Shown piece after piece: positions 1 through 53,655 of a stretch of DNA of 53,655 nucleotides. The DNA is taken from positions 1 to 53,655 of the forward strand of contig JAJZQO010000011.1 of assembly GCA_021847575.1 (NCBI GenBank). The letters run 5' to 3'. Below the pieces are notes generated by a model. It made no database searches, was not told the origin of the DNA, and was given only the letters and a program-made list of their open reading frames with translations. A program made the position numbers and the translations under genes. Position 1 is the first letter of the stretch; the number at the start of each line of letters is the position of its first letter. Source of the DNA: Bacillota bacterium (GTDB taxonomy: Bacteria > Bacillota > Sulfobacillia > JAJZYS01 > JAJYTV01).

Positions 1-1
1 T

Positions 2-3000
2 CAGCGAACGCTCTCCATCTCAGCTGAGCCCGGTGCGGTCCTGGAGGGAACCCTGTTCGCGCAGGGAGTCCGGCTCGAGTTGGTCGACATCACCATCGTC
101 GGGCGGATCGTAGCCAACGCCAGCAGTCTTGTCTCGCTCCACGGATGCTCCGTGACCTCGATGCAGACGACGCCCCTTTACGTGGCACCCAACGGGGCGA
201 TGGAGCTCGTCGATACCGAGGTTATAGGCGGGACGCCCGATCAGTTCACGGTGTTTGCCGACAACCAGTCGCGATTGAGTGCCCATGGGGGTGGGTTCAC
301 TGCCGGGAGCTATACCGCTCTGGCGACCGGGGGCACGGCCGCGGTCACGCTGTCCAACGTGGACATTCAGAATGGATCCCAGGACTGGGTCGCCCTGTAC
401 GCGTATGGGACGGCCTCGCTGACCCTGGACAACTGCCGCCTCCGGAGCAACGGCTCGAATGTGCTGAGTGCCAGTGAACGCTCGCAGTGGAAGATCCAAC
501 GCTCAGAGATTGAGTGCCAGTCGGAGTCTGTCCCCGCAATCAACGCCCACGGTCAGTCGAGCATGGAGCTCCGGGATTGTCATGTGGTGGGCACAAGGGC
601 TGGGGGCATCGCCATCTGGGAGTCTTCGAGCGTTACGCTGATCGGGTGCGACGTCACGAGCACCGCCTCGGAGCAGGCCGCCCTCCATATGCAGGGGGAC
701 GCCCGGCTCACCGCCGATCAGGGCCGGTTCGCGGGATCCGCGTCGTACGCCCTGAGCGTCGCGGGGAACGCTGTCGCAACCCTGCATGGCGCAACGCTGT
801 CGAATCAGGGTACCCAACCCGGGGTCGCCGTCTACGAATCCGGGAGCCTCTTCCTGAGCGAAGTGTCGTTGGCCGGAGGACCGGCACCCGCCATGTTCCT
901 CAGGGATAAGGGGAAGGGAACGGCCACCGACTGCACGATCACGAGAACCGGCGAGCAGGATGAGCAGTTCGTTCTGGTGCACCTGGAAGGTCAGGCGCAC
1001 CTCGACATGGATAGGGTGGCGGTCACCAGTGCGGCTGGCCCGGCTGCGGTGGTGAACGGGGCGTCTTCTCTCTCACTCAAAAATTGTCAGCTCACGGGTA
1101 CGACGGCGGTCGGGATAGCGGTGAACGGGGCAGCCACCGTCACCGCACTTGCCACGGAGGTGTCCGGGTTCCAGAACGCGGTCAATGCCCGGGGCGGTCG
1201 AAGCCGATTCGACGACTGCCTGTTGGGTCCCTCGATCGATGGCTTTCCGGTCGTGTATGTGCATGAGTCGGCCCAAATCGAACTGAACGGCGGCACCGTG
1301 CGGGACAGCGGTGGCGAGGGGATCGCCTTCGCGCGCCGGAGTGTCGGCCGGTTGGAGCGCGTTACCGTCCAGAACAGTCATGCCAGCGGCATCGTCGTGG
1401 CAGAGCTCGCGGACGTCACGATCACCGCGGCCGTCATTGAGGACAATGGCCAGCACGGCATTGTTCTCGAACCCGCCTCCGTGGGCTCCATCGAACGCTC
1501 GATCTTCCGTGGCAACGGGGTCGACCCCGCAATCCTGGTGCGGCCGGGATCATTCGTGAAGGTCCTGGAGAACTTCCTCTCCGAGCGAACGCGCGCGGAT
1601 CCTGCGAGGGCGACTAAGGAGCAGGCGGGGAAATCTCGGGCGCCGGATTCGCTGGAGGGCGCTCTCGTCGAGTTGAACCAAATGGTCGGATTGGATGAGG
1701 TTAAGGAATCCGTGCGCGATCTGGCAGCGGTGCTTGAGCTTGCCCAAGAGCGCCGGCGATTGAATCTGGGCGAGGTCGGCATGCCCACGCTCCACGCTCT
1801 GTTTCTCGGGCGGCCGGGAACCGGGAAGACCACAGTGGCGAGGCTCATGGGCGGGATCTTCAAGAGCATCGGTGCACTTGCCAAGGGCCACGTTGTAGAG
1901 GTTGACCGCTCCCGGCTGGTGGGCCAGTACATCGGGGAAACCGCCCAGAAGACGCAGGCGGCCATTCAGGAGGCGATGGGCGGTGTGCTCTTCGTGGATG
2001 AGGCGTACACCCTCATCCAGGATCCTGATAACGCCCGCGACTTCGGCCGGGAAGCGGTCGACACACTCCTGAAGGCCATGGAGGACCGCCGTCACGACTT
2101 TGTGGTGATTGCTGCTGGCTATCCGGACAAGATGCTCGACTTCCTGCAGTCGAACCCGGGACTCCGGGACCGATTCGGCTACACGTTCACCTTTGCCGAC
2201 TACACGCCGGAACAGTTGATGACCATCTTCATGGACGGCTGCCGGAAGGTCGGCCTAGTGCCGGATGCGGATGCCCTTGCACTGGTCGGGGAGGAGTTTG
2301 GCGAGGTTTACCGCCGTCGGGACAACGCTTTCGCCAATGCGCGGTTGGTGAGAACCTGGATTGAGCGCATCACGGTGACTCAGGCCCGGCGATTGGCTGC
2401 ACTTCCGCAGGCCCAACGAACGCCGGAACTGCTGGTGCAGGTCACGATCGAGGATGTCCGTCCTCTGGTTCGCCACGCCACCGGCATGCGGCGAGCCGAG
2501 CCATTGGACCAGGTCATGCGGGAGTTGGATCAGTTGATCGGGCTCCAAAGTGTCAAGGACAGCGTGCGGAGCATGGCCGCCGTCATCCAGTACGCTCAGG
2601 AGCGACGGGCGTTGAACCTCCCAGGCGTGGCCCAGCCCAACTATCACGCGGTGTTCAGTGGCAATCCGGGAACGGGCAAGACCACGGTGGCCCGCATCAT
2701 GGGCGCCATTTTCAAGAGCCTCGGCGTGTTGGAACGGGGCCACGTGGTCGAAGTGGATCGGTCGAAGCTGGTCGCGGGTTACATCGGGCAGACCGCCCAG
2801 AAGACCCAGCGCGCCATTGAGGAGGCCATGGGCGGGGTCCTCTTCATCGACGAGGCGTACACCCTAACCCGGAGCGGACAGGGCGGGAACGACTTCGGGC
2901 GGGAGGCGGTCGACACGCTCTTGAAGGCCATGGAGGACCGGCGTGACGCCTTTGTGGTTATCTGTGCCGGCTACCCGGAGGAGATGGGAGACTTTCTCGA

Positions 3001-3334
3001 CTCCAATCCGGGTCTGGCGTCCCGATTCATCAACCACTTCGACTTCGCCGACTACACGGTGGCCGAGTTGCTCAACATTGTGCAGAGCATGGCGGACCGG
3101 GATAACCTCCGTATGGATGAGGACCTCGAACGGCTCCTTCAGGACGCCTTCGAGGAGACCATTCGGGTCCGGACGAGGCGCTTCTCCAATGGGCGGTTTG
3201 CTCGGAACGTGTACGAGCGCGCCAAGGCCCAGATGGCGGTCCGGGTGACGGCACTCCCCGAAGCGCTCCGAACACGCGAGGCCTACACCATCCTCATGGC
3301 CGCAGACATGCCGGACGTGTCCGATATTTCCTAG
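2..3334 (+). CDS. Beta-helix / twin CbxX-type AAA+ ATPase, 5'-truncated by the window
   Basis: The frame is open to the left edge, so the true start lies outside the window; a TTG at 80 is the first start-like codon but has no convincing ribosome binding site. Counting from nt 2, residues 1 to about 510 are short degenerate repeats rich in Asp, Asn, Gly and Ser, typical of a right-handed parallel beta-helix. Two AAA+ modules of the CbxX/CfxQ/SpoVK type follow. The first has Walker A GRPGTGKT (about 603-610) and Walker [11 protein letters not shown] (about 662-671). The second has Walker A GNPGTGKT (about 887-894) and its own [10 protein letters not shown]. Both carry the [16 protein letters not shown] segment, so they arose by internal duplication. 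CbxX-type ATPases act as remodelling motors (rubisco activase CbbX, type VII EccA). The helix could be a client- or surface-binding arm, but that role is inference. No partner gene is visible downstream. Confidence 0.9.
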
Positions 3335-3843
3335 TCTTGCGATAGTTTAAGAGTTACGGTAGCACCCAATCTCAAGTGAATGATCAAGCAGGCAGGGAGC
3401 GCGCGAGAGGCGCTCCCTGCCTACGTTCTGGGGCACGGGTTGGAAATTCGCATCCAGGATGTCGGCTCGAGGAAGTATCACCTAAACGGATGATGGCACA
3501 GGGGAGCACCTTGCCCTTTCGGACTTTGTAGCTTCGCTTGCCCAGGGTGAGTGCCTCATAGCTAGCCAAGGCCACAAGCCTCGTGCAGGGAGAAGGTCAG
3601 GCTGCTTTACAGAGCCGCTACCAACGGAGGTGCCGCAATGCCCCGCCGTCCGCGCAACCCCTCCGGCTGGAGTTTGAACGGGAAAGCCGCCCTGGGAGCG
3701 ACATAGAGGGATCGGAAGAGAGTCGTTGGCATTTCTGCTGGATGTCAAGCCTCAGCGCCTGGCACTTTTCTCCTGAACCGGCTCCTGAGAGGCGTCCTGG
3801 GCAAGGCGTCGCCGAAGCCTGCCCGAGGCAAGCCTTGCCTATA
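3335..3843. other. Non-coding stretch between the ATPase gene and the IS110 remnant
   Basis: No ORF here resembles a protein family; the short ORFs on both strands lack ribosome binding sites and look like chance. The stretch holds a perfect hairpin at 3391-3421 and a long imperfect inverted structure at 3771-3866. It lies directly downstream of the IS110-type transposase remnant, where some IS110/IS1111 elements carry a structured non-coding end. Confidence 0.5.
3391..3421. terminator. Hairpin downstream of the AAA+ gene
   Basis: GGCAGGGAGCG (3391-3401) pairs perfectly with CGCTCCCTGCC (3411-3421) across a 9-nt loop. It begins 57 nt after the ATPase stop codon. No T-run follows on the plus strand, so termination is likely but not certain. 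Confidence 0.5.
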
Positions 3844-3866
3844 CTAGCGAAGGGGCCGGTTCAGGA
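3771..3866. repeat. Nested inverted repeat at the end of the IS110 remnant
   Basis: TCCTGAACCGGC (3771-3782) is the exact reverse complement of GCCGGTTCAGGA (3855-3866). Nested inside are GCAAGGC (3811-3817) and GCCTTGC (3832-3838). The outer right arm overlaps the 3' end of the transposase remnant. It could be an element end, a structured RNA of the element, or a terminator. Confidence 0.6.
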
Positions 3867-4644
3867 GGCGTGAGAGCCTATCCGGTTTCGGTGGCTCGAG
3901 GCTCCGCGGCAGCCGCCTGCACCAGAAGGGGTACTGCCTGGCCCGGCGTTCCATCTGGCGAAGTTTCACCGGCAGCGTACGCACCTTGGGCTCGCGAACG
4001 CCGCCGGGTATCGGCTTCTTCAGCTGGAGCAGGCCCCAGATCAGGCCGAGCAGCGTGCGCGCCACTGCGACGATCGCGATCTTGTGCCCTGTCTTGTTGT
4101 CCCCACGCTTGGCGACGATGCGCCCGTACTTCACCGCGAGCAGAGGGGAGTACGCAAGCGCCTCCCAGGACACCCGGATCAGCACCGTCCGCAACAGGGA
4201 ACGCCCCTGCCTGGAGATCGAGCCCATGCGCAGCGTGTTGCCGGAGGCGTGGATGCTGGGCGTGATCCCAGCGTAGGAGTAGAGATTCGCCGCCCGTGGA
4301 AAGCGCTCGATGTCTCCGATCTCGGCCATGATCGAGATGGCTGAGAGGGCGTCGATGCCCGGAATGCCCATCGGGGCCTCGAGCTGCCAGGCGGGAATCA
4401 CCTGCTTGCCTTGCAACAGGAGGTCTCCTTCAAGAGCGGCGGTCTCCTCGTTGAGGTAGGCGATGTGCCGTAGGGCGCTCGCCACGGCGACCTGGCTCGG
4501 ATGGGAAAGGCGAGAGTCGTTGGAGCTGGCCTGCTGCAAGACCTCGCCTTTCTTCATGCGCACACCGGCTCGCCGGTAGGTGGCGTAGATGCCGATGCTT
4601 ACCAGTATACTCCTAGCATAGATAAACGCTCCCTTTAGATCCAT
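3844..4644 (-). pseudogene. IS110-family transposase, C-terminal remnant
   Basis: The 266-residue frame carries the Transposase_20 (IS116/IS110/IS902) C-terminal region: GIPGIDALSAISIMAEIGDI, then FPRAANLYSYAGITPS, the GNTLRMGSISRQG serine-containing segment and the SWEAL..SPLLAVKY tail. Full IS110 transposases run to about 350-450 residues and begin with a RuvC-like DEDD domain. That domain is absent here, and no frame between 4644 and the permease gene supplies it. The first 40 or so residues and the last 30 look unlike the family and may be read-through into flanking DNA. It is probably a decayed, non-mobile copy whose N-terminal half was lost next to the permease promoter region. Confidence 0.8.
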
Positions 4645-4736
4645 AACACTCTAGATACTTTCACGCGGTTGCAACCCCCGCAGGTATGACGGTAGAAGTG
4701 CAGAAAGAAATGGTCATTGGCTAAAGGGTCCGTATA

Positions 4737-4790
4737 CAAGGAGGTGCACGCAAGGTCGTCCGGCAGGATTGTACAAAGGAGGCGCACGAA
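4737..4790 (+). repeat. Imperfect tandem repeat of a ribosome-binding-site segment
   Basis: Two near-copies, AAGGAGGTGCACGCAA (about 4738-4753) and AAAGGAGGCGCACGAA (4775-4790), lie about 38 nt apart upstream of the permease. The second sits directly before the TTG chosen as the permease start. The first has no start codon that leads into the permease frame at good spacing. Confidence 0.6.
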
Positions 4791-4791
4791 T

Positions 4792-6141
4792 TTGTCCGTA
4801 TGGCAAGCTGAAACCCACGCCGTTGAACCCATTCCACAGGCTGAACGCCACGGCAGGGCGCGGGACCTTTTCACACTCTGGTTCTCAGCCAACATGCAGG
4901 TGACCACGATCGCGGTGGGCGCGGCTTACGTCTTTATCGGCCTGCCGCTTGTCTGGTCCGTCATCGCCATCATTCTTGGCAACCTCGTCGGAGCGGTGTT
5001 CATGGCCTACCACAGCGCACAGGGCCCGATTATCGGCGTGCCGCAGATGATCCAGTCGCGGGCGCAATTCGGCTTCTACGGAGCTATCCTGCCGCTCGTG
5101 CTGGTCGTGGTGATGTACCTCGGATTCTTCGCGCTAAGCGGCGCGTTGGGCGGTGAGGCCTTGCAGAGCCTTACGGGTCTGCCGATCGCCGTCGGTACGG
5201 TACTGCTCGGGGCTGTGACGGCCGTCATGGCGATCTTCGGCTACGACCTGATCCACGCCTTCCAGCGCTACCTGTCCGTCATCTTCCTGATCGCCTTCGC
5301 CATCTTCACGATCGTCCTGGCCACAGGCGGCCACATCCCCGCGACCGCGTGGGCGATGTCGGGCTTCAGCTGGGGCACGTTCCTGCTTGGCGTCACCATC
5401 GCGGTCACATGGCAAATCACCTATGCCCCGTACGTCTCAGACTACTCGCGCTACCTGCATAAGGACATCGGGGTCGGCCCGACCTTCAATACGACGTTCT
5501 GGGGCACGGTCATCGCTTCGGTCTGGATGATGGTGCTGGGGGCCCTCCTCACCGAAGTGAGCGAGAAGCTGACGACGGTCGGACTGATCCAGCAGCTCAG
5601 CGGTGGCCTGGGCTGGCTTATGATGATCATCATCCTCCTCGGCATCGTCGCCGCGAACGTGCTGAACAACTACGGTGGCATGCTGACCGTCGACACCATC
5701 GGCGGCACCTTCCGCACCAAAGCGGCTACGTCTTCCGCGGCGCGCGTCGCGATGATCATCGCCTTTGCGGCGGTTGGCGTCATCCTGGGCATTATCGCCG
5801 CCGGCAACTTCAACGCGAACCTGACGAACTTCATTGTGTTCCTCACCTACCTGGTTGTGCCGTGGACCGCCATCAACCTGACCGACTTCTACCTGGTGCG
5901 CCATGGTCACTACGACCCGGAAGCCTTCTTCCGGCCCCAGGGCTACGGCGGGAGCAACTGGCTCGCGCTCGGGGCCTTCGTGCTCGGCGTCCTTGTCGAG
6001 ATCCCGTTCATCAACTCCTCGCTCTACGAAGGCCCTATCGCGAAGGCGCTCGGTGGCGCCGACATCTCGTGGGTCTTGGGCCTGATCGTGGCGGGTGGAC
6101 TCTACCTGGCCTTCTCCGGAAACCGGCGCGTCGCGGCGTAG
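4792..6141 (+). CDS. NCS1-family purine/cytosine permease
   Basis: A 449-residue integral membrane transporter of the nucleobase:cation symporter-1 family, which imports cytosine, purines, hydantoins or related compounds with H+ or Na+. About twelve hydrophobic segments are visible. Family features include the N-terminal LFTLWFSANMQ segment, the GPIIGVPQMIQSRAQFG loop, the YAPYVSDYSRY signature and the AINLTDFYLVRHGHYD loop. TTG at 4792 is taken as the start because AAAGGAGG at 4775-4782 is spaced 9 nt from it; a longer frame from 4717 would add an unfamiliar basic leader. The substrate cannot be named from sequence. The gene stands alone and ends in a strong terminator. Pyrimidine salvage genes occur elsewhere in the window (34-36 kb), but a link is speculative. 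Confidence 0.9.
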   Translation: MSVWQAETHAVEPIPQAERHGRARDLFTLWFSANMQVTTIAVGAAYVFIGLPLVWSVIAIILGNLVGAVFMAYHSAQGPIIGVPQMIQSRAQFGFYGAILPLVLVVVMYLGFFALSGALGGEALQSLTGLPIAVGTVLLGAVTAVMAIFGYDLIHAFQRYLSVIFLIAFAIFTIVLATGGHIPATAWAMSGFSWGTFLLGVTIAVTWQITYAPYVSDYSRYLHKDIGVGPTFNTTFWGTVIASVWMMVLGALLTEVSEKLTTVGLIQQLSGGLGWLMMIIILLGIVAANVLNNYGGMLTVDTIGGTFRTKAATSSAARVAMIIAFAAVGVILGIIAAGNFNANLTNFIVFLTYLVVPWTAINLTDFYLVRHGHYDPEAFFRPQGYGGSNWLALGAFVLGVLVEIPFINSSLYEGPIAKALGGADISWVLGLIVAGGLYLAFSGNRRVAA

Positions 6142-6150
6142 CCGAACCGC

Positions 6151-6185
6151 GCGAAGCCCCGGCGCCGATGGCGCCGGGGCTTCGC
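6151..6185. terminator. Strong terminator after the permease
   Basis: A 15-bp perfect stem, GCGAAGCCCCGGCGC (6151-6165) with its complement at 6171-6185 and a 5-nt loop, starts 10 nt after the permease stop. It could also serve a minus-strand gene ending at 6185. Confidence 0.9.
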
Positions 6186-6523
6186 TATTCATGCTTTGGC
6201 GCGCGCAGGTGGCCTTCGCCCTCCGCGAGGCTATCGCCGCTCTTGCGCATCGGCACCCCCGGCGGGCGCTCGTGCCAGCATGCGAACCTCCAGATGGGAC
6301 GCGTCTCCCAGCCGAGCCGTCCGCAACGGAATGTGACAGTCGCTGCATCTGCGGACCCTGCGACAATGTGTCTGCAGGTTGCGCAGTAATGGCGATCGAT
6401 CGCCGCTGCCCCCTTTGCGAAAGAATGCCCAGGGCCAATCCCTTTGGAGCACGCGCCAGGTGGCGGCGTATGGTATAGTTCTCTACATATCCTGCAAGCC
6501 TCGCCCCATATCGGGCCAGGCAA
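6185..6523 (-). CDS. Small Cys-rich hypothetical protein
   Basis: A 112-residue ORF ends exactly at the permease terminator, a convergent arrangement typical of real gene pairs. Its middle part holds HYCATCRHIV, then FRCGRLGWETRPIWRFACW. That is a C-x2-C followed by two spaced cysteines, as in small zinc-ribbon or redox proteins. The N-terminal part (CRICRELYHTPPPGACSKG) adds more cysteines but is less convincing, so the true start may be internal, near 6430, although no good ATG or GTG with a ribosome binding site is obvious. No function can be given; it may be spurious. Confidence 0.4.
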   Translation of the reverse strand: MPGPIWGEACRICRELYHTPPPGACSKGIGPGHSFAKGAAAIDRHYCATCRHIVAGSADAATVTFRCGRLGWETRPIWRFACWHERPPGVPMRKSGDSLAEGEGHLRAPKHE

Positions 6524-6868
6524 GTGGATATTCGACCCTGGGAATCCAGGTCCTTTCGGCCACGGTCATTCGGCAACGTTCGTGTCTCCATCCGCCGCAA
6601 CGACCCTGGGCCGGTCTGCCAAGGAGCCCATTGTCGGTTGACGCGGCCGGCGACCTGCCCAAGTTGCGATTGACCGCTTGGATGCTGGATGTAGGGCCTT
6701 GTGCACGGTTTCACATCTGCGTCGTGCTGAGATATTCTGCATTCGGAGGATGCGCCCGGGCCGCACGACCTGCGCCGCCACCAAGGCGGTCGCGCGCTGA
6801 CGCGCCTACCGGGGTCCGCCCAAGGCGCCGGATGCCTAAAGCATTTCCTGAGCAGGGAGGCAACGACC
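6524..6868. other. Intergenic region upstream of the small membrane protein
   Basis: No protein family is recognised on either strand. Base composition is more AT-rich than in the genes around it. The region presumably holds the promoter of the 6869 gene, but no convincing -35/-10 pair stands out. A clear ribosome binding site (AGGGAGG, about 6854) lies just before the next gene. Confidence 0.4.
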
Positions 6869-7204
6869 ATGACCAAGGACGACCCCGAGAGCCTCGGCGA
6901 GTGCCTTTGGTCGCCTGAGAGGCGCGTCGGCATGGTCGGCCTCCTGTCGCTTGTCGCGAAGTGGCGGGTGGTCGACCGGTACCCGCGCAGCAGCCTGCAC
7001 GGCGGAGCGCTGGTCGCCTTCATCGGCGGCCTGCTCTACATCTTTTCCCCCCAGGCGCGTGACGGCGTCTCGCTCGTCATCACGACCGCCGGGTTCAACA
7101 TCATCATCGTCGTCGTTGCCGCAGCGCTGCTCGCAATCTGGTCGGTCGTCGACCGAGGCGAGCCGAGAGCGGCAAGCACGCCGAACGTCCTGCACTCGCA
7201 TTAG
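6869..7204 (+). CDS. Small two-helix membrane protein
   Basis: A 111-residue protein starts at ATG behind CAGGGAGGCAACGACC. The N-terminal 40 residues are polar. Two hydrophobic segments follow: roughly residues 46-59 (ALVAFIGGLLYIFS) and 69-91 (VITTAGFNIIIVVVAAALLAI). The tail is short and polar, ending in HSH. It probably sits in the cytoplasmic membrane. No family is recognised. A GC-rich hairpin begins 6 nt after the stop, and the DUF1670-like gene begins 63 nt downstream on the same strand. Confidence 0.6.
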   Translation: MTKDDPESLGECLWSPERRVGMVGLLSLVAKWRVVDRYPRSSLHGGALVAFIGGLLYIFSPQARDGVSLVITTAGFNIIIVVVAAALLAIWSVVDRGEPRAASTPNVLHSH

Positions 7205-7209
7205 CGATC

Positions 7210-7236
7210 AGAGGGGGCGGCCGGGCCGCCCCCTCT
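7210..7236. terminator. GC hairpin between the small membrane protein and the DUF1670-like gene
   Basis: AGAGGGGGCGGC (7210-7221) pairs perfectly with GCCGCCCCCTCT (7225-7236) across a 3-nt loop. No long T-run follows, so it may attenuate rather than fully separate the two genes. Confidence 0.6.
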
Positions 7237-7266
7237 GCCAGTCCCAACCACTTGGAGGTGCCCGTC

Positions 7267-8520
7267 GTGGGGGAGATCGTACGTTACCAGCATTCCTTGC
7301 AGCACACCACATCGTGGGTCAGGCCGAAGAGCGCCAGGGCCCTGCTCGTGCGGACGCTGCGCAAGGAGTTTGACCAGAGCGCGTTCGCTGCCGAGGAGAT
7401 CGCCGACGAGAGTCTTGCCTGGATGAGCACGGTCCAGGGGCTGACGCTTCCCGGCTCGGTCAGCCTTTCCGTACCGGAGACCGCCTCGCGCCGCTATGCC
7501 CCGGTGCGCCGCCGCCTGGCTACCATCACGGCCGTGGACGTGGACGAGGACGCCGAGATCTGGCAGGAATACGGACTCGCCGTGCTGCAGCGTCGGCGTC
7601 TGATCCGCTGGCTCTACGAGATCTACCGCCAGGGCGGATTCGCGTCGCTGACAGAACTCGCCGCGTGGGCGAACCTGACCCCGACAGCGCTTGAGCACCG
7701 CCTCGCGCCTGTGCGCGAACTTGGCATCTGGCTGCCCCATGTGGGCGGGCCGAAGAGCGGTGACGGCCTACAGGCGCTCGACGCCTGGCTGGTGCGTCGC
7801 TACCTCGAATTCGGCGACGTCTCCCTCGAGCGAAGCGTGCTCGGCGTCAGCGAGGGATCCTTCCGCCGCATGCTGCGGCGCCTGGGCCAATTGATCGCAG
7901 ACCCGCAGGGTCACATCCCCGCGTATTCCGATGTGGAGCACGACCACCTGCGGCAAGTCGCGCGCTGGGCCGACCAGCACCCCAGACTTCGTCACCAGCT
8001 GGCGACCCTGCTCGACGAGTGGCTGACGCCCCTCGGCAAGAGCCCTGTCGACACAAGCGCCTTCACGGGTGCCGAGGGACAGCGCTACCTCAGATGGCTC
8101 GGCGAGACCGTCGAGGACCTCGGGCTGCGGACGCTCCAGGAGAACGAGATGGCGTTCTTCGCGCTTGCGGCCGACCAAGGCGCAGGTGCACGTCTCGACT
8201 CGGCGCGGATCCTGCCGGTGCACCTCAGCTACTTCACGGAACAGGACGCCGCGGCCGGCTATCGCGGCAAGTCGCGCCGGCGCGTCTTCGAGCTCAAGTT
8301 CGGCCGCATCGAGCGCTACGCCAACGAGGCTTGGCAGCAGGGCGCACTGCTCTCGCTGCCCGACCTCTCGTTGCTGATGGGCATGCACACGGCCGCGATC
8401 CGCCGCAAGATCCTGGCGCACGAGGGGCGCTTCGTCCCCACGCGCGGGCGCATCTGGCACATCGGCGCGCGGCCGCTGCGTCGCGACCTGCACCCGAAGA
8501 AGGCCGCCTCGCAAGCCTGA
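7267..8520 (+). CDS. DUF1670-like putative DNA-binding protein
   Basis: A 417-residue soluble protein rich in helix-turn-helix-like segments: GGFASLTELAAWANLTPTAL (about 120-140), VSLERSVLGVSEGSFRRML (about 190-208), and near the end LLSLPDLSLLMGMHTAAIRR (about 363-382). The segment SARILPVHLSYFTEQD matches my memory of the RILPV..T..D signature in DUF1670 proteins. That family is of unknown function, and the assignment is tentative. GTG at 7267 is preferred because GGAGGT (7254-7259) lies 7 nt upstream; the longer frame from TTG 7252 would place the ribosome binding site inside the gene. The repeated winged-helix-like units suggest a regulator or transposon-associated DNA-binding protein. 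The gene is convergent with the IclR gene downstream. Confidence 0.7.
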   Translation: MGEIVRYQHSLQHTTSWVRPKSARALLVRTLRKEFDQSAFAAEEIADESLAWMSTVQGLTLPGSVSLSVPETASRRYAPVRRRLATITAVDVDEDAEIWQEYGLAVLQRRRLIRWLYEIYRQGGFASLTELAAWANLTPTALEHRLAPVRELGIWLPHVGGPKSGDGLQALDAWLVRRYLEFGDVSLERSVLGVSEGSFRRMLRRLGQLIADPQGHIPAYSDVEHDHLRQVARWADQHPRLRHQLATLLDEWLTPLGKSPVDTSAFTGAEGQRYLRWLGETVEDLGLRTLQENEMAFFALAADQGAGARLDSARILPVHLSYFTEQDAAAGYRGKSRRRVFELKFGRIERYANEAWQQGALLSLPDLSLLMGMHTAAIRRKILAHEGRFVPTRGRIWHIGARPLRRDLHPKKAASQA

Positions 8521-8707
8521 AGGGAAACGGCGGGCAGCCCTGCGTGCGCATCGCCTTTCCGCTCAGGCAGGCCCGCACCATTGGCCCAGTTCACGATGGC
8601 CCTGCAGGAGCGGCGACCGGCTGCCGATGGCCTCTGCCTCGGGCGGCAGGCGCTCCCCCCAACAATGTCTGCGGCGCGCGGCTTGCAGAGCCATGCGCCG
8701 CCGATCT

Positions 8708-9454
8708 CTACAGACCCTGCTCCTCGAGCCGTCTGGCGGCGCGAAGGAGAGGCGGCACGACGTCCGTCGCGAAGGCGGCGGGCGCCAGGCGATGGCCCGA
8801 GGCAGACGCGTTGAGCGCCCAGCGCAATTCGCCCGTCCTTGCATACACCGGCACGGCTGCGGCCGTGAGGCCTTCCTCGAGTTCGCCGTCGGAAAGCGCC
8901 CAGCCCTGCCTGCGGATCTCCTGCAGGGCACCCAGAAGAAGCTGGAGGCTGGCGATCGTGCGCGTCGTGAATGCCGCCGGCGGCGAGTTGGCATACAACT
9001 CGGCGAGGGATTCGGCCGGCAACTGCGCCAGCAGCACCTTGCCGATCGCGGTCGCGTGGGCGGGCAGGCGCGCGCCCTGGCTCAGAGGCACCCCCGCCGC
9101 TGAGCCGGGCGGCTCCCGCCAGAGGTAGAGCACCTCGCGCCCCTGCAGAACCCCGAGGCTGATCGCCGTCCCCGTCTCGGCCGCCAGTTCGCGCAGGGCA
9201 CCGGCCACAGCCGGCGCGACCACGGAGCGCGGCCCGTGCGAAAGACGGCCGAGCGCGGCCGTCGCGACGTATGCGCCGCGGTGGTCACGCTCCACGTACC
9301 CCAGGACCTCGAGGCTCAGGAGAAAACGGCGCACCGTCGCCTTGCCGAGGCCGAGACGCCTGCTGAGTTCCGCCAGCGTGAGCGGCTCGGGACTGCCTCC
9401 GACTTCGGCCAGAAGGCGCATCGTACGCTCCACGGTCCGTAGGGGCCCGTCCAA
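8708..9454 (-). CDS. IclR-family transcriptional regulator
   Basis: About 248 residues with the standard IclR layout. The N-terminal winged helix is GPLRTVERTMRLLAEVGG, then LTLAELSRRLGLGKATVRRFL. The C-terminal effector-binding domain carries ISLGVLQGREVLYLWREP, LPAHATAIGKVLLA and the GWALSDGELEEGLTAAAVPVY stretch. TTG at 9454 is taken as start because GAGGGTGAT lies immediately upstream at good spacing and the family usually begins just before this point; the frame extends to 9496. IclR proteins often repress a divergent catabolic gene. Here the divergent neighbour is the acyl-CoA dehydrogenase, with only about 110 bp between the two starts, so control of that gene is a reasonable inference. 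Confidence 0.9.
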   Translation of the reverse strand: MDGPLRTVERTMRLLAEVGGSPEPLTLAELSRRLGLGKATVRRFLLSLEVLGYVERDHRGAYVATAALGRLSHGPRSVVAPAVAGALRELAAETGTAISLGVLQGREVLYLWREPPGSAAGVPLSQGARLPAHATAIGKVLLAQLPAESLAELYANSPPAAFTTRTIASLQLLLGALQEIRRQGWALSDGELEEGLTAAAVPVYARTGELRWALNASASGHRLAPAAFATDVVPPLLRAARRLEEQGL

Positions 9455-9564
9455 TTCATCACCCTCTGTTTCATTGTGCGATACGACCTGCGCCAAGACA
9501 AGCGAATGATCACCTGTGCTGGACGCTTCATATCTCCAAGTGGTACGATCGCGCTAGATCTTTC

Positions 9565-10761
9565 GTGGAATGGATGTGGTCTTGGGTGGCTCTGACGGCG
9601 ATAGGTCCGGATTACTTCGACGTCGACAGCCTGCTCACAGAGGAAGAGCGGGCCGTCCGGCAGATGGTGCACGACTTCGTCGCCGCGGAGGTCATGCCGA
9701 CCGTGGGCGAGGACTGGCTCAAGGGCCGGTTCCCGATCGAGCTCGTCCGCAAGATGGGCGGTCTCGGCCTGTTCGGTCCGACCCTGCCCGAGGAGTATGG
9801 CGGAGCGGGCATATCGCAAGTCGCCTACGGCATGATCATGCAGGAGCTTGAGCGGGGCGACTCCGGCCTTCGCTCGTTCGCATCGGTGCAGAGCGGTCTG
9901 GCGATGCACGCCATCTACCGTTACGGCACCGAGGAGCAGCGCAGGACCTACCTCCCGCGCATGGCCAAGGGAGAACTCATCGGTTGCTTCGGACTGACTG
10001 AGCCGGACGCCGGTTCGGATCCCGGCACCATGCGCACGCGCTGCCGGCGCGTCGGAGACCACTGGGTGCTCAACGGCGAGAAGCGCTGGATCACCTCGTC
10101 GCCGATCGCCGACGTCATGGTCATCTGGGCCCTCGACGAGGAGGAGAAGGTGCGCGGCTTCATCGCGCCCAAGGGTACGAAGGGTCTTTCGGCGCCAGCG
10201 ATCGAGACCAAGATCTCGATGCGCTACTCCGCGACCGGCGACATCGTCCTCGAGGACGTGGAGCTGCCCGAGGAGCTCCGCCTGCCCGAGGCGAAAAGCC
10301 TCGCCGCGCCGCTAACGTGTCTCACCCAGGCGCGCTTCGGGATCGCCTTCGGTGCCGTCGGCGCAGCCATGGACTGCTTCAACGAGGCGCTCGACTACGC
10401 CCAGAACCGCATCGCGTTCCACAAGCCGATTGCCCAGACCCAGCTGATGCAGCAGGCCCTGGTCGACATGCTCTCGCTGACGACGCGCAGCCAGTTGATG
10501 GCCCTGCGCCTCGGCCAGCTCAAGCAGGAGGACCGCTTCAACTACACGCAGGTGTCGCTCGCCAAGCGCGACAACGTGCGGGCGGCGCTGCAGACCGCGC
10601 GGATGGCGCGCGAGCTGCTCGGCGGCAATGGCATCACAACCGAGTACCGCGCGATGCGCCACATGGCCAACCTGGAATCGGTCGACACCTACGAAGGCAC
10701 CTACGAGATCCACACCTTGATCGTGGGCCGCGACATCACAGGGCTGAACGCCCTGGGCTAG
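9565..10761 (+). CDS. Acyl-CoA dehydrogenase, glutaryl-CoA dehydrogenase type
   Basis: About 398 residues with the full acyl-CoA dehydrogenase fold. Signature stretches include CFGLTEPDAGSDPGTMRT (FAD/substrate), GEKRWITSSPIADVMVIWA and the C-terminal YEGTYEIHTLIVGRDITG. Glu377 in DTYEGT is the expected catalytic base. The RSFASVQSGLAMHAIYRYG segment and the ITGLNA ending are typical of glutaryl-CoA dehydrogenases, which oxidise and decarboxylate glutaryl-CoA in lysine, tryptophan and benzoate breakdown. The enzyme needs FAD and an electron-transfer flavoprotein, not seen here. The start is uncertain: GTG 9565, ATG 9574 and GTG 9586 are all possible and none has a strong ribosome binding site. 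The exact substrate is inferred. Confidence 0.88.
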   Translation: MEWMWSWVALTAIGPDYFDVDSLLTEEERAVRQMVHDFVAAEVMPTVGEDWLKGRFPIELVRKMGGLGLFGPTLPEEYGGAGISQVAYGMIMQELERGDSGLRSFASVQSGLAMHAIYRYGTEEQRRTYLPRMAKGELIGCFGLTEPDAGSDPGTMRTRCRRVGDHWVLNGEKRWITSSPIADVMVIWALDEEEKVRGFIAPKGTKGLSAPAIETKISMRYSATGDIVLEDVELPEELRLPEAKSLAAPLTCLTQARFGIAFGAVGAAMDCFNEALDYAQNRIAFHKPIAQTQLMQQALVDMLSLTTRSQLMALRLGQLKQEDRFNYTQVSLAKRDNVRAALQTARMARELLGGNGITTEYRAMRHMANLESVDTYEGTYEIHTLIVGRDITGLNALG

Positions 10762-11000
10762 CGCCTTGACCGTGCCTGCGGCCAGGAATAGAATGGCGGC
10801 AACGCCCTAGCGTGCCGCAGATGAAGGCCCGTGCCCAGGAGGCCGCCCAATGGCAGCCTCCCGGCGCGGGGCCTCGCGTGTCCAGACCGCCCGCTCCCTG
10901 AAGGGAGTGCAGGGCAGTTGCGCGAACCGATCCGACGGTGCAGTGGGCGCCTTTCGCCTCGTCAGGCGGGAGGCGTCGATTTCCGAGCAGGAGGCAGGTC
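10762..11000. other. Leader region of leuS with hairpins
   Basis: No protein is recognised here. Near the 3' end, CGCCTTTCGCCT (10948-10959) pairs with AGGCGGGAGGCG (10964-10975), a 12-bp stem with two G-T wobbles and a 4-nt loop. A smaller CTCCCT/GGGAG hairpin lies near 10890-10904. The leuS ribosome binding site (AGGAGG, 10989-10994) follows. A structured 5' leader is plausible, but the T-box signature cannot be supported. Confidence 0.4.
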
Positions 11001-13418
11001 ATGGAGACGACCTACGACCCGAAAGCCATCGAGCGCAAGTGGCAGGCGCGCTGGCAGGAGACCGGCGTCTACGAAGCCGATCTCGAACACGCCAAGGCGC
11101 CCTACTACAACCTGATGATGTTTCCCTACCCCTCCGCCGAGGGTCTGCATGTCGGCAACGTCTACGCCTTCACGGGCGCGGACATCCATGGCCGCTACCA
11201 GGCGATGCGGGGCAAGGACGTGTTCGAGCCGATGGGGTTCGACGCCTTCGGCATCCATTCCGAGAACTTCGCCATCAAGCGCGGCATCCACCCGAAGACG
11301 CTGATCGCCGGCAACGTGCTGCACTTCCGTGAGCAGCTCAGGCGTCTTGGCGGGCGCTTCGCCTGGTCCCATGCCGTGGAGACGACCGATCCGGACTACT
11401 ACCGCTGGACGCAGTGGATCTTCCTGCAGTTCTTCAAGGCCGGCCTCGCGCAGCGGCGCAAGGCGCCGGTCAACTGGTGCCCGTCCTGCAAGACGGTGCT
11501 CGCCAACGAGCAGGTCATCAGCGGCCGGTGCGAGCGCTGCGACAGCGAAGTTGTGCAGCGCGAGTTGGAGCAGTGGTTCTTCGACATCACGCGCTACGCC
11601 GACCGCCTTCTGGACAACCTCGACCACCTCGACTGGTCCGATGTGATCAAGACCGCGCAGCGCAACTGGATCGGTCGCAGCGATGGAGCCGAGTTGCGCT
11701 TCCCGCTCGCGCAAGACCCCGAGACTGAGATCGCGGTATTCACCACGCGCCCCGACACTGCGTACGGCGCGACGTTTCTGGTCCTCGCACCGGAACACCC
11801 CTTGGTGCGGAAGCTGGCCACCCCCGAGACGGAGGCGGCGGTAGCGGAGTACGTGCGTCAGGCGGTCGCGCGGAGCCAGGAAGACCGTATCGGCGGTCAG
11901 GACAAGACCGGCGTCTTCACCGGCGGTTACGCCGTGAACCCCTTCAGCGGCCAGGAGATCCCGATCTTCATCGCAGACTACGTCCTCTACGGCTACGGCA
12001 CCGGCGCGATCATGGCCGTGCCGGGCCACGACGAGCGCGACTTCGCGTTCGCCACGGTCCACGGCCTGCCGATCGTGCGCGTTGTGGCGGGGCCGGACGG
12101 CGACAGGTCCCCCTTGGCGGAGGCATACAGCGAAAGCGGCATCGCGATGGCGTCAGGCCCGCTCGACGGTCTGCCCACCCCAAAGGCCAAGGAGGCGGCG
12201 ATCCGCATCGCGGAGGAACGCGGCATCGGCCAGCGCCACCGCACCTACCACCTGCGCAACTGGCTGATCTCCCGCCAGCGCTACTGGGGACCGCCGATTC
12301 CTGTCGTCTACTGCGAGAAGTGCGGCATCGTACCGGTACCGGAAGACGAGTTGCCCGTCCTGCTGCCCGACGTGCAGGACTTCGTGCCGAAGGGCACGGG
12401 CCAGAGCCCCCTGGCAGCCATCCCGTCGTTCGTCGAGACGACCTGCCCTCGCTGCCACGGACCGGCGAAGCGGGAAACCGACGTCTCGGACAACTTCCTC
12501 GACTCCGCGTGGTACTTCCTGCGCTATCCCTCGAGCCACGACGACCGGAGCGCCTTCGACCCCGCGCTCACGCGCAAGTGGCTGCCTGTCGACAGCTACA
12601 TCGGCGGCAAGGAGCATGCGGTGCTGCATCTCCTCTACACCCGTTTCGTCTGCATGGCCCTGCACGACCTCGGCTACCTCGACTTCGAGGAGCCGTTCAA
12701 GCGCTTCCGCGCGCACGGCGTGATCGTCCGCGGCGGCACCAAGATGTCGAAATCCAGGGGCAATGTCGTGAACCCCGATGAATTCTTCGACCGCTACGGT
12801 GCCGACACGCTGCGCTCCTACCTGATGTTCATGGGCCCGTACGAGGAGGGCGGCGACTTCTCGGACCAGGGCATCGAAGGCCTCTACCGCTTCCTGAACC
12901 GCGTCTACCACCTGGTGCGCAAAAATGTTGCGGGCTCCAGCGCCAAAGCCTCCGATGAGGCTGTGCGGCTACGCCACCAAACCATTCGACGGGTCACCGA
13001 GGACATCGAGGGGCTCAAGTACAACACGGCCCTCGCGGCCCTGATGGAGTACCTGAACGGCCTGCAGCGCGAGAGCGCCGTGGCCCAAGAGGACCTGCGG
13101 ACGCTCGTCCTGCTCCTCGCCCCCTTCGCCCCCCACCTGACCGAGGAACTCTGGCAGGCTCTTGGACAGCCCTATTCGGTCCACCAGGCCGCCTGGCCGG
13201 CCTACGACGCACAGGTGCTGGTCGCCAAGACCGTCACAGTGGTGATCCAGGTGGACGGGAAGCTGCGCGACCGTCTGCAGCTGCCCGCGGGCCTGGGCGA
13301 GGAGGCGGTGCGTCAGGCCGCTCTGCAAAGCGATGCGGTGCGGCGTTTCCTGCCCGAAGACGCGAGCCTGCGCTTCGTGCATGTGCCTGACCGGCTGCTC
13401 AGCATCGTCACACGGTGA
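11001..13418 (+). CDS. leuS: Leucyl-tRNA synthetase
   Basis: Charges tRNA-Leu with leucine in the cytoplasm. The 805-residue protein has normal bacterial LeuRS length and order. The HIGH-type motif is HVGN at residues 50-53. The NWCPSCKTVLANEQV / CERCDSEV zinc-ribbon stretch is near 150-180. The editing domain follows (TTRPDTAYGATFLVLAPEHP and the GTGAIMAVPGHDERD motif). KMSKS is at 581-585, then the anticodon-binding helices and a short C-terminal domain. ATG 11001 has AGGAGG six bases upstream. The gene is monocistronic and ends in a very strong terminator shared with the convergent yceI-like gene. Confidence 0.97.
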   Translation: METTYDPKAIERKWQARWQETGVYEADLEHAKAPYYNLMMFPYPSAEGLHVGNVYAFTGADIHGRYQAMRGKDVFEPMGFDAFGIHSENFAIKRGIHPKTLIAGNVLHFREQLRRLGGRFAWSHAVETTDPDYYRWTQWIFLQFFKAGLAQRRKAPVNWCPSCKTVLANEQVISGRCERCDSEVVQRELEQWFFDITRYADRLLDNLDHLDWSDVIKTAQRNWIGRSDGAELRFPLAQDPETEIAVFTTRPDTAYGATFLVLAPEHPLVRKLATPETEAAVAEYVRQAVARSQEDRIGGQDKTGVFTGGYAVNPFSGQEIPIFIADYVLYGYGTGAIMAVPGHDERDFAFATVHGLPIVRVVAGPDGDRSPLAEAYSESGIAMASGPLDGLPTPKAKEAAIRIAEERGIGQRHRTYHLRNWLISRQRYWGPPIPVVYCEKCGIVPVPEDELPVLLPDVQDFVPKGTGQSPLAAIPSFVETTCPRCHGPAKRETDVSDNFLDSAWYFLRYPSSHDDRSAFDPALTRKWLPVDSYIGGKEHAVLHLLYTRFVCMALHDLGYLDFEEPFKRFRAHGVIVRGGTKMSKSRGNVVNPDEFFDRYGADTLRSYLMFMGPYEEGGDFSDQGIEGLYRFLNRVYHLVRKNVAGSSAKASDEAVRLRHQTIRRVTEDIEGLKYNTALAALMEYLNGLQRESAVAQEDLRTLVLLLAPFAPHLTEELWQALGQPYSVHQAAWPAYDAQVLVAKTVTVVIQVDGKLRDRLQLPAGLGEEAVRQAALQSDAVRRFLPEDASLRFVHVPDRLLSIVTR

Positions 13419-13435
13419 ACTGCCCCCTTCGATGG

Positions 13436-13474
13436 CACAAGGAGGCCCGGGGCCAAGCCCCGGGCCTCCTTGTG
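13436..13474. terminator. Bidirectional terminator between leuS and the YceI gene
   Basis: An 18-bp perfect stem (13436-13453 with 13457-13474) closes on a 3-nt loop. The arms start with CACAAGG and end with CCTTGTG. It lies between the converging ends of leuS and the YceI-like gene. Confidence 0.92.
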
Positions 13475-13484
13475 CCGCTCACTT

Positions 13485-14006
13485 TCAGCCTTGCGCGTGC
13501 ACGAACTCGGCGTCGACCTCGATCTTGACCTGGTCGCCGACCAGGACGCCACCGGCCTCAAGCGCCACGTTCCAGCTGAGGTTGAACTCCTTGCGATTGA
13601 GCTGCCCTGTCGCGGACACTCCGATGCGGTCGTTGCCCCATGGGTCCTTGACCGCCGGCGTGATCTCGGCGTCGAGGGTGATTGGCAGCGTAACACCGCG
13701 GATGGTCAGGTTGCCCCCCACGCGGTAGCTCGCGCCGGATACGTGCTCCACCTTGGTCGTTTCGAAATGCAGGTGCGGGTGGTTCTCCACGTCGAAGAAA
13801 TCCGCGGACCTGAGGTGCGTGTCGCGTCCCTCGTCGCGCGTCGCGATAGATGCCGCCTCGATGTCGACCTTGGCCGAGCGCAGCACTCCATCCTCGACCT
13901 CCGCCGAGCCGGTCGCCTTGTCAAAGTGACCACGTACCGTCGCAATCATCATGTGACGAACCGAGAAGCTGGCGCTCGTATGGGAACTGTCAAGCTGCCA
14001 CTCCAT
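13485..14006 (-). CDS. YceI-like lipid-binding protein
   Basis: A 173-residue YceI-family protein; the family forms an extended antiparallel beta-barrel that binds polyisoprenoid or other long lipid chains. Family features visible are the opening WQLDSSHTSASFSVRHMMIA, the LRSADFFDVENHPHLHFE segment and LTIRGVTLPITLDAE, followed by RIGVSATGQLNRKEFNL. It lacks a signal peptide, so it is probably cytoplasmic. ATG 14006 is chosen because the AAGGGGG ribosome binding site is 6 nt upstream; the ATG at 14012 would overlap that site. It is transcribed divergently from an HxlR regulator with interleaved promoters, so it is likely under HxlR control. Confidence 0.93.
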   Translation of the reverse strand: MEWQLDSSHTSASFSVRHMMIATVRGHFDKATGSAEVEDGVLRSAKVDIEAASIATRDEGRDTHLRSADFFDVENHPHLHFETTKVEHVSGASYRVGGNLTIRGVTLPITLDAEITPAVKDPWGNDRIGVSATGQLNRKEFNLSWNVALEAGGVLVGDQVKIEVDAEFVHAQG

Positions 14007-14044
14007 GGCCATCCCCCTTTTTGGTGGTTCCTTCCGCCAGTCGC

Positions 14045-14074
14045 ATCGTATCTTGAATCGCTTTACATTGTCAA
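14045..14074 (-). promoter_or_regulatory. Promoter for the YceI gene
   Basis: On the minus strand a perfect -35 TTGACA (14069-14074) is followed after 18 nt by TACGAT (14045-14050). It overlaps the opposing hxlR promoter almost completely. Confidence 0.6.
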
Positions 14075-14081
14075 GTATATT
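14053..14081 (+). promoter_or_regulatory. Promoter for the HxlR gene
   Basis: TTGAAT (14053-14058), 17-nt spacer, TATATT (14076-14081), 18 nt before the hxlR ATG. The pentamers CTTGA (14052-14056) and TCAAG (14071-14075) form an inverted repeat inside it, a possible HxlR operator. Confidence 0.65.
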
Positions 14082-14099
14082 TGTGGTGGAGATGATCCC

Positions 14100-14471
14100 A
14101 TGGAACAAGAATTCTGCCCCGTTCACGAAGCCATCCAGTTCCTGCAGGAGAAGTGGGTGCTGCACATCGTGCGCAGCCTCCTCGAAGGGCCACGCGGCTT
14201 CAACGACCTCTCCCGCTCCGTCGGCGGATGCAATCCGGCCACACTGGCGCAGCGTCTGGACCACCTCTGCGAGATCGGCGTGGTGCGCAAGGAAGTGCAG
14301 TCGCTCATGCCGCCGCGCACCTTCTACCACCTGACCGGCGCTGGCCGAGAGTTGCAGGACGTGATCGCCGCGATCGACCGCTGGGCGACCGCGCATCTGC
14401 GCCCCGGCGTCGAGCTGTCGCACCCGGTATGCGGGGGCGGGGAGTTGCAGAGCACGATCAGGCCCGTCTAG
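14100..14471 (+). CDS. HxlR-family winged-helix regulator
   Basis: A 123-residue protein with the compact HxlR fold: CPVHEAIQFLQEKWVLHIVRSLLEGPRGFNDLSRSV, then NPATLAQRLDHLCEIGVV, the winged-helix core of this family. Cys at residue 6 sits where many HxlR redox sensors (HypR, YodB) carry their reactive cysteine, so redox or electrophile sensing is possible; this is inference. ATG 14100 is preferred although the frame is open far upstream through the antisense of yceI; a GGTGGAG site lies about 8 nt before it. Its end overlaps that of the convergent CPBP protease gene by 4 nt. Confidence 0.92.
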   Translation: MEQEFCPVHEAIQFLQEKWVLHIVRSLLEGPRGFNDLSRSVGGCNPATLAQRLDHLCEIGVVRKEVQSLMPPRTFYHLTGAGRELQDVIAAIDRWATAHLRPGVELSHPVCGGGELQSTIRPV

Positions 14472-15202
14472 ATCCCCTTCACCTTCACCGCCAGCAGAAA
14501 GAAGGCAAGCGCGTCCCAGCCGGCATGCGCGACGATCGCCGGCCAGACGCTGCGTGTGCGCAGCACACCGGCCGCAAGGGCCACGCCGAGGGCGACGTAG
14601 AACACGAACTGGAGCGGCTGCAGTCCCCAGGCGACATGCGCCATGGCGAAGCCGAGACTGGAGAGCAACACCGCGAGCCATGTGGCGCCTGGCCACATGC
14701 GCCTGAGGCCCGCGAGCAGATAGCCGCGGAATGTGATCTCCTCCGCAAAGCCGGCGCTGGCGGCGATGAGCGGCCCTTCCCACCACGCGTGCAGCTGCCT
14801 GGCCACCGCCAGTTGGCTGTGCACGTCCCCTGTGTGCAGCATCAGGCCGAACACGATCGACGCCAGCACAACGAAGAGGAACAGAACCACGCCGTCGCCC
14901 AGGTGGCTGAGGCTGGGCCTGCCGAAGCCCACCTCCTTGAGCGTCACCCGCCGGTGCATGAAGAGCCAGGCGATCGCGAAGATCGCCAGTTCCCCGATGG
15001 ACGACACGATCGCAAGTTCAGGTCCGCTCCGGGTCAGGCCCCTGACGGCCCTCAGGCCCTGAAGGGACACAGGCACGCCGTGCACCAGCAGCACTGCTGC
15101 GGCAGCCACGATCTGCGCCCCGAGATAGGAGCAGATCAGCATGAAGAGAAGGCGCCAGCCGCTCAGCCGCACGGGGAGGTACTCATGCGGCGGCCGGGTC
15201 AT
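14468..15202 (-). CDS. CPBP-family intramembrane metalloprotease
   Basis: A 244-residue polytopic membrane protein of the CPBP (CAAX protease / bacteriocin-processing, Abi) family. The diagnostic motifs are present: EEITFRG (E-E-x3-R) near residue 155, FAMAHVAWG near 185 and AIVAHAGWD near 223, which supply the glutamate and histidine metal ligands. About six to eight hydrophobic segments are visible. Members cleave prenylated or other membrane substrates, or confer self-immunity to bacteriocins; no substrate can be named. A GGAAGG site lies about 5-10 nt before ATG 15202. Confidence 0.9.
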   Translation of the reverse strand: MTRPPHEYLPVRLSGWRLLFMLICSYLGAQIVAAAAVLLVHGVPVSLQGLRAVRGLTRSGPELAIVSSIGELAIFAIAWLFMHRRVTLKEVGFGRPSLSHLGDGVVLFLFVVLASIVFGLMLHTGDVHSQLAVARQLHAWWEGPLIAASAGFAEEITFRGYLLAGLRRMWPGATWLAVLLSSLGFAMAHVAWGLQPLQFVFYVALGVALAAGVLRTRSVWPAIVAHAGWDALAFFLLAVKVKGI

Positions 15203-15282
15203 TTATTCGCCTTCCGGGCGAAGCCTGTCGAAGTTTGCATGCCCGTATCATACCGCAGGCCATGCCTGCGGGGCTGCACCGT

Positions 15283-15313
15283 GAGACCGCCGCACGCCAT
15301 GCGCGGCGGTCTC
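15283..15313. terminator. Terminator after the aconitase gene
   Basis: GAGACCGCCGC (15283-15293) pairs with GCGGCGGTCTC (15303-15313) across a 9-nt loop, 13 nt beyond the aconitase stop on the minus strand. No T-run follows on that strand. Confidence 0.75.
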
Positions 15314-15325
15314 GTCTTGGCGAAG

Positions 15326-17632
15326 TCAGGCCGACTTGGCGATCAGGTTCAGGGCAGATCCGGCTTGGAACCATTCGATCTGCTCCTGGCTCAGGCTGTG
15401 GCGCAGTTCGACTTCGTCGCGCGTGCCGTCCTCATGGCTGAATACAGCCCTCAGATTGCGGCCGGGCGCGAGGTCTTTGAGATCGAGGATGCTCACGCGG
15501 TCGCCCTGGCGGACGAGTTCGTAGTCGTCGCCGTGCACGAAGGCAAGCGGCAGGATCCCCTGCTTCTTCAGGTTGGACTCGTGGATGCGCGCAAAGCTGC
15601 GGGCGATGACGGCCGCGGCGCCGAGGTACCGCGGCGACATGGCCGCGTGCTCGCGCGAGGAGCCTTCGCCGTAGTTCTCGTCGCCGACCACCACCCAGCG
15701 GAGACCGTGCTGCTTGTAGTCGCGGGCGATGGCGCTGAGCGTTTCCTCCTTGCCCGTCAGTTGTGAGATCCCGGAGCCGTTCTTGCCTGTGAAGGCGTTG
15801 AGTGCCCCGAGGAACATGTTGTCGCTGATGTGGTCGAGGTGGCCGCGGAAGCGGAGCCACGGACCCGCCGGGGAGATGTGGTCGGTGGTGCACTTGCCCT
15901 TGGCCTTGAAGAGCAGCGGCAGGTCGAGATAGTCCTTGCCGTCCCAGGGCGCAAAGGGCTCAAGGAGCTGCAGGCGGTCCGACGCGGGATCGACCGCCAG
16001 CGTGACCGCGGCGGTGCTGGCCGGTGGCTCGACGTAGCCGCGGCGCGAGCGCACGAATCCGGCCTGCGGCACGTCGGGCGCCTCGGCGGGCGGATCGAGC
16101 CGGAACTGCTCGCCGTTCGCTCCCTCGAGCGTGTCGTGCAGCGGGTCGAAGTCGAGGCGTCCGGCGATGCCGTATGCCACGACCACCTCCGGACTCGCGA
16201 TGAACGAGAAGGTGTTCGGGTTGCCGTCGTTGCGCGCCGGGAAGTTGCGGTTGTACGAAGTGATGATCGAGTTCTTGGGCTTGTCGCTGCCGGCCACCTT
16301 GCCGTCGTCGCCGTCGACGTTCTCCACCTCGTCGCGCTGCCACTGGCCGATGCACGGGCCGCAGGCGTTGGCGAGCACGGTACCACCGATGGCCGCGAAC
16401 ACATCGAGGAGACCGTCACGCTCGATGGTGCGGCGCACCTGCTCCGACCCGGGCGTGACCATGAACGGGATCGGCATCTTGACGCCGTGCGCGAGGGCCT
16501 GGCGCGCCACGTCCGCCGCGCGGGTCAGATCCTCGTACGACGAGTTCGTGCAGCTGCCGATCAGCGCGGCGGACAGGCGACGCGGGAAGCTGCCCGCAGC
16601 GGCCTCCTGCTTGAGCGTTCCGGTCGGCCGCACGAGGTCCGGCGTGTGCGGACCGGTCACGTTGGGTTGCAGCGCCGTCAGGTCGATCTCCACGAGCTCG
16701 TCGAAGTAGCGGGTGGGGTCCGCCAGCACCTCCGAGTCGGCCTGCAGCAGATCCCTGTTCTGCTCCGCGAGCTGCGCAAGTTCCGCGCGCCCGGTGGCGC
16801 GCAGATAGGCCGCCATCCGGTCGTCGAACGGGAAGATGGATGTGGTGGCACCGAGTTCGGCACCCATGTTGGTGATCGTCGCCTTGCCGGTGCAGCTGAT
16901 GGTCTGGGCGCCTTCGCCGAAATATTCGACGATCTTGTTGGTGCCGCCCTTGACGGTCAGCTTGCCGAGCACGGCCAGAATGACGTCCTTCGGCGCGGTC
17001 CAGCCGTTCATGCGCCCCTTGAGGTGGACGCCGATGCGTTTGGGATAGAGGACCTCCCAGGGCAGTCCCGCCATCACATCGACGGCGTCGGCCCCGCCGA
17101 CCCCGCTGGCGAGCATGCCGAGGCCACCCGCATTCGGCGTGTGCGAGTCCGTGCCGATCATCAGGCCGCCCGGGAACGCATAGTTCTCGAGGACCACTTG
17201 ATGGATGATGCCTGCGCCGGGCTCCCAGAAGCCGAGACCGTAGCGCTGTGCCGCGGAGCGCAGAAAATCGTACACCTCGCGGTTCGAGATCACCGCGGCT
17301 TCGGTGTCCATCTCAGCGCCGACCCGCGCGGTGATCAGGTGGTCACAGTGCACCGTGGCAGGCACCGCGGCCTGTGCACGGCCCGCGTGGGCGAACTGAA
17401 GCAGGGCCATCTGCGCGGTGGCGTCCTGCATCGCGATACGGTCCGGGCGCAGGGCGAGATAGCTCTTGCCTGGTTCAAGGTCCTGGGCCGCGGCGTCCGC
17501 GAGATGTCCAAGCAGGACCTTCTCGGTCAGGCTGAGCGGCCTGCCGAGGCGTCGCCGGACCACCGCCAGGTTCTGTGCGGTGCGTTGGTACACCGCGCGA
17601 ACCAGGTCGGGGCTCGACTCGATCGTCGTCAT
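15326..17632 (-). CDS. acn: Aconitate hydratase, mitochondrial-type
   Basis: Interconverts citrate and isocitrate in the TCA cycle. The 768-residue length matches mitochondrial-type aconitases rather than the roughly 900-residue AcnA or the AcnB type. The [4Fe-4S] cysteines are Cys361 (GSCTNSSYED) and Cys424/Cys427 (ACGPCIGQW). Further landmarks are the substrate-binding LMIGTDSHTPNAGGLGML, the TSYNRNFPARNDGN stretch, and the swivel-domain GDENYGEGSSREHAA with its catalytic serine region. ATG 17632 is used because AGGAGGG lies 8 nt upstream; a GTG one codon earlier is possible. The gene is monocistronic and divergent from an MFS transporter. Two perfect palindromes lie just upstream. Confidence 0.96.
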   Translation of the reverse strand: MTTIESSPDLVRAVYQRTAQNLAVVRRRLGRPLSLTEKVLLGHLADAAAQDLEPGKSYLALRPDRIAMQDATAQMALLQFAHAGRAQAAVPATVHCDHLITARVGAEMDTEAAVISNREVYDFLRSAAQRYGLGFWEPGAGIIHQVVLENYAFPGGLMIGTDSHTPNAGGLGMLASGVGGADAVDVMAGLPWEVLYPKRIGVHLKGRMNGWTAPKDVILAVLGKLTVKGGTNKIVEYFGEGAQTISCTGKATITNMGAELGATTSIFPFDDRMAAYLRATGRAELAQLAEQNRDLLQADSEVLADPTRYFDELVEIDLTALQPNVTGPHTPDLVRPTGTLKQEAAAGSFPRRLSAALIGSCTNSSYEDLTRAADVARQALAHGVKMPIPFMVTPGSEQVRRTIERDGLLDVFAAIGGTVLANACGPCIGQWQRDEVENVDGDDGKVAGSDKPKNSIITSYNRNFPARNDGNPNTFSFIASPEVVVAYGIAGRLDFDPLHDTLEGANGEQFRLDPPAEAPDVPQAGFVRSRRGYVEPPASTAAVTLAVDPASDRLQLLEPFAPWDGKDYLDLPLLFKAKGKCTTDHISPAGPWLRFRGHLDHISDNMFLGALNAFTGKNGSGISQLTGKEETLSAIARDYKQHGLRWVVVGDENYGEGSSREHAAMSPRYLGAAAVIARSFARIHESNLKKQGILPLAFVHGDDYELVRQGDRVSILDLKDLAPGRNLRAVFSHEDGTRDEVELRHSLSQEQIEWFQAGSALNLIAKSA

Positions 17633-17672
17633 CACGAAATCCCTCCTGAAAGAACGCGTGCGCGCTTCGCAC

Positions 17673-17690
17673 CATGTACCATTTTACATG
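17673..17690. promoter_or_regulatory. Palindrome upstream of the aconitase gene
   Basis: CATGTA-n6-TACATG is a perfect 6-bp inverted repeat 41 nt upstream of the aconitase start, in the divergent intergenic region. The size and spacing fit an operator for a dimeric regulator. Confidence 0.45.
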
Positions 17691-17698
17691 CTGCAATT

Positions 17699-17710
17699 TG
17701 CGATATCGCA
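17699..17710. promoter_or_regulatory. Second palindrome in the aconitase/MFS intergenic region
   Basis: TGCGATATCGCA is a perfect 12-bp palindrome 8 nt from the previous one. It may be part of the same control region or chance. Confidence 0.35.
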
Positions 17711-17822
17711 CCGATGTCATGCAGAATCGCAATAGCCGCCCCAGGATTGCGTACAGGCGGTCGGGCAAGGGCCCGTGCTCGCCGTCCGCGAAAAGTGCCG
17801 TGACTCCCGGGAGGCGTCAACA

Positions 17823-19088
17823 TTGACCGACGTCCCGTTGCCGACGCAGCGCCCGAGGCCCACCGACTGGCGGCTCATGATGACGCTCTTCCTGTTTACG
17901 GGCCTGGCCGAATCCCTCGCCTTTGGCCACTTTCAGGCCTTCACGCCGCTCTACCTGCACGAACTGCACGTGCCCGCGAGCCAGATACCCGCGTGGACAG
18001 GTTTCCTTGGCATGATTGGCTTCATCCTCGGCATCCCGCTGCTGCCGTTCTGGGGCCCCTTGGCCGAGCGGGTCGGGCGAAAGCCGATCATCGTACGCAG
18101 CGCCGTGATCGAAGCCGTGATGTTTCTCATCGCGAGTCAGGCCGGCTCGCCCTATGCGCTCGCCCTGGCGCGTTTCCTGTCGGGCTTCGTGATGGGCAAC
18201 ACCGGCGTGATGCTCGCGCTGCAGTCGGAGGTGTCGCCGCCGAAGCGCGTGGGCCTCGCGATTGCTCTCGTCAGCGCCGGGCCCTCGATCGCCATCGCTG
18301 CCGGACCGCTCCTGGGCGGCCTCGTAGCGACCAGCTTCGGGCTGCGCAGCCTCTTCCTGCTCGACGCCGCCCTGACGGCCTTCAGCGCCCTTCTCCTGAT
18401 GCTCTTCCTGCATGAGCCCCCGCGCGCGCCCAATCCCGCCTCGACGGGTCGCCTCGCGCTCGGCGCCGTCCGGGACGTTCTGGGCATCCCGCCTGTGCGC
18501 AACCTCTTTCTCGTCTACTTCCTGTTCTCGCTCGGACTCAGCGCCATCCAGCCCTTCCTGCCGCTCTGGATCCATGTTCTGCAGGGGCGGCCCGCCCCAG
18601 CCGTGCTGCATGGCCCAACCGCCTATATCGTGGGCCTGTTGCTCACGCTGGGCGGCATCGCCATGGCGGCGGGCACGCCGTTGCTCGGCTGGCTCGGCGA
18701 CCGGTCGGGCGTGCGGCTGGCCCTGCTTTTGAGCCTGCTCGTGAACGGTGTCGGAGCGGCGGGGCAGGCGGCCGCGCCGAACCTTGCCCAGTTCGCCGTG
18801 TGGCGCATGGTGCAGGGCCTCGGCCAGGGTGGTGTCGGCGCCAACATCATGACGACTCTCGCCCGCATCGCGCCCCCCGAACGTCGCGCGTCACTCATGA
18901 ACCTCGGACTGCTGCCGCAGCAGGTGTCCTGGTTTGTCGGTCCCCTGCTCGGCACTGCCCTCACGCAGCTTTACGGCCTGCAGGCGATGCTGCTCGCTGC
19001 CGCCGCGGTCGCATTCCTGAGTTGGCCGCTCGCCGCGCTTTGGCTGCCGCGGCTGCGAAGTGCGGCCGATGAAGGCGGCGGAAAGTGA
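17823..19088 (+). CDS. MFS transporter, drug-efflux type
   Basis: A 421-residue major facilitator protein with about twelve hydrophobic segments. The loop 2-3 signature is seen as GPLAERVGRKPII, repeated in the second half as GWLGDRSGVRLAL. The helix-5-type SAGPSIAIAAGPLLGGLVA segment is typical of H+-coupled drug antiporters. TTG 17823 is chosen because GGGAGG (17809-17814) lies 8 nt upstream; the longer frame from 17775 lacks such a site. The substrate is unknown. It is divergent from aconitase and convergent with the UspA gene. Confidence 0.9.
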   Translation: MTDVPLPTQRPRPTDWRLMMTLFLFTGLAESLAFGHFQAFTPLYLHELHVPASQIPAWTGFLGMIGFILGIPLLPFWGPLAERVGRKPIIVRSAVIEAVMFLIASQAGSPYALALARFLSGFVMGNTGVMLALQSEVSPPKRVGLAIALVSAGPSIAIAAGPLLGGLVATSFGLRSLFLLDAALTAFSALLLMLFLHEPPRAPNPASTGRLALGAVRDVLGIPPVRNLFLVYFLFSLGLSAIQPFLPLWIHVLQGRPAPAVLHGPTAYIVGLLLTLGGIAMAAGTPLLGWLGDRSGVRLALLLSLLVNGVGAAGQAAAPNLAQFAVWRMVQGLGQGGVGANIMTTLARIAPPERRASLMNLGLLPQQVSWFVGPLLGTALTQLYGLQAMLLAAAAVAFLSWPLAALWLPRLRSAADEGGGK

Positions 19089-19089
19089 A

Positions 19090-19115
19090 AGCCGGGCGGA
19101 TCGCGCCACCCGGCT
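19090..19115. terminator. Terminator between the MFS and UspA genes
   Basis: AGCCGGG (19090-19096) pairs with CCCGGCT (19109-19115), two nucleotides after the transporter stop and before the converging UspA stop. Confidence 0.65.
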
Positions 19116-19124
19116 GGCGAGACG

Positions 19125-19535
19125 TCAGACGATGAGCAAAGGCACTGTCAGGTAGTGGGCCAGTTGCTGGCTCACCGAGCCGAGGACGAGCTTGGCGAGG
19201 CTGGGCTTGCGTCGCTTCCCCACCACGACCAGGTCGAAACTCTTGGCCACTTCCGTCAGGACGGCATGCGGCACGCCTTCGCGCAGGATTTCATTTGCAA
19301 CGTTGCGGCCGCCCAAGGCAGCCCGCGTCGCGGCAAAGACCTCGTGTCCGTACTTTGCGGTCTCCTCGCGCCAGACCGTCTCGTTGTAGGCGATGGCGGC
19401 GTCCGGGAAATATTCCGTAGGATTGCGCAGCACGGAGATCAGGGTGATCTCGACGTCCGCGGGAAAGTTGGCCGCGATGAAGCCGGCCGCCGACAACGCG
19501 CCATCCGAACCGTCGGTCGCAAGCAGAATGCGCAT
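19125..19535 (-). CDS. Universal stress protein, UspA family
   Basis: A 136-residue single-domain Usp protein with the alpha/beta Rossmann-like fold: MRILLATDGSDGALSAAGF at the start, LVVVGKRRKPSLAKLVLGSVSQQL near the end, and a terminal VPLLIV strand. The second stretch corresponds to the nucleotide loop of ATP-binding Usp proteins (G-2x-G-9x-G-S/T), but the second glycine is replaced by lysine or arginine, so ATP binding is uncertain. GAGGAGG lies 8 nt before the ATG. Usp proteins modulate stress survival; the specific role is unknown. Confidence 0.92.
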   Translation of the reverse strand: MRILLATDGSDGALSAAGFIAANFPADVEITLISVLRNPTEYFPDAAIAYNETVWREETAKYGHEVFAATRAALGGRNVANEILREGVPHAVLTEVAKSFDLVVVGKRRKPSLAKLVLGSVSQQLAHYLTVPLLIV

Positions 19536-19895
19536 GGTTCAAGCCTCCTCTGGTGAGGAACGCCACCGTCAACCTCATGTTAGCAGAGCCGCGCGACGGC
19601 TCCCAGGCCCGGTGCGGCGCGCAAAGCAACCCGGAGCCGACGCGGCGGGGATCACGGCGCCAGTCTCGCTGGCGAGGCAACCCCGCGCGCGGGGCACAAG
19701 ATGACCAGCTGAAGCGCGAGCAGCGCCGGCACACCGCTCCCGACAGGCAGGCGCAGTATGCCCCCCGGGAAACCCTCGCGGGCGATGTGCGCCGATGCGT
19801 TGCGGTCCTTCCTTGCATCACGCCTCGCTGAACGACTCCGCAGGACTGACGCACCGCGGTCTGGAAGGTAGGAACTGACCAAGGAGGGCTCGGCT
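19536..19895. other. Intergenic region between the UspA and PHP genes
   Basis: A divergent control region without a recognisable protein. It contains the hairpin CGCCAG/CTGGCG (about 19659-19675) and the palindrome CCCCGCGCGCGGGG just after it. I tested it by eye for common riboswitch motifs (SAM, TPP, cobalamin, ZTP) and found none convincing. The PHP gene's AAGGAGGG site is at 19881-19888. Confidence 0.4.
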
Positions 19896-21170
19896 GTGGC
19901 AGACTGGCGGCACCTCAGACTTCTGCAACGTTCGATTCCCGGCTCGGCAGGGGGCAGCTACATCGAGCTTCCCTTCGAGTGCCCGGATCAGGTCGCGCTG
20001 CTGCAAATCGCGATCGAGGTGCAGGGCGGGCCGGACACGGTGATCGACTTCGGCCTGCTGGACCCGGACGGCGTGCGCGGCTGGAGCGGCGGCGCCAGGC
20101 GCGAGGCGGTCGTCGGGGCGCAACTCGCTACTCCGGGCTACCGGCCGGGACCGCTCACGCCAGGGCGCTGGGCCGTCCTTCTCGGTGCCTACGCCGTTCC
20201 GGCAGAGGGCTGCACGGTGTCGGCCCGCATCGCGTATCTGCCCCGCGGCGCCCGTTGGTTGCGCGGCGAACTGCACGTGCACACCATGCACAGCGACGGA
20301 ACAGACGCTCCTTGGCAGGTGGCGGAGGCTGTCGCCGATCTCGGCCTCGACTTCGTCGCCCTGACCGACCACAACAACACGACCGCGGCGACCGGCTTCC
20401 CGGTGCGCCCGGACGTCTTCGCGATCTGTGGCATGGAGTGGACAACCCTCAAGGGCCACTGCAACCTGCTGGGTTCGCGCAAGCCGCTTGACGACTTCCG
20501 CGTGGCAACGACCGGACAAGCCCGCGCGGGTATCGCCGAGGCCCGCGCGCGAGGCGCCTTCGTCTCGGTCAGCCATCCGTTCGACGACAGTTGCCAGGGC
20601 TGCGACTGGGGCTGGGGCCTCGACCTCGATTTCGACGCCGTGGAAATCTGGAACGGACCCTGGCGCCCGTGCAACCAGGCGGCACTCGCATGGTGGCAGC
20701 AGGAGCTCGCGCGGGGCCGCCGCCTGCCGGCCATCGGCGGCAGCGATCGGCACGGTCCCCATCCATGGGTGCGCTACGGCATGCCGACGAACTGGGTGCT
20801 TGCGGCGGAGCCGACCACCGAAGCCGTTCTCGACGCCTTGCGCCACGGGCGCGTCGCGCTGAGCGTGGAGCCGGCGGGCCCGCTGCTGGATTTGCGCTCA
20901 GGTCCCCATGTGCAGGGCGATCTGGTGCCCGCGGGCGGCCCGCACGGCCTCGAGTTGCGCGCGAAGGTGCGGCCCGGCGACCGCTTGCGCCTGTACAGCG
21001 AGCGCGGTCTCGAACGTGAGGAAGTGCTCGCGCAGGAAGAGCTGGCGCTCGCCTTCGCCAGGGAGGACCGCCGCTTTTGGCGCGCGGAACTCTGGCGCTG
21101 GTTCGACGAGGTGCGCTACGAGCTGCCGGCGGCCCTCTCGAACCCGGTTTACTTCGCGCCGAGCGCCTGA
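19896..21170 (+). CDS. PHP-domain metallohydrolase, CehA/McbA-like
   Basis: A 424-residue protein. The first 120 or so residues form a beta-rich leader. From residue about 125 a PHP domain begins with GELHVHTMHSDGTDAPWQV (HxH metal motif), followed by DFVALTDHNNTTAA and the ICGMEWTT, VSVSHPFDD and IGGSDRHGPH motifs. These supply the His/Asp/Glu ligands of a polynuclear metal site. CehA/McbA-family members hydrolyse phosphoester or carbamate-type bonds; the substrate here is unknown. GTG 19896 has AAGGAGGG 7 nt upstream. Its 3' end overlaps the convergent MFS gene by 22 nt. Confidence 0.88.
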   Translation: MADWRHLRLLQRSIPGSAGGSYIELPFECPDQVALLQIAIEVQGGPDTVIDFGLLDPDGVRGWSGGARREAVVGAQLATPGYRPGPLTPGRWAVLLGAYAVPAEGCTVSARIAYLPRGARWLRGELHVHTMHSDGTDAPWQVAEAVADLGLDFVALTDHNNTTAATGFPVRPDVFAICGMEWTTLKGHCNLLGSRKPLDDFRVATTGQARAGIAEARARGAFVSVSHPFDDSCQGCDWGWGLDLDFDAVEIWNGPWRPCNQAALAWWQQELARGRRLPAIGGSDRHGPHPWVRYGMPTNWVLAAEPTTEAVLDALRHGRVALSVEPAGPLLDLRSGPHVQGDLVPAGGPHGLELRAKVRPGDRLRLYSERGLEREEVLAQEELALAFAREDRRFWRAELWRWFDEVRYELPAALSNPVYFAPSA

Positions 21171-22372
21171 CGTCCCGTGCCGGACAGGAGGCCCAGCGCG
21201 ACGAGGCAGGCGGCGCCCGAGATGTAAAACAGCATCTGGTAGCCGAGATGATCCATCGCAAGCCCGATGAGCGGTTCCGCGGCGACCGTCGCGAGTCCGG
21301 TCGCCAGGATGTAGAGGCCCGTGTAGGCGCCCATCTTCGTCTTCGTCAGGTCGGTCACCCATGGATAGCCGTTGATGTTCACGAGCGCCCAGCCGAGGCC
21401 GCCGACGAACGCGGCCAGGCGCAGCGCGAACAAGCTGGGCAGGAAGGGGATCGCCAGGAAGGCGAGACCCAGCACGAGCGCACCCGTCTGCAGTGTCAGC
21501 CTGCGTCCGATCCGTCCGGCTACCAGGCCGCTCGGGTAGGCGCCAAGCAGGTAGGCGACGGCGAAGATGCCTATGGTGATCACGGCAGTTGCCGAAGATA
21601 CGTGCAGGTGGTAGACGCCGTAGGTCACGAAGAATGCGTCGACCGAACTCTCGCCCGCCGTCCAGAAGAAAATGGCGAGAAGCAGGTACACGCCGGTGCG
21701 ATCCGCATTCCGCCAGACCTCCACCGCCGCCCTCCACAGATGGACGAGGCCGACCGTCTCCGACTGGGGAATGTCCTGGGGTTCGCGGATGCCGAGGCGC
21801 AGCAGGGCCGGAACGACGAAGAACAGTGCGCCGACGACCAGGAACGGGAGGTCGCGCGAGACCCTGTAGAGCATGGGGCCGCCAAAGAAGGCGAGCAGGG
21901 CGCCGATCCCCGCCAGCAGGTTGATGATGCCGTTCGCCTGACTCCGCCGCGAGGCGGGAGTGATGTCCGGCATCAGGGCGATCGTCGGAGCGTAGAAGAT
22001 GTTGGAAGCAAAGGCGTAGATGATGTCGATCGTGACGAGAAAGAGCGCACCAAACTGCCAAGGCAGCATGAGAAACAGAAGACCCGCGATCGGCATGCCG
22101 ATAACAATGTAGGGCATGCGCCGCCCCTGCCGCGTCCAGGTGCGATCGGATCGGGCCGCGAAGTAGAGGTTCAACACGAGTCCGGAGAGCGAGCGGAACG
22201 CTACGATCGCGCCGATCAGGCCGACGCTGGACAGGTAGTGGCGCAGGAAGAGCGGCACGTACGAGTTGTAGAGCGCGCTGGCCAGGGAGATCGAGAACAT
22301 GCCGAAGCCGAGCAGGAACGTGCGGCGGACATTCAGCCGCTCACGGGGCACCGCTGTCAACACATTGCTCAA
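21149..22372 (-). CDS. MFS transporter, sugar-type
   Basis: A 407-residue, twelve-segment membrane protein of the major facilitator superfamily. The loop SDRTWTRQGRRMPYIVIG resembles the D-R-(T/S)-x-x-R-x-G-R-R-x-P stretch of the GPH/SLC45-like sugar transporters, and NINGYPWVTDLT in the second half fits the same group. The start is taken at TTG 22372 with GAGGG about 9 nt upstream; GTG and TTG codons shortly after are alternatives. It lies back to back with the alpha-mannosidase gene, with 59 nt between starts, so uptake of mannosides or mannose-containing oligosaccharides is a reasonable inference. Confidence 0.88.
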   Translation of the reverse strand: MSNVLTAVPRERLNVRRTFLLGFGMFSISLASALYNSYVPLFLRHYLSSVGLIGAIVAFRSLSGLVLNLYFAARSDRTWTRQGRRMPYIVIGMPIAGLLFLMLPWQFGALFLVTIDIIYAFASNIFYAPTIALMPDITPASRRSQANGIINLLAGIGALLAFFGGPMLYRVSRDLPFLVVGALFFVVPALLRLGIREPQDIPQSETVGLVHLWRAAVEVWRNADRTGVYLLLAIFFWTAGESSVDAFFVTYGVYHLHVSSATAVITIGIFAVAYLLGAYPSGLVAGRIGRRLTLQTGALVLGLAFLAIPFLPSLFALRLAAFVGGLGWALVNINGYPWVTDLTKTKMGAYTGLYILATGLATVAAEPLIGLAMDHLGYQMLFYISGAACLVALGLLSGTGRQALGAK

Positions 22373-22431
22373 AAGCCGCAGCCCTCACGCATGGGCGCAC
22401 ACCTTCTTTGCTGGGTGACGGGAGGCACGAA

Positions 22432-25400
22432 ATGGACCTTCGCAGCGAGTACGACTTCTGGCAGGCGGCACTGAGGCGCTTCAGCATCCTGGAAGAGCGG
22501 CCGATCGCACTGCCGCGGGTCGTCTGCGTCAAGGACGGCCAAGCCGCGCCGCCGCAGCCTCTCGGCCCGCACGGGCTCTGGCCCGACCCGCGCGCGGACG
22601 AGCTACAGGTGCAGCTGGAAAGCGAGGTGCCCTGGGCCGACGCCCGTCTGCGCCTCGACGTCGACGGCGAGGGGCTACTGCTGGTTGACGGAACCAGTCG
22701 CGCCGCGAGCAACGCGTTTCACCACCACGCCGACCTTCACCTGCCGCCAGGCCGGCACCAGTTGCGCCTCGAGGTCCTGCGCACCGGTCTCATGGGCGTC
22801 GAGGTCCCGTCGCCTCGCCTCCGGCTAGGCTGGCAGCGCATCGACCGCGAGGCCGAGGCGGCCGCCTACGATCTTGCGGCGCTCGCCGAGTGGACAATCG
22901 ACGAGGGCACGCCGCCAGCGGCGGCCTCGCTGGGCCGCGACGGACTGCTCGATGCCTTGCGCCCCTTGCGCGCCTTGCCTCCCGATCGGCGCGTGCTGCA
23001 GGACTGGCTCGCGCGCCAAGGAGCATCCGCGGAGGAGGAGGGCCTGCGCCGTGCCCTGCGATCGCCTGCCGACGGCCTTCCCGCCCTGCGCGGTCCGGAC
23101 AAAAAAGAGGTTGCCCAGGCGGTGCGCGAGGTGGCCGTCCGGCTCAGGCGCCTTTTCGCCGACCTCGGATCCCGCCTGCCCGCCGGCGTGGGAGATGTGG
23201 TCCCGCTGGGCCACGCCCACATTGACCTCGCCTGGCTGTGGCGCATGCAGACCGCCCGCAAGAAGGCCCGTCGCACGTACGCGACACAGGCCGAGCTCCT
23301 CGCGAACCATCCGGACTGGCGTCTCGGCGTCTCACAGCCGGAACTCTGGCAGTGGCTGCGCGAGGATGAACCCGAGCTTTTCCGGCGCCTGCAGTCCTTC
23401 GCGGCCGAGGGACGCGTCGAGCCCCTCGGCGCGACCTGGGTCGAGATCGACGGACAGTTGCCCGACGCGTCGGTGGTACTCCGCCATCTGCTCTACGGCC
23501 TGCGCTACTTCGCGGCCCACGTGGGCGAACGGCCGACCACGGCGTTCCTGCCCGACAGTTTCGGCTTCGCGGCTGGCCTGCCCACACTCCTGGCCGCAGC
23601 CGGCGTTCGCCACTTCTGCACCACGAAGCTGCGTTGGAACGATGCGACGCGCTTCCCCTACACCGACTTCAGATGGGTCGGTCCCGACGGCAGCTCCGTC
23701 CAGGCGCACATCTTCTCCGCCGCCGAAGGCGGCTACAACGCGCCTGTGACCGTGCGCGACCTGCGAGCGACCGCCGAGCAGCACGCCCGCGACGGAGGCC
23801 GCGGCCCCTTGCTCTACGCGTTCGGCTACGGCGACGGCGGCGGCGGGCCGACGCAGGAGATGCTCGAGCGGCTGCGCCGCTACCGCGATCTGCCCCTGAT
23901 GCCGAATCTGACATGGCGCCCGCTGGCGGAGGCACTGCCGGAGGAAGCGACGCCGGCGCTGCGCGGTCCGCTCTACCTGGAGTACCACCGCGCCACGTAC
24001 ACGGCGCAGAGCTGGGCGAAGTACCTCTTGAGGCGGGCGGAGATTTGCCTCACGGCGGCGGAAACGCGCCGCACGTGGGTCAAGTCGGGCCTGACGTCCT
24101 CCTCGCCCGACTGGCGGATATTGATGCGTCTGCAGTTCCACGACATCCTGCCCGGCTCATCGATCGCATCCGTGTACAAAGACCTGCGCGACGACCTCGC
24201 TGGTCTCCTCGCACGGGCCAACCAGGGCGACAGGGCGTCGGTCGCGTCGCTCTGCGTCCCCGGGGAAGGCACCGCGTGCCTGGTTCTAGCCAACCGGGCG
24301 GGTTTCGGGTCCGGGCATTGCTTGGTCGAGGTGGAGCAGCCATATGCCCCCTTGATGGCCGACGGCAATCCGGGAGCCGCCCAGCGCCTGGGTGACAAGT
24401 ACCTCGTTCAAACTCCTCCGCTGCCCGCCTTTGGCGTCGCCGCGCTGCCCGTCGGCCCTGTCGAGCCGCAGGCGCCTCATCCGGCCCAGCTGTGCGACGA
24501 GGTCTGGCTGGAGGGTGGCGAAGTCAAGGTCAGAATCGGCCCCGCCGGCATCGAGAGCCTGCTCTACAGGGGCGAGGAACTGCTCGCGGGCGTGGCGGGC
24601 ATCGAGATGTACCGCCAGCACCCCGAACGGTTCGATGCATGGGAACTGGTGCCGCCTGATCTGCGCGTGCCGCTTGAACTGGACCATCTGCAGCCCTTGC
24701 GCGTCGAGTTCGGTCCGTTGCGCGACGCGGTGCTGCTCCGGCACTCGGGAGACGATGGTGTGCAGGTGCAGGAGAGGATTGCCCTCGAGCGCGAGAGCGG
24801 CCGGCTGACGGTGTCGATCAGCGCCAACGTGCCGGCGCGCCGCGTTGTCCTGCGCTACAGGCTGCCGTCCGTCCTCAGGGCGCAAGCGGTCACCGCCGAG
24901 GGCATGTGGGGTACTGAGTCGCATCCCACCGTGGGCGGCGGGCCGGGCGACGACGCTCGGTTCGAGTGGCCCGCCCAGCGCTTCGCGGACCTCTCGGAAC
25001 CGCATCTCGGCTTGGCCCTGCTCAACGACGCACGTTACGGCCACGCAGTCGAGGCGGGAACTCTCTATCTCACCATCGCCACGTCGCCGCTCTATCCCGA
25101 TCCCCACGCCGACGAAGAACCTGCCCCCGTCTCGCTCGAGATCCTGCCGCATCCAGGCGATTGGCGCGACGCGAACGTACTCGCGAAGGCGCATGTGCAC
25201 GCGGCTGGCATCGACGCAGATCTCCGCGAGACCGTCCCCCTGGTGCCCTGCGGTCCATGCTCCGGCCTGGCGGGCAACGTGCGCCTGTTGGGTCTGAAGC
25301 CCGCCGAGGACGGCTCGGGAGACGTCATTGTCCACCTGGGCGAAGTGCATGGCGACCGCTGCGTCTGCGACCTCGGCTTCCCTTGGCGGATCGCCAGCGC

Positions 25401-25536
25401 CAGCCTCTGCCATCTGGTCAGCGAAGAACCGGACGGCCCAGACAGCCGTCTCACGCCCACACCGGAAGGGCGGACCTTGCAGGTCCGCTTCCTGCCGCAC
25501 CAGTTGATCGTCCTGCGCATCCGACCAGTCAGGTAA
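22432..25536 (+). CDS. Glycoside hydrolase family 38 alpha-mannosidase
   Basis: A 1034-residue enzyme of the large class II alpha-mannosidase type, a retaining zinc-dependent hydrolase of alpha-mannosides. The zinc site starts with GHAHIDLAWLW (His263, Asp265). The nucleophile is expected at Asp375 in LPDSFGFAAGLP. A further conserved histidine lies in RLQFHDILPGSSIASVY. The long beta-rich C-terminal half has the usual GH38 layout. There is no signal peptide, so it works in the cytoplasm on imported substrate. ATG 22432 has GGGAGG upstream. Together with the divergent sugar-type MFS gene it looks like a small mannoside utilisation unit. Confidence 0.93.
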   Translation: MDLRSEYDFWQAALRRFSILEERPIALPRVVCVKDGQAAPPQPLGPHGLWPDPRADELQVQLESEVPWADARLRLDVDGEGLLLVDGTSRAASNAFHHHADLHLPPGRHQLRLEVLRTGLMGVEVPSPRLRLGWQRIDREAEAAAYDLAALAEWTIDEGTPPAAASLGRDGLLDALRPLRALPPDRRVLQDWLARQGASAEEEGLRRALRSPADGLPALRGPDKKEVAQAVREVAVRLRRLFADLGSRLPAGVGDVVPLGHAHIDLAWLWRMQTARKKARRTYATQAELLANHPDWRLGVSQPELWQWLREDEPELFRRLQSFAAEGRVEPLGATWVEIDGQLPDASVVLRHLLYGLRYFAAHVGERPTTAFLPDSFGFAAGLPTLLAAAGVRHFCTTKLRWNDATRFPYTDFRWVGPDGSSVQAHIFSAAEGGYNAPVTVRDLRATAEQHARDGGRGPLLYAFGYGDGGGGPTQEMLERLRRYRDLPLMPNLTWRPLAEALPEEATPALRGPLYLEYHRATYTAQSWAKYLLRRAEICLTAAETRRTWVKSGLTSSSPDWRILMRLQFHDILPGSSIASVYKDLRDDLAGLLARANQGDRASVASLCVPGEGTACLVLANRAGFGSGHCLVEVEQPYAPLMADGNPGAAQRLGDKYLVQTPPLPAFGVAALPVGPVEPQAPHPAQLCDEVWLEGGEVKVRIGPAGIESLLYRGEELLAGVAGIEMYRQHPERFDAWELVPPDLRVPLELDHLQPLRVEFGPLRDAVLLRHSGDDGVQVQERIALERESGRLTVSISANVPARRVVLRYRLPSVLRAQAVTAEGMWGTESHPTVGGGPGDDARFEWPAQRFADLSEPHLGLALLNDARYGHAVEAGTLYLTIATSPLYPDPHADEEPAPVSLEILPHPGDWRDANVLAKAHVHAAGIDADLRETVPLVPCGPCSGLAGNVRLLGLKPAEDGSGDVIVHLGEVHGDRCVCDLGFPWRIASASLCHLVSEEPDGPDSRLTPTPEGRTLQVRFLPHQLIVLRIRPVR

Positions 25537-25560
25537 AGTACGGCGCCGCGCACCGTACTT
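25536..25560. terminator. Terminator after the alpha-mannosidase
   Basis: AAGTACGG (25536-25543) pairs with CCGTACTT (25553-25560) across a 9-nt loop, overlapping the stop codon. A T-rich tract follows about 25 nt later. Confidence 0.65.
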
Positions 25561-25597
25561 GGCCGGTGCCGGCGCCCTTAAATCTTTTGAAGCTGGT

Positions 25598-25828
25598 TCA
25601 GGTCCGGATGGCGATTTCGTCCCAGCTGGCGCATTCCACGATCGACACGAGCTCATGCCCCGACTTCTCGGCCCAGAGCGAGAGGTCGGTACGCGCGCCG
25701 GGATCGTCGCTCAGTACGACGAGGACACGCCCTCCGGCAAGTTCCCGCATCATGCGGATCGCCTCCATGAGTGGGCCCGGACAGAGCAGGCCGCGCGCGT
25801 CGAGAACGTCAGTGGTGACCGCGGGCAT
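25598..25828 (-). CDS. TusA/SirA-like sulfur carrier protein
   Basis: A 76-residue protein with the TusA fold. The N-terminal DARGLLCPGPLMEAIRMMREL carries the conserved Cys of the CPxP motif, which forms persulfides in sulfur-transfer proteins. The rest (GRVLVVLSDDPGARTDLSLWAEKSGHEL) matches the family's beta-alpha-beta core. ATG 25828 is clear: GGAGGTGG lies 5 nt upstream. The frame is open further up but without homology. It is not next to dsr, sox or tus genes here, so its partner is unknown. Confidence 0.9.
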   Translation of the reverse strand: MPAVTTDVLDARGLLCPGPLMEAIRMMRELAGGRVLVVLSDDPGARTDLSLWAEKSGHELVSIVECASWDEIAIRT

Positions 25829-26058
25829 CGGTTCCACCTCCAATGGGACCAGGCGCTCACGCGCCCCTTCAGCATCATTGGCGCACGGCCAGGGCCGCAC
25901 CGGCAACGACCGAACGGACTGGGCCCAACGGACCTGCTGGGCGACACGCCCCCCGCGCCGCTTGCACGTCGGACGATCGTGCCGCGTGAACCGGGACATG
26001 GCCCGGGTGGGCACCAGCCGCGGACCTCCGGCAGATGACCGCGGGCCACGTGGCCGAC

Positions 26059-26087
26059 TTGCTAACCGCGTCCCGCGGCGCTATATT
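26059..26087 (+). promoter_or_regulatory. Promoter for the RRM protein gene
   Basis: TTGCTA (26059-26064), 17-nt spacer, TATATT (26082-26087). It predicts a 5' leader of about 100 nt before the RRM start codon. Confidence 0.6.
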
Positions 26088-26195
26088 GTTAGTGTCGCTT
26101 TGGGCAGCTTGTCTGGGTCTACTGGCTCGTGTTTTGGCCATGTCTCCTGGCACTTCCAAGCGAACGATAAGAATGAAGGGAGTGCAGAATAGGAC

Positions 26196-26471
26196 TTGGT
26201 CAAGACTCTCTATTTCGGCAACTTGCCGTGGTCTGTCAGCAGTGAGGACCTGACCCGTGCGGTCTCGCAGTACGCCGAGGTAATCGCGGCGCGCATTGCA
26301 ACCGACCGTGAGACGGGCCGTTCGCGCGGTTTCGGGTTCGTCGAGGTTCCTGCCGACAAGGCGCAGGAAGTCATCGACGCCCTCAACGGCGCCGATTGGG
26401 AAGGCCGCGAGTTGACGGTCAACGAGGCGAAGCCCCGCGAGAACAGGGCGCCGGCTCCGCGCCGCTACTAA
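26196..26471 (+). CDS. Single-RRM RNA-binding protein
   Basis: A 91-residue protein consisting of one RNA recognition motif. RNP2 is TLYFGNLPWS (residues 4-13) and RNP1 is GRSRGFGFVEV (about 41-51). The tail is short and basic, ending PAPRRY. Bacterial Rbp proteins of this kind bind single-stranded RNA and are often cold-induced. The TTG start at 26196 has only a weak site (AGGA) next to it and a GAAGGGAG further up. The long leader from the 26059 promoter may carry translational control. A strong terminator follows, so the gene is monocistronic. Confidence 0.93.
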   Translation: MVKTLYFGNLPWSVSSEDLTRAVSQYAEVIAARIATDRETGRSRGFGFVEVPADKAQEVIDALNGADWEGRELTVNEAKPRENRAPAPRRY

Positions 26472-26484
26472 GCCGATATAACGT

Positions 26485-26515
26485 CGACGGACCCGGCTGC
26501 GTGCCGGGTCCGTCG
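26485..26515. terminator. Terminator after the RRM gene
   Basis: CGACGGACCCGGC (26485-26497) pairs perfectly with GCCGGGTCCGTCG (26503-26515) across a 5-nt loop, followed by TGCTTTG. Confidence 0.9.
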
Positions 26516-26522
26516 TGCTTTG

Positions 26523-26558
26523 CTAGGGTGTAGCACATGCTTATGTGGTACACCCTAG
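26523..26558. promoter_or_regulatory. 36-nt inverted repeat over the amidase start
   Basis: CTAGGGTGTA (26523-26532) pairs with TACACCCTAG (26549-26558). After one G-G mismatch, CACAT pairs with ATGTG around a 4-nt loop. It covers the AGGGTG ribosome binding site and the first candidate ATG (26537). It is either a translation-blocking hairpin or a DNA operator in the promoter region. Confidence 0.65.
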
Positions 26559-27301
26559 AGTCCATGCAACAATATCTTCTGGGCATCGCGACGTTCCTGA
26601 CGATCCTGGGCATGGTCCCGACAACGCTCGCCGCACGTGCGCGGCCCGAACTGCAAGGCCAGGTGGTCATCGTCGACGCCGGCCACGGCGGCCGCGACTT
26701 CGGTGCGCGGGTGACGGGAGTGGACGAGAAGGATCTGGTGCTGTCGATCAGCCGCAAGACCGCGGCTGCTCTGCGCGGGGCCGGGGCCAAGGTCGTCGAG
26801 ACCCGCCGCGCGGACAGCAACCTCATTTCGCGCAGGCCCGAACCGAGCAACCTGCAGCGCATGAACCTGCAAGCCCGAGTCGATCTAGCCGCCCGAAACG
26901 AGGCGGACATTTTCCTCAGCATCCACGCCAACAAGTACTCGGACAGCTCGGTTCACGGGGCGCAGATCTTCATCGGCGAGAACCCTGACGCCGAACGTCA
27001 GCTTCTCGGCACCTGCCTGCAAGCCGAAATGTCCGCCGTGAGCGGCGGGCGGCGACAGCTCGATATGCTGCGGGACCTTTACCTGATGCGGCACCTGACG
27101 ATCCCGGCGGCCTTGATCGAGGTGGGCTTCATGTCCAATCCGGCCGAACGCAGCCGCATGCTTGATCCGCGCTACCAAGACCAGGTCGCCCAGGCGGTCA
27201 GGCGGGGCGTGATGTGCTTCGTGCGCGGGCGCTCGGCACTGAACCTGCCACCCCACCAAACGAAGGATCCTATCGCGACGCCGGACGTACCTCCGGTCTA
27301 A
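26537..27301 (+). CDS. N-acetylmuramoyl-L-alanine amidase, CwlD-like
   Basis: A 254-residue Amidase_3 protein that cleaves the amide bond between muramic acid and the stem peptide. Zinc-site motifs are VDAGHGGRDFGA (His, near 50-60), the Glu in the EKDLVLSISRK region, FLSIHANKYSD (His) and ALIEVGFMSNPAE (catalytic Glu). The N-terminal hydrophobic stretch YLLGIATFLTILGMV is a signal peptide or anchor. Size, architecture and the downstream RDLYLMRHLTIPA segment resemble CwlD, which makes muramic-delta-lactam in spore cortex. That would fit a spore-former, but other Amidase_3 enzymes cannot be excluded. The start is ATG 26537, or ATG 26564 just past the palindrome. Confidence 0.88.
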   Translation: MLMWYTLESMQQYLLGIATFLTILGMVPTTLAARARPELQGQVVIVDAGHGGRDFGARVTGVDEKDLVLSISRKTAAALRGAGAKVVETRRADSNLISRRPEPSNLQRMNLQARVDLAARNEADIFLSIHANKYSDSSVHGAQIFIGENPDAERQLLGTCLQAEMSAVSGGRRQLDMLRDLYLMRHLTIPAALIEVGFMSNPAERSRMLDPRYQDQVAQAVRRGVMCFVRGRSALNLPPHQTKDPIATPDVPPV

Positions 27302-27357
27302 ACCTTTCTGCCGGCCTGCTAGGCTTATCGCTCGCCTGCCGTGCGCACAGACAGGGC

Positions 27358-27745
27358 TCATCGGCGTCCGCTGCTCGCTGCCCCATTAGGCTAAGGGGCG
27401 GCGCGCACGAACTCGCGGTTCACACCTTCGCTCGCGCCGAGCACCTCGGAGCCGAGGTCGTTGCAACCCACGATCCCGACGCCGAGTAGACGGCTCAGGT
27501 CCGTCGCAACCCCGTCCGGTCGTTCTGGGGCCAGGATGACGTAGTAGCCGAACGGTTTCACGGTGTAGCGGTTCGGCCCGTCGATCGCCGCCACCCGGCG
27601 GCCCGCGATGCGGTAGAAGTCGCCGCCACGGCCGAAGGTACGGGTGAGGCCGCCGATCATGGCCGCCAGGTCGATGCGCGGCGCGCCCACCTCACGCACC
27701 GCCATTTCCAAGACAACTGATTTGCATGAAGTGTATTCAATCAAC
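27358..27745 (-). pseudogene. Truncated copy of the CofE-like gene
   Basis: The translated minus strand (EMAVREVGAPRID, GGDFYRIAGRRVAAIDG, VILAPERPDGVATDLSRLLG and so on) is nearly identical to the C-terminal two-thirds of the gene at 29654-30355. DNA similarity runs from about 27358 (matching 29680) to about 27745, with a 6-nt in-frame deletion, a roughly 30-nt deletion near 27725 and a truncated 3' end. The N-terminal third is missing. No ribosome binding site or matching start is present, so it is a broken partial duplicate in the same orientation as the intact copy. Confidence 0.85.
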
Positions 27746-27833
27746 TGACGGCACGTCCATGGGGTGGGCCATCGCGAGGGCTGCGATCGCAGGGCCGCGG
27801 AACGAGACGGCACTCGTCGCGTTCAGAGAGATG

Positions 27834-27877
27834 TTGCCAGGACCACGGTTCTCTCTATAATGAGAGATATCACTCTC
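27834..27877 (+). promoter_or_regulatory. Promoter with alternating CTCTC/GAGAG operator-like repeats
   Basis: TTGCCA (27834-27839), 16-nt spacer, perfect -10 TATAAT (27856-27861). The -10 is framed by CTCTC (27851-27855) and GAGAG (27862-27866), and a second CTCTC follows at 27873-27877, giving overlapping inverted repeats with 6-nt spacers. This suggests a repressor site on the promoter of the ATPase-deaminase pair. Confidence 0.7.
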
Positions 27878-27893
27878 AAAGTAGGTGGACCAC

Positions 27894-29000
27894 ATGGCTG
27901 ATCTGTTCCCTGTCGGTGGCCCTGTGCCGGCCGAGGATGTGGTCGATCGGGCGGAGTTCATTGAACAGGTGGTCACGCGTCTGCTCGACCGTCACAGCGT
28001 GGTGCTTTCCGCGCCGAGGCGCCTCGGAAAGAGTAGCGTGGCTTATGAGATTCTGCGCCTTCTGAGAGAAGAAGAGGACTGCTACACGGCTGCAGTTGAC
28101 CTCTCTACTGTTTCAACTGTGCGTGACCTCGCGGAACGGCTGATCGCCATGACGATCGCCAGCGTCGCTCCTGGTGTGCGGACTGCTCTGACAGCGCGGC
28201 AAGGACTCGGCAAGTTGATTCGCATGCCGGAGGTTCGGGCCAAGATGCACGACCTGGAGTTGTCGTTTTCTCTGCGTCCTGGCGAGGAACAACGGCCAGA
28301 CGAGCTTCTCGACGAGGCGTTCAGTTTGCCGGAACGCGTGGCCAGCAGGGAAGGGCGCAGATTCGTCATACTCCTTGATGAGTTCCAGAGTGCCGCCGCA
28401 ATCGGAGGACCTGCGCTTCTTGCGAAGATGCGCGGCACCTTTCAAGTCCAACGCCACACGGCGTTCCTCTTTCTCGGTAGCCAAGCCGGTACGATCGCAC
28501 AGATCTTTGGCAACAGCAGTAAGCCCTTCTTCCGCTTCGCCACGATGCTTGACCTTCCCCCGGTACCAGATGAGGCCTGGAGGACGTACATGCGCCGTCG
28601 GTTGGCGGAGCGCAGGATCGCGATCGACGACGCAGCTATCGACGCTATCCTGGCGTACACGGGCGGGCACCCATACGACACCATGCTAGTGGCATACGAG
28701 GCCCACCTGCTCGCGAGGCGCTCTCGGCAGATCGACACCAAGATTGTCGGTGCGGCCTACATGGAAGCCGAAGCGCATCTCAACAGCATCTTCGAGGCTG
28801 AGCTGGACGCCCTTGGCTCGCGAGGGCGCGTGTTGCTCGGTCGCCTTGCCCGCAGTGAGCCGTTGTACGCCGACGAACGGGCTAGCGGGACAGTGGACCG
28901 CGCACTACGTGATCTCGTCCGCCAGGGCGTTATTCGTCGCATCGCTCGCGGGCGATACGAGTTTGTCGAGCCGATGCTCGCGAGACACATGCTGGGCTGA
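27894..29000 (+). CDS. STAND-like P-loop ATPase with C-terminal winged helix
   Basis: A 368-residue protein of the archaeal-type ATPase group (PF01637-like STAND NTPase). It opens with the typical FPVGGPVPAEDVVDRAEFI. Walker A is SAPRRLGKSS (Lys46) and Walker B is FVILLDEFQ (Asp162, Glu163); a sensor-like FLFLGSQAG follows at about 197. The C-terminal region (LDALGSRGRVLLGRLA, then RALRDLVRQGVIRRIARGRYEFVEPML) is a winged helix. Such proteins act as signalling switches or in defence and mobile-element functions; the role here is unknown. ATG 27894 has AGGTGG upstream. The next gene, a deaminase, follows after 12 nt, so the two are one operon. Base composition looks less GC-rich than in neighbouring genes, which suggests transfer. 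Confidence 0.85.
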   Translation: MADLFPVGGPVPAEDVVDRAEFIEQVVTRLLDRHSVVLSAPRRLGKSSVAYEILRLLREEEDCYTAAVDLSTVSTVRDLAERLIAMTIASVAPGVRTALTARQGLGKLIRMPEVRAKMHDLELSFSLRPGEEQRPDELLDEAFSLPERVASREGRRFVILLDEFQSAAAIGGPALLAKMRGTFQVQRHTAFLFLGSQAGTIAQIFGNSSKPFFRFATMLDLPPVPDEAWRTYMRRRLAERRIAIDDAAIDAILAYTGGHPYDTMLVAYEAHLLARRSRQIDTKIVGAAYMEAEAHLNSIFEAELDALGSRGRVLLGRLARSEPLYADERASGTVDRALRDLVRQGVIRRIARGRYEFVEPMLARHMLG

Positions 29001-29012
29001 GGTGATTGAGGC

Positions 29013-29636
29013 ATGCATCTTGAGGATGCTTGGTCAGCAGTGTTCTCTGAGGCTTGGGCGGCCTATCAAGACGGCACGATTCCGGTAGGTGCTGCATTCG
29101 TCGACGCCACGGGGCAAGTGCGCTACCGGGGCCGCAATCAAGTATTTTCGCCGAAGTCCGGGTCCATGCCGCTGCAGCATACGCGGCTCGCGCATGCGGA
29201 GATCAACGTGCTGGCGCAGGCCAGCCCTGCCGACCGGCTCTATGAGGGGATCTTGTATACCACCCTGGAACCGTGCGCCATGTGCGTAGGGGCCGCTGTA
29301 GTGTGCGGCGCCCGCCATATCCGGTACGCGGCAAAGGATGGTCCGACCGGTGCCACCGAGCTTCTCACTGTCCACCCTTTCTTGGCATCGAAGAACGTGA
29401 AGCTTGAAGGTACCCAAGGGGTTCTCAGCGCCGCATCCCTGGTGCTGATGACCGACTGGATACTGCGCGAGGACTCGAAGACAGCTGGCCGGACGCTCGA
29501 CGCCTACCCCGCGCAAGACGCACGGGCCTTGGATCCAGTGCAGGAATGGTTCCGCGCGGGCCGTTTGCAAGCCATGGCGCAGGCCGGCGTGTCCTCAGAC
29601 GCACTGCTGGCAGCGAAAGAGTCGGCGCCGCGCTGA
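29013..29636 (+). CDS. TadA/CDA-fold nucleoside deaminase
   Basis: A 207-residue zinc deaminase of the cytidine deaminase superfamily. The zinc/catalytic motifs are HAE at 61-63 (in RLAHAEINVLAQ) and PCAMC with Cys88 and Cys91 (in TTLEPCAMCVGAA). The early IPVGAAFVD and later GARHIRYAAKDGPTGATELL fit the TadA/guanine-deaminase branch. It is about 40-50 residues longer than usual TadA, with an extra C-terminal helical region. GAGGTGAT at 28999-29006 overlaps the stop of the ATPase gene, so translation is coupled. The substrate (free base, nucleoside or tRNA) cannot be told from sequence. Confidence 0.88.
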   Translation: MHLEDAWSAVFSEAWAAYQDGTIPVGAAFVDATGQVRYRGRNQVFSPKSGSMPLQHTRLAHAEINVLAQASPADRLYEGILYTTLEPCAMCVGAAVVCGARHIRYAAKDGPTGATELLTVHPFLASKNVKLEGTQGVLSAASLVLMTDWILREDSKTAGRTLDAYPAQDARALDPVQEWFRAGRLQAMAQAGVSSDALLAAKESAPR

Positions 29637-29653
29637 CCAATAGCGTGCGACGC

Positions 29654-30355
29654 CTAGTTGCCCACCGCACGGATCACACCCATCGGCGTCCGCTGGTCCC
29701 GCTGCCCCATGGGGTTATCCCGCAGGGCTGCGCGCACGAACTCGCGATCCACACCCTCGCTGGCGCCGAGCACCTCGGAGCCGAGGTCGTTGCAGTCCAC
29801 GATGCCAACACCGACGCCGAGCAGACGGCTCAGGTCCGTCGCAACCCCGTCCGGTCGTTCTGGGGCCAGGATGACGTAGTAGCCGAACGGCTTTACGGTG
29901 TAGCGGTTCGGCCCGTCGATGGCCGCCACCCGCCGGCCGGCGATGCGGTAGAAGTCGCCGCCGCGGCCGAACGCACGTGTCAGGCCGCCGATCAGAGCCG
30001 CGAAGACGATGCGGGGGGCTCCCACCTCGCGCATCGCCATCTCCATCACAACCGGCTGGCCGATGCCCATGCCGTGTCGCGTGGTGTGCACGAAGTGTGA
30101 GATCAGCCGCGCCAAGGTCCGCGGTCTGACCTGCCACATGCCGACAGCCCGCCCCTGCGTAATGGAGACCACCTTTTCCGAGACGAAGGCGATGTCGCCC
30201 TGCCGCACGCCTGGCAGCAGGTACTGTCTCGCGATCGCCTGGATGTCCTGCCCGGAGCGCACCAAGGGAATCCGCACCAGCTGTCGCCGCACCGTGTGCT
30301 GGCCCACCTCGATGGTTCCACCGTCGATCCATTCGCTTTCCGCACCGGCATGCAT
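29654..30355 (-). CDS. CofE-like F420-0:gamma-glutamyl ligase family protein
   Basis: A 233-residue member of the F420_ligase family (PF01996), whose founder CofE adds glutamate to coenzyme F420-0. Family features are LPGVRQGDIAFVSEKVVSITQGRAV near residues 47-70, then the YRIAGRRVAAIDGPNRYTV region and IVDCNDLGSEVLGAS near 190-205. It is standalone, and no other F420 gene is in the window, so F420 synthesis is not established; many CofE-like proteins are uncharacterised. ATG 30355 has GGGGGTGG 7 nt upstream. An 8-bp hairpin can mask that site. A truncated duplicate lies at 27358-27745. Confidence 0.85.
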   Translation of the reverse strand: MHAGAESEWIDGGTIEVGQHTVRRQLVRIPLVRSGQDIQAIARQYLLPGVRQGDIAFVSEKVVSITQGRAVGMWQVRPRTLARLISHFVHTTRHGMGIGQPVVMEMAMREVGAPRIVFAALIGGLTRAFGRGGDFYRIAGRRVAAIDGPNRYTVKPFGYYVILAPERPDGVATDLSRLLGVGVGIVDCNDLGSEVLGASEGVDREFVRAALRDNPMGQRDQRTPMGVIRAVGN

Positions 30356-30364
30356 CAAAGCGCC

Positions 30365-30400
30365 ACCCCCTCGCGTCCGTCACCGTATGGCTGAGGGGGT
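30365..30400 (-). promoter_or_regulatory. Hairpin over the CofE-like ribosome binding site
   Basis: ACCCCCTC (30365-30372) and GAGGGGGT (30393-30400) are perfect complements. On the minus-strand mRNA the second arm of the hairpin contains the GAGGGGGT ribosome binding site of the CofE-like gene, so folding would reduce its translation. Confidence 0.5.
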
Positions 30401-30443
30401 AAAGAGGTGAACGGCGCGACGCCGGATGGCCTGGGTGGTCGCG

Positions 30444-31337
30444 CTAGCGGCCGAACGGCCGCCGCGACCGCCGCCACAGGTAGGGCAGGAACTCACGGAC
30501 GGCGACGTCCGCCAGCACCAGGCCGGATGCGACGCTCCTGCCGTGTCGCAGAGCCGCCCGCAGATCCTCCTGCCGTCCGAGCCGCCAGAAGGCATAGGCG
30601 AAGCGCACATCGTGCCACGCCAGCAACCTCCTGTACTCAGCTTCAGGAATCGGCCCGTCCGGCGGCCCCAGGTCCGCAAGCATGCGCTGCATGGCGTCGT
30701 AGACCCTGCGCGCGTTCTTGCTGTAGCTGCTTCCCTCGTCGCGGTAGACCACGAGGGGCCAGGCAAGATGAAGGTCGTCTGTCAGCCGCGAAACGCGCAT
30801 CCAGAAGTCCCAGTCCTCCGTTCCGTCGATGGCGGTCCGGAAGCCGCCCACTGCTTGCCACAGTTCGCGCCGCACCAGAACCGTCGAGGTCTGGAAGCGG
30901 TTCAGGCGCACGATATCGGCGAAGGCGATGCGTCGGCGCGGCAGCTCGGCCGGTGCCGGCAGGGGAGGCGCCTTGGCCGCGTCGCGCACCCAATCGCTCG
31001 AGCACATGCCGATCTCCGGCGCCGCGTCGAGGGCGGCGAGCTGTGCCTCCAGCTTGCCTGGCAACCAAAGGTCGTCGGCATCGAGAAACGCGAGCCACTC
31101 GCCACGCGCGGCGGCTGCAGCGGTGTTGCGGGCGGCGCTGGGACCGGTGTTCGCCTGGCGCAGCACCTTGACTTCGGGCAATTCCCGCTCGACGAGTTCC
31201 GCGGTCCCGTCCTGCGATCCGTCATCGACCACGACGATCTCGTACGGGGCAGCCGTCTGCGCGAGGGCGCTGCGCAGCGCCGGCACGATGGTGTCCCGCG
31301 CGTTGTACGCTGGCAGGACGACACTGATGCGGTGCAC
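30444..31337 (-). CDS. Family 2 glycosyltransferase
   Basis: A 297-residue GT-A enzyme that transfers a sugar from a nucleotide-sugar donor. The fold begins ISVVLPAYNARDTIVPALRSAL, followed by YEIVVVDDGSQDGT, the acceptor-proximal NTGPSAARNTA and the DxD-type metal motif LAFLDADDLWLP. The DGTEDWDFWMRV segment is the usual second-half signature. GTG 31337 is preferred over the longer frame (to 31421) because the domain starts there and GGAG lies 11 nt upstream. No polysaccharide genes surround it, so the acceptor is unknown. It is divergent from the antiporter gene. Confidence 0.9.
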   Translation of the reverse strand: MHRISVVLPAYNARDTIVPALRSALAQTAAPYEIVVVDDGSQDGTAELVERELPEVKVLRQANTGPSAARNTAAAAARGEWLAFLDADDLWLPGKLEAQLAALDAAPEIGMCSSDWVRDAAKAPPLPAPAELPRRRIAFADIVRLNRFQTSTVLVRRELWQAVGGFRTAIDGTEDWDFWMRVSRLTDDLHLAWPLVVYRDEGSSYSKNARRVYDAMQRMLADLGPPDGPIPEAEYRRLLAWHDVRFAYAFWRLGRQEDLRAALRHGRSVASGLVLADVAVREFLPYLWRRSRRPFGR

Positions 31338-31444
31338 CTGGCGAACCACTCCTTGCTCACATACCCAGTCTCGCCTCCGGCAGGAGCGCCGCATGCGCTT
31401 CCAGAACGGCAGACAGGACATTCCACGCGAAGGGACAACGATGC

Positions 31445-32659
31445 ATGCAGGCTGCCCAATCGTTTCAGCTCATCGTAGGCGTCGGCCTGACGATGCTGTG
31501 CGGCGCCGCGCTCACGTGGCTGGCCGAACGTTGGCACGTTCCCGACATCGTCCTCTTCCTCCTGCTCGGCGTAGCGCTCGGCCCCGCTCTCCTCGACGTC
31601 GTGCGTCCCGCCGATCTGCCACAACTGGCCCAGGGGGCCGTGCTCCTTGGCGCGTCGTACCTGCTGTTCGAGGGCGGCCGCAGCCTCGACGCCAAGGAAC
31701 TGAGGTCGAGCTGGCGGGGCACGCTCCTGCTGGCGACGGTCGGCGTGCTGATCACGGCAGGGGTCGTGGCCTGGGCGGCCCACCTGGCGTTCGGCCTGAC
31801 CCTGCGCCCCTCGCTCCTGATCGGAGCCGTCCTCGCCCCCACCGATCCGGCAGCCATCGTCCCCATTCTGGCCGCTCTGCCGGTTGCGCGCCGGCTAGAG
31901 GCCCTGCTCGTCGCGGAGTCCGCCGTCAATGACGCGACCGGTGCAGCACTCGCAGCCATGCTGGCAGGCGGTGGACAGACGGTCGCGTCCGGCCTCGGAT
32001 CCCTGCTCTGGACCCTCGTGCTCGGCATGGCGGTTGGCAGCCTGGCAGGCACCGCGCTACACCTGGTCGAGCGGCGCCTCAGGGGGCCGCAGCATAGCCT
32101 GCGGCCGCTGCTGGCTCTCGCGGCCATGATCGCTGCGTATGCCCTGGCGACGGCGATCGCGGCCTCGGGCTTTCTTGCCGCCTTCGTCGCCGGTCTGCTC
32201 GCCGGACGCAGCCATCGCCGCCTCCTGAGCCGAGACCCGGTTGCAGGCAGTTTCTACGAGTATTCGGCAGGCATCTTCGGACGTCTGACACGGCTTGCAG
32301 TCTTCACGGTCCTCGGCGCAAGCCTGGTTCTGCCGGTGCTCGAGCGGTACGCCATCCCAGCGCTGCTGGTCAGCCTCGCACTGGTTCTGGTGGCAAGGCC
32401 CCTGACCGTGCTCGTCCTGCGTTTCGATTGGCGGGCACGCTTCAGCTGGCCGGAAATCGCTTTCTCAGCCTGGGTGCGCGAGACGGGGGTCGTGCCAGGC
32501 GCTCTCGCAGCACTGCTGCTGGCCGAGCACCAGGCCAACGCTTCCGTGATCGCCGCCTGCGTATTCGCCGCGCTCGTCGTCACCCTGCTCGGGCAGGCCC
32601 CCGCCACCGGGGCCGTCGCGCGGCGCCTCGGCCTTCTCTCCGGAGGACGCGGAGCCTAA
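31445..32659 (+). CDS. Na+/H+ antiporter, CPA1/NhaP type
   Basis: A 404-residue membrane antiporter exchanging Na+ (or K+) for H+. Around twelve hydrophobic segments are visible. Key motifs are AVLAPTDPAAIVPIL in the unwound-helix region and LLVAESAVNDATGAAL, which contains the ND ion-binding pair of the CPA1 group. The C-terminal half ends soon after the last helix, without the long regulatory tail of some NhaP proteins. AGGGA lies 9 nt before ATG 31445. Likely role: pH and salt homeostasis. Confidence 0.92.
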   Translation: MQAAQSFQLIVGVGLTMLCGAALTWLAERWHVPDIVLFLLLGVALGPALLDVVRPADLPQLAQGAVLLGASYLLFEGGRSLDAKELRSSWRGTLLLATVGVLITAGVVAWAAHLAFGLTLRPSLLIGAVLAPTDPAAIVPILAALPVARRLEALLVAESAVNDATGAALAAMLAGGGQTVASGLGSLLWTLVLGMAVGSLAGTALHLVERRLRGPQHSLRPLLALAAMIAAYALATAIAASGFLAAFVAGLLAGRSHRRLLSRDPVAGSFYEYSAGIFGRLTRLAVFTVLGASLVLPVLERYAIPALLVSLALVLVARPLTVLVLRFDWRARFSWPEIAFSAWVRETGVVPGALAALLLAEHQANASVIAACVFAALVVTLLGQAPATGAVARRLGLLSGGRGA

Positions 32660-32742
32660 AGACGTCTGGGCGGAAATGCGCGAGTTTCACAGCCCCACCA
32701 AGGGGAAAGCCCCGCCTCGGCGGTCAACCTGCCTCCGCACAC

Positions 32743-32766
32743 GCGGCGGGTCCCGGCCCCCGCCGC
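32743..32766. terminator. Hairpin after the antiporter gene
   Basis: GCGGCGGG (32743-32750) pairs with CCCGCCGC (32759-32766) across an 8-nt loop. It lies 84 nt after the antiporter stop and no T-run follows. Confidence 0.45.
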
Positions 32767-32858
32767 TCGCCCAGAGCCAGACGCTTATGATACCCTGATA
32801 CCAGGAATCGCCGAATTCCGAGCCGTGTGTCCGGCGGTTTCCGGAAGAGGTGCTATCT

Positions 32859-33794
32859 ATGTTGCGTCTCTTTCCCGATCTCTCCGACGAACTTCTCATG
32901 CGTCTCTACCATAAGGGCGCACATGCCCAGTGGACATCCGACGATATCGACTGGGAGTCCCCAGTCTCACTCGACGAGCGCGGCAGCCTTGCGCTGGCAC
33001 GCGTTCTCAGCCCGATCTACCTCGGGGAGCAGTCGGCCATGCTCGGTGCGGCCAACGTCCTGCCGCAACTCGCCATGGCCGGCGAATCCACCGCCCAACT
33101 CTACCTGACCACGTTCATCGGTGACGAGGCTCGGCATTTCGAAGTCCTGACGCGCCTCTACCGGCGCCTGGGACACGAGCCCGTCTCGATCCGCGCCCTG
33201 CCTGCGATGCTGCGCTACCATCACCGCCTGCGCCAGGGCGATCGCGTCGATTGGGCGTGGGGCATCCTGATCTCCGACCTGTTCGCCAAGCACTTCTACC
33301 AGACGTTCTCGCATGCGCAGGAGAACCTGCTCTTCGGCGGCATGTCGCGACGCATCCTGGTCGATGAGTCACGCCACCAGGCATTCTGCGACCACTACCT
33401 GGCGAGCGTCATGCCGCACCTCCCGCCTGAACGCAGGCAAGCCCTCAGGCAGATGCGCGACGAACTCCTCTCGATCATGGAGGACATGCAGGCCGTCCTG
33501 GGCGATGATGCCGAGGTACTGGGCTTCTCGGGACACGAGATGCTGGCGCAGGTCATGGAGGACGTGGCCATCCACGCAAGGCGCATCGGGCTCGACGGCG
33601 ATCCTCCCCCAAGGGGCTCCGGCCGCCGGGCCCGCAAGGCGGCGGTGGATCTTGACGCACGGCGCGTGCGCAAGGCGGCGCAGCAGGCGGATCGTCCGAT
33701 CCAGAGCAGCCTGGAGCCGGACTGCGACTGCACCGTCTGCCCTATCGCAGCGCTCTGCCAGAGTCGGCTCGTGCGGCGGGCTGCAGCCCGCTAG
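32859..33794 (+). CDS. Ferritin-like diiron protein (R2-like) with Cys-rich tail
   Basis: A 311-residue helical protein with paired carboxylate-histidine motifs: Glu57 (YLGEQSAML), E90-x2-H93 (GDEARHFE), probably Asp140 (ISDLFAKHF), and E170-x2-H173 (VDESRHQAF). This is the ligand pattern of the ribonucleotide reductase R2 / R2lox / diiron N-oxygenase superfamily. No RNR large subunit is nearby, so an oxidase or oxygenase role is more likely than RNR. The last 25 residues hold Cys289, 291, 294 and 300 (CDCTVCPIAALC) after a basic linker, an unusual addition that might bind an Fe-S cluster or zinc. ATG 32859 has GAGGTG 6 nt upstream. Confidence 0.8.
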   Translation: MLRLFPDLSDELLMRLYHKGAHAQWTSDDIDWESPVSLDERGSLALARVLSPIYLGEQSAMLGAANVLPQLAMAGESTAQLYLTTFIGDEARHFEVLTRLYRRLGHEPVSIRALPAMLRYHHRLRQGDRVDWAWGILISDLFAKHFYQTFSHAQENLLFGGMSRRILVDESRHQAFCDHYLASVMPHLPPERRQALRQMRDELLSIMEDMQAVLGDDAEVLGFSGHEMLAQVMEDVAIHARRIGLDGDPPPRGSGRRARKAAVDLDARRVRKAAQQADRPIQSSLEPDCDCTVCPIAALCQSRLVRRAAAR

Positions 33795-33810
33795 GTTCGC
33801 CACGCCTCGC

Positions 33811-33840
33811 GAGCCGCGGCCGGACAGCGCGCCGCGGCTC
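33811..33840. terminator. Bidirectional terminator between the diiron protein and cdd
   Basis: GAGCCGCGGC (33811-33820) pairs perfectly with GCCGCGGCTC (33831-33840) across a 10-nt loop, between two converging genes. Confidence 0.8.
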
Positions 33841-33845
33841 CATGT

Positions 33846-34259
33846 TCAGTCCGCCGTATCCAGGTCGCGCGGCGAGAAGGCGTTCGGCAGGAGCTCCGCC
33901 AAGGAGGTGCGACGCCACTTCCCGCCCTGCCCGACGAGCCAGACCGGCGCCGCCGCGTCCATGAACTCAAAGAGTACTTGGCGGCAGGCGCCACAGGGAG
34001 CGATGGGGCCCTTCGTCTCCCCCACCACGAGAATCTCCGCGAATTTGCGCGCCCCTCCCGACGCCGCCGCAAAGGCGGCAGAGCGCTCTGCGCACATGCT
34101 GAGGCCATACGAGGCGTTCTCGACATTGCCCGCCGCGACGATCCGACCGCCCGGCAGGCGCAGCGCCGCTCCCACCGGAAAGTGCGAGTAGGGCGCATAT
34201 GCGCTCTCTTGCGCCTGCCGGGCCGCCTGGAGAAGGTCCTGCGGCGGTCCTTCACTCAT
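33846..34259 (-). CDS. cdd: Cytidine deaminase
   Basis: Hydrolyses cytidine and deoxycytidine to (deoxy)uridine in pyrimidine salvage. The 137-residue length matches the tetrameric Gram-positive type. The substrate loop is YSHFPVGAALR and the zinc/catalytic motif is MCAERSAAFAA (CAE) with PCGACRQVLFEF supplying two more zinc cysteines. It is the last gene of the hem-deo operon, and its ATG overlaps the stop of pdp by 4 nt (ATGA). Products feed the upstream pdp and deoC steps. Confidence 0.96.
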   Translation of the reverse strand: MSEGPPQDLLQAARQAQESAYAPYSHFPVGAALRLPGGRIVAAGNVENASYGLSMCAERSAAFAAASGGARKFAEILVVGETKGPIAPCGACRQVLFEFMDAAAPVWLVGQGGKWRRTSLAELLPNAFSPRDLDTAD

Positions 34260-35587
34260 GCGATCTCCTCCCGTCGGCCGTCATTCGTGTAGGCACAAAG
34301 AACGGCAGGCATCCTCCCCGGTGCCTCATCGCCGATCTCCCAGACGGATGCGAGACGCTCGAGTGCAGCCGCGAGCTGCTCGCCGCTCGCGGCGTGCACG
34401 CGGCAGATCTCGTCGCCCTGCCGCACCGTGGCGGCCAAGGGCGCGACGATCTCGACCCCGGAGGCGGCGTCGACCGCATCGCCCTTGCGCAGGCGCCCCG
34501 CGCCCGCAAGGCGGGCCGCCTCGCCGACGCCGCGCGCCTTGATGAGCCGCACCGTCCCGCCGCGTCCCGCGGTCAGGCTGCCTGTGCATGCAGGGCGGGG
34601 CCAGCGTCCAGGGTCGTCGAGGAATGCCAGGTCTCCGCCCTGCGAGGCAATCCAGCGCCGGAAGACATCGTACGCCTGCCCGCTCGCCAGCACTGAGGCG
34701 GCCCGCGCGCGCGCCGCGGGGCGGTCCTCGCCGACCACGGCATGCAGGGCTTCGGCGGCCAGCGCAGTGACCACCTCGCGCAGATCCTCCGGTCCTCCGC
34801 CCTTGAGGCAGTCGATAGCCTCGCGCACCTCGAGCGCATTGCCGACCGTGAGCCCGAGCGGCGCATCCATCCGCGTCAGGAGGGCACGCGTATCGCGGCC
34901 GAAGGCCGCGCCGAGACGAACGGCCAACGCCGCGAACGCCTCGGCCGAGGCCTCGTCGGGGAAGAAGGCCCCATCCCCCACCTTGACGTCGAGCAGCACG
35001 AGGCGTGAGGAGACCGCAAGCTTCTTCGACATGATCGAGGAGGCGATCAGCGGCAGGGACTGCACCGTCCCCGTCACGTCGCGCAGGGCATAGAGCAGGC
35101 GGTCCGCCGGGACGATGTCGTCGCTCTGCGCCGCGACAGCCAAGCCGTAGCGGCTGACGAGCGTGGCGAACTCGCTCCTGTCCAGCGATGTGCGCAGGCC
35201 GGGAATCGACTCGAGCTTGTCGAGTGTGCCGCCGGTGTGGCCGAGCCCCCGCCCCGAGAGCTTTGGCACCGCGAAGCCGAGAGCGGCAAGCAGCGGCACC
35301 GCGACCAGACTCGTCTTGTCGCCGACACCGCCAGTCGAATGCTTGTCTACCAGTGGGCGGTGCGCCGAGATGTCGACACGGACACCCGAGCGGAGCATGG
35401 CTTCGGTCAGGGCGCGCGTCTCCTCGAAGTCCATGCCCCGGATGGTCACCGCCATGAGAAACGCGGCCATCTGGTAATCCGGCACGTCCCCTGAGACGTA
35501 AGCCGAGACGAGACCTTGGATCTCGCCTGCGTCGAGGCTGCCACCATCGCGCTTGCGCTCGATCAGCGGCAGGGCATGCACCTTCAT
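34256..35587 (-). CDS. pdp: Pyrimidine-nucleoside (thymidine) phosphorylase
   Basis: Phosphorolyses thymidine, deoxyuridine or uridine to base plus (deoxy)ribose-1-phosphate. The 443-residue protein has the NP-II family fold. Landmarks are KRDGGSLDAGEIQGLV at the start, the phosphate-binding VDKHSTGGVGDKTSLV, the family signature SGRGLGHTGGTLDKLESIPG, and SSIMSKKLAVSSRLVLLDVKVGDGAF. ATGA overlaps join it to deoC upstream and cdd downstream, so the three are translationally coupled. Gram-positive enzymes of this group usually accept both uridine and thymidine, so the Pdp name is preferred over DeoA. Confidence 0.95.
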   Translation of the reverse strand: MKVHALPLIERKRDGGSLDAGEIQGLVSAYVSGDVPDYQMAAFLMAVTIRGMDFEETRALTEAMLRSGVRVDISAHRPLVDKHSTGGVGDKTSLVAVPLLAALGFAVPKLSGRGLGHTGGTLDKLESIPGLRTSLDRSEFATLVSRYGLAVAAQSDDIVPADRLLYALRDVTGTVQSLPLIASSIMSKKLAVSSRLVLLDVKVGDGAFFPDEASAEAFAALAVRLGAAFGRDTRALLTRMDAPLGLTVGNALEVREAIDCLKGGGPEDLREVVTALAAEALHAVVGEDRPAARARAASVLASGQAYDVFRRWIASQGGDLAFLDDPGRWPRPACTGSLTAGRGGTVRLIKARGVGEAARLAGAGRLRKGDAVDAASGVEIVAPLAATVRQGDEICRVHAASGEQLAAALERLASVWEIGDEAPGRMPAVLCAYTNDGRREEIA

Positions 35588-36339
35588 CGCTCGTCTCCCA
35601 TCTCGGCCAGCACTTCCCGCGTGCGGCTCATGCCGAGGCGCGTGGCCCCAGCGGCAAGCATCGCCCGCGCCTCCGCAAGGGAGCGGATGCCGCCGGAAGC
35701 CTTGATGCCCGCCAGGCCCCCAGTCGCACGCCGCAGCAGAGAGACCGCCGCCACCGTCGCCCCACCGCCCTGGAAGCCGGTCGACGTCTTGACGAAGTCC
35801 GCGCCGCTCGCCACCGCGATGAGCGCCGCGCGGACGAGTTCCGGCGGCTCCAGGAGGCCGGTCTCGAGGATCACCTTGAGGATGCGGCCGGGCATCGCCG
35901 AGCGCACGAAGCGGATCTCCCCCCCAAGCCCCTCGTCATCCCCGGCTCGGAGGGCGCCGAGCGACAGGACCATATCGATCTCGTCGGCGCCGCTTGCGAC
36001 AGCCTGGGCCGCCGAGAACGCCTTGACAGCCGCTGCGTCGGTGCCATGCGGGAAGCCGATCACGGTGCAGATCTTGACGCCGCTGCCCTCGAGTTGTGCC
36101 GCCGCCTGGGCGACATAGCGCGGCGACAGGCAGACCGCGGCACAGCCCTCCGCCGCCGCCAGCTGGCAGGCCGCCTGCGCGTCCTGCCAGCTGGCGTCGG
36201 GCCTCAGAAGCGTGTGGTCGATCAATGCGGCGAGTTGCCGCCTGGTCGTTGGCGAAGAGAGCGGCAGCGGCTCGCGCTCGGGCAGGTCCCTGATGGCCGG
36301 TGGCAGGCTGCGGCGTACGTTCGCGATCAGTTCGTCCGT
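35584..36339 (-). CDS. deoC: Deoxyribose-phosphate aldolase without a canonical start
   Basis: Cleaves 2-deoxyribose-5-phosphate to acetaldehyde and glyceraldehyde-3-phosphate. The class I aldolase fold is complete: LAALIDHTLLRPDAS at the start, GCAAVCLSPRYVA, VCTVIGFP-type ICTVIGFPHGT, EIDMVLSLG, ILKVILETGLL, the Schiff-base lysine in FVKTSTGF and the GIKASGGIRS loop. Homology begins near 36300, but no ATG, GTG or TTG lies in frame nearby. The coordinate given uses an ACG at 36339-36337, 5 nt after a strong GGAGGAG site. A CTG at 36330 overlapping the hemY stop (CTGA) is the alternative. The gene may be translated by coupling to hemY. Confidence 0.9.
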   Translation of the reverse strand, partial: TDELIANVRRSLPPAIRDLPEREPLPLSSPTTRRQLAALIDHTLLRPDASWQDAQAACQLAAAEGCAAVCLSPRYVAQAAAQLEGSGVKICTVIGFPHGTDAAAVKAFSAAQAVASGADEIDMVLSLGALRAGDDEGLGGEIRFVRSAMPGRILKVILETGLLEPPELVRAALIAVASGADFVKTSTGFQGGGATVAAVSLLRRATGGLAGIKASGGIRSLAEARAMLAAGATRLGMSRTREVLAEMGDER

Positions 36340-37736
36340 GGCGACTCCTCCTCGCTCGCTTCTCCGGCCAGCACCCCCGCGATCGCAGCCGCCGCCTGGT
36401 TGGCCTGCCGCACCACGTCCGGCATGCCGACGCCGCGATAGGCAGCACCGGCCACAGCGAGGGCCGGCACCCTGCTGAGGCTGTCGGCGACCGCCGCCAT
36501 GCGGCCCACATGCCCGACGGTATACTGCGGCATGCCCGCGGGCCAGCGGTAAAGGCGCTGCAGCCATGGCTCGACCCGCACCCCCAGGACCGTCCCGATG
36601 TCCCGCCGCACGGCATTCAGCAGCGATTCGTCGTCGTCTCTGAGCGGATCTTCCCCGGCACGGCCGAGGTAGCAGCGCAGAAGTACCGAGCCGGGGCTCT
36701 CGTGTGGCCACTTGTTCACCACATATGTGCAAGCGGTGATGGAAAGGCCCGCCGCGCGGTCGACGAGGAACCCCGAGCCCTTGAGTTGGGGCACGTCGCC
36801 AGGGCGGTAGGCAAGTTGCGCCACAGCGAGCGACGCGTACGGGACGGCAAAAAGCTGGGCGGCGGCCTGCGGCGCGATATCGCGCAGGAGTTGCCCGGCG
36901 GCGGGGGCCGGTACCGCCAGGATCACACCTTCCGCCATCAGTTCCTCCCCGCCCGCGATGGTCAGGCGGTACCCGCTTCCGTCGGGCTGCAGGTCGGTGA
37001 CGGGACTGCCTGGTCTGAGGCTCGCGGCGGGCAGCGCGGCCTCCAGGCCAGCGATGATCTGTCCGAGGCCGGAGCGCATGGTCATGAACATCGGCCCAGG
37101 CGGCCCGGCTGGTCTGGGTGCCTTGCGCCGAATCTCGCGCGCGCCCAGTACGAGGCTGCGCGCGTCGCGCTCGAGTTCGAGAAGCTGTGGGAAGGTGGCC
37201 TCGGTGCTCATCGACCAGGGATCGCCGGCGTAGATGCCTGTCAGAAGCGGCGCCACCAGCCTGTCGAGCACCTCCCTGCCCAGGCGCCGCGCCACCAGCT
37301 GGCCCAAGGGCTGATCACCCTCGCCGCGATCGCGCGGCAACACGAAATCAGCCGCGGCGCGCAGCTTGCCCCAAGGGGACAGGAGCTGGGACCTCAGGAT
37401 CGGCCAGACCTCCGTCGGCAGCCCCAGCATCAGTCCTGGCGGAATCGGGTGCAGGCGGCCGTGCGCGTAGATCGCACTGCCCGAGCCGCCGCGCCCAAGC
37501 GGCACCAGATCGTCTGCCATGCCGAGTTCGCGGACGAGTTCCACCGCCTCGGGCTTGCGGACGAGAAAAGAATCCGGCCCCTGCTCGAGGATCAGCCCGT
37601 CGGCGATCTCGGTCTGCACCTTGCCGCCGAACGTGGAGCCAGCCTCGAGCACGACCGGCTCGAGGCCAAGGCGGTGCAGCCGGTAGGCGGCCGCGAGACC
37701 GGCAAGCCCGCCGCCGACGACAGCGACCCGGGTCAC
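36327..37736 (-). CDS. hemY: Coproporphyrinogen III / protoporphyrinogen oxidase, HemY type
   Basis: FAD enzyme of heme synthesis; in Gram-positives it usually oxidises coproporphyrinogen III to coproporphyrin III (also named CgoX). The 469-residue protein starts with the dinucleotide fold VAVVGGGLAGLAAAYRL and the following VVLEAGSTFGGK. The oxidase signature EQGPDSFL comes soon after, and the C-terminal WPAGMPQYTVGH plus VAGAAYRGVGMPDVVRQ complete the FAD domain. Its GTG start overlaps the hemH stop (GTGA). Order hemE-hemH-hemY is as in Bacillus subtilis. Confidence 0.95.
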   Translation of the reverse strand: MTRVAVVGGGLAGLAAAYRLHRLGLEPVVLEAGSTFGGKVQTEIADGLILEQGPDSFLVRKPEAVELVRELGMADDLVPLGRGGSGSAIYAHGRLHPIPPGLMLGLPTEVWPILRSQLLSPWGKLRAAADFVLPRDRGEGDQPLGQLVARRLGREVLDRLVAPLLTGIYAGDPWSMSTEATFPQLLELERDARSLVLGAREIRRKAPRPAGPPGPMFMTMRSGLGQIIAGLEAALPAASLRPGSPVTDLQPDGSGYRLTIAGGEELMAEGVILAVPAPAAGQLLRDIAPQAAAQLFAVPYASLAVAQLAYRPGDVPQLKGSGFLVDRAAGLSITACTYVVNKWPHESPGSVLLRCYLGRAGEDPLRDDDESLLNAVRRDIGTVLGVRVEPWLQRLYRWPAGMPQYTVGHVGRMAAVADSLSRVPALAVAGAAYRGVGMPDVVRQANQAAAAIAGVLAGEASEEESPRTN

Positions 37737-38659
37737 GACGGCTCGCCGAGCCGCCTGCGCACCACGTCCGCCAGCAGACCGGTGAAGCGCTCGTCATCGT
37801 TCGGAGAGGCCGTGCGGACCAGGTGCACGCCGAGATCCCGCGCCAGAGCCTGCGCGTCGATATCCAAGTCGTAGAGCACCTCCAGATGGTCCGATACGAA
37901 GCCGACGGGGCAGACGAGGATGTGTTCGTGGCCCTCCTTGCGCAATTCCTTGATGACCTGCCGGATGTCTGGCCCCATCCACTCGGCGTCGGTGCGTCCA
38001 GCGCTCTGCCAGGCGAAGAGCCAGTGGCGCAGTCCCGCTTCGCGTGCGATCAGGTCTCCGGAATGGTGCAGCTGATCGGCGTAGGGGTCACCTTCGAGGG
38101 CCTGCACAGGCAGGCTGTGGGCCGAGAACACGACCCGCACGTCGTCGCGGGTTTCCGGCGGGAACTGCGCGAGCGCCTCCTCGACGCGATCCGCGATCAG
38201 CCGCACGAACGCAGGCTCCCCGTACCAGCTCTCGATGTAGCGGACATCCGGCCCGCCCGCACCGAGTTGCCGGCGCACACGCTCGAAATAGTCACCGACC
38301 GACATGCGGGCGTAGTGCGGCGCGAGCACGAGCGCTACCACCCGCTCGACGCCGTCGTTGCGCAAGCGCTCGACGGCGTCCTCGATGAACGGCGGTGCGT
38401 GCTTCTGGCCGAGATAGACCCGGTACGGACCTTCGTCACCGCCGTTGAGGGCCCTGCCTATGCCTTCGGCCTGTCTGCCCGTGATCTCGTAGAGCGGCGA
38501 CCGCCCGCCGATTGCCCTGTAGCGTCCGACGAGTTCTTCGAGCTGCTGCGTGGTCGGCGGATGGCCGTGGCGGATGTGGGTGTAGTAGGCCGGGACATCC
38601 TCGATCGTCTTCGGCGTACCGTAGGCCATCACGAGCACACCTGTCTTCATTTCGGCCAT
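37733..38659 (-). CDS. hemH: Ferrochelatase, Gram-positive coproporphyrin type
   Basis: Inserts Fe2+ into (copro)porphyrin. The 308-residue soluble protein matches the Firmicute HemH/CpfC type: GVLVMAYGTPKTIEDVPAYYTHIRHG, the PLYEITGRQAEGI stretch, VFSAHSLPVQA with the metal-site His, and EHILVCPVGFVSDHLEVLYDLD with the catalytic Glu region. GGGAGGT lies 8 nt before ATG 38659, and hemE ends 15 nt upstream. The following hemY makes the coproporphyrin substrate in the Gram-positive pathway. Confidence 0.95.
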   Translation of the reverse strand: MAEMKTGVLVMAYGTPKTIEDVPAYYTHIRHGHPPTTQQLEELVGRYRAIGGRSPLYEITGRQAEGIGRALNGGDEGPYRVYLGQKHAPPFIEDAVERLRNDGVERVVALVLAPHYARMSVGDYFERVRRQLGAGGPDVRYIESWYGEPAFVRLIADRVEEALAQFPPETRDDVRVVFSAHSLPVQALEGDPYADQLHHSGDLIAREAGLRHWLFAWQSAGRTDAEWMGPDIRQVIKELRKEGHEHILVCPVGFVSDHLEVLYDLDIDAQALARDLGVHLVRTASPNDDERFTGLLADVVRRRLGEPS

Positions 38660-38674
38660 GGGTCCGGACCTCCC

Positions 38675-39703
38675 TTAGGCACCTTGAGACTCCTGCCGCA
38701 CGATCTCGACGAGCTTTCGGAGGGCCTGAGGGGGCGTTTCCGGCAAAACGCCGTGACCAAGGTTGAAAACGTGCCCCCTGCGGCCGCGCATGGCCCGTAC
38801 GATCGTCCTGGCTGCCTGAGCGATCTCTCCCTCGGGCGCCAGCAGCAGCGCAGGATCTAGGTTGCCCTGGATGGCCCGCGCAGGACCGATCCTGCGTGCA
38901 GCCTCGGCAATCTCCACGCGCCAGTCGACGCCAATGACGTCCGCCCCCGATTGGGCCATCGCCTCAAGCAACCCGGCCGTCTCGACGCCAAAATAGATCG
39001 TCGGTACGGAAAGGCTCTGCAGCCTGCGAAACACATCCTGCATGACGGGCAGGACGTGGCGCCGGTAGTCCCCTGGCGAGAGGCAGCCGATCCAGCTGTC
39101 GAAAACCTGCAGCGCCGCCGCGCCCGCTGCCGCCTGCGCCGTCAGATGGTCGACGGTCAAATCGGCGAGTCGTTCCAGCAACGCGTGGAAGAGTCCGGCG
39201 TCCTGCCACATCAGGCCCTTGAGCCGCCGATAGCTCCGGGACGGCCCGCCCTCGACGAGGTAGCTCGCGAGCGTGAACGGACCTCCGGCGAAGCCAATCA
39301 GCGGTACGTCGCCCAGTTCCGCGACGATCTGGCGGACAGCCCGTGCGACGTACGGCTCGTCCTCCTCCGGCACCAGCCGACGCAGACGGCCGAGGTCCCC
39401 CGATGAACGGAAAGGTTCCGCCACCACCGGCCCGACGTTCTCGACGATGCTCAGATCGACGCCCACCGCCCTGATCGGCACCGTGATGTCCGAGAAGAGG
39501 ATGGCGGCGTCCACGCCAAGCTGTCGGACGGGCAGGAGCGTGACTTCGGTGCACACATCGGGCATCTCGCAAATCTCGAGCAGGCCGAGTCTCTGCCGGA
39601 TCTTGCGGTATTCGGGCTGGTAGCGGCCAGCCTGACGCATGAACCAGACAGGCGTCCGCTCGACTTCCTGCCTCGTGCAGGCGCGGACAAAGAGCGAGGT
39701 CAA
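38675..39703 (-). CDS. hemE: Uroporphyrinogen decarboxylase
   Basis: Decarboxylates uroporphyrinogen III to coproporphyrinogen III. The 342-residue protein carries the two family signatures, TPVWFMRQAGRYQPEYR and GFAGGPFTLASYLVEG, plus the LFSDITVPIRAVGVDL active-site stretch and the C-terminal FNLGHGVLPETPP. TTG 39703 is chosen because AGAGGTG lies 6 nt upstream; the frame continues to GTG 39712, inside that site. First gene of the six-gene operon; the decarboxylase, chelatase and oxidase form the coproporphyrin-dependent branch. Confidence 0.95.
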   Translation of the reverse strand: MTSLFVRACTRQEVERTPVWFMRQAGRYQPEYRKIRQRLGLLEICEMPDVCTEVTLLPVRQLGVDAAILFSDITVPIRAVGVDLSIVENVGPVVAEPFRSSGDLGRLRRLVPEEDEPYVARAVRQIVAELGDVPLIGFAGGPFTLASYLVEGGPSRSYRRLKGLMWQDAGLFHALLERLADLTVDHLTAQAAAGAAALQVFDSWIGCLSPGDYRRHVLPVMQDVFRRLQSLSVPTIYFGVETAGLLEAMAQSGADVIGVDWRVEIAEAARRIGPARAIQGNLDPALLLAPEGEIAQAARTIVRAMRGRRGHVFNLGHGVLPETPPQALRKLVEIVRQESQGA

Positions 39704-39854
39704 GGGCGGCACCTCTTTGTGCGATAACCGTCGGGTCCCATCGCCGAACCTCTCGCGACGCGGCCGCTCAACGGCTTGCCGATCCGCGCCCGAAGGGGGC
39801 AGGAAGTCCTATACTCAAAGTTCGCGGCACAAGCCTGCCTCCCCAACCCCTCGC

Positions 39855-39860
39855 ATTATA
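39855..39860 (-). promoter_or_regulatory. Possible -10 element for the hem-deo operon
   Basis: TATAAT on the minus strand, in a local AT-rich patch about 150 nt upstream of hemE. No good -35 is seen, so this is weak. The rest of 39713-39998 shows no coding potential. Confidence 0.35.
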
Positions 39861-39998
39861 TAGCATCGGCGGGAGCGGTCCCCCGTCCCGCAACCTGCCA
39901 AGGGCCTGCAGGGCAGGTAGTGCCAGATCGCCGACGAAAAGGGCCCGCAGCGGGCGGCGAGATGCCGCAGCCGTTGCGGGCCAGCCGACGTGCGGGGG

Positions 39999-40946
39999 CT
40001 ATCGGCCGAGCACGTACACCTTGACGGGCTGGATGCCGAAGCTCGATACGTTTGCCTCGCTCTGGTTCATGAAAAGGTCGATGCGCATGCCCTTGATCGC
40101 ATCCCCTTCGTCCACGGCACGAGCGAGGAATCCCCCCGCCGGCAGGAAGGGCGTCGAGTAGCCAGTCACCCAGAGCCAGCTGTCGAGCGGGATGACCCGC
40201 GGATCGACCGCGACGTCGCCGGCCACGAGGGGCCTGCCGAAGAAATCGACCGCGCCGTAAGGGTAGTTGTCCTGCAGCGACGGGCCGTAAGCCGTCGCCG
40301 TGAGCCTCAGCGCATCGAGCACGGGCCGCCCGTCGATCGTCGCACCTGAAGCGGAGGCGGACGTCGTGGTCCGAGCCGCGGATCGTGCGGGCACCTGCGT
40401 GTCTCCCCGCCCGAGCAGCCGCGCCAGGTTGCCGGCAACGGCCGTCGTGAGGCCGAGTCCGTGCCTTGCCTCGTATGCGAACAGCGCCGACCGCGTCGCC
40501 ATGTCGTAGACGCCGTTGACCGGGCCAGGGTTGCTGCCGGATGCGCGCAGCGCCAGTTGGAGCTGAACCACCGCGGGCCCGACATCGCCGTAGTCGGCTC
40601 CAGCCGCTGCGAGGCTACCGCTCGTAGCGTTGAATTCCTGCTTCAGGTAACCGTGGATCGCACTCCACGTCAGGGGTCCGACGATGCCGTCGACATTCAG
40701 GCCAGCATACTGCTGGAACCCCACCACGGCAGCTCTGGTGCGCGGGCCGAAGATGCCGTCCAGCGGTCCGGGCGGATCCTGCAAGAGGCCGAGGTCGGAC
40801 TGCAGGATGCGCACCTGCGCGCCGCGTGCGCCAGCCGACAGGAGAGCGCTGCCAGGCAGCGCGTTCGCTGGCGCGGCCCCGGCGACCTGCGGCAGGATGA
40901 CGAGGCCCGCGGCGACGGCGGCGGCGAGCAGCGTACGTCTCAGCAT
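39999..40946 (-). CDS. Secreted peptidoglycan-binding / 3D-domain protein
   Basis: A 315-residue exported wall protein. Residues 1-24 form a signal peptide (RRTLLAAAVAAGLVILPQVAGA). Two PG_binding_1 repeats follow: VRILQSDLGLLQDPPGPLDG...FGPRTRAAVVGFQQ (about 45-95) and VVQLQLALRASGSNPGPVNG with ATRSALFAYEARHG (about 125-165). The last 100 residues are a 3D domain: RLTATAYGPS, DPRVIPLDSWLWVTGY and DEGDAIKGMRIDLF, the aspartate-rich motif for which the domain is named. Such proteins (YocH, Rpf-like stationary-phase wall lytic proteins) act as lytic transglycosylase-like autolysins. Divergent from the selenoprotein gene. Confidence 0.92.
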   Translation of the reverse strand: MLRRTLLAAAVAAGLVILPQVAGAAPANALPGSALLSAGARGAQVRILQSDLGLLQDPPGPLDGIFGPRTRAAVVGFQQYAGLNVDGIVGPLTWSAIHGYLKQEFNATSGSLAAAGADYGDVGPAVVQLQLALRASGSNPGPVNGVYDMATRSALFAYEARHGLGLTTAVAGNLARLLGRGDTQVPARSAARTTTSASASGATIDGRPVLDALRLTATAYGPSLQDNYPYGAVDFFGRPLVAGDVAVDPRVIPLDSWLWVTGYSTPFLPAGGFLARAVDEGDAIKGMRIDLFMNQSEANVSSFGIQPVKVYVLGR

Positions 40947-41215
40947 CGGATACCTCCAACTTCGAATTCGGTACAGGTGTGCGCCTTCAGTCTAGCCGCA
41001 GGCGCCGGAGCTGTCGCACTGCGTATCCCCCCCCTGGCGGACGGCCAGCCTGCAGGACCCGGCAACTCGTCGGCCTGAGCCGCGTGTTTGGCGGAATGCA
41101 CCTACATGCCATTTTTCCGTCCTCACCTGACGTTTCACACAGCATTTGCCCAAGATGCCCTGACGGCCTCGCACTGTGGGACACTGAAGGCATACCTGGA
41201 AAGGAGGCGCGGCCC

Positions 41216-42628
41216 TTGTTCATGGACTTCCCCGCCCCCGTGCGCGCACCCGAGTTCCCGCCGGGGCTCGACTGGCCGGGTGGCCAGCCCCTTCAACTCG
41301 CCGATCTGCGAGGCAAGGTCGTGCTGCTCGATTTCTGGACATACGGCTGAATCAACTGCCATCACATCCTGCCGCAGTTGCGGCGGGCCGAAAGGGAGTT
41401 CTTCCCGCACCTCGCCGTGGTGGGCGTCCACGCGGGCAAGTTCACCCGCGAGGGGGACAGCGCGAGCATCCTCGACGCGATGCGGCGCGAGGAGATACGC
41501 CATCCCGTGGTCAACGACCGCGACTACATCGTGTGGCGAAACTACGGCATCCGGGCCTGGCCGACGCTGGTGCTGATGGATCCCCAGGGGCGGGTGGTCG
41601 CGCGTCAGGAAGGTGAACTGCCCTACGCCGCACTCGCGGAGCGCCTCAGGCGCGAGATCGCATCCGCGGGCCGCTTGGGCCTCTTGGACGGAGAGGCTCC
41701 ACCGGCCGCGGACTGGTCGGCCGACGGGGGCATTCTGCGGTTTCCCGGCGGGCTTGCCCTGGCGGACGACGGGACGGTCTACATCGCGGACAGCGGCCAT
41801 CACCGCGTCGTCGCCTGGCAACCGGACGCGGGAATTCGCGACACCTGGGGCGAGGGCACGCCAGGGTTCGCCGACGGCGGTCCGGCCAAGGCGCGGCTGC
41901 GCGACCCGCACGGCCTCGCGCTGACCGGGGGTGGCCTCCTGGTGGCGGACAGCGGCAACCACGCCTTGCGCAGGATCGACCTCGCGACTGGCGTCATGAC
42001 GACCCCTTGGCAGGACTTGCGGGAGGAACCGGAAGAGGCGCCGCTCGGACAGCAGGCTCTGCGCTCCCCCTGGGACCTCGCCGACCACGGCGACAGCGTG
42101 TTCATAGCGGCCGCAGGCAGCCACCAGATATGGCGACTGTCGCTCGTGGACATGGACCTGAGACCGTATGCCGGAAGCGGTTACGAAGCGCTCTACGACG
42201 CGGACCTTGCGCGGGCGCGACTGGCGCAGCCCATGGCCCTGGCCGTGCAGGACGGGCAGCTGCTGGTCGCCGACGCGGAGTCGAGCGCTGTCAGGTCACT
42301 GCCCGCCACGCCGCCGGGGCGCGTCACCACCCTCGTCGGCACAGGCCTTTTCGACTTCGGCAGCCGCCAGGGCCTGTTCGCGCAAAGCCTCCTGCAGCAC
42401 CCGCAGGGCATCGCCGTGCTCGATGGCGACATCTATGTCGCCGACACCTACAACGACCAGTTGGTCCGCCTGGACCAAAGGAGCCGCGTCGCTTCGGTGG
42501 CCCTGAGGGGCCTCAGGGAGCCGAGCGCCCTGAAGGCCAAGCGAGGCGATCTCTACATCGCCGACACGGGCTATCACCGTCTCGTGCGCTTTTCGCCCGG
42601 AACAGGGGAACTCGCGGCACTCCTTTGA
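41216..42628 (+). CDS. Thioredoxin-like/NHL-propeller protein, candidate selenoprotein (UGA at codon 45)
   Basis: Two open frames in the same phase are separated only by TGA 41348-41350. Joined, they give one 470-residue protein. Residues 1 to about 150 form a thioredoxin-like domain (VVLLDFWTYG-U-INCHHILPQL; cis-Pro region RAWPTLVLMDP). The C-terminal part is a six-bladed NHL propeller (GTVYIADSGHHRVVAW, LLVADSGNHALRRID, IYVADTYNDQLVRLD, LYIADTGYHRLVRF and others). In this family, including NHLRC2-type proteins, the motif reads WTY(G/C)CINC; the TGA takes the place of the first Cys, giving a U45-x2-C48 redox pair. A SECIS-like stem follows. TTG 41216 has AAAGGAGG 8 nt upstream. The alternative is a pseudogene or sequencing error (TGC to TGA), but the 426 codons downstream are intact. 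Confidence 0.88.
41368..41387 (+). promoter_or_regulatory. Candidate bacterial SECIS element
   Basis: CCTGCCGC (41368-41375) pairs with GCGGCGGG (41380-41387), one T-G wobble, closing on loop AGTT. The loop begins 25 nt after the TGA and has G at its second position. The published bacterial SECIS model asks for a stem of 4-16 bp, a loop of 3-14 nt with G in the first two positions, and 16-37 nt from UGA; all are met. Confidence 0.65.
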
Positions 42629-42668
42629 GGCGTACACGATGGGCACCGCTCACGTCAGCGCCCCTGCC

Positions 42669-43340
42669 TCATACCCTCTCGACCGTGTCGGCCTGGTGAT
42701 GTCGCGCCCACCAGGCAGCTGCGGCAACACGGTTTTTCGCATTGATCTTCTTGAGGATGTTCGAGACGCGGTGCTTGACGACTTTGTCGTCCAGATGCAG
42801 GGCGCTGCCGATCTGACGGTTGGTCTCGCCCCGCACGATCCGTGCCAGCACCTCGAACTCATCGACGGACAGCGGCGCAAAGGGACTCTTGTCGCCCAGG
42901 GAGCGCGCCCGCAGCCGGCCGGCGATCACTGCAGCCATCTGCGGATCCACCGGGGAGCCACCCTCGTGCACCGTGCGGATCGCCTGATGCAGTTGCGCCG
43001 CCGAGACGTCCTCCAGCAGATATCCGGATGCGCCGTCCATGATCAGATCGAGGATGGCCTCCTCGTCGGAGCGGGCGGTGATGATGATGACCTGACAGCC
43101 CAGGCCTTGAGCGTGGAGTTCCTGGCAGGTGCGCAGGTCGATGCGGCTCGGCTCCCGCACGTCGACGATGGCGACGTCGGGGTGGATATCGCGCGCCAGG
43201 TTCGTGGCCTCTGCCACGTTGCGAGCCTCCGCGACGATCGAGACGCTCTCGTCCTCGGCGAGCATGGCGCGGAGCCCCGCCCGCAAGACGGTCGAATCCG
43301 CCACGGTCAGCACGCGAATGGGCCCCAGTATACTCGGCAT
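42669..43340 (-). CDS. Atypical NarL/LuxR-type response regulator
   Basis: A 223-residue two-domain protein. The receiver keeps the phospho-acceptor position (Asp60 in VAIVDVREP) but has only one residue of the acidic pair (VLTVADS, Ala14-Asp15), and the normally invariant lysine is Glu110 (GYLLEDV). The C-terminal LuxR-type helix-turn-helix (LSVDEFEVLARIVRGETNRQIGSALHLDDKVVKHRVSNILKKI) is normal. No sensor kinase is adjacent. Loss of the lysine and one aspartate suggests phosphorylation-independent or modified control. ATG 43340 has GGAGGT 8 nt upstream; the frame runs open further but without homology. Confidence 0.9.
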   Translation of the reverse strand: MPSILGPIRVLTVADSTVLRAGLRAMLAEDESVSIVAEARNVAEATNLARDIHPDVAIVDVREPSRIDLRTCQELHAQGLGCQVIIITARSDEEAILDLIMDGASGYLLEDVSAAQLHQAIRTVHEGGSPVDPQMAAVIAGRLRARSLGDKSPFAPLSVDEFEVLARIVRGETNRQIGSALHLDDKVVKHRVSNILKKINAKNRVAAAAWWARHHQADTVERV

Positions 43341-43900
43341 GGTGTCCGACCTCCCGCACGCGCGGCTCAAGGCCACACGTGCCGTGCGAGGCCCGCGTCG
43401 GGCGACCCGATGTCGGATCTCCCGGAGGCGACCCCCACCATCCTCAGCCGACGGGTCACGCCAGACTCCCGGACCGATCGAACGGCTCTCGCCTTCCCCA
43501 CCCGTTCGCCGCCACAGCGGCCCGCATTGCGGGCGGATCCCGATTCCGGCCAGGACCGGCGACGCGCTTGAGCATCGCTTCACGAGCCCGGGTCCACTTT
43601 CCCCGGGGCATCCCCGCCGCCCGCAAGCCGCTCGGCCCCCGCTTTGCGGCTACGGCCGAAGGTGACGGCCCAATTGGCGTCGGGCAGTCTACCTCCGCAC
43701 ATTAATTGACGCAATTTGGCCCCCAGCGGCGCAATCACCATTCGGTCGCGCAACTGTCGCAAGATTCGCCATCCCCTCAGACCCCGGCCAGTGCACCTAG
43801 GACCAGCGGCGGAGTCCATATGGCAGGGACGATCGTCAGCAGGGATACTGCTTGGCGGCAAGCGGAGTAATCATGGTTCACGGTCGGCGCAGCGTTGCAG
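43341..43900. other. Long intergenic region upstream of the response regulator
   Basis: About 560 bp with no convincing gene; short ORFs have neither ribosome binding sites nor family resemblance. On the minus strand TTGCGT-17-TAGACT (about 43689-43717) is a possible promoter, which would give the regulator a long leader. Part of the region near 43690-43740 is AT-richer than its surroundings. Confidence 0.4.
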
Positions 43901-44899
43901 CTATTCGGCCCCGACCGCCTTCTGCACCGCCTGCCAGAACACTTCGCCACTGTCGTCGGCCATAAGCCGGCGCAGGCAGCCGGGGCCCTCCCGGGCAGCT
44001 ACTTGCGAAAATCGCGCGAAAAGATAGCCTTTGAGCGCCACCGAGCCAACCGCACAACTCGCCCGGGCCAGGCGCCCGGTCGGCAGCACCGTCACCCCAG
44101 GCATGGCGTAATGATGCCGGTAGTGCTCTGTCGCGAGCAGCACGAGGCGCTGCCCGGAGGCGGGCACGAGCGGCGGGCGCATCGCCTCGAGGCAGCACTG
44201 GCCAACGAGGAAGAAGACGAGGTCATAGCCAGCCATGGCCCCGCGCATTGCGTCGGGTATACCGATGTGATCGGCCCAGGTGCGCAGCTCCACGCTACCG
44301 AAGTCGCTGAGCGAGACGGAGTGCGGCGCGATCACGTCCTCCTCCGCGACGAGGCCGTAGCCAGGCGACACGATGCGCATGTCGACAATGTCCCTGCCAA
44401 ATGCCCCCCGCAACGTGTCAACACCCTGCCGGGTATACGTGAACTGCTCGCAGCAGTAGAGGTCGGCGGCCGGGCGCAGGAACTCCCTGAGCTCTTGCTC
44501 GCGTCGTCTCAGCCGACCTTCGTCCTCGAAGTCTTCCTTGCGCAGTTCGCGCGGATGGTGCACTGCCAGCCTGCCCGTTCCGCTCGCGACGACCAGTGTC
44601 CGCGGCATGCCGGCCTGGGTCTCCAGCGGCTGGGACTGCGCTGGAAGCTCGTTGGGCAGGCGGTGGAAGACCACCGTCTGTCGCCCCAGGTGCACCGCGC
44701 GGCTGCGGAAACCGGCGATCTGCCACGGCTTCGGCGACTGGCTGGAATTGGACCACCAGGGCCGGAAGTTGCGCGCGGCGGAAGGCAGCGGTGCCCCCAT
44801 GATCGCCTCGAGTTCCGCAAAACTCAGGACGATCTCCCGCACCCCTTCTTCGCGCCTCTGGTCCAGATAGTGGACAATGCGCCCATACTTTGCCGTCAT
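43901..44899 (-). CDS. DUF7662 / DUF6884-like protein
   Basis: A 332-residue soluble protein with two parts. Residues 1 to about 85 (KYGRIVHYLDQRREEGVREIVLSFAELEAIMGAPLPSAARNFRPWWSNS, then WQIAGFRSRAVHLGRQTVVFHR) resemble DUF7662, a small domain often attached to nucleases or restriction-like proteins. From about 105, LVVASGTGRLAV, then LYCCEQFTYTRQGVDTL and IVSPGYGLVAEEDVIAPHSVSL resemble DUF6884, a YaaA-related domain of unknown activity. Both assignments rest on remembered motifs. ATG 44899 with AGGTG 6 nt upstream is taken as start. It is next to, but not clearly in an operon with, the TlpA gene. A nucleic-acid or defence role is possible but unproven. Confidence 0.7.
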   Translation of the reverse strand: MTAKYGRIVHYLDQRREEGVREIVLSFAELEAIMGAPLPSAARNFRPWWSNSSQSPKPWQIAGFRSRAVHLGRQTVVFHRLPNELPAQSQPLETQAGMPRTLVVASGTGRLAVHHPRELRKEDFEDEGRLRRREQELREFLRPAADLYCCEQFTYTRQGVDTLRGAFGRDIVDMRIVSPGYGLVAEEDVIAPHSVSLSDFGSVELRTWADHIGIPDAMRGAMAGYDLVFFLVGQCCLEAMRPPLVPASGQRLVLLATEHYRHHYAMPGVTVLPTGRLARASCAVGSVALKGYLFARFSQVAAREGPGCLRRLMADDSGEVFWQAVQKAVGAE

Positions 44900-44918
44900 G
44901 CGGCACACCTGCCTTGGT

Positions 44919-45464
44919 CTAGCTTGCAGGCGGGTAGTCGATCTTGCGCAGGTACTTCCTGATCAACGCCGGGTAGAGCGGCAGCGATACCTCGGCCTGG
45001 ATCACGCCCTGGCTGTCCACGAAGAAGCTTGTGGGGATGTACTGCACGCCGAAGCGGTTCGCGACCACGTTGTTCGGGTCGAGCAGAACCGGGTAGCCTA
45101 TGCCGTACCGCCGGACAAAGGCGTCCACGTTGGTGATCGCCGTCTCCGATCCGGTCAGGTCGATGCCCACGACGTAAAGGCCAGGACTGTGCTGCGCCGT
45201 GGCGGCCAGGTCGGGCGCCTCCGCCTGGCAGGGCGGACACCACGAAGCGAAGAAGTTGATCCAGACCGGATGGCCGCGCAACGACCACAGGCGGATCGAA
45301 CCATTGCCGTCGAGGCGCTGCAGTTTGAAGTCCGGAGCGAGCTGACCCACCTGTGTGCCGACGGTCAGCGGGGCCCTGGGCACGGGCCGGAGTCCCCAGA
45401 CCAGGAGCCCGACGACGACGAGCACCGCGAAAAAGACCCCAAAAGCGACGCGGTAACGACGCAT
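44919..45464 (-). CDS. TlpA/ResA-like thiol-disulfide oxidoreductase
   Basis: A 181-residue membrane-anchored thioredoxin-fold protein. Residues 8-27 are a transmembrane anchor (FGVFFAVLVVVGLLVWGL). The redox motif is FASWCPPCQAE (CPPC), followed by a family-typical GVQYIPTSFFVDSQG cis-Pro region. Proteins of this type reduce disulfides outside the membrane, often apocytochrome c haem-binding cysteines, and receive electrons from CcdA. GGAGGTG lies before ATG 45464. The upstream gene in the same operon, 13 nt away, encodes a CcdA-like membrane protein, which fits this pathway. Confidence 0.93.
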   Translation of the reverse strand: MRRYRVAFGVFFAVLVVVGLLVWGLRPVPRAPLTVGTQVGQLAPDFKLQRLDGNGSIRLWSLRGHPVWINFFASWCPPCQAEAPDLAATAQHSPGLYVVGIDLTGSETAITNVDAFVRRYGIGYPVLLDPNNVVANRFGVQYIPTSFFVDSQGVIQAEVSLPLYPALIRKYLRKIDYPPAS

Positions 45465-45477
45465 GACGCACCTCCAC

Positions 45478-46053
45478 TCAGACCCAGCCAGCCGCCACGG
45501 CGACGGCCACGAGCAGCATCGCCGCCCCCGCGCCGCGCCGCGGCCAGCGGCCGCCACCCAGGCGCATGAGCAGCAGGTTTGCCACGTGGCCCAGGGCGAG
45601 AAGCACAAGGCTCGCGGCTACGCCGGCCAGCGCGGAGATCAGCAGGGCGCCGCCCAGGTCGCCGGCGTCGCCCAGGGCAGCGGCACGGCCAAGGACCGCG
45701 AGTCCGCCGAGCGAAGGCATCGCAAACGCTGCGCCCAGTCCGATCAAAGCGGCGGAAAGCCAGTCCGTCGCAGGCTCCCCCTGGCTGACCTTGCGGCGTA
45801 GCCTGGCCCACAGGCTCTCGACGCCCAGCAGGTAGATGCCCTCGAACACCAGGACAAGGGCAAGCGCCAGCGCCGCTGCCCCCGCGTGCCTTACGAGCAG
45901 GAGGGCCAAGGCTGTGCCGTACAGGTGCAAGAGGAGAAAGGCGAGCAGAAACGCGAAGACGTAGGCAAGCGCCGCACTCCGTCCGCTGTCCGGAGCGGCT
46001 CCCGCTACGAGTGCCAGGAGCAGGAGCCAGATCGGCCAGGCGGAGAGGGACAC
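45478..46053 (-). CDS. CcdA-like membrane protein lacking cysteines
   Basis: A 191-residue polytopic membrane protein with about six hydrophobic segments and no cysteine. Position next to TlpA/ResA and some sequence features suggest CcdA/DsbD-beta. Reading upstream of the GTG, the frame continues VFLAGLAAIVSLSAWPIWLL, comparable to the CcdA FLAGLLSFLSPCVLPL stretch. AFAMPSLGGLAVL compares to CcdA GWTPCIGPIL. Serine would replace the redox cysteines in both. The open frame extends to about 46098 with only CTG codons as possible starts (for example 46095), so the true N-terminus may be longer than shown. Family assignment is tentative; it could be an unrelated membrane protein. Confidence 0.6.
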   Translation of the reverse strand: MSLSAWPIWLLLLALVAGAAPDSGRSAALAYVFAFLLAFLLLHLYGTALALLLVRHAGAAALALALVLVFEGIYLLGVESLWARLRRKVSQGEPATDWLSAALIGLGAAFAMPSLGGLAVLGRAAALGDAGDLGGALLISALAGVAASLVLLALGHVANLLLMRLGGGRWPRRGAGAAMLLVAVAVAAGWV

Positions 46054-46199
46054 GATGGCGGCCAGACCAGCTAGGAATACGGCGTCGTAGGTCAGACCTC
46101 ACCAACTCCCGTGCCGACGAGCCACGGACGATGCCACCATTGTAGCACCCCGGCTCCCCGGCAGCGCGGTGCCGAGGCTTGCAAACAGGAGCGTGCAGA

Positions 46200-47444
46200 T
46201 TGGCGAGATCGCTCGAGCGTCGCGGGGAATACCTGCAGCTGCTGCTTTCAAGGGCGGTGCGCAGCGTGGGGATGGCCATCACCTCCATCGTGCTGCCCCT
46301 GATTGTCGCCCATCGCGGCTACGGCGCGGACGCCGCAGGATTCATCTTCACGGCCGCCTCCGCCGGCGCCGCCGTCCTTCTGTTCGCAGCAGGCTTCGTG
46401 GGCGACCGCATCGGCCGCAAGCCGGTGCTGGTGGCGCTCGCCGTGCTCGCGGCGATCACCACCGCGGGCTTCGGTTTCGCCGGCAGCTACGCGCTGCTGG
46501 TGGCATTCGCCTTTTTCGGCGCGCTGGCCCGGGGTGGCGGTGCCGGGTCCGGCGGGGCCTGGGGCCCGTTCGCCCCCGTCGAACAGCCGCTGATCGCGGA
46601 GATCGTGCCACGCGAGGCCAGGGCGGCGGCGCTCGGCCACCTCGCCTTTGTCGGCGTCCTGGCGGGAGCGCTCGGCTCGATGGCAGCCGCGCTACCGGAT
46701 CTTCTGCGCGGAGCGATGCCCCTTTCGGACGGCGAGGCGGCGACCATGGTCCTGGCCGGCTTGCTGCAGCTCATGGCCGGCATCCTCGTGCTCTGGATCA
46801 GGGAGGCGCCATCGGCTCCGGTGCGGCCACAACTCGGGCACCAGCTCTCCGGCGCGGCCAGGGGCGCCATCTGGCGTCTCTCGATCACGAACTCCCTCAA
46901 CGGCTTCGGCGTCGGTTTTCTGGGTCCATTCCTAACGTACTGGCTCGAGGTGCGCTATCATGTCGGAGCCGCGGCGCTCGCCAGCCTGTACACCGTGGCG
47001 AATCTCGTCGCCGCCCTACCCTACCTGGGCGCGGCGCGGCTGGCCCGGCGGCTGGGCAGTGTGCAGGCCATCCTCTGGACGCGGCTCATCGCGGCCGCGT
47101 TCACGGCCGCGATGCCGTTCATGCCCTTCTTCACCTGGGCGGGCGCGGTCTATATCCTGCGCCTCATCTTCCAGACGGTCGGCAATCCCATAAGGCAGTC
47201 TTTCGTGCTCGACCTCGTGCCACCCGAGGAACGCGGCCGGCTCAACGCGGCGTCGTCGGTGCCGTCGCAGATCGCGACCGCCGTGAGCCCCATCCTCGGA
47301 GGCTACCTGATGCAGGATCTCGGCCTGATCGCCCTGCCGCTCGAGTTGGCGGCGATCTTCCAGGCGGCCAACGCAGCGCTCTTCAACGCCTTTTTCCGCG
47401 GCTCCAGCGACCCATCCGCCGCCGGCGGGGGGAACCAGGCCTGA
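46200..47444 (+). CDS. MFS transporter
   Basis: A 414-residue protein with about twelve hydrophobic segments. The loop 2-3 motif reads GFVGDRIGRKPVLVAL. The C-terminal half has the conserved VPPEERGRLNAASSVPSQI, common in drug-efflux-like and uncharacterised MFS groups. TTG 46200 is preferred because AGGAG (46187-46191) lies 8 nt upstream. The neighbouring TlpA operon is divergent and the thioesterase gene convergent, so there is no operon to hint at a substrate. Confidence 0.88.
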   Translation: MARSLERRGEYLQLLLSRAVRSVGMAITSIVLPLIVAHRGYGADAAGFIFTAASAGAAVLLFAAGFVGDRIGRKPVLVALAVLAAITTAGFGFAGSYALLVAFAFFGALARGGGAGSGGAWGPFAPVEQPLIAEIVPREARAAALGHLAFVGVLAGALGSMAAALPDLLRGAMPLSDGEAATMVLAGLLQLMAGILVLWIREAPSAPVRPQLGHQLSGAARGAIWRLSITNSLNGFGVGFLGPFLTYWLEVRYHVGAAALASLYTVANLVAALPYLGAARLARRLGSVQAILWTRLIAAAFTAAMPFMPFFTWAGAVYILRLIFQTVGNPIRQSFVLDLVPPEERGRLNAASSVPSQIATAVSPILGGYLMQDLGLIALPLELAAIFQAANAALFNAFFRGSSDPSAAGGGNQA

Positions 47445-47489
47445 TCCCTGGCCCCGGCACGGGACAACACCCAGCCGGGCTGTGCCGGC

Positions 47490-48284
47490 TCAAGACTGCT
47501 CCTCCACGTAGGTCGCATCCGCCACCGCCAACAGGTGTCCGTCCCCGTCCCGCAGGCGCGCGGCGGTGAAATGGATGCGCCGGCCCCGGCGCTGAACCTC
47601 CCAGGTCGCAGTCACGGTGCCCGATCGCGCGGGCAGGATGTAGCGCACCGCGAAGCTCGCAAGACGGACGGCCCCGGCACCGGCCGACGCGAGCCCCGCG
47701 CACATTGCCTCATCCAGCAACGCGGCCACGGCGCCGCCGTGCATCACGCCTTCGGCGTTCAGGTGATGGTGCTCCACCCTCGCGACGACGGACTCTCCCG
47801 TCAGGCTATAGCCGAGGAGTTCCCGGAAGTCCCGCCACGCCGCAGGCACGGCGGGCCCTGGCCCCAGCGCTGTCCGGCTGCCCTGGCCACGCGCGAACGA
47901 GCCCTGGGCCGTCGCCACGACCCGGCCACCGCTCACCACCCTGCCATTGGCGATGGTATCACGCCAGTCCGGGGCGATCGGGTGCGCCACGCCCCTGGCC
48001 AGGCAAGGCTGTGCCGGCCAGTTCTCCGCGACCAGGACCTGCAGGCTGACTGTCGCGAAGGATGTCGCTGCGGGCAGACGCGAGGCGATGGCGTGGCCAA
48101 GGGCCACGTCGAGCAGGGTCAGCAGGACGCCTGGCGCGATGCGCCCATCGCCAGCCAGGTTGCCGCCAGCCAGAGGAGCCACGATCTCCGTCTCACCAGG
48201 GGCTGGGAACGCCACTTCCAGCCCGAGCGCCGTGCGAAAGGGGTTTTCTTGGCCCAACCGGGCGGGCCACGGGAATCCTGCCAA
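47490..48284 (-). CDS. Tandem hotdog-fold thioesterase (PaaI-like)
   Basis: A 264-residue protein with two hotdog domains in series. The second (about 155-264) is the better match to PaaI/YbgC-type thioesterases: HHHLNAEGVMHGGAVAALLDEAM is the usual helix with the catalytic region, followed by SFAVRYILPARSGTVTATW. The first (about 20-140) has RIAPGVLLTLLDVALGHAIA and a similar strand pattern but lacks the HGG motif, so it may be inactive. It probably hydrolyses acyl-CoA thioesters. TTG 48284 is chosen over GTG 48296 because the GAGGAG site would leave no spacing for the latter; neither is certain. Confidence 0.82.
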   Translation of the reverse strand: MAGFPWPARLGQENPFRTALGLEVAFPAPGETEIVAPLAGGNLAGDGRIAPGVLLTLLDVALGHAIASRLPAATSFATVSLQVLVAENWPAQPCLARGVAHPIAPDWRDTIANGRVVSGGRVVATAQGSFARGQGSRTALGPGPAVPAAWRDFRELLGYSLTGESVVARVEHHHLNAEGVMHGGAVAALLDEAMCAGLASAGAGAVRLASFAVRYILPARSGTVTATWEVQRRGRRIHFTAARLRDGDGHLLAVADATYVEEQS

Positions 48285-48475
48285 CGCTAAAACCACTCCT
48301 CAGCAGCCGGCCGGCACCTCGAAGGAGGCCGTCCCGCCTTATCGTACCGCATCGGCCGTTCAACGCCGAACATGGCAGCAGGCGACCCGCCCGGGTCCGG
48401 TTCCAGGAGCCGTGACATTCCTATTGACCCGGGTGCAATACGTGGTACGTTTGCGGGCAAGGGGGAGTGATTGCA

Positions 48476-49072
48476 ATGAAAGTGTCCCGCCCGGGCGGCA
48501 TCGCAGCACTCATGGGATTCGTCTTCCTGATGGCCGGCTGCGGCTCCTCGCCAGCTCCCGCGGCAAGCTCGCATCACGCGCACCACAAGGCCGGGGCGGC
48601 GACCGGGACAAACAAGAAGCCTGCACTCAGCACAACGTCGAGCGGTGCTTCGGGTCCCTTTGTCACGAGCCAGGACCCGTCCACCAAGACGGTGACCCTC
48701 TCGGTCACCGCCGGCGCGACCATCGACAACTTCTACTACAATTTCAACGGTTTCGACCAGGGCAACGCCACGATCACTGTGCCGGTCGGCTGGACGGTCA
48801 AGGTCGACTTCAGCAACGAGAGCGGGTCGGCGAACAGCGTCGTGATCGCCCCCAGCATCTCCAACCTGACGCCCGCCTTCACCGGTGCTGCATCCCCCGA
48901 TGTCGCTACGGGCATACAGGCCGGCGAGAGCCAGACGTTCGAGTTCGTCGCCAAGACGGCGGGCAGCTATGTGCTGGCCTGCGGCGTGCCCGGCCAGGCG
49001 AGTCAGGATGGCATGTGGGTGAAGTTCGTGGTTTCCGCGAGCGCGAGCCGGGCGAGCAGCCAGAAGAGCTGA
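48476..49072 (+). CDS. Sulfocyanin-like cupredoxin lipoprotein
   Basis: A 198-residue lipoprotein. The signal has a lipobox LMAGC (Cys22), followed by a Ser/Ala/His linker (SSHHAHHKAG). The mature domain resembles sulfocyanin (SoxE): FNGFDQGNATITVPVGWTVKVDF, the AFTGAASPDVATGI stretch, and VLACGVPGQASQDGMW. Sulfocyanins are blue-copper electron carriers of acidophiles such as Sulfolobus and Sulfobacillus. The copper Cys169 and Met180 are present, but the usual His positions appear as Asn120 (SANSVV) and Gln174 (VPGQAS). If so, a normal type 1 copper site is unlikely. ATG 48476 has AGGGGGAG 8 nt upstream. A possible promoter is TTGACC at 48424. Confidence 0.85.
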   Translation: MKVSRPGGIAALMGFVFLMAGCGSSPAPAASSHHAHHKAGAATGTNKKPALSTTSSGASGPFVTSQDPSTKTVTLSVTAGATIDNFYYNFNGFDQGNATITVPVGWTVKVDFSNESGSANSVVIAPSISNLTPAFTGAASPDVATGIQAGESQTFEFVAKTAGSYVLACGVPGQASQDGMWVKFVVSASASRASSQKS

Positions 49073-49137
49073 GTTTCCGGCCGCCGCACAGCCCCCTGGT
49101 GTCGCATGGTAGAATGCCAGGGACAAGGGGGGCTCGG

Positions 49138-50004
49138 TTGGCGATGCAGATCGTTGCGATCGTCGGTCCCGGGCGTGTCGGCACGGCGCTGTGGCTGGCG
49201 CTGCAGGGGCACGGCCACCTCGTGCGCGCTGCCGGAGGCACAGCCGCCAGCCAGGAGCTCTTTCGCGCGCGCACGGGCCAAGCCGTCTCTCCCGCGGCGG
49301 CAGACATCTGCCGGACGGCCGACTGGATCTTCCTCACCGTCCCCGACCGCGCCATCGGCCCCTTGGCGCAAGAACTCAGCGCAGCTGGGGCGTTCCACGC
49401 CGGTCAGATCGTTGCGCACACGTCCGGCGCCCTGCCGAGCGCGACCCTCGCGCCGGCCGCCACCGCTGGTGCGGACGTCCTCGCGCTGCACCCCATGCAG
49501 TCCTTCGCGCGGCCGGAACTCGGCCCCGCCCTGTTCGCGGGCGTGACCTGCAGCATCGAGGGCACGCCGCATGCGCGCACGGCAGGCGCGGAGTTCGCGC
49601 TCGCGCTCGGGATGCGGCCTTGGCAGGTCGAGGCAAAGGACAAGGCTCGCCTGCATGCGGCGTGCTCACTTGCGAGCAACGCGCTCGTCGCCCTACTGGC
49701 CGTGGCGGCAAGGACGGCGGCGACGACGAACGACGCGCAGGGCACGGAGGTTGCGCTGCAGGCGCTTTTGCCGCTCAGCCGGGGCAGCCTCGAGAATGTC
49801 GCCAGGCTGGGCCTCCCCCAGGCCCTTACTGGACCCGTCGAACGCGCTGATCTCGCCACGGTGCGCAGCCATCTCGATGTCCTCGAGGGGAGCGCGGACG
49901 ACGTCTACCGCGCCTTGTCCCTGGTGGTCGTGGAGCTCGCGCGCGAGAAGGGCAGCCTCGGTGCCGAGGACGCCTTGGCGCTGCAGAAGATGCTGCGGAG
50001 GTGA
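49138..50004 (+). CDS. Rossmann-like DUF2520 protein upstream of panB
   Basis: A 288-residue NAD(P)-binding protein. The N-terminal Rossmann fold starts IVAIVGPGRVGTALWLAL and includes DWIFLTVPDRAIGPL. The C-terminal DUF2520 domain is helical, with KARLHAACSLASNALVALLA. Members often precede panB in Firmicutes and have been discussed as ketopantoate-reductase-like enzymes, which would supply the PanE step missing here; this is inference. TTG 49138 has AAGGGGGG 5 nt upstream; ATG 49144 is the alternative. Operon with panB (4 nt gap) and panC. Confidence 0.88.
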   Translation: MAMQIVAIVGPGRVGTALWLALQGHGHLVRAAGGTAASQELFRARTGQAVSPAAADICRTADWIFLTVPDRAIGPLAQELSAAGAFHAGQIVAHTSGALPSATLAPAATAGADVLALHPMQSFARPELGPALFAGVTCSIEGTPHARTAGAEFALALGMRPWQVEAKDKARLHAACSLASNALVALLAVAARTAATTNDAQGTEVALQALLPLSRGSLENVARLGLPQALTGPVERADLATVRSHLDVLEGSADDVYRALSLVVVELAREKGSLGAEDALALQKMLRR

Positions 50005-50008
50005 CGGC

Positions 50009-50923
50009 ATGGCCGGAAGAGTGACCACGCGAACGTTCCTCGAGATGAAGGCGCACAGGGACCGCATCAGCATGCTCACTGCGTACGACTACCCGACGGC
50101 GAGGATGTGCGATCTCGCGGGGGTCGATGCCCTCCTGATCGGCGACAGTCTCGGCATGGTGGTGCAGGGACATGACACGACGCTCGGCGTCACGCTGGAG
50201 GAGGCTCTCTACCACACGCGGATGGTGGCGAGGGCCGCGCAGCGCGCTCTCGTCATAGCGGACATGCCGTTCCTCACGTTCCAGGTCGGAGCCGAGTCTG
50301 CGATCGCCAACGCCGGCAGGCTCCTCGCGGAAGGTGGCGCCCAGGCGGTGAAGCTCGAAGGCGGCCGCGAGATGGCGGACACCGTAGGCAGGCTTTGCCG
50401 GGTGGGCATCCCCGTGCTGGGACACATCGGCCTCACACCGCAGTCAGTGCACGCACTCGGCGGCTATCGCGTGCAGGGACGCACCGCGGAGGCCGCACGC
50501 CGCCTGCTGGACGACGCCCTGTCGCTCGAGGCGGCCGGCGCCTTCGGCGTCGTGCTCGAACTCGTTCCGGCCGAGGTGGCCCAGGCCATCTCGCAGCGCC
50601 TGCGCATCCCCACCATCGGCATCGGCTCGGGTCCGGGCTGCGACGGACAGGTGCTCGTCCTCCACGACCTGATCGGGCTGGGCGAGGGCCCTGGCCCGCG
50701 CCACACCCACCGCTACGCGGACGTGGGCGCCGCCATTCGCGATGCGGCCGGGGCGTACTGCCGCGACGTGCGGGTGGGGGATTTCCCCGCAGCGGAGCAC
50801 TCGACCAGCCTCGGACAGGGCGCGGAAGACGTGCTCGCCGCGCTGGACGGGCAAGGATCGCGCAGGCCCGCCGAACCGGCGGGCCCAGAGCCTGAGCAAA
50901 GGCCTTACGGAGGGAAGCCCTGA
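50009..50923 (+). CDS. panB: 3-methyl-2-oxobutanoate hydroxymethyltransferase
   Basis: First committed step of pantothenate synthesis: transfers a hydroxymethyl group from methylene-THF to ketoisovalerate. The 304-residue protein has ISMLTAYDYPTARMCDLAGVDALLIGDSLGMVVQG with metal ligands, then VKLEGG and HIGLTPQSVHALGGYRVQGR, and GIGSGPGCDGQVLVLHDLIG. The last 40 residues (GQGSRRPAEPAGPEPEQRP) are an unusual, low-complexity extension. GGAGGTGA lies just upstream. PanC begins immediately after the stop. Confidence 0.96.
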   Translation: MAGRVTTRTFLEMKAHRDRISMLTAYDYPTARMCDLAGVDALLIGDSLGMVVQGHDTTLGVTLEEALYHTRMVARAAQRALVIADMPFLTFQVGAESAIANAGRLLAEGGAQAVKLEGGREMADTVGRLCRVGIPVLGHIGLTPQSVHALGGYRVQGRTAEAARRLLDDALSLEAAGAFGVVLELVPAEVAQAISQRLRIPTIGIGSGPGCDGQVLVLHDLIGLGEGPGPRHTHRYADVGAAIRDAAGAYCRDVRVGDFPAAEHSTSLGQGAEDVLAALDGQGSRRPAEPAGPEPEQRPYGGKP

Positions 50924-51766
50924 GTGCAGGTCGTCACCACCATCGCGGAACTGCGCGCACAGCTGGATCCCATGCGACGCGAGGGGCGCAGCATCGGTTT
51001 CGTGCCAACGATGGGTTACCTGCACCAGGGCCACGCTGCCCTGGTGCAGGCGGCCCGCCGCGAATGCGACGTCGTCGTCGTGAGCATCTTCGTCAACCCG
51101 CTGCAGTTTGCGCCCAGCGAGGACTATGAAAGCTACCCGCGCGATCCGGAACGCGACAGGGGCATCCTCGCCGCAGCAGAGGTGGACTTCCTCTTCCAGC
51201 CGGACGTGCGGGAGATGTATCCGCGGCCGCTGCTGACGCAGGTGTCGGTGCCGGAACTGTCCGCCACCCTGGAGGGGCGCACGCGGCCGACACACTTCCA
51301 GGGCGTCGCCACCGTCGTGCTCAAGCTCTTCCACATCGTGGGCCCGCACAGGGCCTACTTCGGCCAGAAAGATGGCCAGCAGGTGGCCGTGGTCCGCCGC
51401 CTCATCGAGGATCTCGACCTGCCCATCGATCTGCGCGCCGTGGAGACGGTGCGCGAGCCAGACGGGCTCGCACTGTCCTCCCGCAACGTCTACCTGTCGC
51501 CAGAGGAGCGCCAGGCAGCCCCTTGCCTGCACGAAGCCCTGCTGCAGGGCCGTGAGGCCGCGTTGGCGGGCCAGGGCAGCAGGGCCGTGCAGGCCGCGAT
51601 CGAGGAGCGCATCCGCAGGACGCCGCTGGCCTGCCTGGACTACGCCGCGGTGGTGGATCCGCGGACGATGCAGCCGAAGTCCGACCTCACCGGCCCGGTG
51701 ATGCTCGCGGTCGCAGCCTCTCTCGGCAGGACGCGCCTGATCGACAATCTCGTGCTCGAACTGTAG
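50924..51766 (+). CDS. panC: Pantothenate synthetase
   Basis: Joins pantoate and beta-alanine using ATP. The 280-residue protein has the nucleotidyltransferase HIGH-type motif in FVPTMGYLHQGHAAL, FVNPLQFAPSEDYESYPRDPERD, the TRPTHFQGVATVVLKLFHIVGPHRAYFGQKDGQQ stretch and ALSSRNVYLSPEER (KMSKS-like). GTG 50924 directly follows the panB TGA; GGAGGG is about 10 nt upstream. No panD is seen, so beta-alanine must come from elsewhere. Convergent with proS. Confidence 0.96.
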   Translation: MQVVTTIAELRAQLDPMRREGRSIGFVPTMGYLHQGHAALVQAARRECDVVVVSIFVNPLQFAPSEDYESYPRDPERDRGILAAAEVDFLFQPDVREMYPRPLLTQVSVPELSATLEGRTRPTHFQGVATVVLKLFHIVGPHRAYFGQKDGQQVAVVRRLIEDLDLPIDLRAVETVREPDGLALSSRNVYLSPEERQAAPCLHEALLQGREAALAGQGSRAVQAAIEERIRRTPLACLDYAAVVDPRTMQPKSDLTGPVMLAVAASLGRTRLIDNLVLEL

Positions 51767-51793
51767 CCGCGCAGCTCAGCGTAGCGACTCAGC

Positions 51794-53494
51794 TCAGTTG
51801 TCGCCCGCGCCGCTCGCGATGATTTCGTCGAGCACCGCGGCGATCTCCGCCCGCGGCACGATGCGCGTCTCGCCGCCTGCGCGCCTGCGCAGTTCCACGC
51901 CTCCCTGCGCGAGGGAGCGGCGGCTCGCGGTAAGGCGCCACGGCAGACCAAGCAGATCTGCGTCCTGGAACTTGACCCCGGCTGTCTGGCGACGGTCGTC
52001 GTACAGGATGCGATCTTCGCGTCCCCTCTCGATCTCCTGGGCCAGCTCCAGGACTTCCGGCTCCTCCCCCAGGGCAACGAGGTGGGCGGCAAACGGCGCG
52101 ACGGCATCCGGCCAGACGATGCCCTGATCGTCGTGATGCACCTCCACGACGGCCGCAAGCAGCCGGGAGATGCCGATGCCGTAGGATCCCATCCAGAGCG
52201 GACGCAGGACGTTGTCGGCGCCTTGGCTCGCGAGGCCCATCCTCTCCGCGTATCGGGTGCCCAGCCGGAACATGTGACCCAGTTCAAGTGCCTGTTCGAT
52301 CGCCAAGGGCCCGCCGCAGCGGGGACAGTCGTCGCCATGCTCGACGCGCGCGATGTCGGCGGCGACCTGCCAGGTGAAGTCACGTCCTGGCACGACGCCA
52401 GCTAGGTGGCAGTCACTGCGGTTCGCGCCGCAGACGAGACCCTTGGCTTGGGTGACCTCAAGGTCCGCAACGACGATGCAGGGTCCCTTTGCTGCGACGC
52501 CGGCCGGCCCCGCGTAGCCCGGCACGAGCCCCCTCGCCGCCGCTTCTGCGGCCCCGAGGTCCTGCACGTGCCCGCCGAGGGCCGCCTCGAGTTTCGCTCC
52601 TTCCACCTGCCTGTCGCCGAGAACGAGCGCCATCACCGTCGTACCGGCGCGGTCGTAGAAGACGGCCTTCAGCGTATCGCTGGCCCGGCAGCCGAGCATC
52701 TTTGCAAGTGCGGCGATGGTGGTCGCGCCGGGCGTTTCCACCAGCCGCGGGCCGTCCTCCGCGCGGCCGGCGGCGGCGCGCGGGCCGCGACCGGCCGCTT
52801 CCAGATTCGCGAGGTAGCCGCACCTGGCACACGATGCGATCCCGTCCTCGCCCGCCGCGAGCGGCAGCTGGAACTCGACCGCCCCGGCGCCGCCCATCAT
52901 GCCGCTCGCCGCCACGGCCTCCCGCACATCCAGGTGGAGGCGCCGGAAAATCCGGCGGTAGGCTGCGCCCACGCGTTCAAAGCTGCGCTCCAGCCCCTCC
53001 TCGTCCGCGTCGAAACTGTAGGCGTCCTGCAGCGAGAACTCGCGCAGGCGCAGCAGGCCGCCGCGCGGCCGCAGCTCGTCCCGGAACTTGAGCCCGGTCT
53101 GGGTCAGGAGCAGCGGCAGCTGCGACGAGACGACTCCCTGTCGGCGGACGAGTTCCGTCATGGCCTCTTCGGCGGCAAGCGCTAGGACGAGCTCCTCGCC
53201 ACGGCGGTCCCGCAGGCGGACCAGTTCTGGCAGGTCCTCGCGGCCGCTGCGCTGCCAAAGCTCAAGCGGCTGCACGAACGGCAGCCGGACCTCTTGCGCC
53301 CCGGCACTGCGCATAACGTCGCGCACCACCGCCTCGACCCGTCGCTCCGCCATGAGACCGAGCGGGGTCAGGGCATAGACGCCGCTGGCGAACCGCTGCA
53401 CTAGGCCCGCGCGCAACATCAGGCGATGGCTTGCCAGTTCGACGTCCGCAGGATCTGTACGCATGGTCCGCCAGAACAGCACCGACTGCCGCAC
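51794..53494 (-). CDS. proS: Prolyl-tRNA synthetase, bacterial type with editing domain
   Basis: Charges tRNA-Pro. The 566-residue class II synthetase has motif 1 near GVYALTPLGLMAERRVEAVVRDVM, motif 2 around LKFRDELRPRGGLLRLREFSLQDAYSF and motif 3 at SYGIGISRLLAAVVEVHHD. Between motifs 2 and 3 lies the YbaK-type insertion domain (about 230-400) for editing mischarged alanine. The C-terminal anticodon-binding domain starts near WPDAVAPFAAHLVAL. GTG 53494 has AAGGGGTG upstream. The 566-residue size is normal for this type. Confidence 0.96.
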   Translation of the reverse strand: MRQSVLFWRTMRTDPADVELASHRLMLRAGLVQRFASGVYALTPLGLMAERRVEAVVRDVMRSAGAQEVRLPFVQPLELWQRSGREDLPELVRLRDRRGEELVLALAAEEAMTELVRRQGVVSSQLPLLLTQTGLKFRDELRPRGGLLRLREFSLQDAYSFDADEEGLERSFERVGAAYRRIFRRLHLDVREAVAASGMMGGAGAVEFQLPLAAGEDGIASCARCGYLANLEAAGRGPRAAAGRAEDGPRLVETPGATTIAALAKMLGCRASDTLKAVFYDRAGTTVMALVLGDRQVEGAKLEAALGGHVQDLGAAEAAARGLVPGYAGPAGVAAKGPCIVVADLEVTQAKGLVCGANRSDCHLAGVVPGRDFTWQVAADIARVEHGDDCPRCGGPLAIEQALELGHMFRLGTRYAERMGLASQGADNVLRPLWMGSYGIGISRLLAAVVEVHHDDQGIVWPDAVAPFAAHLVALGEEPEVLELAQEIERGREDRILYDDRRQTAGVKFQDADLLGLPWRLTASRRSLAQGGVELRRRAGGETRIVPRAEIAAVLDEIIASGAGDN

Positions 53495-53655
53495 ACGCCC
53501 ACCCCTTCAGCGCATTAATGCAAAACGGCCCGCTCCAGAAAACCTAGCGTTTGTTGGGTCCGCAAGTTTTCCTTGATTTTTCGCTCTCTCGCACGTCGCA
53601 GCGTGTTCCATGAATATTCCTCTCCGCAGAGTCGGAGTTGCGACTTCGAGAGTCC
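53495..53655. other. Region upstream of proS at the window edge
   Basis: Contains a perfect 10-bp palindrome GCATTAATGC (53512-53521) near the proS start and an AT-richer stretch (53570-53585). No protein and no clear T-box is seen. It presumably includes the proS promoter. Confidence 0.4.

Follow-up and report, generated by a model that had tools for sequence, protein, structure and literature searches.

In the window, by which we mean the whole stretch of 53,655 nucleotides that was analysed (the entire contig C137 of a source genome, G000, of 2.86 Mb in 137 contigs), an ATPase gene and a deaminase gene stand side by side and are most likely an operon that arose by chance in a hotspot of gene insertion. 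With a probability of roughly 0.7, the two are separate cargo that an insertion hotspot, located where a cofE-like gene has its 3' end, brought side by side in the source genome, and not parts of a dedicated two-protein system. This reading builds on what sequence comparison established, namely the insertion, a displaced gene tail, a breakpoint common to the tails and the lack of linkage between the two genes elsewhere. The insertion hotspot is a more original observation than the gene pair: stacked small inserts at one breakpoint in uncultured Bacillota could show how accessory genes collect.

The first gene (27894-29000, + strand; P0001, 368 aa) encodes an AAA+ ATPase of the ATPase_2 kind with a C-terminal winged helix, as assigned from profile, family and structure-model matches; an in-frame GTG at 27885 is an alternative start. 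The second (29013-29636, + strand; P0002, 207 aa) encodes a TadA-like zinc deaminase with extra C-terminal helices, assigned from PF00383, conserved residues, and matches of the model and in the PDB. Both open reading frames score as coding and their homologues keep the key residues, which bears out the claim of the earlier note that these are two real adjacent genes, ATPase then deaminase. They share a strand and are separated by 12 nt; since they are adjacent without overlapping, their translational coupling is, judged from the reading frames, only plausible. As the earlier note had described, the pair is less GC-rich than its neighbours, the ATPase and deaminase genes having the two lowest GC3 values (0.70 and 0.72) of the 45 called genes of the window (mean 0.83, sd 0.04). 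The pair is flanked by an N-acetylmuramoyl-L-alanine amidase gene (26537-27301, + strand; PF01520, E 3.9e-41), which adjoins cofE in relatives and is its ancestral neighbour, and by a full cofE-like gene of the F420-ligase family (29654-30358, - strand; PF01996, 34 bits). No tRNA gene was found in the window. Farther along, two overlapping genes at 33846-35587, one cytidine-deaminase-like (PF00383) and the other resembling pyrimidine-nucleoside phosphorylase, probably represent ordinary salvage.

Between the amidase and ATPase genes, alignment revealed the displaced 3' end of a cofE-like gene (27359-27717, - strand), with a frameshift near its end and 86% DNA identity to the full copy. The pair had been said to lie between two copies of one gene; the right copy is indeed full, the left one being only this 3' fragment. 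In four relatives (G002, G003, G005, and G010, the last from another family of the order), cofE and the amidase gene are direct, convergent neighbours, representing the empty site, and this adjacency places the ATPase and deaminase genes within a 2.3-kb insertion. The proposed insert (27718-30052) contains only the ATPase gene, the deaminase gene and a replacement cofE tail, and measures 2335 bp if read as an insertion at cofE codon 103 (VVMEMA), at base 30052. No integrase was found within these 2335 bp. The empty sites, the displaced cofE tail and the outlying GC3 together support the earlier suggestion of acquired DNA.

Other genomes carry different genes at the same site. In G001, cofE is followed by two CPBP-type protease genes, each with a cofE tail behind it, and then by the deaminase gene and the contig end; another short cofE tail piece adjoins the amidase gene on a separate contig. 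The site in G007 shows an AAA protein gene, a decayed cofE tail, an MFS gene and a weak trace of a tail; in G008 the deaminase gene, with a short cofE remnant, is followed by other genes; and in G009 a piece of the deaminase gene adjoins cofE. The clear cofE tails (those of the window, two of G001 and that on contig C94 of G007) begin at one codon, give or take a few bases. A fixed insertion point, a replaced gene end, a displaced original end and an empty site in relatives, the marks of an island in a protein-coding gene, were all found here. Stacked inserts at the 3' end of cofE, separated by cofE tails, were seen at L038 (G001, C162), L161 (G007, C30) and L165 (G001, C143). Of the G001 tails, one is more similar to those of G005 and G002 than to its own. 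The stray G007 tail, foreign to the genus of its host, has its closest counterpart in the other genus; from these affinities, it seems that tails pass from one lineage to another.

The fragment in the window finds its closest match in the tail of the full cofE copy beside it (89%), so that, for the window alone, one may envisage a decayed local tandem duplication, in which the genes between the copies would not have been inserted with the fragment. We consider this improbable in view of the empty site in four relatives, the common starting codon of the G001 tails and the stray G007 tail, and the outside affinities of one of the former and of the latter.

Going further than an insertion hotspot, we can picture, very tentatively, a cassette-like system that lacks its own integrase and uses the 3' end of cofE for attachment, with small units stacking at about codon 103. 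Each unit would comprise a cofE tail and one or two genes, and accessory genes like the ATPase and deaminase of the window would arrive in this way; there would be two or three units in G001 and possibly two in G007. Our literature search returned nothing direct on a hotspot at the cofE site. On contig C94 of G007 (L162:8228-12154), the surroundings of the foreign cofE tail include a PIN toxin-antitoxin pair, a tRNA-Ala gene, and genes for a tyrosine integrase and an excisionase-like protein. This integrase was considered as a candidate mover of the cofE units, but it adjoins the tRNA-Ala gene, which makes such a role uncertain. Directly upstream of one G001 tail (L038:4597-4616), we also noted a repeat of about 20 bp, CCCGCTCTGGGAGCGG, which recurs at L210, L211, L216 and L218; its copies in other genomes, some of them near contig ends, may mark the end of an insertion sequence.

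Among the 60 relatives searched, full-length relatives of the deaminase (46-86% identity) occur in six genomes of the window's family, with no ATPase gene beside them, and the ATPase is present in other relatives with no such deaminase beside it. G008 carries the deaminase at the cofE site without the ATPase, as does G001 as far as its contig reaches, and the nearest ATPase (71% identity) lies at another locus of G006, a genome without such a deaminase. Within the class (154 genomes), the deaminase was detected in 20 genomes, the ATPase in 37 and both in 10, including the source genome; in the nine others the two genes never lie on one contig, same-contig copies being restricted to G000. This class-wide co-presence exceeds expectation (10 versus 4.8; P = 0.006, uncorrected for kinship), and within the family both genes occur in 4 genomes, 4.2 being expected. 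Across a phylum sample of 398 genomes, 10 carried the deaminase, 26 the ATPase and only the source genome both. No such deaminase was found at E <= 1 near about 60 ATPase loci, for which flanking sequence was searched to at most 5 kb, or less where a contig ended. As the genomes are fragmented, some links may hide behind contig ends. The earlier note had spoken of a module and had named co-occurrence elsewhere as the test on which that idea could fail; no linked copies were found outside the source genome and each gene occurs without the other, and the module is not supported.

In the deaminase tree, the cofE-site copies of two genera form one clade (98/97), apart from the copies that three genomes of the same genus carry at another locus. 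This clade would be consistent with an ancient pair, and so would the position of the deaminase gene, which in the window, G001 and G008 adjoins cofE or one of its tails, and that of the deaminase piece of G009; the window would then keep the original order, and the remaining genomes of the cofE site would have lost the ATPase. Such a history is quite improbable, given that it requires repeated loss and that the nearest ATPase, in G006, sits at a different locus in a genome without such a deaminase. Some doubt about the separate-cargo reading is left because co-presence is slightly in excess, the assemblies are fragmented and close relatives are few; the 12-nt spacing and the low GC3 of both genes would suit a functional pair as well.

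Upstream of the ATPase gene, a sigma-70-type promoter, TTGCCA-16-TATAAT (27834-27861, + strand), was predicted from a consensus match only (11/12); it is the sole match of this quality in 3.1 kb, where 0.4 were expected, and the deaminase gene of the source genome is probably transcribed from it. Over this promoter lie operator-like GAGAG/CTCTC inverted repeats (27825-27878, + strand), consisting of AGAGAGA/TCTCTCT at 27825-27856 and TGAGAG/CTCTCA at 27861-27878; a promoter packed with such repeats had been described before, and both elements were recovered. The GAGAG-N-CTCTC motif is not rare by itself (one in 53.7 kb, 0.67 expected), and a like GAGAG/CTCTC motif stands directly before the start of the G006 orthologue. 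Palindromes upstream of 43 genes of the ATPase family reached a mean score of 8.0, as against 5.7 for shuffled sequences; the generic score upstream of the window's own ATPase was not above its shuffles, so the case of the window rests on the motif held in common with G006. In many Bacillota (L101-L119 and other loci), palindromes such as TGTAATATAATATTACA or TATTAC-N7-GTAATA were observed about 45-60 nt before the ATPase start. A search of 13 genomes gave no further long copy of the 179 bp preceding the ATPase gene of the window. The winged helix and the promoter palindromes of the family suggest that the ATPase binds the repeats over its own promoter and may thereby regulate itself, which makes self-regulation of a little-studied ATPase family directly testable.

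P0001 scored 31.2 bits against PF01637 (ATPase_2), for which the Pfam cut-off is 33.2 (E 2.4e-7), and the same profile matched 17 of 18 members of the ATPase family at E <= 0.001, the best at 5e-13. The P-loop RRLGKS and the DEFQ motif are conserved among homologues. The structure model (pLDDT 88.6) found its best PDB matches over nearly its whole length in 2qen and 2fna, followed by Orc/Cdc6 proteins. Of the former description as a STAND-like ATPase with a winged helix, the winged helix stood, at the C terminus, and the STAND label gave way to AAA+/ATPase_2, which fits better. The closest named matches are from Bacillota metagenome assemblies, the best of them from DX1.bin88; the family is common as a lone gene, and we found nothing direct on it in the literature.

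The deaminase matched PF00383 at 57 bits (cut-off 25), with conserved zinc ligands, an active site made of H-A-E and P-C-x-x-C, and a CDA-type fold. It is nearest to TadA, which provided the best PDB matches, and to cytosine and guanine deaminases; it scored 53.6 bits against the curated TadA model, whose cut-off is 150. The C-terminal helical part was predicted at low confidence (pLDDT 51-58). All this agrees with the earlier view of a TadA/CDA-fold deaminase longer than usual TadA. That it might be the sole TadA of the genome, a finding named in the earlier note as fatal to its proposal, was ruled out by a separate, stronger TadA candidate encoded in the source genome. The deaminase would not be the essential tRNA A34 enzyme, and is best pictured as a putative zinc hydrolase of the TadA/cytosine/guanine type, acting on a base, nucleoside or nucleotide.

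That the pair forms a dedicated defence module is unlikely, and is the least probable of the readings weighed here: a lineage-specific two-gene defence or stress system, with the ATPase sensing a signal and activating the deaminase to alter the nucleotide pool, would resemble RADAR in function and not by homology, and would suit the close spacing, the single predicted promoter, the acquired look of both genes in GC3 and the mild excess of genomes with both, but the missing linkage elsewhere, G008 with its deaminase at the cofE site and no ATPase, and ten neighbours without a defence gene speak against it. PADLOC gave only weak partial matches for the pair and no defence gene among these ten neighbours, and matched no RADAR model at E <= 5, which leaves the former defence idea without backing. 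Three further candidates were rejected: an anti-phage dCTP deaminase (27.5 bits versus a cut-off of 400, over 52 residues of the deaminase core only); an AbiE type IV toxin-antitoxin system (about 27 winged-helix residues matching AbiEi at 20.7 bits, with no AbiE gene in ten neighbours); and a viral origin, as viral contigs held no relative of the ATPase and only TadA-like proteins for the deaminase. Among phage records, no match to the deaminase was found.

With RADAR, the likeness is one of composition only, an ATPase gene beside a deaminase gene. RdrA and RdrB each measure about 900 aa, the latter bearing an ADA-type histidine tetrad, and the two are encoded in tandem in all known RADAR systems (PMC9994260); here, in contrast, the proteins have 368 and 207 aa, the deaminase has a CDA-type fold and the pair is linked in the window only. 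Protein sizes, fold and the absence of tandem linkage across genomes rule out RADAR membership, and the RADAR comparison drawn earlier does not extend beyond composition, the defining features being absent. A candidate RADAR-like system is thereby struck off, and its two genes receive better labels. The deaminase shares the fold and the zinc-binding active site of TadA, but has an extra C-terminal part and lacks the TadA residues around the N-H motif. The ATPase is alike in fold to the archaeal ATPase_2 proteins 2qen (PABY2304) and 2fna (SSO1545), with TM-scores of 0.74 and 0.68 by query length, although identity is only 17% and its family is a bacterial lone gene with promoter repeats. For the insertion site, the closest precedent is given by the dusA-type genomic islands, whose insertion supplies the gene with a new end while the old one persists as a remnant, and which average 42.6 kb and have a common integrase (PMC4482086). 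In both cases a gene end is replaced and the original end displaced, but here it is the 3' end of a cofE-like gene, and the insert is only 2.3 kb long and holds no integrase.
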